DNA from: a virus
Virus record (IMG/VR): IMGVR_UViG_3300045955_000402
Span: 1-34,954 of that record
Length of the DNA: 34,954 nt
Strand: one strand, 5' to 3'
The position numbers and the translations under genes are program-made. Positions 1 to 34,954 of this stretch are shown here, piece after piece (positions within the stretch are counted from its first letter, which is position 1; each line of letters begins with the position of its first letter). The notes under the pieces are model-generated. The model saw nothing but the letters and a program-made list of their open reading frames with translations. It did no database searches and was not told the origin of the DNA.

Positions 1-816
1 CGGGACCACGCCCCCGCCGGTCACCATCTGGGGTGGGGCCGGCGGGGGTGGGCGCGTGGCCACGGGCGATGGGGCCGGGGGCGCGGGAGGCCCCACGGGG
101 ACCACAGGCGGCGCTGAGGTCTCTGCCACAGGCGGCGTCTGGGCGGCGGGCGGCGGCGCCAGCTGGGCACTGAGGCGTCCCACTTCATAGCCCAGCAGAT
201 GCGGCGCGGTCTGATTGAGCCGTTGCAGCACCTCGGGATGCTGCGCCAGGTGCACCACGAGATCGGGCGCCGCGTCCCCGGTGGCCCGCACCGCCCAGTA
301 GGTCGCCTGGCTCATCTGCGCGGCGACCTGCTGTGCGAGCTGGTCATAGTCGGTCTGGGTCTGGCGCACGGCGGCTTCGCGCGCGGTCAGCCTGGCATCA
401 AGTTCGGCCTGCGTGCGCGCCAGTTCCTGCTCCTGCGCCTGGCGCGCACGGTGCTGCTCGGCCGCCTGGAGCGTCTGCTGCGTGCGATGCTCGACCGTCT
501 GCTCCAGCCACGTCTGCATGTCCTGGTCATACTGCGCCTGGTCCGTATACGCTGAGGCCTGCGGCCGGGCCGGCGGACCAGCCGGTTCCTGAGGCGCGGC
601 CGGCGGCTCGGGCCGTAAGCGCTGCGTCGTTTCCACGGTGGCGCGCAAGGCGGCGTTATCCACCTGGAGCTGCTGCGTCAGGCGTTCGAGTTGCGCCAGT
701 TTGGCTTCCCAGGGCGCCGGCTGGGGTGGCGCCTCGGGGGCAGGCTCCGGCGGCGGCGCGTCCGGCACGGGCGCCGGGCTGGTGGTCACAATGCCCTGAT
801 ACTGGTCCTCGGCCAC
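1..816 (-). CDS. Scaffolding protein candidate (partial, runs off window)
   Basis: The frame is open from a GTG at 816 to the window edge (272 codons, no stop), so the C-terminus is missing. The start overlaps the portal stop by one base (TAGTG), with GGGGAGG just upstream. The protein begins VAEDQYQGIV and is rich in Pro, Ala and Gln. A long Gln/Ala/Arg coiled-coil stretch lies around residues 90-170, and a Pro-rich tail around 215-270. There are no enzymatic motifs. Its place directly after the portal and its low-complexity helical make-up fit an internal scaffold used to build the procapsid and then lost. Position and composition support this; no family motif was recognised. A capsid-assembly accessory protein is the alternative. 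Confidence 0.6.
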   Translation of the reverse strand, partial: MAEDQYQGIVTTSPAPVPDAPPPEPAPEAPPQPAPWEAKLAQLERLTQQLQVDNAALRATVETTQRLRPEPPAAPQEPAGPPARPQASAYTDQAQYDQDMQTWLEQTVEHRTQQTLQAAEQHRARQAQEQELARTQAELDARLTAREAAVRQTQTDYDQLAQQVAAQMSQATYWAVRATGDAAPDLVVHLAQHPEVLQRLNQTAPHLLGYEVGRLSAQLAPPPAAQTPPVAETSAPPVVPVGPPAPPAPSPVATRPPPPAPPQMVTGGGVVP

Positions 817-2924
817 TAGACACCTCCCCGGCCATTGGCCTCATACGGGCCGCCCTGCACGTCCGTCGCAGCCTCGGTCATGGTCGCTTCGTAGCGCTTC
901 GTTTCCGCCTCGTACGCTTTAATATTCATCGCTTCCTGGTCGACAAAGCGCTCCTGCCCCTTGCTGGCCTCTTCAATGTCGAGCTTGCGCATCTGCACCT
1001 GAAAATCTTTGTCGCGGTTCATGAGCTGCAAGGTCAACTCATTATTGGTCTGCGTGAGGGACTGCACACTCTGATTGAGCTGGAGCAGTTGCGCCTGGGC
1101 CTGCTGGAGTTGCTGGGCCATCTGGGGCAGTTGCGCCAGTTGCTGGCTCGCCTGCGCCACCTGCAGGTTCTTTTCCGCCCCTTCCTCGCCGAGCAGCAAG
1201 TGCGGGGGCATGGCACGCTGGAGCCTGTCGGCCATCTTGCCAGCCAGGTCGATGTCTAAGCTCTGCACGTACAGGTCGCCCAGAATGCCCATGAGTTGCG
1301 GCGCGGCCTGAAGCATCTGCGTGAGAATCTGCTGATTTTCCTGGCGCTGCGTGGCGTAGGACGGCCCGGCCTCGATGGCCACGTCATAGCGCCCGGCGGC
1401 GAGGTCATAGATCAGCGGCTTGCCCGTCTGCGGGTGCACCTGCGGTTGCCCCGTGCTGGGGTCCACGAGCGGCTGATTAATCGGCACCTGACTGGCCTGG
1501 CCGTCCTCGCCGAGAATGCGCACGGTCTGCGGCTGCGTCAGGATGTGCGGAAACAGGTCCACGAGGATCTCACCGATGAGGCGAATGGCGCGGCGCTGAT
1601 TGTCGAGAAAGTGATAGGTAGCCGTATTGGTCTGGGCCTGGCGCTGGCGGATGGCGACGCCCGAGGTCTCGTTGGACTGCTCGCCGAGCGCAGGGTCGTA
1701 GTAGCCGCTGATCGCCTTGATTTCGTCCGCGGCCTGGAGCGAGGCGCCCACCACGGCCTGGACGGGGGGTTCGATGGCTGAGCGCTGCGGCGGCGGCATG
1801 GGCTGGCCATTGAGACTGGTCGGCTTGTATTCGAGATAGGCATAGTTGCGCACATTGGCCATGGCCCACTCGGGGTGATTCTCGAACTGGCCCTCCGCCC
1901 CGATAAACGGCGCACGCGGCGTCAGGGCGATAATTTCGGCTTTGGTCGAGACCATCAGGTTGTACTGGCGCTGCGGATCGCGCAGGCGGCGCACCAGGCC
2001 GCGCCAGTCCCGGCGACCCTGCACCTCGCTTTCTTCGCCGATGACCTGCGCCAGCGGCAGTTTCGTGCCCGGCCAGCGGGTCAGGGAATCGTTCAGGATG
2101 GCGTGCCCGTTGGTGAGACAGTGCCAGACCTCGTGGCGCTCGACCGTCCTGGACTGGAGCACGCGGGCCCCTGCCGGAACCTCGTCCGTCACGGACAACA
2201 CCTGGCCACTCTGGAGCAGACGCAGGGTCGTGCGGTGCGTCTCCACCCAATAGTATTCGGCGACGCGGACGGTATCGTGCGTAATCCACCCGGTGTGCAG
2301 CGCGGCCCAGCCGGCCAGGTCCTGCCCCGTCCCCCCGTACTGGGTCTGATACTCCCGGCGGCGCATCTGGCGCGCAAGAAAACACCAGCGGGCGTCCGCC
2401 CCATCCGGCTGTTCATGCAGCGGGTCGAGGTAGACCCAGAGCGGGTGCGGAATGCGGCAAATGAGCGCTTCCTGGTCGAACGTCGAGGCGTCCGGATACC
2501 GCGTCTGCACCCGGAGGAAGCCGCGGCCGCAGATGACGGCGTGTTCGAGGGCGGTGGTATAGGCCAGGTCGGCGTTGGATTGCACCTCGACGTGGCGGAT
2601 AAGCCCCTGGATCTTCTCGGCGGTGTCCGGGTCGGCGCCACTATCGACGGCAGAGACGGTAATCCCGGGGCGTTGCTGGCGGCCTTCGTTGACGAGCTGG
2701 CGAATCGTGGTGCCCATACGATCGATCACCAGGGAGGGACGGCCGGTGCGGTAGGTGAGGAGTTGCTGGTCCCACTGTTCGCCGGCAAAGAAGCGCAGGT
2801 CCTCTTCGGCCCGGCGGCGCCAGTCGGCCTCGACCTCCTGCACGTAGGCAAAGCGCGTGCGGATGTCGTCGAGCAAGACGGCCTCGTCTTGGGAGGCACG
2901 GGGGGTAGAGCGGGACTCAGCCAC
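816..2924 (-). CDS. Portal protein, P22-like
   Basis: A protein of about 702 residues. It would form the dodecameric ring at one capsid vertex through which DNA is packaged and ejected. The N-terminal part (RRRAEEDLRFFAGEQW, then DRMGTTIRQLVNEGRQQRPGI) and the following segment with CGRGFLRV and PHPLWVYLDP are typical of the P22-type portal family, and the length fits. The C-terminal 150 residues are Gln-rich and coiled-coil-like. I chose the GTG at 2924 because AGGAGG lies nine bases upstream; the frame also extends 18 codons further, with no ribosome site and basic, non-protein-like sequence. It lies between terminase and scaffold, as in P22-like late operons. Confidence 0.88.
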   Translation of the reverse strand: MAESRSTPRASQDEAVLLDDIRTRFAYVQEVEADWRRRAEEDLRFFAGEQWDQQLLTYRTGRPSLVIDRMGTTIRQLVNEGRQQRPGITVSAVDSGADPDTAEKIQGLIRHVEVQSNADLAYTTALEHAVICGRGFLRVQTRYPDASTFDQEALICRIPHPLWVYLDPLHEQPDGADARWCFLARQMRRREYQTQYGGTGQDLAGWAALHTGWITHDTVRVAEYYWVETHRTTLRLLQSGQVLSVTDEVPAGARVLQSRTVERHEVWHCLTNGHAILNDSLTRWPGTKLPLAQVIGEESEVQGRRDWRGLVRRLRDPQRQYNLMVSTKAEIIALTPRAPFIGAEGQFENHPEWAMANVRNYAYLEYKPTSLNGQPMPPPQRSAIEPPVQAVVGASLQAADEIKAISGYYDPALGEQSNETSGVAIRQRQAQTNTATYHFLDNQRRAIRLIGEILVDLFPHILTQPQTVRILGEDGQASQVPINQPLVDPSTGQPQVHPQTGKPLIYDLAAGRYDVAIEAGPSYATQRQENQQILTQMLQAAPQLMGILGDLYVQSLDIDLAGKMADRLQRAMPPHLLLGEEGAEKNLQVAQASQQLAQLPQMAQQLQQAQAQLLQLNQSVQSLTQTNNELTLQLMNRDKDFQVQMRKLDIEEASKGQERFVDQEAMNIKAYEAETKRYEATMTEAATDVQGGPYEANGRGGV

Positions 2925-3153
2925 GGGGCGCGTCCTCCTGGATGTCGAGCCACTCGCCCACCTCCGTGCTACACGCAAAGAGGCTGATCATGGCGGTGTG
3001 GATCGGTGCGTAGCAGGGATGGTCCGCCGGCAAGGTCTGCAGGGCCCGTTCGAGCTCATCGGCCATACAATGGACCGAGGCGCACAGGCGTTCCAGGGCG
3101 GTGCAGGGCGTCTCGAGGGGGGGTGGCCCATCCGAGCAGTTGACCAGAGACAT
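2917..3153 (-). CDS. Small protein upstream of the portal, function unknown
   Basis: A 78-residue protein (MSLVNCSDGPPPLETP...) with AGGAGC five bases before its ATG. Its end overlaps the portal start by 8 bases, so the two are probably translationally coupled. It has several Cys residues (LERLCASVHC, LFACS) but no paired CxxC motif, and an acidic C-terminus. No membrane segment is visible. I do not recognise the family. The position suggests a small virion-assembly or portal accessory protein, which is inference only. Confidence 0.7.
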   Translation of the reverse strand: MSLVNCSDGPPPLETPCTALERLCASVHCMADELERALQTLPADHPCYAPIHTAMISLFACSTEVGEWLDIQEDAPRG

Positions 3154-3162
3154 ACGACGCTC

Positions 3163-3369
3163 CTAATACGTGCTGCGTGCGCCGCGTTTCTTGGGGGGCG
3201 GTGGCACGTCTGCGCCCTTCGCACGTGCCTTGCTCAGCGCAATGGCCACTTCTTGCTTGTGCCGGGCAGGAGCCGACTGGCCTTTCTTGAGCGTCGAGGG
3301 TGGCGTGTGCATGACCTCATCAAATGCCTCTTGCACGAGCGTGTCGGTCTTCGTTTTCTTCGTAGCCAT
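3163..3369 (-). CDS. Small basic phage protein, DUF6496-like
   Basis: A 68-residue basic protein starting MATKKTKTDT. I chose the ATG at 3369 because AGGAGG lies four bases before it; the open frame runs nine codons further upstream without support. The central pattern, EVMHTPPSTLKKG followed by ARHKQEVAIALSKARAKG, resembles the DUF6496 family of small phage proteins, which have a VMHEFKHG-like part and a KQAIAIALSEA-like part. The C-terminus is PPPPKKRGARSTY. The biochemical role is unknown. It sits between terminase and portal in a tight run of structural genes. Confidence 0.7.
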   Translation of the reverse strand: MATKKTKTDTLVQEAFDEVMHTPPSTLKKGQSAPARHKQEVAIALSKARAKGADVPPPPKKRGARSTY

Positions 3370-3486
3370 ACGCCCTCCTAATGCCCGGCTTTCCACTCCC
3401 CGGTTCTGCGCCTATTACACGTTTTACAGCGACGACGCCCGTCAGGCTGTATATACAAATTCTGCCATATATAATTCTAGTATAAA
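3370..3486 (-). promoter_or_regulatory. AT-rich gap, possible late promoter on the minus strand
   Basis: This 117-base gap separates terL from the portal block. Read on the minus strand it holds several TATA-like hexamers (ATTATATATGG, TTGTATATAC) in an otherwise GC-rich genome, then about 60 GC-rich bases before the next ribosome site. No clear -35 box at the right distance was found, so this is only a candidate internal promoter. No terminator-like hairpin with a T tract was seen. Confidence 0.3.
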
Positions 3487-4833
3487 TCACCCCATCCACT
3501 GCTGGTCCGGAGGCACGCCCGCAAGCATGGGAGCCTGTGGTTGGCGTGGTGTCCTGGGTGGTTCTTCATGCCATCCCATACAAAAATATCGAAGGCTATC
3601 AGAACCATGTGAGGCCCAATTGTGGAGAGGTTTCCCGCTCCAGGCCTTGTGTTCCTCGCTCCACTCGCGCCGATAGTTCGCCAATGCCTCTATGCCCGCG
3701 TGACATTTCTCCTGGTCAAAAAGAAAACGCGGAAACATATTACGGGTGGCTTGTATGCCGTCGCTGACATTGCCACGTGGCACCACCTGCACAGGCGTGA
3801 GGCCGAGTTGCTGGATCATGTCCAAGCGTGTGTGGCCATTCGCGGACCAATCGCGGTGCTCGATGTCAAAAGGCAAGAAATGTTTGGCGTAGGTGTACGG
3901 CTTGTGATGGAGGGCCTTCACATAGAATTCCATCCCATGATCGGACGCCTCCAAATAGTCAATCACATGAAAGCGTTGCCCAATATGTTGGATAAACCAA
4001 ATGGCCGTGGCATCACTCAAGCCTAGATCCCAAGCGGTGTAGACGGGCTGCGTCGGGTCGTGGGGTACGGCGGTGATGCGCTGCTCGTCTCTGGCCGTCT
4101 GGAGGACTTCGGCGTAGTAGGCACCGATCAGGGCGGACTCGAAGGACGCTTCCAGTTCCTGCGCGTATTGTTCCGGGGCCATGCTCTGACGCATCAACGC
4201 CAGTTCGGCGTCAGGGACAATGCCCGTCTCGCTGGCACGGTAGAGAGCCGCATGCCACTCGGGCAGGGTCTGCGCCGCCTGGTAGAGGTCGTGAAAATGA
4301 TTTCTCCCAAGCGGTGTCCCGATAAAGATGGCCCAGCCCTGCCGGTCGGCGAGCGCCGGACGTACCACCTCATGCCAGGTCCGTGGCCGCATCTGGGCGT
4401 ATTCATCAAAGACGACGCCATCGAGGTAGATCCCACGCATCGCGTCAGGATTATCGGCACCAAAGAGGGTCAAGCGATGGCCGTTGGGGAAGTCGAGGCG
4501 CAGTTCCGCTTCATTGGCCTGGAGTGCGTCAAGAGGGCCAGTAATGCGTTTGAGAATGTCCCACATGATGGTTTTGGCCTGGTTGCGCAGCGGGGCGACA
4601 TAGGCAAAGCGGGCATAGGGCAGCGGACACGTCAACGCGCCTTCCAGGAGACAGCGCAAGGCAAGATAACTTTTGCCAAAGCGGCGATGGCAGACCCACA
4701 CATTAAAACGTTGCCTTGCCAGATAGAGCGCCTCTTGCGCCGGCCGCAGAGGAAATAGCGTCACTTCCGCCACCCTAGGAGGCCGTGAGGATATAGCGCG
4801 TCTGTGGCGCCTGGCCGTTGCGATGCTCGCCAT
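3487..4833 (-). CDS. terL: Terminase large subunit (packaging ATPase and nuclease)
   Basis: A 448-residue packaging motor subunit that couples ATP hydrolysis to DNA translocation and cuts the concatemer. The ATPase domain has the variant Walker A CHRRFGKS at residues 48-55, Walker B DGVVFDE at about 138-144, and the coupling motif GTP near 172. The nuclease domain starts with AWDLGLSDATA (acidic residue near 269), followed by IDYLEAS near 291. The length is normal for phage TerL. The ATG at 4833 has GAGGA about ten bases upstream and overlaps terS by 59 bases. A GTG at 4773 is an alternative start (about 428 residues) that would nearly abut the terS stop but has a poor ribosome site. Confidence 0.9.
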   Translation of the reverse strand: MASIATARRHRRAISSRPPRVAEVTLFPLRPAQEALYLARQRFNVWVCHRRFGKSYLALRCLLEGALTCPLPYARFAYVAPLRNQAKTIMWDILKRITGPLDALQANEAELRLDFPNGHRLTLFGADNPDAMRGIYLDGVVFDEYAQMRPRTWHEVVRPALADRQGWAIFIGTPLGRNHFHDLYQAAQTLPEWHAALYRASETGIVPDAELALMRQSMAPEQYAQELEASFESALIGAYYAEVLQTARDEQRITAVPHDPTQPVYTAWDLGLSDATAIWFIQHIGQRFHVIDYLEASDHGMEFYVKALHHKPYTYAKHFLPFDIEHRDWSANGHTRLDMIQQLGLTPVQVVPRGNVSDGIQATRNMFPRFLFDQEKCHAGIEALANYRREWSEEHKAWSGKPLHNWASHGSDSLRYFCMGWHEEPPRTPRQPQAPMLAGVPPDQQWMG

Positions 4834-5080
4834 CGTGCGATCCGTCCTCTATCGCCACAAGCGTTAACTCTTTGGGCGTGCCGTAGGCAAGCTGGAGCAG
4901 GTGCAGCAGCACAGGCGACGGCAGTTTCCCAGCCCGAAAATCCCGTTGGAGGCGTGCAATACCCTTGGGATCTTCGACAATGGCGCGGGCATAGGCTTCG
5001 CCGTCGCTGGTGCGCTTATTCGGCGTGCCGGCCTGGCGGCCACCACGGCGCTCGCCGGGTTTAGAGCCCCCTCGTGGCAT
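4775..5080 (-). CDS. terS: Terminase small subunit candidate
   Basis: A 101-residue protein that begins MPRGGSKPGERRGGRQAGTP, then NKRT. This basic GERRGGRxxGTPNK lead is characteristic of many small phage DNA-packaging proteins found just before TerL. The middle (AYARAIVEDPKGIARLQRDF) is helical, and the end is less conserved. TerS would recognise the packaging site and hand DNA to TerL, with which it overlaps. The ATG at 5080 has no strong Shine-Dalgarno; a repeated TGGCTACTT lies immediately upstream. The assignment rests on the N-terminal motif and on gene order. Confidence 0.72.
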   Translation of the reverse strand: MPRGGSKPGERRGGRQAGTPNKRTSDGEAYARAIVEDPKGIARLQRDFRAGKLPSPVLLHLLQLAYGTPKELTLVAIEDGSHDGEHRNGQAPQTRYILTAS

Positions 5081-5134
5081 TGGCTACTTCTGGCTACTTT
5101 AGCCATTCCTTCGGATACAGGACGCATCCCCCAT

Positions 5135-5163
5135 CCGTACGCCCGGTGTGGACGAACGTACGG
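5135..5163. repeat. Inverted repeat upstream of terS (candidate packaging or operator site)
   Basis: CCGTACG at 5135-5141 and CGTACGG at 5157-5163 form a perfect 7-bp inverted repeat with a 15-base centre, about 55 bases upstream of the small terminase start. In P22-like phages the pac site lies in or near the small-subunit gene, so this dyad could be a TerS target. It could equally be an operator or an RNA hairpin. Only the repeat itself is seen. Confidence 0.35.
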
Positions 5164-5222
5164 CGGGTGCTGTAGGTCTATCGTGAGTCCCTGGGTCGGT
5201 GTGGGTAGGCTGTGACTAGAGC

Positions 5223-5256
5223 GGGGTAGGCACAAAAAAGGCAATAGCCTATCCCC
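5223..5256 (-). terminator. Possible attenuator before terS
   Basis: Read on the minus strand, AGGC-TATT-GCCT is followed by six T residues, a short terminator-like hairpin. The same GGGG(A)TAGGC strand can instead pair with GCCTACCCC further downstream, a longer stem that would break the short one. Two exclusive folds next to a T tract resemble an attenuator. The short stem has only four pairs, so this is weak. An ACT triplet run (four units) lies next to it at 5276-5288. Confidence 0.3.
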
Positions 5257-5347
5257 AGGAGAGAGAGTAGAGTAATACTACTACTACTATCTTCCTCTAG
5301 ACAGACTACTGCACGAGAGAGAACATACACGCATCGCCCCTGCCGTG

Positions 5348-5434
5348 TCAACCGGATTTGTGCGCCACCCGGTCGAGGGAGCGCGCCAGGTGGGCGACCA
5401 CGCCCTCGGCATCGTCGGGGGAGAGGTCAGGCAT
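5348..5434 (-). CDS. Tiny ORF (28 residues) after the XRE regulator
   Basis: ATG at 5434 is preceded by GAGGAGG at good spacing and overlaps the regulator stop (CATGCCTGA). The predicted peptide starts MPDLSPDDAEGVVAHLARSL and ends HKSG. It is amphipathic and acidic, with no known motif. Support comes from the strong ribosome site and the overlap with the previous gene. It may be a real micro-protein co-expressed with the regulator, or a fortuitous short frame. Confidence 0.45.
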   Translation of the reverse strand: MPDLSPDDAEGVVAHLARSLDRVAHKSG

Positions 5435-5663
5435 GCTTGTCCTCCTCTCTGGGGTGCATCCGTGTCCATTCCCAGGCGAGATCATTGAGATTCAAATCGA
5501 GTTCTGAGGCGAGACGCGCAATCGTGGGCCACTTCGGCAACATCTGATCACATTCGAGGGCACTGAGATGTTTCTGGGCAATGCCTGTCCTGGCCGAGAG
5601 TTCTTGCTGGCTTAACGCCTTGTCAATGCGGGCTTTGCGGAGTTCTTTCCCAAGGCTGACCAT
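5427..5663 (-). CDS. XRE-family helix-turn-helix regulator
   Basis: A 78-residue protein that is almost entirely one Cro/CI-type HTH domain: LGKELRKARIDKALSQQELS, then ARTGIAQKHLSALE as the recognition region, and TIARLASELDLNLNDLAWEW. No protease or oligomerisation domain follows, so it is Cro-sized. I chose the ATG at 5663 because AGGAGG lies seven bases upstream. It is transcribed away from the early operon, and its promoter region contains a perfect 10-bp inverted repeat (5667-5707), which suggests autoregulation. It probably controls the switch between leftward and rightward transcription; the target is inferred. Confidence 0.85.
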   Translation of the reverse strand: MVSLGKELRKARIDKALSQQELSARTGIAQKHLSALECDQMLPKWPTIARLASELDLNLNDLAWEWTRMHPREEDKHA

Positions 5664-5666
5664 CGT

Positions 5667-5707
5667 ATATCCTCCTATTTCCATAAAATATACAGTAAGG
5701 AGGATAT
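5667..5707. promoter_or_regulatory. Candidate operator of the XRE regulator
   Basis: ATATCCTCCT at 5667-5676 and AGGAGGATAT at 5698-5707 form a perfect 10-bp inverted repeat, 31 bases centre to centre. One half covers the regulator's own Shine-Dalgarno. The other lies in the spacer of its promoter, so a bound regulator would block its own expression. The second half is upstream of the expected transcript start, so an RNA hairpin is unlikely. One half has to contain AGGAGG for translation, which slightly raises the odds of coincidence. Confidence 0.5.
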
Positions 5708-5716
5708 TTTTGTCAA
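5687..5716 (-). promoter_or_regulatory. Leftward promoter for the XRE regulator
   Basis: On the minus strand a consensus -35 TTGACA (5716-5711) is followed after 18 bases by TATATT (5692-5687). Transcription would start some 15-20 bases before the AGGAGG of the regulator. The spacing and hexamers are good for a housekeeping sigma factor. Confidence 0.65.
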
Positions 5717-5734
5717 ATTTTTACTAAAATACCC

Positions 5735-5763
5735 TTTACTTTATAACTTGTAGAGGATAAGAT
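5735..5763 (+). promoter_or_regulatory. Rightward early promoter
   Basis: TTTACT (5735-5740), a 17-base spacer and TAAGAT (5758-5763) would start a transcript near 5770, just before the long hairpin at 5777. TATAAC at 5742-5747 with TTTACT 16 bases upstream is an alternative. The area is strongly AT-rich compared with the flanking genes and lies between divergent genes. Confidence 0.5.
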
Positions 5764-5776
5764 TAGATAGACAGCA

Positions 5777-5813
5777 TGGCGCGATGATCCCCCGCAAAAG
5801 AGACATCGCGCCA
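5777..5813 (+). promoter_or_regulatory. 5'-leader hairpin of the early operon
   Basis: TGGCGCGATG (5777-5786) and CATCGCGCCA (5804-5813) form a perfect 10-bp stem with a 17-base loop. It would sit a few bases from the 5' end of the early mRNA and about 30 bases before the first start codon. It may stabilise or regulate the transcript, or be a DNA operator. No T tract follows, so it is not a classical terminator. Confidence 0.6.
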
Positions 5814-5845
5814 CACACGAACCCGCACCCGAGAAGGCACGGATC

Positions 5846-6286
5846 ATGACGAACGTAGCACAGACCACGAGACGACGCAACGAAGGCGGCCGGTTCAGCA
5901 CGAAGACCGGCAGCGAGTGGTACGCGGCCATCGAGGCGGCGCACATTGCCCGCGTCGAGGCGATGGCGGCCCAGGCCGAAACCGCCAGGCTGGCACAGGT
6001 GGTAGGCGACGCGGTCACGGCCCTGCCCGAAGCCGCCAGCCGGATCGCCAAGGCCGCCACCCTGGTGCAGCACGGGCAGGTGTGGCCCTTAACCAGCGGG
6101 AGTTTCCTGGTGGGCAGCCAGCGCGACCCGCAGGCGGCGCACCTGGTGACGCGGGGGCCCTGGCACTGTGACTGCCCGCACATGGCCCATCGCCAGAGCC
6201 TGTGCAGCCATGCCCTCGCGGCAATGCTCACCGTCAAAATAGGCCCAGCGTATCAAGCCACCTACGAACTGCCGCAGGCGGCGTAA
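5846..6286 (+). CDS. SWIM zinc-finger protein, first early gene
   Basis: A 146-residue protein. The N-terminal half is basic then Ala-rich and helical (TTRRRNEGGRFSTKTGSEW, later EAMAAQAETARLAQVVGDAV). The C-terminal half has SFLVGSQRDPQAAHLV followed by the SWIM signature CDCPHMAHRQSLCSHALAAM (CxC, then CxH), a zinc-binding module that contacts DNA or protein. GAGAAGG lies at a usable distance before the ATG. It is the first gene after the rightward promoter. The same module recurs fused to another domain in the gene at 13988. The exact role is unknown. Confidence 0.75.
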   Translation: MTNVAQTTRRRNEGGRFSTKTGSEWYAAIEAAHIARVEAMAAQAETARLAQVVGDAVTALPEAASRIAKAATLVQHGQVWPLTSGSFLVGSQRDPQAAHLVTRGPWHCDCPHMAHRQSLCSHALAAMLTVKIGPAYQATYELPQAA

Positions 6287-6295
6287 CCAGACACG

Positions 6296-6315
6296 GGGGG
6301 AGGGTATCCTCCCCC
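6296..6315 (+). promoter_or_regulatory. Perfect hairpin between two early genes
   Basis: GGGGGAGG-GTAT-CCTCCCCC is a perfect 8-bp stem with a 4-base loop. It lies between the SWIM gene stop and the next ribosome site (GAGGAG at 6319). There is no T tract. It could be an mRNA processing or stability element. Its CCTCC arm could also pair with the following Shine-Dalgarno. Confidence 0.5.
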
Positions 6316-6331
6316 ACGAGGAGCACACCCC

Positions 6332-6580
6332 ATGCGCACCATCACGACCGATCTGTACGAGGCCCTGGCCCTGTGGGAGGCCGACGACACGCAGTGGATC
6401 ACCGAAGATACCCTCCACCCCGGCACCTTCTGCCTGGGTCCCCTGGAGGCCATGCCGGAGGGGCAGCACTGGCACATCGTGTGCCCGGAGGAACTGGCGG
6501 CCCGGCGCGACGCCCTGGAAGACGAGCAGGCCCGCCTGGAGGAGGAGCACATGCAGTGGCAGGAAAGGAGAGACCGGTAA
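6332..6580 (+). CDS. Small acidic early protein, function unknown
   Basis: An 82-residue acidic protein with GAGGAG eight bases upstream of the ATG. It starts MRTITTDLYEALALWEADDT and ends in a charged helix (ELAARRDALEDEQARLEEEH...ERRDR) likely to form a coiled coil. A central TFCLGPLEAMPEGQHWHIV segment looks globular. There is no recognised family. The stop is followed within a few bases by the hairpin-bounded insertion at 6587. Confidence 0.7.
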   Translation: MRTITTDLYEALALWEADDTQWITEDTLHPGTFCLGPLEAMPEGQHWHIVCPEELAARRDALEDEQARLEEEHMQWQERRDR

Positions 6581-6586
6581 CCTTAC

Positions 6587-6992
6587 ACCCCTTCCTGAAG
6601 GAAGGGGCTTTTATCACTGTCGGTACAACCGCCACTTTTCCAGGGTGGCCCGACGCGATTCAGTCAGGACGGGTTACTCCGTCTCTCCTTGCGGAGAGCG
6701 TACTTAGCGCCCCTAGTGCACGGCATTACACCGTGCGCGTTCCGTAATTCAGGAAACGTTTCGATCTTTTACGCGGGCAAAGCGATTGAGTTCCCGCAAC
6801 CTCATAGATCGACTTGAGAAAGAGCATCAACCGGGGCTCTCTGAAAGAGAGTGTCTTCTATGCTCACTATAAAGTGTAACGGTTTATTTGTAACCGATGC
6901 TATCGAAATGCTGCTCCGCAGCACGAGGAATTGCCGCTCGTTGGCGGCAACCTCTTTTCCTCCCCGCCCTGAACGGCGGGGTTTCTCAGAGG
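6587..6992. mobile_element. Hairpin-bounded non-coding element A, IS200/IS605-end-like
   Basis: This stretch of about 406 bases has no convincing gene. It begins right after CCTTAC with an 8-bp hairpin (CCCCTTCC-TGAA-GGAAGGGG). It ends with TTGCCGC-TCGTTG-GCGGCAA (6931-6950), then an outer CCTCT/AGAGG stem enclosing CCCCGCC-CTGAAC-GGCGGGG (6962-6981). Further hairpins lie inside (6619-6654, 6688-6699, 6909-6923 and others). Subterminal hairpins next to TTAC-like cleavage sites are how IS200/IS605 elements and their non-autonomous derivatives are built. No tnpA or tnpB is present. The 3' fold recurs with compensatory changes in element B. The boundaries are inferred. Confidence 0.5.
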
Positions 6993-7001
6993 TATTCTGG
7001 T

Positions 7002-7364
7002 ATGAGACGCACACGCACGTTCTACGGCCCCGGCTGTCCCCACTGTGGGCACCTGTACGCCACCCGCGCCCAGGCCAGACGCCATCAGTGCGATCCGCAG
7101 GAGCGGGAGCGCTGGCAGGCCCACCTCCAGCCGCCCACAGGCACGCCACCGGGCACGGTCGATCTCGGCAACGGCTTCGTGCTGCGGCTGCCCACGGACG
7201 ACGACGAACCACCCCACCCGGCGGGAGCCTGCAGGCTCCCCCGCGTGCTTCCGTCCTGCTTCCGCACTCGCCCAAGCGCAGAGCCTCTCACTCTGAAATT
7301 CCCCTGGTTTTTCAGAGGCTTCTTGCCATGCGAAACTCCCAGCATCCAACTGTTTCCATGTTGA
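7002..7364 (+). CDS. Small zinc-finger protein with a replaced C-terminus
   Basis: A 120-residue frame. The N-terminal 75 residues look genuine: FYGPGCPHCGHLYATRAQAR then RHQC is a C2HC-type finger, and PGTVDLGNGFVLRLPTDDDE follows. From about residue 74 the frame enters hairpin-rich DNA (7221 onwards) and becomes Cys/Pro/Phe-rich without protein character. I infer that an insertion replaced the original end of the gene. The AGAGG used as ribosome site is itself the last stem strand of element A. The protein may still fold at its N-terminus. Confidence 0.5.
   Translation: MRRTRTFYGPGCPHCGHLYATRAQARRHQCDPQERERWQAHLQPPTGTPPGTVDLGNGFVLRLPTDDDEPPHPAGACRLPRVLPSCFRTRPSAEPLTLKFPWFFRGFLPCETPSIQLFPC
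7223..7318. repeat. Hairpin cluster, possible eroded third element
   Basis: It contains a perfect 18-base palindrome, GGGAGCCTGCAGGCTCCC (7223-7240). At 7282-7320, AGCCTCT pairs with AGAGGCT, or alternatively CTCTGAAA with TTTCAGAG. The right flank TTTTTCAGAGG matches the right end of element A (TTTCTCAGAGG). This suggests a shortened relative of elements A and B, but the inner hairpin is not conserved, so the link is tentative. Confidence 0.35.
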
Positions 7365-7365
7365 C

Positions 7366-8113
7366 ATGCTCCTCGCCCTGAAGGACGAGGATTCCGGGGA
7401 GCAATTCCCCGTTCCTGTTACTTTTTATGCTGCCCGGAGGGAGTTTGTTGGCTTGGTTTTCGCTCATGCAATCCCCCTAACCGATGTCAAAGGAGGACAT
7501 CCATTGCACAATGCGCCGCAACTCCTCAAAGGTATGCTTGTACTTGATCTTATTGGCTCGCCAGGAGATCACTGCAACATTGCCTTTGACATAGCCAAGC
7601 TTGGGGACAAGACGATCAAGCGTTGCTGTGCTATCAACACGTTTTCCAGTGTTATAGGTCAAAGGGATGTCAAACACAGGACAGCGCTCAGGGATCACTA
7701 TGTCAGCCAGAGTGATGTTAAAGGGAATACCAAGCTTTTTCGCACGCTCCTTGGCTTTATGCAGCATGCGGTAGGCACAATGAGTCCGTTTGTATTCACG
7801 CTGATAGGCTTTTGCTTGTTCCTGATTTGCCAGATAGCGCGCACGTCGTTCGTCTTTATGTGCTTCGTAGTACAGATGTGCGGCGACTGGATCATACATG
7901 GAACCAGCTTCCCCCCCAGGACTCATGCTTTTCGCAGGCGTTTAACGTCTCCGTATGCCCTACGGCGACAAGAAAAGTGTACCTCAGTATGCCAAACAGA
8001 AACAGTGCACAAACATTGTACAACCTGGGGAAAAACCCTGAACAAAGCTGTGCGTGCTCGTTGGCACGCACGTTTCTTCCTCTCCGGCCTGAACGCCGGA
8101 GTTCCCAGAAACG
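7366..8113. mobile_element. Hairpin-bounded element B carrying an HNH gene
   Basis: The left end follows TTGAC with CCTCGCC-CTGAAG-GACGAGG (one mismatch) and then GGGGA-GCAAT-TCCCC. The right end is TGCGTGC-TCGTTG-GCACGCA (8051-8070), then CGTTTC/GAAACG enclosing CTCCGGC-CTGAAC-GCCGGAG (8082-8101). The right-end architecture, loop sequences and linker lengths match element A while the stems differ by compensating changes. An HNH nuclease gene lies inside in reverse orientation; there is no transposase or TnpB. About 305 bases from 7900 to 8205 contain no other gene, only these hairpins and the promoter of the next gene. Confidence 0.5.
7477..7899 (-). CDS. HNH endonuclease of the homing type
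   Basis: A protein of about 140 residues, the only minus-strand gene of good quality inside the early region. The N-terminus is a basic helix (DERRARYLANQEQAKAYQRE). The core PERCPVFDIPL, STATLDRLVPKLGYVKGNV and ISWRANKIKYKHTFEELR matches phage HNH nucleases that usually read CPVxGxPL...SLDRIxPxxGYxxGNVxxIS. I chose the ATG at 7899 because a G-rich ribosome site (GGGGGAAG) lies about ten bases upstream; the frame extends nine codons further. Its base composition is more AT-rich than its neighbours, a sign of transfer. It probably nicks or cuts DNA to spread itself, and may also mobilise the surrounding hairpin-ended DNA. Confidence 0.8.
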   Translation of the reverse strand: MYDPVAAHLYYEAHKDERRARYLANQEQAKAYQREYKRTHCAYRMLHKAKERAKKLGIPFNITLADIVIPERCPVFDIPLTYNTGKRVDSTATLDRLVPKLGYVKGNVAVISWRANKIKYKHTFEELRRIVQWMSSFDIG

Positions 8114-8138
8114 AGGGAACTGATGGACAAAAAGTTTC

Positions 8139-8166
8139 TTGCAAGGAAATTTTAAAGGTGTAGAAT
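8139..8166 (+). promoter_or_regulatory. Promoter and palindrome before the second XRE gene
   Basis: TTGCAA (8139-8144), a 16-base spacer and TAGAAT (8161-8166) form a good promoter. The -35 is part of CTTGCAAG (8138-8145), a perfect 8-base palindrome inside a near-symmetric TTTC...GAAA context, possibly an operator for the XRE protein encoded 40 bases downstream. Confidence 0.5.
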
Positions 8167-8205
8167 TTCCGCTTACCGGATACCATGACGGAAGGGGGAG
8201 GCCCT

Positions 8206-8415
8206 ATGGGACTGAGACTGCGGGAGATTCGCAGGTCCAGAAAAGCCAGCCAGGAAAGCTTTGCCCGCATCCTGGGCGTAGCAACCTCGACGTACTGCAA
8301 ATACGAACATCACACCATTGCGATCACAGCACAACAGATACAAAAACTGGCAAGTGAATTAGGGCTGCCTATCGCACGCTTTTTTGAGGAAGACGAGGAT
8401 GAGCACGCCAGATAA
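8206..8415 (+). CDS. Second XRE-family helix-turn-helix regulator
   Basis: A 69-residue Cro-like protein: MGLRLREIRRSRKASQESFA, then RILGVATSTYCKYEHHTIAI as the HTH, and LASELGLPIARFFEEDEDE. I chose the ATG at 8206 because GGGGGAGG lies four bases upstream; an ATG at 8185 lacks support. It has its own promoter and overlaps the next gene. It resembles the minus-strand regulator at 5427 in size and fold but not in recognition residues, so the phage has two separate small repressor-like proteins. Confidence 0.82.
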   Translation: MGLRLREIRRSRKASQESFARILGVATSTYCKYEHHTIAITAQQIQKLASELGLPIARFFEEDEDEHAR

Positions 8416-8650
8416 AGAGCAAATTCGGCACTGGTTGCAGAGTTTCCCGCCACGCCTGGAGGTAGAACACACGGACGACAACATGGTCAAAGGAGAAACG
8501 CAGACAACAAGACAGGACCGCATCTTCAAAAGTCTGATCTATGATCTCTCGCTGGCCATCGATGAGTTCGGCTATGAAGCCGTGTACTTCGGAGTGGGCT
8601 GCGAGGTCTTCCCGAATGCGGTCGATGGCTGGCAGGGCAATGATCATTGA
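8399..8650 (+). CDS. Small protein overlapping the XRE gene, function unknown
   Basis: An 83-residue protein starting MSTPDKEQIRHWLQSFPPRL. The ATG at 8399 lies within the last codons of the XRE gene and uses a GAGGAAGACGAGG ribosome site, so translation is coupled. The C-terminal half (FKSLIYDLSLAIDEFGYEAV) looks like an amphipathic helix pair. No motif is recognised. The tight linkage suggests it works with, or modulates, the regulator. Confidence 0.65.
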   Translation: MSTPDKEQIRHWLQSFPPRLEVEHTDDNMVKGETQTTRQDRIFKSLIYDLSLAIDEFGYEAVYFGVGCEVFPNAVDGWQGNDH

Positions 8651-8711
8651 GCACGAAGCCAGCAGGTATGCGCAAGATACCCGCTGGCCAGCACCAAAGA
8701 AAGGAGCGCAC

Positions 8712-9722
8712 ATGCTCTCAAATATTCACTTTACCGTAGAACGCTATCAGGTACATCCCGGCGAGGCGCAAACGTGGGTTAACAACGCCCATTATGAAGG
8801 CCAACGGCCCATTCGTGAGCATCATGTCGAGTTTTTACGCTATCTCATCAGCATCGCCAAACACCGCCCTGGCACGGAGGTGGCCCTGGCCATTCATGGC
8901 GGACGGGAATACATCATTAACGGCAATCATACGTTGCATGCCATCATCCGTGCCGACAAACCCCTCTGGGTCACGCTGCAACGCTATCACGTCAGCAGTC
9001 CCAACGAGATCGACATGCTCTACAACACGTTTGACCGGCAACTCCAGCGTAGCCCCAGGGACATGCTGAAAGCCTATGGCTTTGCCGAGCACAGCGGTCT
9101 CAGCCAGCGACAGGGGGAGGTCCTCTTTAGTGCCATGCGCCTTGTCCTCTCCGGCTTTGTCTATAGCACACCCAAGGCCATCAAAACACATGGCTATCTG
9201 CGGGATAACGAATTGCTCTATCTGGCGGCCCTGAAATGGACCAATGAGGCGACGTGGTTTGTCCGGGATATCGCAGGCTGTCAAAAGCGCTGGCATGACT
9301 ATCTGCTCAGGCAACCCATCCTCGCGATGGCCCTTGTCCAGTATCGCTTCAATCCCGGCATGGCCGAAACCTTCTGGCATCAAATCGCCCATGAAGACCA
9401 TATTTTCCCGTCCCATCCGACGCGGTTGCTGGCGAAGTGGTTTCAGACGGAGGCCCATGTCCAACGGCGCAGCGCTGTCGAGCTGGCATATATCACCGCC
9501 GTTGCCTGGAATGCTATGTATACGGAACGCAGTCGTGGAAACGTCTCTATGCCATCGACAGAGATTCCGATCCTGATCGAAGGAACGCCGTATAGTCGCA
9601 AAACGGCCATGCGGTTCATTAATGAGGACTGGCATTTGACCGATGAGCCCGTGCCCTATGATGAACCATCGTTCAGGAGGACTCTCGGTGCCGCCGCATG
9701 GTTCGCTGCAGGACTTAGATAA
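8712..9722 (+). CDS. ParB-like nuclease-domain protein
   Basis: A 336-residue protein. Residues 1-100 resemble the ParB/sulfiredoxin fold: FTVERYQVHPGEAQTWVN, the strand EVALAIHGGREY, and INGNHTLHAI near residue 70, where ParB proteins usually have a DGxHR-type motif. The rest is helical without recognised domains, rich in His and Trp (FWHQIAHEDHIFPSHPTRLL). AAGGAG five bases upstream fixes the ATG. ParB-like phage proteins bind DNA or use CTP/ATP; here the Asn-Gly-Asn-His variant makes the activity uncertain. It follows the regulators and precedes zinc-finger and HTH genes. Confidence 0.65.
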   Translation: MLSNIHFTVERYQVHPGEAQTWVNNAHYEGQRPIREHHVEFLRYLISIAKHRPGTEVALAIHGGREYIINGNHTLHAIIRADKPLWVTLQRYHVSSPNEIDMLYNTFDRQLQRSPRDMLKAYGFAEHSGLSQRQGEVLFSAMRLVLSGFVYSTPKAIKTHGYLRDNELLYLAALKWTNEATWFVRDIAGCQKRWHDYLLRQPILAMALVQYRFNPGMAETFWHQIAHEDHIFPSHPTRLLAKWFQTEAHVQRRSAVELAYITAVAWNAMYTERSRGNVSMPSTEIPILIEGTPYSRKTAMRFINEDWHLTDEPVPYDEPSFRRTLGAAAWFAAGLR

Positions 9723-10125
9723 ACAGCCAATCGTGCATGATTCGCATGATTCGCTGCAGGACTTAGATAAACAGCAGAGGCTGTGCCCTCGTTGTCATAG
9801 GCCGTCCGTCCCCAATCGTCGATTATGTGAGATATGTATGGAGAAGGACCATACCGCCTATTGGAAAACCGTCTCGCAAGGCATCTGCAAAGACTGCAAG
9901 AAAGCGCCAGCCCTCGAAGGCAAGCGCCGCTGTGCCGATTGTGCAGAGAAAATGCGGCAAGACTCTGCCGCACGTTATGCGCGCATGAAAGCGAAAGATA
10001 TCTGTACCTACTGTCGTCATCGCAAAGCGATGCCGCATCGCGAATTGTGTTTCGGCTGCTTCCAGAAAAAGGCACGGCTAGATCGCTATCGTCGGGAACA
10101 AAAGAAGGCTGCTACCCATGCCTGA
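9688..10125 (+). CDS. Triple zinc-ribbon protein
   Basis: A protein of about 145 residues. I prefer the GTG at 9688 because AGGAGG lies seven bases before it; this overlaps the ParB-like gene by 35 bases. An ATG at 9643 lacks support. Three similar CxxC...CxxC modules follow one another: CPRCHRPSVPNRRLCEIC, CKDCKKAPALEGKRRCADC and CTYCRHRKAMPHRELCFGC. Each should bind one zinc. The N-terminus contains a two-fold repeat (SLQDLDKQ) encoded by an exact DNA duplication. The basic C-terminus suggests nucleic-acid binding. The role is unknown; a related smaller protein is encoded at 21415. Confidence 0.75.
   Translation: MPPHGSLQDLDKQPIVHDSHDSLQDLDKQQRLCPRCHRPSVPNRRLCEICMEKDHTAYWKTVSQGICKDCKKAPALEGKRRCADCAEKMRQDSAARYARMKAKDICTYCRHRKAMPHRELCFGCFQKKARLDRYRREQKKAATHA
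9702..9774 (+). repeat. Direct repeat, 25 bases twice
   Basis: The 25 bases at 9702-9726 are repeated exactly at 9750-9774. The offset is 48 bases, or 16 codons, so the reading frame of the zinc-ribbon protein is kept and the protein gains a second SLQDLDKQ. The first copy also spans the end of the ParB-like gene, including its stop codon. A recent slippage or recombination event explains it. Confidence 0.9.
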
Positions 10126-10354
10126 CTCTTCTCTCTTGACTCCGCACGACGCCGCCCAGTACCTGCACGTCTCGCCGCGCACCCTCACCAAATGGCGCGG
10201 GCAGGGCGGGGGCCCCCGCTACGCCAAAGTGGGCCGCCGCGTGGTGTACCGCCAGGCCGATCTCGAGGCGTGGGTGGAGAGCCAGGTGCGTACCTCCACC
10301 AGTGACCCCGGGCCGCGTGCCACGGCCTGGGCGCTGCCCACGCGCAGGAGGTGA
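10118..10354 (+). CDS. Excisionase/MerR-like helix-turn-helix protein
   Basis: A 78-residue protein with a single winged-HTH module of the excisionase (HTH_17) type: LLTPHDAAQYLHVSPRTLTKW, a Gly-rich turn, then RYAKVGRRVVYRQADLEAWV. This family includes phage Xis proteins and small transcription factors. No integrase is seen in the window, so a regulatory role is at least as likely as excision. The ATG overlaps the previous stop by 8 bases. Confidence 0.8.
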   Translation: MPDSSLLTPHDAAQYLHVSPRTLTKWRGQGGGPRYAKVGRRVVYRQADLEAWVESQVRTSTSDPGPRATAWALPTRRR

Positions 10355-10355
10355 T

Positions 10356-10580
10356 ATGCGCACGGTGTGCGGGATCTGCGGTGTTGCCCTGGTCTGTGCC
10401 GATGACCACGACGACAGCAATGCGTTCTGTAGCGATTGCCGTACCAGGAACTTTGGCGGCCAGAGTTTTCCTGAGATGGACGTGCCGCACATCACCATTG
10501 TCGGGCTGACGACGCGCCAGCGCCAGGCCTATGAGCGGCTGGCTCGCAGACACCGGGAGGAGACCCACGATGCAGGGTGA
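10356..10580 (+). CDS. Small zinc-ribbon protein
   Basis: A 74-residue protein starting MRTVCGICGVALVCADDHDD; AGGAGG lies four bases before the ATG. CGICG...FCSDCRTRN gives one probable zinc site. The C-terminal helix (LTTRQRQAYERLARRHREE) is basic. It overlaps the next gene by 11 bases. It is one of many small zinc-ribbon proteins in this phage; its function is unknown. Confidence 0.7.
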   Translation: MRTVCGICGVALVCADDHDDSNAFCSDCRTRNFGGQSFPEMDVPHITIVGLTTRQRQAYERLARRHREETHDAG

Positions 10581-10791
10581 GCTGTGGCTGCCTGTCCCCA
10601 CCGAGGCGCAGCGCACGCGTGGGCGGGAGCTCTACAACCGGCTGGGCCTGTGTGCCAGCAGCTATCAGACCTGGTTTGCCGAGGGCATCCCGCAGGAGTG
10701 GCTGCGGGCACTCGACGCCATCCAGGCCACGCTGACGGCCATCAAGCGCGAGGCCAGAGACGCGGCGAAGGAGACCCCAGGTGCTCGGTGA
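10570..10791 (+). CDS. Small helical early protein, function unknown
   Basis: A 73-residue protein starting MQGELWLPVPTEAQRTRGRE, with GGAGGAG upstream of the ATG and the start inside the previous gene. It is predicted helical (LYNRLGLCASSYQTWFAEGI, then LDAIQATLTAIKREARDAAK). No known motif is visible. It is part of a tightly overlapping run from 10118 to 11443. Confidence 0.6.
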   Translation: MQGELWLPVPTEAQRTRGRELYNRLGLCASSYQTWFAEGIPQEWLRALDAIQATLTAIKREARDAAKETPGAR

Positions 10792-10873
10792 CGTCTTCCT
10801 CGTGCTGGGCCTGCTGGCGTTCGGGGTGTTCCTGGGGGCCCTGTACGTCGTGCTGTGGAGGGATACCCGATGA
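10781..10873 (+). CDS. 30-residue single-pass membrane peptide
   Basis: GTG at 10781, AAGGAG seven bases upstream, and a stop that shares ATGA with the next start. The peptide is one hydrophobic helix (LGDVFLVLGLLAFGVFLGAL, then YVVLW) followed by RDTR, so it should insert with a positively charged tail. The ribosome site and overlaps on both sides support it as a real micro-protein. It could act as a small membrane effector on the host. The function is inferred only from topology. Confidence 0.6.
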   Translation: MLGDVFLVLGLLAFGVFLGALYVVLWRDTR

Positions 10874-11070
10874 AACATGTGCACCGCATGCGGCCGCTGT
10901 GGCTCTTGCCCACCAGCCCGGCCTGGAATGACGGGTGGTATCAAGTGGTCACGCACGCCCGGTGCAGCGTATGCGGCGCCGAGGCGGTGCTGGCGGGATG
11001 GCAGCACAGGGACAAAGAGCGGGTCGTCGTCACGCAGGAGGGAGAGATCGATGCGCCTGAGCGAGAGTGA
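10870..11070 (+). CDS. Small early protein, function unknown
   Basis: A 66-residue protein (MKHVHRMRPLWLLPTSPAWN...). The ATG shares ATGA with the membrane peptide, with GGAGG eight bases upstream. One CxxC (CSVCGAEAVLAGW) with a nearby His may bind metal. It overlaps the nuclease start by 20 bases. No family is recognised. Confidence 0.6.
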   Translation: MKHVHRMRPLWLLPTSPAWNDGWYQVVTHARCSVCGAEAVLAGWQHRDKERVVVTQEGEIDAPERE

Positions 11071-11443
11071 GTACCAGTACCTCCTGGCCCGCAGTGGGCA
11101 GCCCATGCCTGACAACGTGGCCGAGGCGCGGTTCCAGGCGCAGGTGGTGCGGCTGGCGCGGGAGCTCGGCCTGGTGGTGCATCACCACTATGACGCCCGG
11201 AAAAGTAGCCCGGGCTGGCCGGATTTGGCCATTGTGGACCCCCGGCCAGTGGGGTGGACAGGGCCTATCGGTGAGACGCAAGGGATGCCGTATGTATACC
11301 TGGTGGAGCTGAAAACGGCAAGGGGCAAGCTGACGCGGGAGCAGGAGCTGTGGCTCAGGGCCTTACACGGCAAGACGGTCGTGGCGGAGTGTTGGCGGCC
11401 TGGTCAGCTCCAGGAGATTCTCGCCAAGCTCCGTGGTGCCTAG
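11051..11443 (+). CDS. VRR-NUC domain nuclease
   Basis: A 130-residue stand-alone nuclease of the VRR-NUC (PD-(D/E)XK-like) family. The core is SSPGWPDLAIVDPRP (around residues 52-66, catalytic Asp) and YLVELKTARGKLTREQELWL (around 82-101, the ELK triad), followed by a helix. The length is typical of phage copies, which cut branched or Holliday-like DNA. I chose the ATG at 11051 because of GGAGG upstream. It fits the replication-recombination part of the early operon just before the primase and helicase. Confidence 0.85.
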   Translation: MRLSESEYQYLLARSGQPMPDNVAEARFQAQVVRLARELGLVVHHHYDARKSSPGWPDLAIVDPRPVGWTGPIGETQGMPYVYLVELKTARGKLTREQELWLRALHGKTVVAECWRPGQLQEILAKLRGA

Positions 11444-11496
11444 TGCCCATTCCTGCCGCGCTCCAGCAGGTCCTTGATGGCCGTGAGCGTCAGGTC
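11440..11496 (-). pseudogene. Gene fragment related to the coiled-coil gene at 24552
   Basis: Read on the minus strand the DNA encodes SLHIDLTLTAIKDLL, then ERGRNGH and a stop. The gene at 24552 ends EHIDLTLTAIKDLLGRDNGR. The DNA is also nearly identical across the ACGCTCACGGCCATCAAG segment. An in-frame TAA lies just upstream of the fragment and there is no start codon, so this is a broken 3' end of a paralogue. It overlaps the VRR-NUC stop codon. Confidence 0.75.
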
Positions 11497-11511
11497 AATG
11501 TGGAGTGAGGG

Positions 11512-11745
11512 TTAGGGTTGCAGGCTCCGGCGGTGCTTTTCCAGGGTACACAGCATCCGTACCAGCCCGGCAAAGCCCTCGGGCTGGCGCTTGCACCACT
11601 CCAGGAGGTCTTCCGGCATGTGGATGTGCGTATCCACCATGCGGTTCGGTTTCCGTGCCGGGCCGCGCTTCTTTTTGGGAGGGCTGTCTGATGGTTCTGT
11701 GAGCGTTTCCATGCAGAAAGCATAGACATTTGTTTTCCACCTCAC
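11512..11745 (-). CDS. Ribbon-helix-helix-like small regulator
   Basis: A frame of up to 77 residues, counter to the surrounding early genes. The start is uncertain: GTG at 11745 or ATG at 11712, neither with a good ribosome site. After a basic linker (PPKKKRGPARKPNRMV) comes DTHIHMPEDLLEWCKRQPEG, which resembles the strand plus first helix of ribbon-helix-helix DNA binders, then FAGLVRMLCTLEKHRR. The other two minus-strand frames here look like shadows. A repeated TTACCAT in the promoter region that it shares with the primase gene could be its operator. Confidence 0.5.
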   Translation of the reverse strand: MRWKTNVYAFCMETLTEPSDSPPKKKRGPARKPNRMVDTHIHMPEDLLEWCKRQPEGFAGLVRMLCTLEKHRRSLQP

Positions 11746-11760
11746 AAGCCGTGGGGCTTT

Positions 11761-11791
11761 TGCTATACTCTGTTACCATTCAATTTACCAT
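11761..11791 (+). promoter_or_regulatory. Promoter and repeat before the primase gene
   Basis: TGCTATACT (11761-11769) is an extended -10 element. TTACCAT occurs twice just downstream (11773-11779 and 11785-11791), 12 bases apart, or one helical turn, which is typical of ribbon-helix-helix operators. ACTCT and AGAGT flank the repeats. The same nine bases TGCTATACT occur in the promoter of the HNH island at 31299. Confidence 0.5.
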
Positions 11792-11816
11792 AGAGTTTTG
11801 CATAAAGGAAGCAGGG

Positions 11817-12389
11817 ATGTCCAACATTCCTGATGCGCAGCGACATATCTGGTACACCCCGGCTGAGATTGCCGCATGGCTTGATGGAAAACAGCATGGC
11901 AAGAAATGGCGTGCCCGCTGTCCGGTCCATGGTGGTGACAATGCGAGTGCCATGGGCATTGCGCAGGGCCGTGATCGCCAGGGCAATCCCATGACGCTGC
12001 TGCACTGCTTTGCCCACCAGTGCGCCATTGAGGACATCTGCGCCGCACTCGGCATCGAGGTGCGCAACCTGTTTTGCGTGCACCCCCTCTATGCCAGGAA
12101 CGCCCCACCCCGGGGGCGTAGTCCACGTATCTCCCGCCTGGCCGCTCTGGAGATCGTCAAACCGGATGACATCGCCCAGGTGATGCTGGAAGAGATGATC
12201 GTCAGTGACCCTGACTTTATCCAAACCTGTGCCCCGGCACGGGCGAAAACGTGGGAGCTTGCCTCACGCTCCGCCCATGCCAAGGCGAAACTGACACAGG
12301 CGCTGCACACGTCTGGCATTCATCCCGCCCGCTTTTTGACAGTCTTAGAGCAGGAACAGGGGGACAACGATGCCACTCACGGATCGTGA
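11817..12389 (+). CDS. Primase-like zinc-finger protein
   Basis: A 190-residue protein. The N-terminal half is like a CHC2-type primase zinc domain: KKWRARCPVHGGDNASAM (Cys35, His38), then MTLLHCFAHQCAIEDICAAL (Cys64, Cys69) and GIEVRNLF. No TOPRIM or catalytic primase domain follows, so it is either a primase accessory protein or a helicase-loading protein that recognises DNA. The C-terminal half is helical. AAGGA lies upstream of the ATG. The stop lies 20 bases inside the helicase gene, so the two are co-translated. Confidence 0.72.
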   Translation: MSNIPDAQRHIWYTPAEIAAWLDGKQHGKKWRARCPVHGGDNASAMGIAQGRDRQGNPMTLLHCFAHQCAIEDICAALGIEVRNLFCVHPLYARNAPPRGRSPRISRLAALEIVKPDDIAQVMLEEMIVSDPDFIQTCAPARAKTWELASRSAHAKAKLTQALHTSGIHPARFLTVLEQEQGDNDATHGS

Positions 12390-13575
12390 CCATGAATTGC
12401 TTGAAACACTCGAAACGCAACCGGGAACCGATTTTTGGATGCTTGATCAAACCGTGCGCGAGGTGGCGGCCATCCGGCATGACAAAATTGCGTGGGCGCG
12501 GGCGGTCACCGCTGCGAACAAGGAACCGCGCCTGGCCGTGCGGGCCTGGATCGAGGCCGTGGAGGACGTGGCGGCACGTCGCAATGGACACCACGCGCAG
12601 ACAGAACCACGCTGTGATCCATTTGCCTTTACGGATGCGGCAGCCATTATGAGCACGGTGATGACTCCACGCCGCTGGCTGCTTCCAGGCGTCATTGCCG
12701 ATGGGCTCACCCTCCTTGGCGGCTCACCCAAGGGCGGCAAAACCTATCTGGCATACGCCCTTGCTCTCGCTGTCGCAACGGATGGCCTGTGGTGTGGACA
12801 CTGGAAACCAGATGCTGGGAAGGTCCTCTATATCTCTCTGGAAGACGACATGGACGATACGCATTTGCGGATTGACGAACTCATGCCACAGGCAACACTC
12901 CATCCAGGCCAGCTCATCTTCTTGCATGGGGCCTCAGCGCTGCCCTCCTTTAGTGATGGACTCATTGCCTGGATGGGAGAAGCGATAGCCTTACATCATC
13001 CGCGGCTCATCATCATTGATCCTATTTCCTATCTGTATGTGCTGAAAAAGAATGGCAACCAGTTTGAAGAAACCAAAGATATGTTAGTGCCGTTGCGCGA
13101 GCTTGCCAAAAGTCAGCATTGTTCGATGGTGTGTCTGGATCACCGGCGTAAGCGCTCGCGGGATGATGTGCTGATGGTGGACACCCTGTATGGCTCAGTC
13201 GCCAAGCAGGCGGTGGCCGATGGCCTGATTATGGTCAATCGAGACCACGAGGATATTGAACTTGATATGACCATCCGGCACGGGCAAGAACAGAAGATGT
13301 ACATCAAGTTTACCTTCGACGGTGGGCGGTGTTTCCTCCAGTACACCGGCGGCGCACCAGAGATGAACAACTATGGCGACATGCGCACGCGCGTCCTGGA
13401 GAGCCTGCGCCGCTCTCCCGCGCCACTGACCATCGGGGACCTGCTCAACGAACTGGAACTGACCGATAGCAGGCAGACGCGTAAGAATCTGAGTCTTGTA
13501 CTCTATCGCTGTGCCAAAGTTCGCGAAGTGGAAAAGCTCTCACGAGGACGCTTCATTATAGGCGAGGGCGATTGA
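12370..13575 (+). CDS. RepA-like (AAA_25) replicative helicase
   Basis: A 401-residue RecA-fold helicase. Walker A is GGSPKGGKT at residues 117-125, Walker B is RLIIIDPIS at 212-220, and the segment around LYGSVAKQAVADGLI is typical of RepA/AAA_25 proteins. The N-terminal 95 residues are helical. The C-terminal 60 residues (APLTIGDLLNELELTDSRQT) look like a winged helix. It should form a hexamer and unwind the fork. It follows the primase-like gene and is followed directly by the iteron region. Confidence 0.85.
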   Translation: MPLTDRDHELLETLETQPGTDFWMLDQTVREVAAIRHDKIAWARAVTAANKEPRLAVRAWIEAVEDVAARRNGHHAQTEPRCDPFAFTDAAAIMSTVMTPRRWLLPGVIADGLTLLGGSPKGGKTYLAYALALAVATDGLWCGHWKPDAGKVLYISLEDDMDDTHLRIDELMPQATLHPGQLIFLHGASALPSFSDGLIAWMGEAIALHHPRLIIIDPISYLYVLKKNGNQFEETKDMLVPLRELAKSQHCSMVCLDHRRKRSRDDVLMVDTLYGSVAKQAVADGLIMVNRDHEDIELDMTIRHGQEQKMYIKFTFDGGRCFLQYTGGAPEMNNYGDMRTRVLESLRRSPAPLTIGDLLNELELTDSRQTRKNLSLVLYRCAKVREVEKLSRGRFIIGEGD

Positions 13576-13640
13576 ACCTCTCCCGCTAAGCCTACGGCTC
13601 TAGCTGGAGCACTGTGCGCGAGGTTTGGTAGTCCGCTTTG

Positions 13641-13819
13641 GTGAAGACATTTACAGAAAATGCAAAAACAAAAACTTTCGAAAAAAAAGCCGACACTGAA
13701 AACAGTGAAGACATTGTGAAAAAATGTCTTCAGATGTCTTCACGCCTCGTGGTGGGAGTGAAGACATTTTTAAATTTATAACTGATTATTTATGAGTAAC
13801 TTACTAGTAATGTCTTCAC
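13641..13819. other. Iteron cluster, candidate replication origin
   Basis: The 412 bases from 13576 to 13987 are AT-rich and have no gene. Six copies of an 11-base word lie inside: GTGAAGACATT at 13641, 13705 and 13758, and its complement at 13723 (10 of 11 bases), 13733 (one mismatch) and 13809. Two of the inverted copies are directly adjacent (13723-13743). A small hairpin, CACTG-AAAA-CAGTG, lies at 13694-13707. Iterons plus an AT-rich tract next to the helicase gene are what a phage or plasmid origin looks like. The binding protein is unknown; the primase-like protein or helicase are candidates. Confidence 0.7.
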
Positions 13820-13866
13820 AGACTTCGCTTTTTTTGGGGGTATATAGAGAAAAAAATTCGCGCCTA

Positions 13867-13904
13867 TTTGTGGTAAAGTTTTTTCCACAAAGTTTCGATA
13901 TAAT
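13867..13904 (+). promoter_or_regulatory. Promoter with flanking inverted repeat
   Basis: A consensus TATAAT sits at 13899-13904. There is no good -35. Instead a perfect 7-bp inverted repeat TTTGTGG / CCACAAA (13867-13873 and 13885-13891) covers the -35 region, so an activator or repressor probably binds there. Transcription would begin near 13911 and read the hairpin at 13922 and the gene at 13988. Confidence 0.55.
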
Positions 13905-13921
13905 TAGATAGAACGACAAAC

Positions 13922-13952
13922 GCCCCACACCAACTGCACATTGGTGTGGGGC
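13922..13952 (+). promoter_or_regulatory. Perfect 12-bp leader hairpin
   Basis: GCCCCACACCAA and TTGGTGTGGGGC pair perfectly around a 7-base loop (CTGCACA). The hairpin would start about ten bases from the 5' end of the mRNA and lies 36 bases before the GTG start. No T tract follows. It may be an mRNA-stabilising or attenuating element, or a structure in the origin. Confidence 0.6.
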
Positions 13953-13987
13953 TCTCGCACGGTCCCCCTAGCAGAAGGAATCGCACT

Positions 13988-15274
13988 GTGGGAACAATAT
14001 CAGGAACCCCTACACTCATCAACGAGATTATGGAAACCGAAGCCGAACGTCTGTTATGGGAAGTCGTCAGGCACCACGAACGCCCTCCCTTTTTCTTCCC
14101 CGACGAGGGCGTGGGCAATCGCCTGAACCGCGCGGCCCGCATCCTCACGGAAGGCCGTCTGACGCCCAACAGTGACGGCTCCTACACCGTCGAGGGCAGT
14201 GGCAAACGGCTGTACCGTGTCACGGACCACTGTTCCTGCCCCCAGGCGAACCAGGGCAAGAGCAAGTGGTGCTATCACCATATCAGTGTGGTGCTCTACG
14301 TCGAGTGGCAACGCCGCATGGGGTATTCCCCCCAGGGCCTGCCCCGGCCCACGGACGACCGCCCCATGGTGGTGCTGCCTGCCGAGCCCGGGGAGCGCAG
14401 TGCGCGGGTGCCGTTCGACAGCACGGACGACGCCCCGTCTCCCGTGGACGACCAGACCCTGCCCCTGGCGCTCCCCCCGGTGACGGTGGACGAGCGCCTC
14501 GCCCACATGCCCGCGCCACCGCCCCAGGATGGCCCAGGAAAGGAGATCGCCCCTATGGCTGACGACACGTACATCCCCGAGCCCGATGACGCGCCGGTGA
14601 CGGGCGTGATGCGTCCCACCACGGTCGTGACCCGCAGCCGGGAAGCCCAGGCCCTGGCCGACTCCATGACCGCCTGGCGCGAACAACGCCAACTCGTCAC
14701 GCAGTACATCAAGGAACAACTGAGCGAGGGCACCGATTATTATGTGCTGCGGGTCGGTGGCCGGGACAGCAAGCCCACCCTCTCCAAGGCGGGCTCAGAG
14801 AAGTTCATGGCCCTGATGCATCTGGCCGCCGCGTTCGAGGAAGACGCCGCCACCTGGCGCATGCTCGGCGCCAAGGAAGGCACCCTGTGTTATGTCTGCC
14901 GGCTCACCACCCGCGACGGGCAGGTGGTCGGGGAAGGCCGGGGCGCGCGCACGCTGGCGCAGGACAAGGGCGACATCAACAAGGCCGTGAAGATGGCGCA
15001 AAAATCGGCGCAAATTGACGCCATCCTGCGCACGGGCGCGTTGTCGGACGTCTTCACGCAGGACATCAACGAGCCCGAAGAGACGCAGGCACCCGCCCCC
15101 GCGCACGCCCCGACGTCAGCGGACCTGCGCCAGCAGATCTGGACGCACATCAAGCAGCAGGCGCCCGACATTACCGGGCGCGAGGAGGCCGGCCGCTGGG
15201 TGAAGGAGCGCACCGGGTACGCCCTGGTGGAGAGCAATTTTCCGGCGATTCTCCACGCGCTTGCCGTGGCCTAG
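13988..15274 (+). CDS. SWIM zinc finger fused to a strand-annealing-like domain
   Basis: A protein of about 428 residues. The start is probably GTG at 13988 (AAGGA eight bases upstream); ATG at 14030 is an alternative. Residues around 65-100 hold a SWIM finger (CSCPQANQGKSKWCYHH). A Pro-rich linker follows (around 110-190). The C-terminal part begins TDYYVLRVGGRDSKPTLSKA and has VVGEGRGARTL, then NKAVKMAQKSAQIDAILRTG and FTQDI. This pattern is shared by phage proteins with a KPTLxKxGxEK start and KMAxKRAxVDAVLxxTGxSxxFTQD end, thought to be Rad52-like or ssDNA-binding recombination proteins. The last 55 residues may form another helical module. The fusion is unusual. Confidence 0.65.
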   Translation: MGTISGTPTLINEIMETEAERLLWEVVRHHERPPFFFPDEGVGNRLNRAARILTEGRLTPNSDGSYTVEGSGKRLYRVTDHCSCPQANQGKSKWCYHHISVVLYVEWQRRMGYSPQGLPRPTDDRPMVVLPAEPGERSARVPFDSTDDAPSPVDDQTLPLALPPVTVDERLAHMPAPPPQDGPGKEIAPMADDTYIPEPDDAPVTGVMRPTTVVTRSREAQALADSMTAWREQRQLVTQYIKEQLSEGTDYYVLRVGGRDSKPTLSKAGSEKFMALMHLAAAFEEDAATWRMLGAKEGTLCYVCRLTTRDGQVVGEGRGARTLAQDKGDINKAVKMAQKSAQIDAILRTGALSDVFTQDINEPEETQAPAPAHAPTSADLRQQIWTHIKQQAPDITGREEAGRWVKERTGYALVESNFPAILHALAVA

Positions 15275-15286
15275 GGAGGACCCGCC

Positions 15287-15463
15287 ATGTCGGTATTCGC
15301 CGAGTTCTGCGACCTGGTCGATGCGCTGCAACACGCCGTCGCCGCGCTCCCGGACTCTCCGGAGCGCCGGGCCCTGTACGATATCCTCGACCAGTTCGAC
15401 GTGCTGATCGATAGCGTCGCCGGCCTGCCAGGGGCCACGGTGGACGCGGAGGACGCGCCATGA
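15287..15463 (+). CDS. Small acidic helical protein, function unknown
   Basis: A 58-residue protein starting MSVFAEFCDLVDALQHAVAA, with GGAGG upstream and its stop sharing ATGA with the next start. It is two amphipathic helices (the second YDILDQFDVLIDSVAG). It has the same size and helical style as the gene that follows, so the two may be distant paralogues or partners. Confidence 0.65.
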   Translation: MSVFAEFCDLVDALQHAVAALPDSPERRALYDILDQFDVLIDSVAGLPGATVDAEDAP

Positions 15464-15648
15464 GCCGCAGGCAGCTCTTCCAGGCGTTGTGCAAGGTCGC
15501 CGATGCCCTCGAGCAGGAAACCGCGCGCCAGCCCTGCACGGCCCATACCTGCGTATTGGCCGGGCTTATTGCGCAATTGGACCGGCTGATTGACGCGATT
15601 GTCCAGCCGACGGATGCGCAGGCGTGGGGGTGGTGCGATGACGAGTAA
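15460..15648 (+). CDS. Small helical protein, function unknown
   Basis: A 62-residue protein starting MSRRQLFQALCKVADALEQE; GGAGG lies seven bases upstream. Two helices (the second VLAGLIAQLDRLIDAIV) with three Cys and a Trp-rich acidic tail (AWGWCDDE). It overlaps the start of the SNF2-type helicase gene by 11 bases. No family is recognised. Confidence 0.65.
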   Translation: MSRRQLFQALCKVADALEQETARQPCTAHTCVLAGLIAQLDRLIDAIVQPTDAQAWGWCDDE

Positions 15649-17035
15649 CTACGAGACCTTCCTGGCATCCAAGATCCACTATGCGGCGAGTGCTGGCCTG
15701 GAGACGTACAGCCTGCATGCCAGGCTCTTTCCCTTCCAACGCCAGGTCACGGCCTGGGCCATCGGGAGAGGCAGGGCTGCCCTGTTTCTGGACACCGGCC
15801 TGGGCAAGAGTGCCTGTCAGCTTGTCTGGGCGCAGAACATTGCCAGCCACGGTGGCGATGTGTTGATCCTCGCCCCGCTGGCTGTCGCCCAGCAGACGGT
15901 GACCGAGGGGGCCACCATGGGCATACAGGTGGCCTATGCCCGCACCCAGGCTGAGGCAATGCCTGGCATCACCATCACCAATTACGAGCGCCTGCATGTG
16001 TTTGATACGCGTCAGTATGCAGGCGTGGTGCTCGATGAATCGAGCATCCTCAAGGCGTATGACGGCAAAACACGCACCGCCCTCATCGAGGCCTTTCGGC
16101 ACACCCCCTATCGGCTCTGCTGTACCGCCACGCCAAGCCCGAATGATCATATGGAACTCGGCAACCATGCCGAGTTTCTCGGGATCATGCGTCGTAGCGA
16201 GATGCTCGCAACCTTTTTCACGCATGACGGCGGCCACACCTCGCAGTGGCGCCTCAAGCGCCATGCGGAGGCGCCGTTCTGGCGATGGGTGGCGAGTTGG
16301 GCGATGGCGATCACCCATCCCTTGCAACTCGGGGATAGCACGCCGGGCTATGATTTGCCAGCGCTCCATCGTCATGATCATATGCTGGCACTGGATGGTG
16401 CCCACGAGGGTCTGACGCTGTTTCCCATGGAGGCACGGAGTCTCCTCGAACAACGGCACGCCAGGCGTGCCGGGCTCTCTCGCAGGATCGCCCATGCGGT
16501 CGAGATCATCCAGTCTGAACGATCTGAGCCATGGCTGGTGTGGTGTGAACTCAATGACGAAGCGGATGAGATCACGCGGAGACTCCCTGGCGCGATACAG
16601 ATCGCTGGCAGCGATGGCCTGGATGAGAAAGAACAGCGCCTGCATGCTTTTTGTGATGGCCAGTCGCGTCTCCTGGTGACGAAGCCGTCTATCGCAGGAT
16701 TCGGGCTCAACCTCCAGCACTGTGCCCGCATGCTCTTCGTCGGCGTCAACAATAGTTTCGAGTCCTGGTATCAGGCCGTGCGCCGCTGCTGGCGCTTTGG
16801 ACAACGGCGGCCTGTCGAGGTCCATGTCGTGTACAGCGATATCGAAGCCTTGATTGTGCGCAATCTCCATCGCAAGGAAGCCGACGCGGCCAGGATGACG
16901 CGCCGCATGACCGAGGCCATCATGGCACAACAGCACTGGGCGCAGCCCGTGCAGCCCTACACCCCGCACACGGCCATGACCATCCCGTCATGGATCGCCA
17001 CAGAGGAGACACTGCCCTATGCCATCCGTCCTTGA
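15638..17035 (+). CDS. SNF2-type DEAD/DEAH helicase
   Basis: A 465-residue superfamily 2 ATPase. After an N-terminal FPFQRQVTAWAIGRGRAALF come motif I DTGLGKS (near 52-58), motif II LDES (near 132-135), motif III TATPSPNDH (near 162), then motif V GFGLNLQHC and motif VI QAVRRCWRFGQRRPVEV (near 378). The arrangement is that of phage SNF2-like translocases. I chose the ATG at 15638; it lies inside the previous gene. The next gene, a DNA methyltransferase, overlaps it by 17 bases. Helicase-methyltransferase pairs of this kind are common in phages; the role (recombination, anti-restriction, DNA remodelling) is unproven. Confidence 0.85.
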   Translation: MTSNYETFLASKIHYAASAGLETYSLHARLFPFQRQVTAWAIGRGRAALFLDTGLGKSACQLVWAQNIASHGGDVLILAPLAVAQQTVTEGATMGIQVAYARTQAEAMPGITITNYERLHVFDTRQYAGVVLDESSILKAYDGKTRTALIEAFRHTPYRLCCTATPSPNDHMELGNHAEFLGIMRRSEMLATFFTHDGGHTSQWRLKRHAEAPFWRWVASWAMAITHPLQLGDSTPGYDLPALHRHDHMLALDGAHEGLTLFPMEARSLLEQRHARRAGLSRRIAHAVEIIQSERSEPWLVWCELNDEADEITRRLPGAIQIAGSDGLDEKEQRLHAFCDGQSRLLVTKPSIAGFGLNLQHCARMLFVGVNNSFESWYQAVRRCWRFGQRRPVEVHVVYSDIEALIVRNLHRKEADAARMTRRMTEAIMAQQHWAQPVQPYTPHTAMTIPSWIATEETLPYAIRP

Positions 17036-17924
17036 GCAAACGATGCGTGATACGTATGCCCTGTACCATGCGGATAATACCGACGCCATCCAGGGCATTC
17101 CTGATGCCTCGATGGACTATATCCTGTACTCTCCGCCCTTTGCCTCGTTGTATACGTATTCCGCCACAGAACGCGATATGGGCAATTGTCGTGGGTATGA
17201 GGAATTCTTTGCCCACTATCGCTTTCTCTCGCAGGAGCTCGTGCGCGTGCTCAAACCTGGGCGCCTCCTCTCGCTGCACTGTATGTTGTTACCATGCAGC
17301 AAAGCGCACCATGGCTATATCGGGCTCCGGGATTTTCGGGGTGATTTGATCCGCCATCACCAGACCGATGGCTTGATCTTCCACAGTGAAGTGACCATCT
17401 GGAAAGATCCCGTGACGGCCATGCAACGCACCAAAGCCCTGGGGCTGCTCTATAAACAACTGCGCAAAGATAGCGCCATGTCGCGGCAGGGCATCCCGGA
17501 TTATCTGGTGACCATGCGCAAACCTGGCGTCAATCCTGATCCCGTCACCAAAGAGCCGGCGGATTTTCCGCTTGCCCTCTGGCAACGGTATGCCAGCCCG
17601 GTCTGGATGGATATCGATGCGAGTCGCACACTCCAACGCACGTCGGCACGGGAGGAGAAGGACGAACGGCATATTGCGCCACTGCAACTCGACGTCATCG
17701 AACGATGCATCCGTCTCTGGACGAATCCTCGCGATATTGTCTTGGACCCGTTTATGGGCATAGGGAGCACCGGGTACTGTGCCGTGCAGATGGGGCGGCG
17801 CTTTGTCGGGATCGAACTCAAAGCGTCGTACTTTCAGCAAGCCGTCGGCAATATGCATGCCGCGATGCAGACGCAGAGTCTCTTTGCCTGGGGTGCGGAA
17901 CTGCGCGACGCAGACGCCCCCTGA
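17019..17924 (+). CDS. DNA methyltransferase (N4-cytosine / N6-adenine class)
   Basis: A 301-residue beta-type methyltransferase. The catalytic motif SPPF is at residues 38-41 (the class uses D/S/N-P-P-Y/F), and the SAM-binding motif DPFMGIGSTGYCAVQMGRRF lies near 243-262, in the usual beta order. SPPF rather than DPPY leans towards N4-cytosine, but this cannot be settled from sequence. There is no partner restriction gene. It probably protects the phage genome or marks DNA. It is translated from within the helicase gene, so the two are made together. Confidence 0.85.
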   Translation: MPSVLEQTMRDTYALYHADNTDAIQGIPDASMDYILYSPPFASLYTYSATERDMGNCRGYEEFFAHYRFLSQELVRVLKPGRLLSLHCMLLPCSKAHHGYIGLRDFRGDLIRHHQTDGLIFHSEVTIWKDPVTAMQRTKALGLLYKQLRKDSAMSRQGIPDYLVTMRKPGVNPDPVTKEPADFPLALWQRYASPVWMDIDASRTLQRTSAREEKDERHIAPLQLDVIERCIRLWTNPRDIVLDPFMGIGSTGYCAVQMGRRFVGIELKASYFQQAVGNMHAAMQTQSLFAWGAELRDADAP

Positions 17925-17985
17925 CGGCGCATGTTCGACACCGCCAGGGGGGAAGAGAGTCCCTCTACGGCAGCACGAGAGGGAC
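17917..17985 (+). terminator. Two hairpins after the methyltransferase
   Basis: CCCCCTG (17917-17923) pairs with CAGGGGG (17945-17951), with extra CGG/CCG pairing inside. GTCCCTCT (17959-17966) pairs perfectly with AGAGGGAC (17978-17985). Together they could end or slow transcription of the helicase-methyltransferase operon. Neither has a T tract, so intrinsic termination is uncertain. Confidence 0.4.
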
Positions 17986-17988
17986 GTG

Positions 17989-17994
17989 TATACT
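17989..17994 (+). promoter_or_regulatory. Possible promoter of the beta-helix gene
   Basis: TATACT lies just after the second hairpin and 24 bases before the ATG at 18018, with AAGGAGGA in between. No clear -35 is seen. The gene's position behind hairpins suggests independent expression. Confidence 0.35.
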
Positions 17995-18017
17995 AGCATA
18001 GAAGGAGGACTTTTCCT

Positions 18018-19502
18018 ATGCGTTTTCTGCTCACCACCGGCTGGCTGCTCGCCGCGGCCAGCGTCCTCTGGTGGCTCCTGACCCTCCTGGTGCCCGGCCC
18101 GGCCGACGCCCGGCACCGCCCCCGCCGGCCCGACCTGCGCGCCAATGCCTGCACGCACTGGGCGAGTCCTCAGGGCGCCGGCACGACCTGTAGCCAGAGC
18201 CAGCCCTGCCTGCTGAGTCATTGGCTGGCCACCCAGGTGCAGCCCGGCCGCACGCTCTGCCTGCTGCCCGGCACCTACACCGGTGACCAGCTCTTGCAGA
18301 TTCCCGCCACCTTTGCCGGCAACGAACAGTCGCCCATCGGCATGGTCGCGCAGCCCGAGGGGAGCGTCACCTTCGATGGCCAGGACAGTAAGCGCCCCTG
18401 TCACCTCCGGGGCAGCTACGGCGTCTTTGAGGGCTTCAACTGCACGCGGGGCGATAACGTCACGCTGCGCTTCGATGACGCGAGTAGTCACCTGGTCGTG
18501 CGCAAGGTCCTGGTGTACGATGGCGGGGAGGGCAGTGACTCCCTGGTGCAAGTCGCCGGCCAGCACAATACCATCGAAGATTGTGCGGCGTGGGGCAAAG
18601 GCCGCAAGGTCTTTCCGGCGGGCGCGGCCGGCGGCGAGCACAATACCGTCCGGCGCTGCTGGGGCCGCTGGGAGATCAATACGCACCCGCAGTCGCGCCC
18701 GGCCAACACGGCCGAGGTTGGCTACGGGCAGGATCTGGTGACGATGGAAAACAACGTCCTCACCTGGGACTCGCAGGGCGGCGGCACGGCCACCGAGTAC
18801 GAAGGCCTGATCCAGATGTTTGCCACCGTCGGCTCGCGCGTCCTCGGCAATCTCCTGTACCTCCCCGCCTCGGCCACGTACGAACCGCCGCGCCTCCTGT
18901 CCGGGGCGACCGACGCCGGGAGTCACGCCCAGCAGGGGCAGTTCCACCCCACCACCGACACGCTGACGCGCTACAACGTCGTGGTGGTCGACCCGGCGCA
19001 CCCGCGCTTCGCCGACCTGCGCCCCTGGCAGTATAGTGAGTGTACCGACCCGGGCTGTCTGGGCGGCAGTAACAACGTCATCCGGGACAATGTGGGGGTC
19101 GCCGGGCAGCCGCCCACGTATACGAGTTCGTGGACGCCCAGTGACAACCAGACCGGCACCAGTGTGGCCCAGGCCATCGGGGCGAACCGCAGCGTCTGGA
19201 CGGAGAGTCACGCGAGTCCCGGTATCTGCGCGCAGATCGTGGGAGGCCAGCCGACCACGACCCCGCTGTGGCCCTGGCCCATGAACGCCAGGATCAAGGC
19301 CGCGACGGGGCATGATGTGCAGGCAACCCTTGAGGCACTGTTGGGCCCGATTCCCCCCCAATGCGTGCGGGGGAGTACGCCGATCCCGCCCGAGCCGCAG
19401 CCGCCAGGGGCGATGGTGTGCACCGGGCCCCTGACCGCGATTCCGAGTACGCTGACACTCACCTGCCAGCCCAGCCCCGCGAGGAGGACCCCCACGCCAT
19501 GA
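18018..19502 (+). CDS. Secreted right-handed beta-helix protein
   Basis: A 494-residue protein with an N-terminal hydrophobic segment (FLLTTGWLLAAASVLWWLLT, then LLVPGPADA), either a signal peptide or a membrane anchor. The body has repeated short strands with Asn and Gly turns (TIEDCAAWGKG, NTVRRCWGRW, NVLTWDSQGG, NVIRDNVGVAG), as in pectate-lyase-like parallel beta-helices. The helix starts after a CLLPGTYTGD motif. The C-terminal 60 residues are Pro-rich with paired Cys. Such proteins degrade or bind polysaccharide. It is encoded among early genes, not virion genes, so it may act on the host surface. The substrate is unknown. Confidence 0.65.
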   Translation: MRFLLTTGWLLAAASVLWWLLTLLVPGPADARHRPRRPDLRANACTHWASPQGAGTTCSQSQPCLLSHWLATQVQPGRTLCLLPGTYTGDQLLQIPATFAGNEQSPIGMVAQPEGSVTFDGQDSKRPCHLRGSYGVFEGFNCTRGDNVTLRFDDASSHLVVRKVLVYDGGEGSDSLVQVAGQHNTIEDCAAWGKGRKVFPAGAAGGEHNTVRRCWGRWEINTHPQSRPANTAEVGYGQDLVTMENNVLTWDSQGGGTATEYEGLIQMFATVGSRVLGNLLYLPASATYEPPRLLSGATDAGSHAQQGQFHPTTDTLTRYNVVVVDPAHPRFADLRPWQYSECTDPGCLGGSNNVIRDNVGVAGQPPTYTSSWTPSDNQTGTSVAQAIGANRSVWTESHASPGICAQIVGGQPTTTPLWPWPMNARIKAATGHDVQATLEALLGPIPPQCVRGSTPIPPEPQPPGAMVCTGPLTAIPSTLTLTCQPSPARRTPTP

Positions 19503-19684
19503 CCCACCCCACCCCCGGCCAGATCTGTTATGCGGCGTACGTTGCCACGCTGCCGTATGCGGAGCCCTGGACCGACCTGTCGGCCGCCGCCCAGGCCCGG
19601 TGGGAGGCCGCCGCCGAGGCGGTGGCGCAGCAGGCGCTGAAGACACAGGAGAAACTGGATGCCCAAGCCAATCTTATGCCTTGA
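19499..19684 (+). CDS. Small protein of the PTPGQ/WEAAA family, copy 1
   Basis: A 61-residue protein: MTHPTPGQICYAAYVATLPY, then PWTDLSAAAQARWEAAAEAV. The layout (PTPGQxxYxAY, then PWxxLxxxxxxxWEAAAxAV) recurs in the genes at 20053, 20461 and 21057. Similar short proteins with AWxxLPxxxxxAWxAAAxAV occur in many phages; the function is not known. GAGGAGG lies upstream, and the ATG overlaps the beta-helix stop. Confidence 0.7.
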   Translation: MTHPTPGQICYAAYVATLPYAEPWTDLSAAAQARWEAAAEAVAQQALKTQEKLDAQANLMP

Positions 19685-20060
19685 TTTTGATGGAGTCTGC
19701 ACGACGTATGCCTCGGGCTGGCAAGGCATCGCCGTGTGTAATGATCCGCCCGTTGACGGATTTGAGCTGTTCCTCGATCGGGTCCTTGAGCATTTCGAGG
19801 TCCACATCCATAGCTCCCGGTCCTGTGAGCCAGCAGGGCGTGAGGCCATGCGACAGTGGTGTGCGAAGTGGCTGTTTCGTCCCCATGTTGCGCAACTCCA
19901 CTTCCCGGAGCACAAGCCGCCAGCCTTTGTCACCCTTGATGACCGGGCCATCACCTTTACAGGGGCCTGGCCCAGCGTCCCGGTGCTCCGCGCCTTTCAG
20001 CCATGGACCCGCAACACGCCACCGCCCAACGAGCATCCGCAGGAGACGCCCCATGTCTGA
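19659..20060 (+). CDS. HAD-like phosphatase
   Basis: A 133-residue protein with the HAD nucleophile motif at the N-terminus (PILCLDFDGVCTTY: DxD) and an acidic motif near residue 95 (FVTLDDRAITFTG). VHIHSSRSCEPAG fits the second HAD motif region. It is short, without a cap domain, as in phage 5'-nucleotidase or polynucleotide-phosphatase-like members. It might dephosphorylate nucleotides or DNA ends. The ATG has AGGAG upstream and overlaps copy 1 by 26 bases. Confidence 0.72.
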   Translation: MPKPILCLDFDGVCTTYASGWQGIAVCNDPPVDGFELFLDRVLEHFEVHIHSSRSCEPAGREAMRQWCAKWLFRPHVAQLHFPEHKPPAFVTLDDRAITFTGAWPSVPVLRAFQPWTRNTPPPNEHPQETPHV

Positions 20061-20241
20061 CACCCCCACCCCCGGCCAGCGGTGTTACGACGCCTACTGG
20101 CCAGGCCTCACCCGGCACAGCCCGTATCTCGTCAGTGACCCGCCGGTGGCGTGGGACGCCCTCCCCGTCGCGGTGCAGGCCGCCTGGGAGGCGGCCGCGC
20201 AGGCCGTGCGGGCGCTGCAGAAGGAGGAGAAGACGTCATGA
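20053..20241 (+). CDS. PTPGQ/WEAAA family, copy 2
   Basis: A 62-residue protein: MSDTPTPGQRCYDAYWPGLT, then VAWDALPVAVQAAWEAAAQA. It is the clearest match to the family consensus, with a short charged tail (LQKEEKTS). AGGAG lies eight bases before the ATG; the start overlaps the HAD gene and the stop shares ATGA with the next gene. The 5' end of the gene is almost identical in DNA to copies at 20857 and 21057. Confidence 0.75.
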   Translation: MSDTPTPGQRCYDAYWPGLTRHSPYLVSDPPVAWDALPVAVQAAWEAAAQAVRALQKEEKTS

Positions 20242-20468
20242 TTACTCCGGCATATCGCGTGCTGCACTACCGCGAGCAGTGGCCGTGCATCCTCTGTCTG
20301 GTATGTAATAGGATTTCCTACAACCCCAACGACATCAAGCACCGATACTGTGGTGCATGCCATCTTTTCCTCAACGATCTGCCTGAAGACTTCCGCCAGC
20401 CGCATACCGCAGGGGTCAGACCAGGCTTGCTGCTCACAGGCGCAGAAGACGAGGTGCCCCATGCCTGA
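20238..20468 (+). CDS. Small zinc-ribbon protein
   Basis: A 76-residue protein starting MITPAYRVLHYREQWPCILC. Two CxxC pairs, CLVC and CGAC, frame NRISYNPNDIKHRYCGACHL. The CLVCxRxSYNPxDxxHRYCGxCHxF pattern is one I associate with a widespread small bacterial and phage family of unknown function. A strong GGAGGAG lies upstream. It is interleaved between family copies 2 and 3. Confidence 0.75.
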   Translation: MITPAYRVLHYREQWPCILCLVCNRISYNPNDIKHRYCGACHLFLNDLPEDFRQPHTAGVRPGLLLTGAEDEVPHA

Positions 20469-20655
20469 GCCCACCCCCGGCGAGACCGCATACCTCGCCT
20501 ACTGGCCGGCGCTCGGCAGCGCGCCTCCGGTGCCCTGGGACAGCCTGTCGCCGATCGTGCACCGCGCCTGGGAGGCCGCCGCGCAGGCTGCCATCGCCCA
20601 GTGGTGGCGTGACCACGAGAGGGTGATCTGTGGCGAGGAGGAGGAAAGGCGATGA
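20461..20655 (+). CDS. PTPGQ/WEAAA family, copy 3
   Basis: A 64-residue protein: MPEPTPGETAYLAYWPALGS, then VPWDSLSPIVHRAWEAAAQA. Compared with copy 2, GQ has become GE and the C-terminal tail is longer and acidic (WWRDHERVICGEEEERR). The start overlaps the zinc-ribbon gene by 8 bases; the stop shares ATGA with the next gene. Confidence 0.72.
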   Translation: MPEPTPGETAYLAYWPALGSAPPVPWDSLSPIVHRAWEAAAQAAIAQWWRDHERVICGEEEERR

Positions 20656-20846
20656 CCAACGAACAAGGTGAGCGACTACTCTTCTGGCTCCAAACAACCA
20701 TCAGGTTAGAGGGGATGTCCGATGTCGAGCTAGGCGATCTGTTGACCGATCATGTCTGGGCCACTCTGCCGCTTGGTAGCCCGCAGAGTGATCTGATCGC
20801 GGAAGTCATTGCGCGGTTAAAAGGCGAGAGGCACAATCCCGCATAG
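20652..20846 (+). CDS. Small early protein, function unknown
   Basis: A 64-residue protein starting MTNEQGERLLFWLQTTIRLE, mainly helical (MSDVELGDLLTDHVWATLPL, then DLIAEVIARLKG). GAGGAGG lies within the end of the previous gene. It is not a member of the WEAAA family. No motif is recognised. Confidence 0.65.
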   Translation: MTNEQGERLLFWLQTTIRLEGMSDVELGDLLTDHVWATLPLGSPQSDLIAEVIARLKGERHNPA

Positions 20847-20856
20847 GAGCACCCGC

Positions 20857-21060
20857 ATGCCTGACACCCCCACCCCCGGCCAGGGGGCCTACGCCGTGTC
20901 GCAGGCGCTTGCGCTCTGCGGTGCGCTCTCCCTGGAGATGGCCTGTTGCACGTGTGGCGAGGACCCCGCTGGTCCGCCCTGCTGCGTCCGCTGTGAGTGC
21001 CTGATCGCGATAACCGGCGCAGCCTATAGCTATGCCATGCAGCAGGAGGAGACCCAATGA
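20857..21060 (+). CDS. PTPGQ-leader protein with a Cys-rich body, copy 4
   Basis: A 67-residue protein. The first residues MPDTPTPGQGAY are those of the family, but the body is different: LEMACCTCGEDPAGPPCCVR, then CECLIAITGAAY, with at least seven Cys. The WEAAA helix is missing. It may be a chimaera of the conserved gene start with a zinc-binding body, or a strongly diverged copy. AGGAG lies upstream. Confidence 0.65.
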   Translation: MPDTPTPGQGAYAVSQALALCGALSLEMACCTCGEDPAGPPCCVRCECLIAITGAAYSYAMQQEETQ

Positions 21061-21437
21061 CCGACACCCCCACCCCCGGCCAGCTGGCGTATGACGTGTG
21101 GCGTCTCGCGCTGCAGCAGACCGTCGGCTACTGGTCGCCCTATGTCTACGCGACGTGGAACGTGGTGCGGCCCGTCGAGCAGGCCGCCTGGGAGGCCGCG
21201 GCGCAGGCGGTGCGGGCCGGGCAGGACCCCCCGGCACGGCTCGCCTGTCCGGCGTGTGGCGCCCACGACATCGCCGTCCTCCACGAGCTCGCGGGCACCA
21301 CCGTGCTGCGCCGGCCGTGCGTGTGCGAGTGCTGCGGCGCCACCTGGGTCCAGGTCTATACCCTGGCGCGCGCGGACGCGCTGCGGCGCCCACCGCCCGC
21401 GGAGGACCTGGAGCATGCCCACCGCCCAGCAACGTAA
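21057..21437 (+). CDS. PTPGQ/WEAAA family fused to a zinc ribbon, copy 5
   Basis: A 126-residue protein. Residues 1-58 follow the family (MTDTPTPGQLAYDVW, then VEQAAWEAAAQAV). Residues 63-110 add a zinc ribbon (LACPACGAHDIAVLHELAGT, then CVCECCGATWVQVYTL). It overlaps copy 4 by ATGA and the next gene by 23 bases. The fusion suggests that the WEAAA helix and zinc ribbons act together, and other zinc ribbons are interleaved in the same gene train. Confidence 0.72.
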   Translation: MTDTPTPGQLAYDVWRLALQQTVGYWSPYVYATWNVVRPVEQAAWEAAAQAVRAGQDPPARLACPACGAHDIAVLHELAGTTVLRRPCVCECCGATWVQVYTLARADALRRPPPAEDLEHAHRPAT

Positions 21438-21699
21438 CGCCTACCGCGTCCTGGGCCGCTGCCTGCACTGTGGCGGCCGCGTCCTCGACCAGCGTCAGTG
21501 GTGTGCGCGCTGCCGGGACGGGGCACACCGCCTGTACTGGACCCGGCGGCAGGCCGGGCTGTGCGTGCAGTGTGGGAAGCAGGTGCGGGGGAAGAAAGCC
21601 CGGTGTCTCGCGTGTACGCAGTATCAGCGGGAGAGGCAATGGCGGTTTATGGCCCGCCGGCGGGCGGCGAGGCGGGACAGGCCGGCGGACTCTGCGTAA
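21415..21699 (+). CDS. Basic double zinc-ribbon protein
   Basis: A 94-residue protein starting MPTAQQRNAYRVLGRCLHCG. Two CxxC...CxxC modules (CLHCGGRVLDQRQWCARC and CVQCGKQVRGKKARCLAC) and a very basic C-terminus (RERQWRFMARRRAARRDRP). It is related in layout to the triple module protein at 9688. GGAGGACCTGGAGC precedes the ATG. It is the last rightward gene of the early train and overlaps tail-to-tail with the lipoprotein gene. Confidence 0.72.
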   Translation: MPTAQQRNAYRVLGRCLHCGGRVLDQRQWCARCRDGAHRLYWTRRQAGLCVQCGKQVRGKKARCLACTQYQRERQWRFMARRRAARRDRPADSA

Positions 21700-21820
21700 C
21701 GGTCTGGATGGTCGACCACACGGTATAGACCCGCGTGGCCGGCGGACAGCCTTCCCGCTCGATGCTGCGCACGCCCCCACACCCGAGCAGGCAGCAGGCG
21801 AGGAGCAGCAGGAGGGGCAT
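21647..21820 (-). CDS. Small Pro-rich lipoprotein, spanin-like (Rz1-type) candidate
   Basis: A 57-residue protein. The signal sequence MPLLLLLACCLLGC has a lipobox ending in LLGC, then GG. The mature part contains Pro and Cys (EREGCPPATRVYTVW, later TQSPPACPASPPAGGP). AGGAG lies six bases upstream. Size, lipobox and Pro content resemble Rz1-type outer-membrane spanins that help disrupt the outer membrane at lysis, but no partner Rz gene is adjacent. It is the last gene of the leftward virion operon and overlaps the early train by 53 bases. Confidence 0.6.
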   Translation of the reverse strand: MPLLLLLACCLLGCGGVRSIEREGCPPATRVYTVWSTIQTVTQSPPACPASPPAGGP

Positions 21821-21829
21821 AGGGGGCTC

Positions 21830-22045
21830 CTAGCGTGCCACCAGCGGCGTCGTGCCATCCTGGCTGCACACACAGACCTCCGGCGTGCTGGACGCGTCCA
21901 CGAGCGCCTGAAGCGCCTGCACGGCCCCTTCCAATCGCAAGCGCTGTTGGAACAAGGTCTGTGTCTCCTGTTCCAAGACGCGCAAACGCAACAGCACGGC
22001 GTCGAGCGCCTGGGTGTGTTCGGCGAGGAGGGTGGCGGCGGTCAT
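21830..22045 (-). CDS. Small coiled-coil protein of the virion operon
   Basis: A 71-residue protein starting MTAATLLAEHTQALDAVLLR. Heptad-like Leu spacing continues to residue 50 (LEQETQTLFQQRLRLEGAVQ), then TPEVCVCSQDGTTPL. The start shares ATGA with the gene upstream. It has no membrane segment, so it is not a typical inner-membrane spanin. It could be a fibre-associated or lysis-associated accessory protein. Confidence 0.6.
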   Translation of the reverse strand: MTAATLLAEHTQALDAVLLRLRVLEQETQTLFQQRLRLEGAVQALQALVDASSTPEVCVCSQDGTTPLVAR

Positions 22046-22332
22046 AGATTGCGCGCACCCACGGCGGCCAGCGCGGCATACGCGGCCGTGATCGCCGGGA
22101 GGACCTGCGCCGTCAGCCCATACGCTGCGTCGTCCAGGGTCGTCTTCTGGAGACCGGCGAGGGCAGGTTCTTCGTCCATCTCTGCCTGGCTCAAGGTGCT
22201 ACTCACGCCCGTGCCACTGGCGTTATAAATCTCGTTGAGCGCGTGCAGTCGTGGTTCGAGACTGGCCAGCACTTCTTTACAGATCGCCGACATCTTGGCC
22301 ACCGTGTCACGCTCCAGTTGATCCATCGGCAT
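22042..22332 (-). CDS. Small helical protein after the S74 fibre gene
   Basis: A 96-residue protein (MPMDQLERDTVAKMSAICKE...) with AGGAG six bases upstream of the ATG. It is helical, with a Ser/Thr-rich middle (YNASGTGVSSTLSQAEMDEE) and a C-terminal Ala-rich helix (LPAITAAYAALAAVG). It lies one base after the S74 fibre stop. No family is recognised; a tail-fibre assembly or phage accessory role is inferred from position. Confidence 0.6.
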   Translation of the reverse strand: MPMDQLERDTVAKMSAICKEVLASLEPRLHALNEIYNASGTGVSSTLSQAEMDEEPALAGLQKTTLDDAAYGLTAQVLPAITAAYAALAAVGARNL

Positions 22333-22333
22333 C

Positions 22334-23464
22334 TTAGACTCCTAGCGCGCTTTCCAGCGCTTCGAGACGTTGGGTGACTTCTTGGAGGGCTCCAACGAGC
22401 CATGGCACTAATTTTGAGTGGTCCATTCCTTGAGGGATTATTTGACCATTTGCGTCAACTTGATCAGGCAGGCCCGTCACGCTCTCGGGAATCACGGCCT
22501 GGGCTTCATGGGCAAGGAAACCGATGCCACTGCTGTCGTCATAGTTCCAGCGAAAGCGCACCGGCCGAAGCTTCGTCACCACCTCCAGCGCTCCAGTGAG
22601 TGCGGTCACGCCAAATTTCAGCCTAACATCTGAGGACGTATTGTACGCCGTCGCGGTGGCCGTGGTACTGATCGAGCCCACCACGCCCCCGGCCTGATTG
22701 AGGAACACCAGCGGCTGAAAGGAGCCGCTATCGCCATCGAGGGGCCGCAGGAGGATGCCCGTGATCGAGTCATGGCGAAAGCGAATGAACAACTGACAGT
22801 TGGCGTCCGGGGTCGCGGCGGCGAGCGACAGCGGCCCCTGGAGGTAGTTGTTGGCGGTGCCGTCGCAGTAGAGATTCCAGCGATTCGTGCCGGCCATCTT
22901 GTGCCCCGCAAAGGAGGCGATGTCCGTCAGCGCGGTCGCCAGGCCATCGAACTGGAGCGCCTGCATGTCATACGTGCTGCGCACCGTTGAGAGCCCCGTG
23001 GCACTCCCCCCCGTAATCGCCACCGCGTCGGCCGTCTGGCGCGACAGCGGCGGCGTCAGGGCTGGCGCGGTATCCACCGCCGTGATGTTCCCGCCACTGA
23101 CCACGGCTGAGGCAATCGGCGTGGTGCCGTCCGGGTACGTCGGCGCACTGGCGCTCTGGAGATAGGCGTAGTGGCTCCCAGGCACCCGGGTAAAACTCCC
23201 CGGCGTACTGTGGGTGTCGGTGGTGAGGGCCAGGTAGTAGGTGCCGGCCGCGCTGGGCAAGGTGATGGCGCGCGCGGGTTGATCGACGTAACTGAGCAGG
23301 CTGCCCTTGCGGACATAGCCCTGCGTGGCGAACGCGGCAATGGTCAGGCCACTGCCCGGGGCGGTGGGCCAGGTGGTCGAGACGATACAGGCGGGGAGGA
23401 GGTCGAAATGCTGGGCGTTCATCTCGGCCAGGGTATCTGGACCACTGCTATGCAGATTCGGCAT
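22334..23464 (-). CDS. Tail fibre/appendage with S74 intramolecular chaperone
   Basis: A 376-residue protein. The last 100 residues are an S74 peptidase (intramolecular chaperone auto-processing) domain: SDVRLKFGVTAL with the catalytic Ser and Lys, LRPVRFRWNYDDSSGIGFLA, HEAQAVIPESVTG, then a C-terminal coiled coil (LVGALQEVTQRLEALES). This domain trimerises the fibre and then cuts itself off. The upstream 275 residues are beta-rich with Gly and Asn, likely the receptor-binding shaft. AGGAGG lies before the ATG. Confidence 0.85.
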   Translation of the reverse strand: MPNLHSSGPDTLAEMNAQHFDLLPACIVSTTWPTAPGSGLTIAAFATQGYVRKGSLLSYVDQPARAITLPSAAGTYYLALTTDTHSTPGSFTRVPGSHYAYLQSASAPTYPDGTTPIASAVVSGGNITAVDTAPALTPPLSRQTADAVAITGGSATGLSTVRSTYDMQALQFDGLATALTDIASFAGHKMAGTNRWNLYCDGTANNYLQGPLSLAAATPDANCQLFIRFRHDSITGILLRPLDGDSGSFQPLVFLNQAGGVVGSISTTATATAYNTSSDVRLKFGVTALTGALEVVTKLRPVRFRWNYDDSSGIGFLAHEAQAVIPESVTGLPDQVDANGQIIPQGMDHSKLVPWLVGALQEVTQRLEALESALGV

Positions 23465-23473
23465 CGTGTCCTC

Positions 23474-24160
23474 CTATGGCACGTCGGCGGGGAGGGCGGA
23501 GAAGTACGCCGTGACGTGCAGGCCACCAACGGCGTCATAGTTCCCGCCCAGGGCTGACGCGAGAATCACGTATGGGATCGGCTCCACCGGCGTGGTATCC
23601 GAGCGAAACGACACCTGTCCACCGCTTTGCCCGGCGCTCAGATCCGTAATGTGCGCCCAGCGGTCATTGGCAATGGCATCGCCCAGAAGGATGCCTGTCA
23701 GACCGCCAGACGTGCCAAAGGCTGTGGTGATCGTCCAGGTCAGGCCTTCACAGCGAAAACCTGCTGGGACGAGGGAGGGAATACTGATCACGCCCGTCCC
23801 GGGGCTGGGGGTGACGTCGATATCTGCAGAGCCCACGATTTTCTCTCCCGGATCTGGGGGTGGGGCACTACTCACAAATGAGTACGCATCGACACTCCAG
23901 AGCAGGACATCCTCGGCATCGTAGAGGCGCAGGTCGTACAGCCCGCGCAGATATACGGTCGCGGACCCCTGGTCATCCATGACCACGGGCTGCGCATTGG
24001 GCACCGTGAGCCAGGGGTCCGCATACGTCACCTTCGGAGTGCTCGTGGAAGGCACATAGCCATACAGCTTCCCGCCGATATTGGGCAGGCCATCCACGAA
24101 GCTCTGGAACAGCGGCCAGGGGATGATCGTCACCACGGTGATGTCGGTACTGGGCGCCAC
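23474..24160 (-). CDS. Tail fibre/spike N-terminal-type protein
   Basis: A 228-residue protein starting at GTG 24160 with AAAGGG upstream. The N-terminus WPLFQSFVDGLPNIGGKLYG followed by YADPWLTVPNAQPVVMDDQG, ATVYLRGLYDLRLYD and DVLLWSVDAYSF matches head-binding or anchor domains of podovirus tailspikes and fibres. The C-terminal third (LTWTITTAFGTSGGLTGILL, GDAIANDRW) is a domain that also occurs at the end of the collagen-like fibre at 32784. It is probably the adaptor that attaches the S74 fibre to the tail. Confidence 0.75.
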   Translation of the reverse strand: MAPSTDITVVTIIPWPLFQSFVDGLPNIGGKLYGYVPSTSTPKVTYADPWLTVPNAQPVVMDDQGSATVYLRGLYDLRLYDAEDVLLWSVDAYSFVSSAPPPDPGEKIVGSADIDVTPSPGTGVISIPSLVPAGFRCEGLTWTITTAFGTSGGLTGILLGDAIANDRWAHITDLSAGQSGGQVSFRSDTTPVEPIPYVILASALGGNYDAVGGLHVTAYFSALPADVP

Positions 24161-24183
24161 ACTGGACCCTTTGCGCTAAAGTT

Positions 24184-24212
24184 TTGCCTTGTCTCGGTCG
24201 ATACGATAGACT
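24184..24212 (+). promoter_or_regulatory. Promoter of the first plus-strand island
   Basis: TTGCCT (24184-24189), a 17-base spacer and TAGACT (24207-24212) would start transcription near 24219, four bases before the first stem of the leader RNA. It faces away from the tail-fibre gene at 24160. Confidence 0.55.
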
Positions 24213-24222
24213 AAGAGTATGT

Positions 24223-24301
24223 TGTTTGGGGCGCGGGTTCGCTACCCGCACGGTGCTCCATTCAGCATCAAGCCCCAAACACTCAACCTGAATGGAGGTT
24301 G
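24223..24301 (+). ncRNA. Three-way-junction leader RNA with kissing SD hairpin
   Basis: P1 is TGTTTGGGGC (24223-24232) with GCCCCAAACA (24272-24281). P2 is GCGGGT-TCGCT-ACCCGC (24233-24249). P3 is GGTGCT-CCATTC-AGCATC (24252-24269, one G-T pair). Together they close a compact three-way junction with linkers of 0-2 bases. Two bases later CAACC and GGTTG (24284-24288, 24297-24301) form a hairpin whose 8-base loop TGAATGGA contains the Shine-Dalgarno. The loop is exactly complementary to TCCATTCA at 24257-24264 (loop of P3 and its closing pair); the complementarity extends to ten bases. A loop-loop contact would hide the ribosome site of the gene at 24304. No known riboswitch class is recognised. 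Confidence 0.65.
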
Positions 24302-24303
24302 TG

Positions 24304-24540
24304 ATGCGACTGTCTCCACTCGATCTTGCCCAACTCATTGTCTACATTCTGCTTGGCCTGGCGATTATCCTGGTCACGGCGCATGCCCTGGTCGTCCTCG
24401 ACGGCATCGAAAAACGCCAGCAGCAGAGCGAGCGCCATCACGAAAAACTGATCATCATGGCCGACACGGCCTTAGCGGACCACACGCGCTTCCTCCAGGA
24501 ACACGATGCCATGCCGGGCCGCCTGCCCAGCGGGCGCTAG
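24304..24540 (+). CDS. Membrane-anchored coiled-coil protein
   Basis: A 78-residue protein starting MRLSPLDLAQLIVYILLGLA; one transmembrane helix (around residues 9-32, LIVYILLGLAIILVTAHALV), then a charged coiled coil (EKRQQQSERHHEKLI). N-terminal anchor plus periplasmic coiled coil is the layout of Rz-like inner-membrane spanins, though the periplasmic part is short. I chose the ATG at 24304 because GGAGG lies five bases before; its translation is probably controlled by the structured leader. Confidence 0.65.
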   Translation: MRLSPLDLAQLIVYILLGLAIILVTAHALVVLDGIEKRQQQSERHHEKLIIMADTALADHTRFLQEHDAMPGRLPSGR

Positions 24541-24551
24541 GAGGACGCGCC

Positions 24552-24806
24552 ATGGACACCACACCGACCCCCCTGGAACTCCTCCAGCGTGCCATGCAGC
24601 TCCACGCCGATACGCTGATTGACCACAAGGAACGCCTCGGCGTGCACCAGCACTGGCTCACCGCCTATGCCGAGATGCTCGAGCGGCATCACCTGCGGAT
24701 GGATGCGCACCAGCAGCGCATGGACGCACTCCAGCGCACCATCGAACATATTGATCTCACGCTCACGGCCATCAAGGACCTGCTCGGCCGCGATAACGGG
24801 CGCTAG
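24552..24806 (+). CDS. Coiled-coil protein
   Basis: An 84-residue protein starting MDTTPTPLELLQRAMQLHAD. It is an almost continuous His-rich helix with heptads (LEMLERHHLRM-like region, then ALQRTIEHIDLTLTAIKDLL). No membrane segment. AGGAGG precedes the ATG. A broken copy of its 3' end lies at 11440-11496. It likely partners the membrane proteins on either side. Confidence 0.65.
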   Translation: MDTTPTPLELLQRAMQLHADTLIDHKERLGVHQHWLTAYAEMLERHHLRMDAHQQRMDALQRTIEHIDLTLTAIKDLLGRDNGR

Positions 24807-24817
24807 GAGGACGGACG

Positions 24818-25066
24818 ATGTCCCTCATGCAAATCGAATTGTACGATGCCCTCAAAGCTGGGGGCACTCCTGAAGCCGAAGCCCGACACGCGGCGATTGA
24901 AGCTGCCGGCTCGACCTCCTTACTCGGCACCCTTGCGGAACGCATCAATGGCTTAGAGCGTCTCGTCCTCTGGATGGGAGGCGTCATGCTGACGCTCCAT
25001 GTCCTGACGCTGGGCTCCGTCCTCGCGCTGGCCTGGCAGGTCCTGCAACGCCTGCCGGTACGCTAG
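24818..25066 (+). CDS. Small tail-anchored membrane protein, holin-like candidate
   Basis: An 82-residue protein starting MSLMQIELYDALKAGGTPEA. The N-terminal half is a soluble helix (EARHAAIEAAGS). The C-terminal half is one transmembrane helix (WMGGVMLTLHVLTLGSVLAL). AGGAGG lies upstream. One membrane span near the C-terminus fits small accessory holins or DUF1640-like coiled-coil proteins. The lysis role is inferred from the neighbouring genes. Confidence 0.6.
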   Translation: MSLMQIELYDALKAGGTPEAEARHAAIEAAGSTSLLGTLAERINGLERLVLWMGGVMLTLHVLTLGSVLALAWQVLQRLPVR

Positions 25067-25075
25067 GAGGGGCGT

Positions 25076-25324
25076 ATGCTGCCCACACTCGAGACTCTGC
25101 TCTATTGGACGCTCCTGACCTTCTGGGGCGTCGTCGGGTTCTGGCTCCTGCTCCTTGCTGGCGGTGCGGTCTTCCTCGCCGCCGTCCTAGGCCTGGATGC
25201 CCTGAGCCGCGCGCTGCACTGCTGTGCCGACTGGTGTGCGCGCTGGCTCTATCCTGAATACACCATCCCCCTGGGGCTGGCCCTGAGCCCGGTCGTGTGC
25301 GTGGCCTGGGCACTGCTGCGCTAA
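25076..25324 (+). CDS. Two-span membrane protein, holin candidate
   Basis: An 82-residue protein starting MLPTLETLLYWTLLTFWGVV. The first hydrophobic span is around residues 8-40 (long enough for two turns through the membrane or one long helix, FWLLLLAGGAVFLAAVLGLD), and a second is at the C-terminus (IPLGLALSPVVCVAWALL). A Cys/Trp-rich connector with charges lies between. AGGAGG upstream. Holin-like by size and topology. Its stop overlaps the stop of the opposing virion gene by 4 bases. Confidence 0.6.
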   Translation: MLPTLETLLYWTLLTFWGVVGFWLLLLAGGAVFLAAVLGLDALSRALHCCADWCARWLYPEYTIPLGLALSPVVCVAWALLR

Positions 25325-26862
25325 TCCGTCAGGCGCGCAGAGCCCCCTGGAGCCCACCAGGATTCCACCTGTGCCCCCTGGGGCCGCGGCCGGCCGGTGA
25401 GTTCAGGCCGCGTCTCCCGTCGTCCTGCATTGACCAGCACGGCGACGGCATTTGGCGACAAGCGCCCCCGCCCCTCAATGATCGTGTCCTTCAACCATGT
25501 GCGGCCTTGATCCGTGAGCAGCATCTGCCCGATACCCTGGCGCGCGGCCGCCACCACAGGCAGGCGCGAGAAGCCAGCCACGTCCGTCATCGGCAGTTCA
25601 ATCTTTTCATACAACCTGGCAATGGTGTGCACCTCTTTCTCAAAACGGTCACGCGCGCCTGGTGTCAGATCGAGCGCGCGATTGATACTCTGACTGGCCT
25701 GGCTCTTGCCACGACGCAACTCATCATAGAGCGCGCGAATTTGAATCGTATTACTCTTCAGGTCAGGGCTGGAGGTGATCTTGCCTTCGATCAGATCGCC
25801 CAGATCATCCGCCGCCATCCGGTTCGCATAATCTTTGCGTGCCTGATGCAGCAGATCGCGGGTGGCCTGGCTCGTTGCCGCTGAGGCATTCATGACGAAG
25901 CCGTTATCGATGGTATCGTCGATAGCCCGCTGCAAGTTCTTGATGAGCTGATAGGCTTCCGAGGACTTGTCCGCCAGCAGATCGGCTTCCTGCCGCAGAT
26001 GACTGCGCATCGTCTGTAAGGCACCAATATCACGCGCGCCAGCCGTCCCCTGCATGAGATCGGTATAGAGTTGCCCGTAGCGTCCCCCGGTTTTGTGCGT
26101 ACGGTCAATCGCGTCCAGCGTATTGAGGATATCAGCCTGTTTGCCGGGCGAGAGCGTCGAGAGATGGCGGCTGATATCGCCCACATCCACATCGACTTTG
26201 GCCGCCCTGACCTGCTCGAAGGCATCCGAAATGACGTCGGCGGGCTTGGGCTGAAACACCTTCTCCGGCAACTGACGTGATTCCTCGGCCGCGTGCTCGA
26301 AGCGCAGCCGCTGGCCACCAGGAGAATTGCGGGCAAACTGGCGGATGATGCCGCGCCCCGCCGACTCGACGACTTCAGGCCCCAGACTCCAGGCCGCTTC
26401 CTTGCCTATCTTCGTCACGTCAATCGGCTCGCCAGCCAGATACTGCCGCACGGTTTCGCCGCCAGCTGCCCCGAGCGCCCCACCGACGGGTTTGGCCCAC
26501 CAGGGTGTGACGATGGTTCCCAGCGCTTCACCCACCGATGCGGGCTGTGTCATCGGCTCGACGGCTGCCCCTACCACGTGCCCGAAGGGGCTTTCACGTA
26601 CGCGCTGCGTGGCGACGTCGGCCACGTTCACGCCTTCGGCTGGCGCCCCGGACTGGAAAGGCAAGCGCTGCTCGCCACGTACCGCCCCCCAGAGCGCCTG
26701 GAGAGGCGAGGGCGTCTGGGCCGTCACCGCTGGCTCAACGGGTACGGCCTGTCCCTCGGCGTGATTCCGCTGCTGCGCCGTCGCCAGCACGTCCTGCTGG
26801 TCTGCTGGCGACAGCTGCTGAAAGGCGGGGTCCGCCCGTAACGCTTCAAGGTCAATCGGCAT
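25321..26862 (-). CDS. Virion/ejection protein
   Basis: A 513-residue protein. It starts MPIDLEALRADPAFQQLSPA, then DQQDVLATAQQ, a lead often seen in phage internal virion proteins. A Gly/Ala-rich segment (PVGGALGAAGGETVRQYLAG) around 125-145 is followed by a long helical region (KPADVISDAFEQVRAAKVDV to RLYEKIELPM). No enzyme motif is recognised. Its place between the transglycosylase protein and the fibre genes corresponds to the ejection-protein block of P22/T7-like phages. Its GAGGT ribosome site is reasonable. Confidence 0.65.
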   Translation of the reverse strand: MPIDLEALRADPAFQQLSPADQQDVLATAQQRNHAEGQAVPVEPAVTAQTPSPLQALWGAVRGEQRLPFQSGAPAEGVNVADVATQRVRESPFGHVVGAAVEPMTQPASVGEALGTIVTPWWAKPVGGALGAAGGETVRQYLAGEPIDVTKIGKEAAWSLGPEVVESAGRGIIRQFARNSPGGQRLRFEHAAEESRQLPEKVFQPKPADVISDAFEQVRAAKVDVDVGDISRHLSTLSPGKQADILNTLDAIDRTHKTGGRYGQLYTDLMQGTAGARDIGALQTMRSHLRQEADLLADKSSEAYQLIKNLQRAIDDTIDNGFVMNASAATSQATRDLLHQARKDYANRMAADDLGDLIEGKITSSPDLKSNTIQIRALYDELRRGKSQASQSINRALDLTPGARDRFEKEVHTIARLYEKIELPMTDVAGFSRLPVVAAARQGIGQMLLTDQGRTWLKDTIIEGRGRLSPNAVAVLVNAGRRETRPELTGRPRPQGAQVESWWAPGGSARLTD

Positions 26863-26865
26863 CGC

Positions 26866-29217
26866 CTACCTCGTATGCTTCTTGAGTAAATCTTCTTTGG
26901 CCGTCGGGGTGATGCCCGTGGTTCCTGTCGTCCCCGTAGGGCTGGGGGCGGATGTCCCTGCTGGCGTCTCCTCCTCCAGCGGCAGGAGCTGGCTGAACTG
27001 GATGTTGCCCTCGCGCGCCAGGGGTTCATAGACCTGGCGCAGTTCGCGTGCCGCGGTGCTCAGTTTTTGGTTCTTCAACTCCTGCGCCATACTCAGGAGC
27101 TTCTTGCGGTTCTCCGGCGTCAGGCGGTCCCCCTCAAAAAACCGTTGGGGCGTATTGAGGAGCTGCTGGAGTTTGCCCTGCGCCGCCGCGACCGTGGCAA
27201 ATTCTGACTCACGCACCACGCTGCCTGGATCAAGGATTTTCGCCAGCCCATAGATGAGGGCCAGATCGCCCTCCGAGGAATCCCGCTGCGCACCAACCTG
27301 CACGTTCTGATAGCCGTTCCGGACTTCTTGATAGATCTTGAACGTCGGCTCCGCCCGAATATCCGTCCGCAGCCCGGTGAGAAGCTTGCGGCGGTCCTCG
27401 GGCAGCATCGGCCCGGCCTGCTGCTGCTGCTTTTGCTGATACCGTGCCTGTTCTTCCGCCGTCACCCGCGTCCCGGCCCGCTGCGGTTCGGTCAACTGGT
27501 CGCGTTCCTTCGTCAGGCGGTCGATGATTTTTTGCTGATTATCGGCGACGGTGTTCATCTCAGGGTCGAGACTGAGCGCGTCGACTATGCGCTGCCGTTT
27601 GGCAATCTCCTGGTTGAGCCGTTGCACCTCGGGCGTGGCGCGCGCCGTGCTGGTCGTCCCCCCCGCCTCCCCTCGAGTGGTCGTATCCATGCCACCGGTC
27701 GTGCGCTGCACTGCCGCCACCGCATCCGCTACCGTCACGTAGCCCTTGCCCTCCCGATCCAGGCCGGCATTTTGCCGGTACGCGGTCGGATTGCCCTCTT
27801 TGGTAAAGAGCCGATAGCCCCCGCCCTTGCCCATGGCCTCGGGATAGAGCACCGCCATATAGGCATCGTCCAGGGTGCCGATCCGGCCCTTGTACTGGCT
27901 CAGATACTTTTCTACGTAGTCCAGTTGCTGCTCGGGGGTCATCTTGGCCAGGGCTTCGGATGTCGTTCCTAAGCGTTTCGCCGTGTCCGGCATGAACTGA
28001 ATGAGGCCGGTCGCGCCCGAGCCCGCCCGATTTTTCACGCCTGGATCAAACGTCCCGCCGGTCTCGAAGTGCATGATGCGCAATAAGTCATCGTGCCGCA
28101 TCTCGAGACGATCCGCGACCTGCTGACTCTTGCTGAGAAAGGCCGGCGACAGGGCACGGGTATCCAGGGGCGTCCCGCTCCCTGCGTCGCGCTCGCCCCC
28201 TGGCGGCTGCCGCATCTGCTCGCCCACCGTCCCAAGGATGTCGCGCGTGCGCTGTTGCGTGAGCAGCTTGTCGCGATTGAGGGCCGCGAGGGCTAACTGA
28301 TTCTCGCGCTGGGCTTCCTGGAGCGGGTCGAGTCGCTGCCGGCTCACATCGTTGTGGAACTTCACCAGGGCCGCGTTGAACGTCGTGGGCATGTTCTTGG
28401 GGATCGGCACACCCTGCTCACGCATCTGCTCCAGGGCCTGCCGGTAGAACTCGGGGTTCTCCAGGATGGCACTGGTGTACTGATAGACCAGCTTGTTGTT
28501 GCGGTCCACCTCATCGAGCTGCTTGCCGCGCTGCGTCAAATACGTCCCGTACCACTGCGACGTCTTTTCCGGGTTGATCCGAAACGCTTCCTGCACCTTC
28601 GCCATGTCGGGCATCGGCATCAGGCCCGGCACGCTGGCACTGAGCGGTTTCTGGGGCTGCGGCGCGGTGAAGCCCGGCTGGGGGGCAGGGGCCTGGGGCT
28701 GGGCGGTGGTCAGGCTCACGGGCTGGGGCTGCGGGGTGCCCACGGGGGCCTGCGTGAAGCCCCCGCCCTGGCGCGGCGGTTGGCTGGTATCCACCGGTGG
28801 CGCCAGGGCGGCGATCTCGGGAGGCTGGGTGGCCGTGAACCCGCCCGGCTGGCCCCATGCGCCGGTCTGCGTGTTGACCGGAAACCACTGATTGGTGGGG
28901 ATGTTCTGGGCCATGCCCTGGGGTCCCGTGAAGGACGTCTGGGACAGGCCGGGCGCGGGCGCAAGCGCCTGGGGCTGTACGGCCGCCTGAGGCTGGGCCG
29001 CGACAAAGCCCGGGCCCGTCTGCGGCGGCGCGATCGCCCCGGCAATGGTCTGGCGCCACAGCGCGTCCTCGTCCCGCACGCGCCGCTTCTCCTCCAACTC
29101 GAAGGCACTCGTCCGGCGGCTCTGGTCATAGGCCGCCAGCCGGGCCATGGCCGTGTACGTGTCCGCCAGGCTGGTCTGTGGCGGCTGGAAGCCAATCAGT
29201 TGCGGTAAGGTGCCCAC
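26866..29217 (-). CDS. Large internal virion protein with lytic transglycosylase domain
   Basis: A protein of about 783 residues; GTG at 29217 (AGGAGG five bases before) is preferred to the adjacent GTG at 29220. The first 220 residues are Gln/Pro-rich low complexity. Near residues 365-480 lies a soluble lytic transglycosylase (SLT) domain: LLRIMHFETGGTFDPGVKNR with the catalytic Glu, AGSGATGLIQFMPDTAKRLG, and PEQQLDYVEKYLSQYKGR. The remainder is helical. Such proteins are ejected into the host and locally cut peptidoglycan so DNA can enter. No separate endolysin gene was found, so it might be the only peptidoglycan-cutting enzyme in the window. Confidence 0.85.
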   Translation of the reverse strand: MGTLPQLIGFQPPQTSLADTYTAMARLAAYDQSRRTSAFELEEKRRVRDEDALWRQTIAGAIAPPQTGPGFVAAQPQAAVQPQALAPAPGLSQTSFTGPQGMAQNIPTNQWFPVNTQTGAWGQPGGFTATQPPEIAALAPPVDTSQPPRQGGGFTQAPVGTPQPQPVSLTTAQPQAPAPQPGFTAPQPQKPLSASVPGLMPMPDMAKVQEAFRINPEKTSQWYGTYLTQRGKQLDEVDRNNKLVYQYTSAILENPEFYRQALEQMREQGVPIPKNMPTTFNAALVKFHNDVSRQRLDPLQEAQRENQLALAALNRDKLLTQQRTRDILGTVGEQMRQPPGGERDAGSGTPLDTRALSPAFLSKSQQVADRLEMRHDDLLRIMHFETGGTFDPGVKNRAGSGATGLIQFMPDTAKRLGTTSEALAKMTPEQQLDYVEKYLSQYKGRIGTLDDAYMAVLYPEAMGKGGGYRLFTKEGNPTAYRQNAGLDREGKGYVTVADAVAAVQRTTGGMDTTTRGEAGGTTSTARATPEVQRLNQEIAKRQRIVDALSLDPEMNTVADNQQKIIDRLTKERDQLTEPQRAGTRVTAEEQARYQQKQQQQAGPMLPEDRRKLLTGLRTDIRAEPTFKIYQEVRNGYQNVQVGAQRDSSEGDLALIYGLAKILDPGSVVRESEFATVAAAQGKLQQLLNTPQRFFEGDRLTPENRKKLLSMAQELKNQKLSTAARELRQVYEPLAREGNIQFSQLLPLEEETPAGTSAPSPTGTTGTTGITPTAKEDLLKKHTR

Positions 29218-29226
29218 CACGTCCTC

Positions 29227-30756
29227 CTAACCAAAGGCCGGATATTGCGTGCCCCCGTACCCGCCCTGCGTATAGGCAGGCCAGGTCGTCGGCAGGAGTC
29301 CTGAGGTCCGCTGCCCGGCGGCGTTGAACCCCATCTGCCCGGCCTGCTGCTGCGTCTGAAGATTGTTCATATAGTTCGAGAGCATGTAGTTCTGGAGGCC
29401 TTGATTGACGCTCCCGGCAATGCCACTATACATTTGATTGGCGGCGTTGGCCTGGTTGATAAACCCCGTGCCCTGGGCCGTGCCAAGGCCCTGAAACAGG
29501 TTCGCCATGGTCTGCCCGGATTGCGTGGCGGCCTGCTGCGCCTGCCCCATGCCCACCTGCCCGAGCCCGGCCAGCGAGGCGTACTGGTTCCAGACGTTCT
29601 GGCGCCGGGCGAGTTCCGCTTGATACTCCTGCCAGGCGCGTTCCTGCCCGAGCTGGTTCGCCGCCAGGTCCATCTGCCAGTTGCGCTGCGTCTCCGCCAG
29701 GCCGCGGCTTTCGGCGAGCTGGTTCGCCGCCACGGCGCGCTGATACGCCAGATCATTCGTGGCCAGGCCCTGCGTAAAGCCGGTCTGCTGCTGCTGCACC
29801 AGACGATTGTAATAGTCACTCGCCACCTGATAGTCCCGGGCAAAGTTCTGCTGCTGCGCTTGCAGGCCGAGGTTGGCGTTAAACTGGTTGGCGCCAAATT
29901 GCTGCGCGTAATTCTGGGCGGCGGCGGACCTCGCGCGTTCATCGGCCATCTGGTTCGCGGTGAGCGCCCGGCCGTACCCGGTCACGTCGGCGTAGCGCTG
30001 GCGCTCTTCCTGCGTCATGTTGGCCAGGCGAGAGCGCTCATAGGCTTCTTGCTGCTGCTGCCACGAGCGGCCGTAGGCGGCCTGGTACTCCTGACTCCCG
30101 AGTTCCTGCCCATAGCGCGTCAGCGCCCGCATGGCCGCGCCCGAGGTTAAGCCACCCCGCGCCGCCGCACTCGCATCCAGGGCCTGCTGCCCCTGGCGTA
30201 AGCGAAACTGGTAGCCCGGATCATCGGTCACGGTTGGCGGCGTAAAATCAAAGCGCCCCAGGCTCGCACTCTCGGTGGGCGTGTAGCGGTACCGGCTCGG
30301 GTCGAGCACCGCGCCGGGCGTGTACGTATACGGGTCGGCGTTGAAGCGGGACTGCTCGGCGTTGAAACTGTACGGATCGGCGTTGAAGCGGTACTGGCTC
30401 GGATCGACGGTGGGGCCGGCCGTAAAGCCGTACTGGTTCGGGTCCACGCCGCGGAGGGACTGCCAGCGATAGGCGTTCGGATCGACGCCGCCGCGCTGAT
30501 ACCAGCGAGACGGATCGTTCTCGCTGTACCACGCCTGGCTGCGCAGGTTCGTCAGGGCATCCTGCCCCGCGCCAATCCACGGCTGCGTGCGGTTGTAGGC
30601 GTTCTGGTCGAGCCAGCGCTGATGCGCCATGGATTGCCGGAACTGCTCTTCCTGGCTGCGACGGGCTTTCGTGGCGGCACTCTGGGCGCCCATGCCGCCC
30701 AGGATCGACCCGCCCGCGCCAAGGGCTGCAGCGGCTGCGCCTGCTATCGCCACCAT
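29227..30756 (-). CDS. Ejection / internal virion protein with tandem repeats
   Basis: A 509-residue protein. The N-terminus is a Gly/Ala-rich hydrophobic helix (AGAAAAALGAGGSILGGMGA), then a basic helix. Residues around 79-166 hold imperfect repeats of xVDPxxYxF (VDPNAYRW, VDPNQYGF, VDPSQYRF, NADPYSF, LDPSRYRY). DPGYQFRLRQGQQALDASAA and ARGGLTSGAAMRALTRYGQE follow; this pair is common to phage DNA-ejection or tail-tube-forming proteins. The rest is a Gln/Asn-rich coiled coil. It may span the cell envelope during DNA delivery. Confidence 0.75.
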   Translation of the reverse strand: MVAIAGAAAAALGAGGSILGGMGAQSAATKARRSQEEQFRQSMAHQRWLDQNAYNRTQPWIGAGQDALTNLRSQAWYSENDPSRWYQRGGVDPNAYRWQSLRGVDPNQYGFTAGPTVDPSQYRFNADPYSFNAEQSRFNADPYTYTPGAVLDPSRYRYTPTESASLGRFDFTPPTVTDDPGYQFRLRQGQQALDASAAARGGLTSGAAMRALTRYGQELGSQEYQAAYGRSWQQQQEAYERSRLANMTQEERQRYADVTGYGRALTANQMADERARSAAAQNYAQQFGANQFNANLGLQAQQQNFARDYQVASDYYNRLVQQQQTGFTQGLATNDLAYQRAVAANQLAESRGLAETQRNWQMDLAANQLGQERAWQEYQAELARRQNVWNQYASLAGLGQVGMGQAQQAATQSGQTMANLFQGLGTAQGTGFINQANAANQMYSGIAGSVNQGLQNYMLSNYMNNLQTQQQAGQMGFNAAGQRTSGLLPTTWPAYTQGGYGGTQYPAFG

Positions 30757-30789
30757 GAGACACCCTTCCCTTTCCGGCCCCGAGAGGGC

Positions 30790-31290
30790 CTAGAGGAGCT
30801 TCGAATACACTTTCTCGACGTTGGTATAGCCGAGCCACGCCAGCAGGCGCGACATATCCAGATGCGCGTGCAGCTTCGTCGCGGTCTGGAGCTTCACCAC
30901 GCCCCGCGCCCGCAGCGCCCGTTCCGCTTCCTGGAAGAGCCGTATGCCAGCACGGCCCTTGCGGTAGGCGGGCAACAGGTAATAGAGATCAACCAGGCCG
31001 TGCAGCGTGCTTTTGTAGTGCAAATGCCCAGTGCAGATCGTCACGTGATACCCGACCAGTTTGCCGCCGTCGCGCATGCTGAGAATGTGGAGCTGGCCGG
31101 CATCCGCGAACGCCTGATAGCGCTCCACATCGGGGTCAAGCGGGATCTGGGCATGCGACAGCGCGACTTCCAGCCAGTGCCTTTGCCACAAAGGCCACAC
31201 CTCTGGATAATACTGTTCCCAGGTCTCAACTTGATAGGTTACTTTTGACTGTGTTTTCGTCTCTTTTTGGTCTATAATTAGTGTAGCCAT
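30790..31290 (-). CDS. GNAT-family acetyltransferase
   Basis: A 166-residue GNAT protein. The acetyl-CoA binding region is YYLLPAYRKGRAGIRLFQEA (the R/Q-x-x-G-x-G/A loop), then ERALRARGVVKLQTATKLHA. The end MSRLLAWLGYTNVEKVYSKL fits the family's C-terminal strand (LGY followed by an aromatic). Similar proteins sit in the virion operon of many podoviruses; the target is not known. The ATG at 31290 has AGGTGCC upstream. It is separated from the rest of the operon by the HNH island. Confidence 0.82.
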   Translation of the reverse strand: MATLIIDQKETKTQSKVTYQVETWEQYYPEVWPLWQRHWLEVALSHAQIPLDPDVERYQAFADAGQLHILSMRDGGKLVGYHVTICTGHLHYKSTLHGLVDLYYLLPAYRKGRAGIRLFQEAERALRARGVVKLQTATKLHAHLDMSRLLAWLGYTNVEKVYSKLL

Positions 31291-31298
31291 AAGGCACC

Positions 31299-31307
31299 TG
31301 CTATACT
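31299..31307 (+). promoter_or_regulatory. Extended -10 promoter of the HNH island
   Basis: TGCTATACT is an extended -10 element; the same nine bases occur at 11761. Transcription would start near 31314, exactly at the first stem of the leader. There is no strong -35, as is normal for extended -10 promoters. Confidence 0.55.
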
Positions 31308-31313
31308 GCCGAT

Positions 31314-31393
31314 GGCACGGCTAGGGCGACGGCCCGAATCCCAGCACCTCACTGGCTGCCGTGCTACATCTGAGGACCAACAAGAGGAGTTGG
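31314..31393 (+). ncRNA. Second three-way-junction leader RNA with SD hairpin
   Basis: P1 is GCACGGC (31315-31321) with GCCGTGC (31358-31364), extended by a G-T pair. P2 is GGGC-GACG-GCCC (31324-31335). P3 is CCAG-CACCTCA-CTGG (31341-31355). A hairpin CCAAC-AAGAGGA-GTTGG (31377-31393) then presents the Shine-Dalgarno in its loop, and ATG follows four bases later. The order P1-P2-P3-P1', followed by a CAAC/GTTG hairpin with the SD in its loop, is the same as in the leader at 24223. The CCTC of the P3 loop can pair with GAGG of the SD loop (4 bases). Confidence 0.55.
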
Positions 31394-31397
31394 AGCC

Positions 31398-32150
31398 ATG
31401 CCGCAATCTTTGCAAGAAAAGCGCGAGAAGAAACGAGCCTATGATAAAATCTACAACCAACGCCATGCAGCCAAGAAACGAGCCGCAGCGCGGGCCTGGA
31501 AGATCGCTCATCCTGCACGAAAAAAAGCATTGGACAAAGCTGCTGGTCAGCGCTCGTGGGCGGCAAGAGTGGCCTATGAAGCTGACTACCCTGAAGCACG
31601 CGAGGAGCGTCGAGCAAAAGCCAGGGCGAAACAGAATGCACGTAATGCGTTGCATCGCGCTGAAGAAGCTACCAGAGTAAAAGCCTATCGACTTGCCCAC
31701 CCTGAAGAAGAACGTGCAAGAGGAAAAGCCTATAAAGCTGCACATCCTGAAAAAGCACGTGCCTCGAATCAACGTTATGCTGCGAAACATCCTGAGCGTA
31801 TTCGCCAAAGACAACTGGCGTATCGCCAAGCACGTCCTGAATTCGTCGCGATGCATAACGCCAGACGTCGCGCGCGAAAGGCTAATGCCCCAAGCAATAA
31901 CTTGACCTCTGCCGAATGGGTTGGCATTCAGGAAGCGCAAAACCACCGTTGTTACTACTGTAAAAAACGTTGCAAAGGCCATTTGACCCAGGATCACCTG
32001 ACACCTCTGTCACAGGGTGGTTCCCATACAGTGCACAATGTCATAGGAGCATGTGGCTCCTGCAATTCTCGCAAAGGCACGAAACTACCGCCTATTCCTG
32101 TACAACCGTTCTTACTCGTGCTCGCAGCAACCAAGAAAAAAACTGCCTAA
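31398..32150 (+). CDS. HNH endonuclease with HPE-repeat N-terminus
   Basis: A 250-residue protein on the opposite strand to the virion genes. Residues 20-165 are very basic helical repeats built on xAHPExxRxRxxAY (AHPARKKALDKA, AHPEEERARGKAYK, AHPEKARASNQRYA, KHPERIRQRQLAYR), a DNA-binding arrangement seen in phage HNH homing nucleases. The catalytic domain at about 180-235 has CYYCKKRCKGHLTQDHLTPL, SQGGSHTVHNVIGACGSCNS and RKGTKLP (the H-N-H with two CxxC). It has its own promoter and leader. It looks like a recently inserted selfish gene. It overlaps the opposing gene by 4 bases. Confidence 0.85.
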   Translation: MPQSLQEKREKKRAYDKIYNQRHAAKKRAAARAWKIAHPARKKALDKAAGQRSWAARVAYEADYPEAREERRAKARAKQNARNALHRAEEATRVKAYRLAHPEEERARGKAYKAAHPEKARASNQRYAAKHPERIRQRQLAYRQARPEFVAMHNARRRARKANAPSNNLTSAEWVGIQEAQNHRCYYCKKRCKGHLTQDHLTPLSQGGSHTVHNVIGACGSCNSRKGTKLPPIPVQPFLLVLAATKKKTA

Positions 32151-32716
32151 GCCCCCATATGCCCACAATGGACATCAATGATAAGGTGGATTCGGTCAGT
32201 GGTGCCCTTGTTCGCACAACTGTGCATCAAGGCGCTATTAAACCACCACGCAGAGCCTGCTTCCATGTGCACCATTTCTTCTTCCCCCTCTTCGCCACAG
32301 GTAAAGGTGCAGGCAGGATTGCTCTCCAATACCACATGATGACGGCTCCAATAAGGTTCTGAATCATAGTGCAAACCGTCCTTTGGTCCTATATCTCTAT
32401 GCCTATAGATTTGGGTCCCCGGCAGCCCCCACGTCAGCAGCACCCGCCCCAAGCGCTCCCCCTCCACGCGCGCCAGGAGGCCGTACACCAGCGGCCTGGC
32501 CTGCGGCAGACACGCCCACTGCGGCAGCCAGAAACACTCTCTGGGATCGTCACTCTTGCCCTCGACCTGGCAGCGCAACACACAGTCCAGCATTTCGCGG
32601 TGCGGGCTCTCCGGGAATGTAGTTCTAAAAGATCTTCCCCACAACGCCGGCTGCTGCCTGAGCGCCAGCAGCAGGGGTGTCACATCCAGGCCCGTGGCGA
32701 GGCGTAAAAAGTGCAT
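32147..32716 (-). CDS. 2OG-Fe(II) oxygenase, aspartyl/asparaginyl hydroxylase-like
   Basis: A 189-residue protein. The iron-binding triad is visible: HRD (His106, Asp108) in YRHRDIGPKDGLHYDSEPYW, and His165 in WWFNSALMHSCANKGTTDRI, with Arg175 likely to hold 2-oxoglutarate. The middle (SRHHVVLESNPACTFTCGEE, later MEAGSAWWF) is the usual jelly-roll pattern of this family. It should hydroxylate a protein side chain; being in the virion operon, a capsid or fibre protein is a plausible substrate, but that is inference. A G-rich ribosome site precedes the ATG. Confidence 0.8.
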   Translation of the reverse strand: MHFLRLATGLDVTPLLLALRQQPALWGRSFRTTFPESPHREMLDCVLRCQVEGKSDDPRECFWLPQWACLPQARPLVYGLLARVEGERLGRVLLTWGLPGTQIYRHRDIGPKDGLHYDSEPYWSRHHVVLESNPACTFTCGEEGEEEMVHMEAGSAWWFNSALMHSCANKGTTDRIHLIIDVHCGHMGA

Positions 32717-32783
32717 GCGTCCCCCTATGGCGCCGCAAAGACAGGCCAGTACACACGAGCATATCCACGCGCGTTACACCTCT

Positions 32784-33377
32784 CTAAGGTGCTGTGATCA
32801 CAGGCCACCATGTACATTTCACCGTCACCGCGCCCGCTGCCCCCAGGGCTGCGCCCACCGGCGACACCAGGACACTGTACGCCGTCGTCACCGTGAAGCC
32901 CCCCTGCCCACGCCAGGCGCTGCTGTCGCCACCGGTGCCCAGCGTCACGGCACTGGCGGCTCCCCAACGATCACCCGCCACACTATCGCCAATGAGCAAT
33001 CCCGTCACACCCCCGGTGAAGGCGGTACTGACCCGCCAGGTCACGCCCAGGATGGTTGCGCCGGGCGGTGCCATATTCGCCACGGTGATGACGGCCGCGC
33101 CACTCACGGCCACGGTGAGCGTGGTCTCACTGAAGGCGCCAGGCGGTCCCTGGGGCCCTGGCGGGCCGAGATCCCCCTGCGGGCCTGGCGGACCCGGATC
33201 GCCCTGGGGACCAGCAGGACCCGTCGGCCCGGCCGGACCGGGCGGCCCGGGGACCCCCGCCTCTTGCGCGGCACGGCGCACGCGCTCGAGCCAGAGCAAC
33301 CAGCTGCGGTCGATGAGCAGATTCGCGCGGTCAATCACCGCCTGTCTCGCGGGAGCGGGCTCTAAGTATTCAGCCAC
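32784..33377 (-). CDS. Collagen-like tail fibre protein
   Basis: A 197-residue protein with a GTG start at 33377 (GAGG upstream), overlapping the gp10-like gene by 8 bases. The N-terminal helix ([20 protein letters not shown]) is followed by about 14 GXY triplets ([20 protein letters not shown] and on, to GPQGPPGAF) that should form a collagen triple helix. The C-terminal 110 residues are a beta domain containing [20 protein letters not shown] and [10 protein letters not shown], which is also found in the protein at 23474. It is a trimeric fibre or decoration protein. Confidence 0.8.
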
Positions 33378-34797
33378 CGGCCACCTCTACGCGCGCGGAG
33401 AGCCAGGCTGTGGGCACCGGATCGGTCATGGCGACCTTGAAGCAGCGCGTCGTTGGCGCACGCCCTAAGCGGCGCCAGATGACGCGGCGCTCACGGCGCC
33501 CGATGGGACCGGCGCTGCGCCACAGCGGATAACTGTAGCTCTCGCCGCCATCGTCACTCCACGCCAGCATCACCTGGGGCTCTGTCCCGGGCACCACGCC
33601 CCCATCGAGACCCACGCCACTCGCCATGACGAGCTCGAAGGCACTGTAGAGGACCGGCTGCTGATCCTGGCGCACATGCGGGGTAATCCGGGCGCGATAG
33701 ATCGGGTCCGTGCCGTAGAAGTAATAGCCGTCATCCCAGAGATACACCCGGCCACTTGTCCTATCACCCCAGACATGTTCCCCTGACGAAAAAGCATGCG
33801 TATACGAACGAAAGGCATGCAAGAGCCCATCATCACCAAGATCGGCTAATTCGCACCAAGACTCAAGGTTCGTATCGAACAGCCAGGTTTGATCACCGCT
33901 CACAAAATACCAGCCCACCCACGAGTGCCCACTCCACGACACGGTAAAGCCCACCGCATCGCCGACGGTCTCCATGGTTCCCAGGGCCGTTTCCACGGCA
34001 TACGTCGAGATGCGCCGCGGGGTGTAGCCGTCCAAACGCCAAATTGGGCCTTCACCACGCTGACTCCCCCCGAGCCAGAAAAACGTGTTATTGGCACCCA
34101 CCACGGCCGCGGGGGCGGCACCCCCCTGCTCCAGGAAGGCACTGTTGTTGCGCGCAAACGGGTTGAGGGCATCACCGGTTGAGTCCCAGATTTCCGTACT
34201 CTGTGTGCCCATGAGGAACATCTGCCGATGGTCCACGAACAGCGTCACCAGCGGATCGGGACGGCCCTCGGCACTGTAGAAGGCGAGGGCGTCCCAGGTC
34301 AGTGCATCGAGCAGGCCGGAGTACCAGAAGCGCGCGGTGCCGGGCTCATTGACCACCAGATAGCCATCGAGATAGCCAAAACGCCCGAACGTCTGCGGGC
34401 CGGTGAGGGGAAGCGCGGTGAGCACGTTCGTACTGAGATCGTAGGCAAAGCCGACGCCATCGACACTGAGGACCATGTGCAGGCCATTATCCGCGAAGTA
34501 GGCAGGGGCCGTGCCCGTCGTCACCGTGCCACGCGACAGGAACGAGCCACCGGCGAAGAGTTCGTACAGGGTCGTCGACGTCACGGCGAACGTACGAGAC
34601 GTGGAGGTCTCGTACAGGCCACGGACAGGTGCCGAGGGCAGCAGCAGCCACGGCCTGAGCCCTGGCATCCCGTACAAGACGAGCTGGCGCGGGTCGTTGG
34701 GCGAATTTTCGATGTAAAGGTTTATGGTCCTCTCGCTACTCACCGTAGAAGAACGTGACTGGCCGGATGGGGCACAGAAACCCTGCAAGACTGGCAC
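33370..34797 (-). CDS. P22 gp10-like tail accessory / DNA stabilisation protein
   Basis: A 475-residue protein with GTG at 34797, AGGAGG four bases upstream. The N-terminal signature [16 protein letters not shown], then [20 protein letters not shown] and VRGLYE, is typical of the P22 packaged-DNA stabilisation family (gp10-like hub of the tail). The rest is a string of beta strands with WD-like repeats ([37 protein letters not shown]). It plugs the portal after packaging. Its place upstream of the fibre fits P22 gene order. Confidence 0.8.
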
Positions 34798-34805
34798 GAG
34801 GCCTC

Positions 34806-34954
34806 CTAAGGCACATCGGTGTAGATAGCGTACGGATCTCTCGCCGTCGTCTCCCCCAGGCTCGGGTCCATCCCCAGGATTGGCACGACCGCGTTGAGCC
34901 GCTTGAGGTTCGCCTTCGCTTCGCCCACAATCCCCACCGTCATGGGCGAGGGCT
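34806..34954 (-). CDS. C-terminus of an upstream head-completion protein (partial)
   Basis: The frame enters from the right edge and stops at 34806. The visible end reads PSPMTVGIVGEAKANLKRLN, then AVVPILGMDPSLGETTARDP and YAIYTDVP. The stop lies 9 bases before the gp10-like gene start. By P22-like gene order it should be a head-completion or tail accessory protein such as gp4, but the visible 49 residues are not enough to prove it. Confidence 0.5.
   Translation of the reverse strand, partial: PSPMTVGIVGEAKANLKRLNAVVPILGMDPSLGETTARDPYAIYTDVP

Follow-up and report, generated by a model that had tools for sequence, protein, structure and literature searches.

The locus and the fold of its leader

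The window (the whole stretch of DNA analyzed here) is a virus record of 34,954 bases. Its large terminase shares about 43% identity with the large terminases of small Pelagibacter phages. BLASTN with the leader region described below gave zero matches against cultured phages, among which the window has no close relative at the DNA level. In the right part of the window, the structural genes lie mostly on the minus strand, and four small plus-strand genes form a cassette inserted at 24219-25324. The first of them follows a structured leader, and the locus has the following features.

24184-24189 and 24207-24212, plus strand: promoter-like pair TTGCCT-N17-TAGACT, from the sequence, 10 bases before P1
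24223-24232 and 24272-24281, plus strand: stem P1, 10 bp, from the fold
24233-24238 and 24244-24249, plus strand: P2 hairpin GCGGGU-UCGCU-ACCCGC, 6 bp, from the fold
24252-24257 and 24264-24269, plus strand: P3 hairpin, 6 bp, from the fold
24258-24263, plus strand: P3 loop CCATTC, full complement of the SD loop
24284-24289 and 24296-24301, plus strand: Shine-Dalgarno (SD) hairpin CAACCT-GAATGG-AGGTTG, 6 bp with a 6-nt loop at 24290-24295, from the fold
24294-24299, plus strand: Shine-Dalgarno sequence GGAGGT, -10.0 kcal/mol with the canonical 16S tail, 5' of the ATG at 24304
24304-24540, plus strand: first gene, putatively controlled by the leader, 78 aa with an N-terminal membrane segment
24552-24806, 24818-25066 and 25076-25324, plus strand: three more small cassette genes, on the same strand as the first

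The product of the first gene (24304-24540) matched no family in Pfam or PHROG. A relative of this gene is present without a leader at another location in L003, and relatives of the 24818 gene lie immediately behind leaders in three other contigs (L265, L382 and L389). Within the cassette, CGCTAGGAGG is repeated at the intercistronic junctions (24540-25080), where the stop codon overlaps the SD. From these repeated junctions, the small genes look as if they had been duplicated or shuffled as units.

The 84 bases 5' of the ATG at 24304 fold into a three-way junction followed by the SD hairpin. The minimum free energy of 24219-24306 is -42.4 kcal/mol, compared to -26.0 ± 3.3 kcal/mol in shuffled sequences (z = -5.01, 0/200), and the junction is the one that a preliminary description of this DNA had placed here. 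Its linkers measure 0, 2 and 2 nt, and only about 2 nt separate P1 from the SD hairpin. The preliminary description had drawn this hairpin with 5 bp and an 8-nt loop; the hairpin is the same, but it folds with 6 bp and a 6-nt loop, the closing U-A pair having been opened in the earlier version. The complementarity proposed between the P3 loop and the SD loop is present as well, and with flanks it spans ten bases, CTCCATTCAG at 24256-24265 facing CTGAATGGAG at 24288-24297. Much of the SD is already hidden by the SD hairpin on its own, and this loop-loop pairing (the kiss) could therefore serve instead as a stabilizer, as the target of an activator or as a site for action in trans. An Rfam search of the leader (24150-24360) returned no family matches. 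A tRNA-like 3' end (T-arm plus CCA, seen by eye) was discarded, as ARAGORN gives no tRNA.

The promoter-like pair at 24184-24212, from which the preliminary description had derived the transcript, is present, although it is weak by consensus and is not listed by a strict promoter scan of the window. In most homologs, a TATACT/TATAAT-like hexamer ends 2-16 nt 5' of P1. Given these promoter-like hexamers upstream of P1, the mRNA can tentatively be assumed to begin with the junction.

Homologous leaders and their covariation

The preliminary description had tied its proposal to the conservation of the stems and of the loop complementarity in related phages. We found that 13 elements in all, i.e., the window and 12 leaders of other virus contigs, keep P1, P2 and P3. 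In 13/13, the P3 loop and the SD loop are perfect complements over 6-7 nt while their letters differ between elements, the changes in the loop pair being compensatory. The ATG lies 1-6 nt 3' of the SD hairpin in all of them, and the spacing between P1 and the SD hairpin is 0-9 nt. The elements lie at the SD of the genes that open plus-strand cassettes. The small membrane protein described earlier fits the gene in the window and those of several relatives, but HNH endonucleases are encoded behind other members, and the genes behind the leaders share no single function. Both kinds of product are typical cargo or selfish genes.

The homologs were recovered along several routes. The neighboring minus-strand protein (53% identity) led to L005, whose leader carries the loop pair CCAATC/GATTGG and which harbors a second leader copy elsewhere, with CCATAC/GTATGG. 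Beside leader copy A of L005, the region 5560-5760 (minus strand) ends in GGGAATCTCCGCCGTTTACGGCGGGGAGCATGTCAA, by eye like the right end of IS200/IS605-type elements, and gives a weak HgcC match. L253, L265 and L273 were recovered by SD-hairpin patterns, L376, L379 and L382 by a protein search with the third cassette gene, and L384 and L389 by the P2 pattern. Additionally, a covariance model restricted to the junction, built from other phages without the window (R1), recovered L376:284-345 and L377:3530-3591. All eight elements found independently of the complement (by neighbor proteins, the P2 pattern or R1) carry it. With filters off, the best R1 match in the whole window is 24222-24282 (16.1 bits, E 0.0095); L005B scores 35.5 bits. 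The R1-type sequences all come from uncultured virus contigs, and R1 gave zero matches in eight genomes of other phyla. A scan of genome contigs with CAACCTN6AGGTTG yielded chance matches only, without a loop complement before a start codon.

The covariation of the kiss was scored on an alignment (A6) of ten elements trimmed to P3 and the SD hairpin as gapless segments, and P1-P3 were counted on hand-made blocks. In A6, 98% of the cells pair and 10/15 pairs show two-sided changes; the covariation score reaches 0.745 versus 0.208 in shuffles (0/500). Pairing falls to about 42% on a one-column slide and is lost for slides of 1-3 nt. The kissing helix is paired in 60/60 cells (ten elements), and five of its six positions change on both sides. 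Similarly, P1 is paired in 60/60 cells with compensatory changes at 7/7 positions (nine elements), P2 in 44/44 cells, and P3 in 42/44 cells with covariation at all positions. The kissing hexamer duplexes themselves are modest (-5.6 to -7.9 kcal/mol). That the leader might be a chance fold, a terminator or the product of a coding constraint, without RNA function, has nothing in its favor except the high GC content, and we give this reading practically no weight: the covariation over 13 elements already refutes it, no terminator-like site was found, and the lengths of the indels between elements are not divisible by three.

The P2 core (UAGCGGGUCGCUCCCGC) is identical in three relatives (L005B, L265 and L382). 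The core letters of the relatives are UA and UCGYAAG; the window has no J12, and its J23 is AC. The SD stem is not fixed, since CACCT/AGGTG, AACCT/AGGTT, GCGCT/AGTGC and GACATC/GATGTC also occur, with matching loops. In L376:284 and L377, the SD loop changes along with P3 despite an unrelated SD stem.

Several further leaders resemble these elements in part. L252:4450-4535 and, on the minus strand, L258 and L260 have a single hairpin with a loop exactly complementary to that of the SD hairpin CAACCT-N6-AGGTTG. They were excluded from the statistics because they have no three-way junction, and they are possibly a simpler version of the switch. L007 and L084 have the SD hairpin without the full complement. 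Finally, L380:3184-3233 (17.9 bits) is a junction remnant without P3 or gene, that is, a decayed copy, and the element can therefore be lost after its gene.

A candidate translational switch

Probably, the 24219 leader is a cis-acting translational control leader of a new RNA family, repressed by the kiss and equipped with a sensing junction. In this scheme, of which we infer the transcription start, the repression, the action in cis and the existence and nature of the trigger, transcription would begin at P1 and the three-way junction would fold first. The SD hairpin would then emerge beside P1, and its 6-nt loop would be captured by the P3 loop. The kissing helix would extend the SD hairpin and block 30S binding, which would turn the small-protein or HNH gene off. 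A change in the junction would make or break the kiss and so set expression, most plausibly when a ligand or protein binds to the P2/J12/J23 face, whose sequence is conserved; the conservation of this core suggests that something is sensed. Action in cis is favored because the SD hairpin is close to P1, a promoter-like hexamer lies directly upstream and the distinct loops of L005 mispair. Indeed, cross pairs between the loops of the two L005 leaders mismatch at two central positions, as would be expected for cis specificity.

The trans-acting C4 antisense RNA offers a different model. C4 of P1/P7 likewise has three stems, lies upstream of its target and occludes the ribosome site with a loop (PMC5320573; PMC12197685), and, once cleaved by RNase P, it works in trans through two loops, a' and b' (PMC5320573). 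By analogy, the junction would be processed off the leader, and its P3 loop would block the downstream gene's SD on other mRNAs, providing superinfection immunity or copy control. The loop letters differ from phage to phage, a diversification expected of immunity specificities. However, the P1-SD hairpin spacing of 0-9 nt is a closeness needless for trans action, the promoter-like -10 directly before P1 leaves no room for a precursor, and the C4 covariance model (RF01695) had no match in the window; we regard the trans reading as unlikely. C4 and the 24219 leader have in common the three stems and a loop pairing over the ribosome site of a gene further down the same transcript, but C4 is trans-acting, is processed by RNase P to an RNA of about 77 nt and uses the two loops a' and b'.

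We also attach little probability to a plain RNA thermometer or ligand-free static brake, where the kiss would merely lower the translation of a selfish gene. Such a brake has precedents in the T4 I-TevI and Aeh1 mobE homing endonuclease genes, whose ribosome binding sites are sequestered (PMC3014915), and HNH genes lie behind several members of the present family. The T4 I-TevI/Aeh1 mobE hairpins share with the kissing leaders a hidden ribosome site, often before endonuclease genes, but they are simple local helices without a junction or kissing loop. For a static brake, a conserved three-way junction whose P2/J12/J23 core is near-invariant would be superfluous.

Loop-loop pseudoknots activate in some plasmid rep leaders, and the kissing helix might likewise activate, e.g., by keeping the SD hairpin in a conformation ribosomes can open. 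The sign of the effect is not readable from the sequence, which leaves room for this reading. We nevertheless consider it quite improbable: the last bases of the kissed loop are the GG of the SD in most members, so that ribosome binding competes with the kiss.

The repressing kiss that we favor has a counterpart in the cobalamin riboswitch, in which the L5-L13 loop kiss stabilizes the state that hides the ribosome binding site (PMC10653944). There, too, a loop of the junction kisses a loop of the expression platform. However, the cobalamin riboswitch (RF00174) has a far larger aptamer and a known ligand, and its L13 is apart from the hairpin with the ribosome binding site. Rfam found no match to RF00174 or to a cobalamin core in the leader. 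The leader family most likely controls mobile or cargo genes in the manner of the cobalamin kissing loop or C4, being a member of neither. It represents a well-covarying regulatory RNA family from phages that is absent from Rfam 15. Its loop-SD code is swappable between elements and could give orthogonal translational parts.

The int-alpA RNA as a second leader kind

The window carries a second leader of similar layout.

31314-31376, plus strand: int-alpA RNA (RF02996), laid out like the 24219 leader, Rfam match with 41.2 bits
31378-31394, plus strand: SD hairpin CCAAC-AAGAGGA-GTTGG of the HNH gene, with GAGG pairing with the int-alpA P3 loop CACCTCA
31398-32150, plus strand: HNH endonuclease gene behind int-alpA, on a separate plus-strand island

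The linker TGAGG (31371-31375) likewise pairs with the P3 loop CACCTCA. In layout, int-alpA is the nearest relative of the 24219 leader: both have a three-way junction with short linkers and a P3 loop complementary to a site 3' of P1, both precede the SD of a mobile-DNA gene, and both are present in the phage of the window. The phage behind L253 also carries both leader kinds. The earlier statement that no riboswitch or thermometer class with such a layout is known therefore needs a qualifier, since int-alpA shares it as far as the P3 loop and the 3' complement of that loop. The two differ in core and linker. The int-alpA core carries CUAG ahead of P2 and GAAAA in the stretch joining P2 to P3, and a linker that follows P1 and precedes the SD repeats the loop complement; the 24219 leader has none of these. 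The RF02996 covariance model gave no match at 24150-24360 up to E 10, nor in the relatives L382 and L376:1010-1170, and R1 gave none on int-alpA loci. By covariance model, int-alpA and the family of the 24219 leader are not one family.

RF02996 scores above cut-off in 50 of 399 sampled Pseudomonadota genomes and in 34 of 274 genomes sampled from a single class. In 60 distinct int-alpA loci, the P3 arm forms on average 5.2 contiguous pairs with its own linker versus 4.1 after permutation (z 10.6) and 5.5 versus 4.5 with its own SD region (z 7.9), these z values being upper bounds because the permutations ignore relatedness. Both matches reach at least five pairs in 37/60 loci, and SD hairpins with stems of at least five are found in 29/50, where 7.5 are expected. 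One genome (G108) carries several int-alpA copies with differing loops, many of which match their own SD. The genes downstream of int-alpA in Pseudomonadota (L312-L374, L406-L425) are diverse; among those tested, two have Trans_reg_dom or weak HTH-like matches. The Rfam entry lists int-alpA as an sRNA gene only. Since its P3 arm covaries with linker and SD, int-alpA looks like an SD-pairing switch with these two as competing partners, and this orphan RNA thereby becomes testable as such.

More tentatively, the kissing leaders and int-alpA may form the two branches of a single large class, so far undescribed, of translational switches in phages and integrative elements. In this class, the three-way junction would be the sensor, and its P3 loop would choose a partner (linker or SD) and gate cargo genes, with P2/J12/J23 as the ligand or protein site. 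Some int-alpA P2 arms (GGGUCGCUCCCG in L365) resemble the P2 of the kissing leaders (GCGGGUCGCUCCCGC), a likeness that hints at common descent. Additionally, L264:138-236, which scores 29.2 bits for int-alpA, below the cut-off, and an int-alpA-like leader in L275 (minus strand) both have a CAACCT/AGGTTG SD hairpin, and these two leaders are possible intermediates bridging int-alpA and the kissing-SD leaders.
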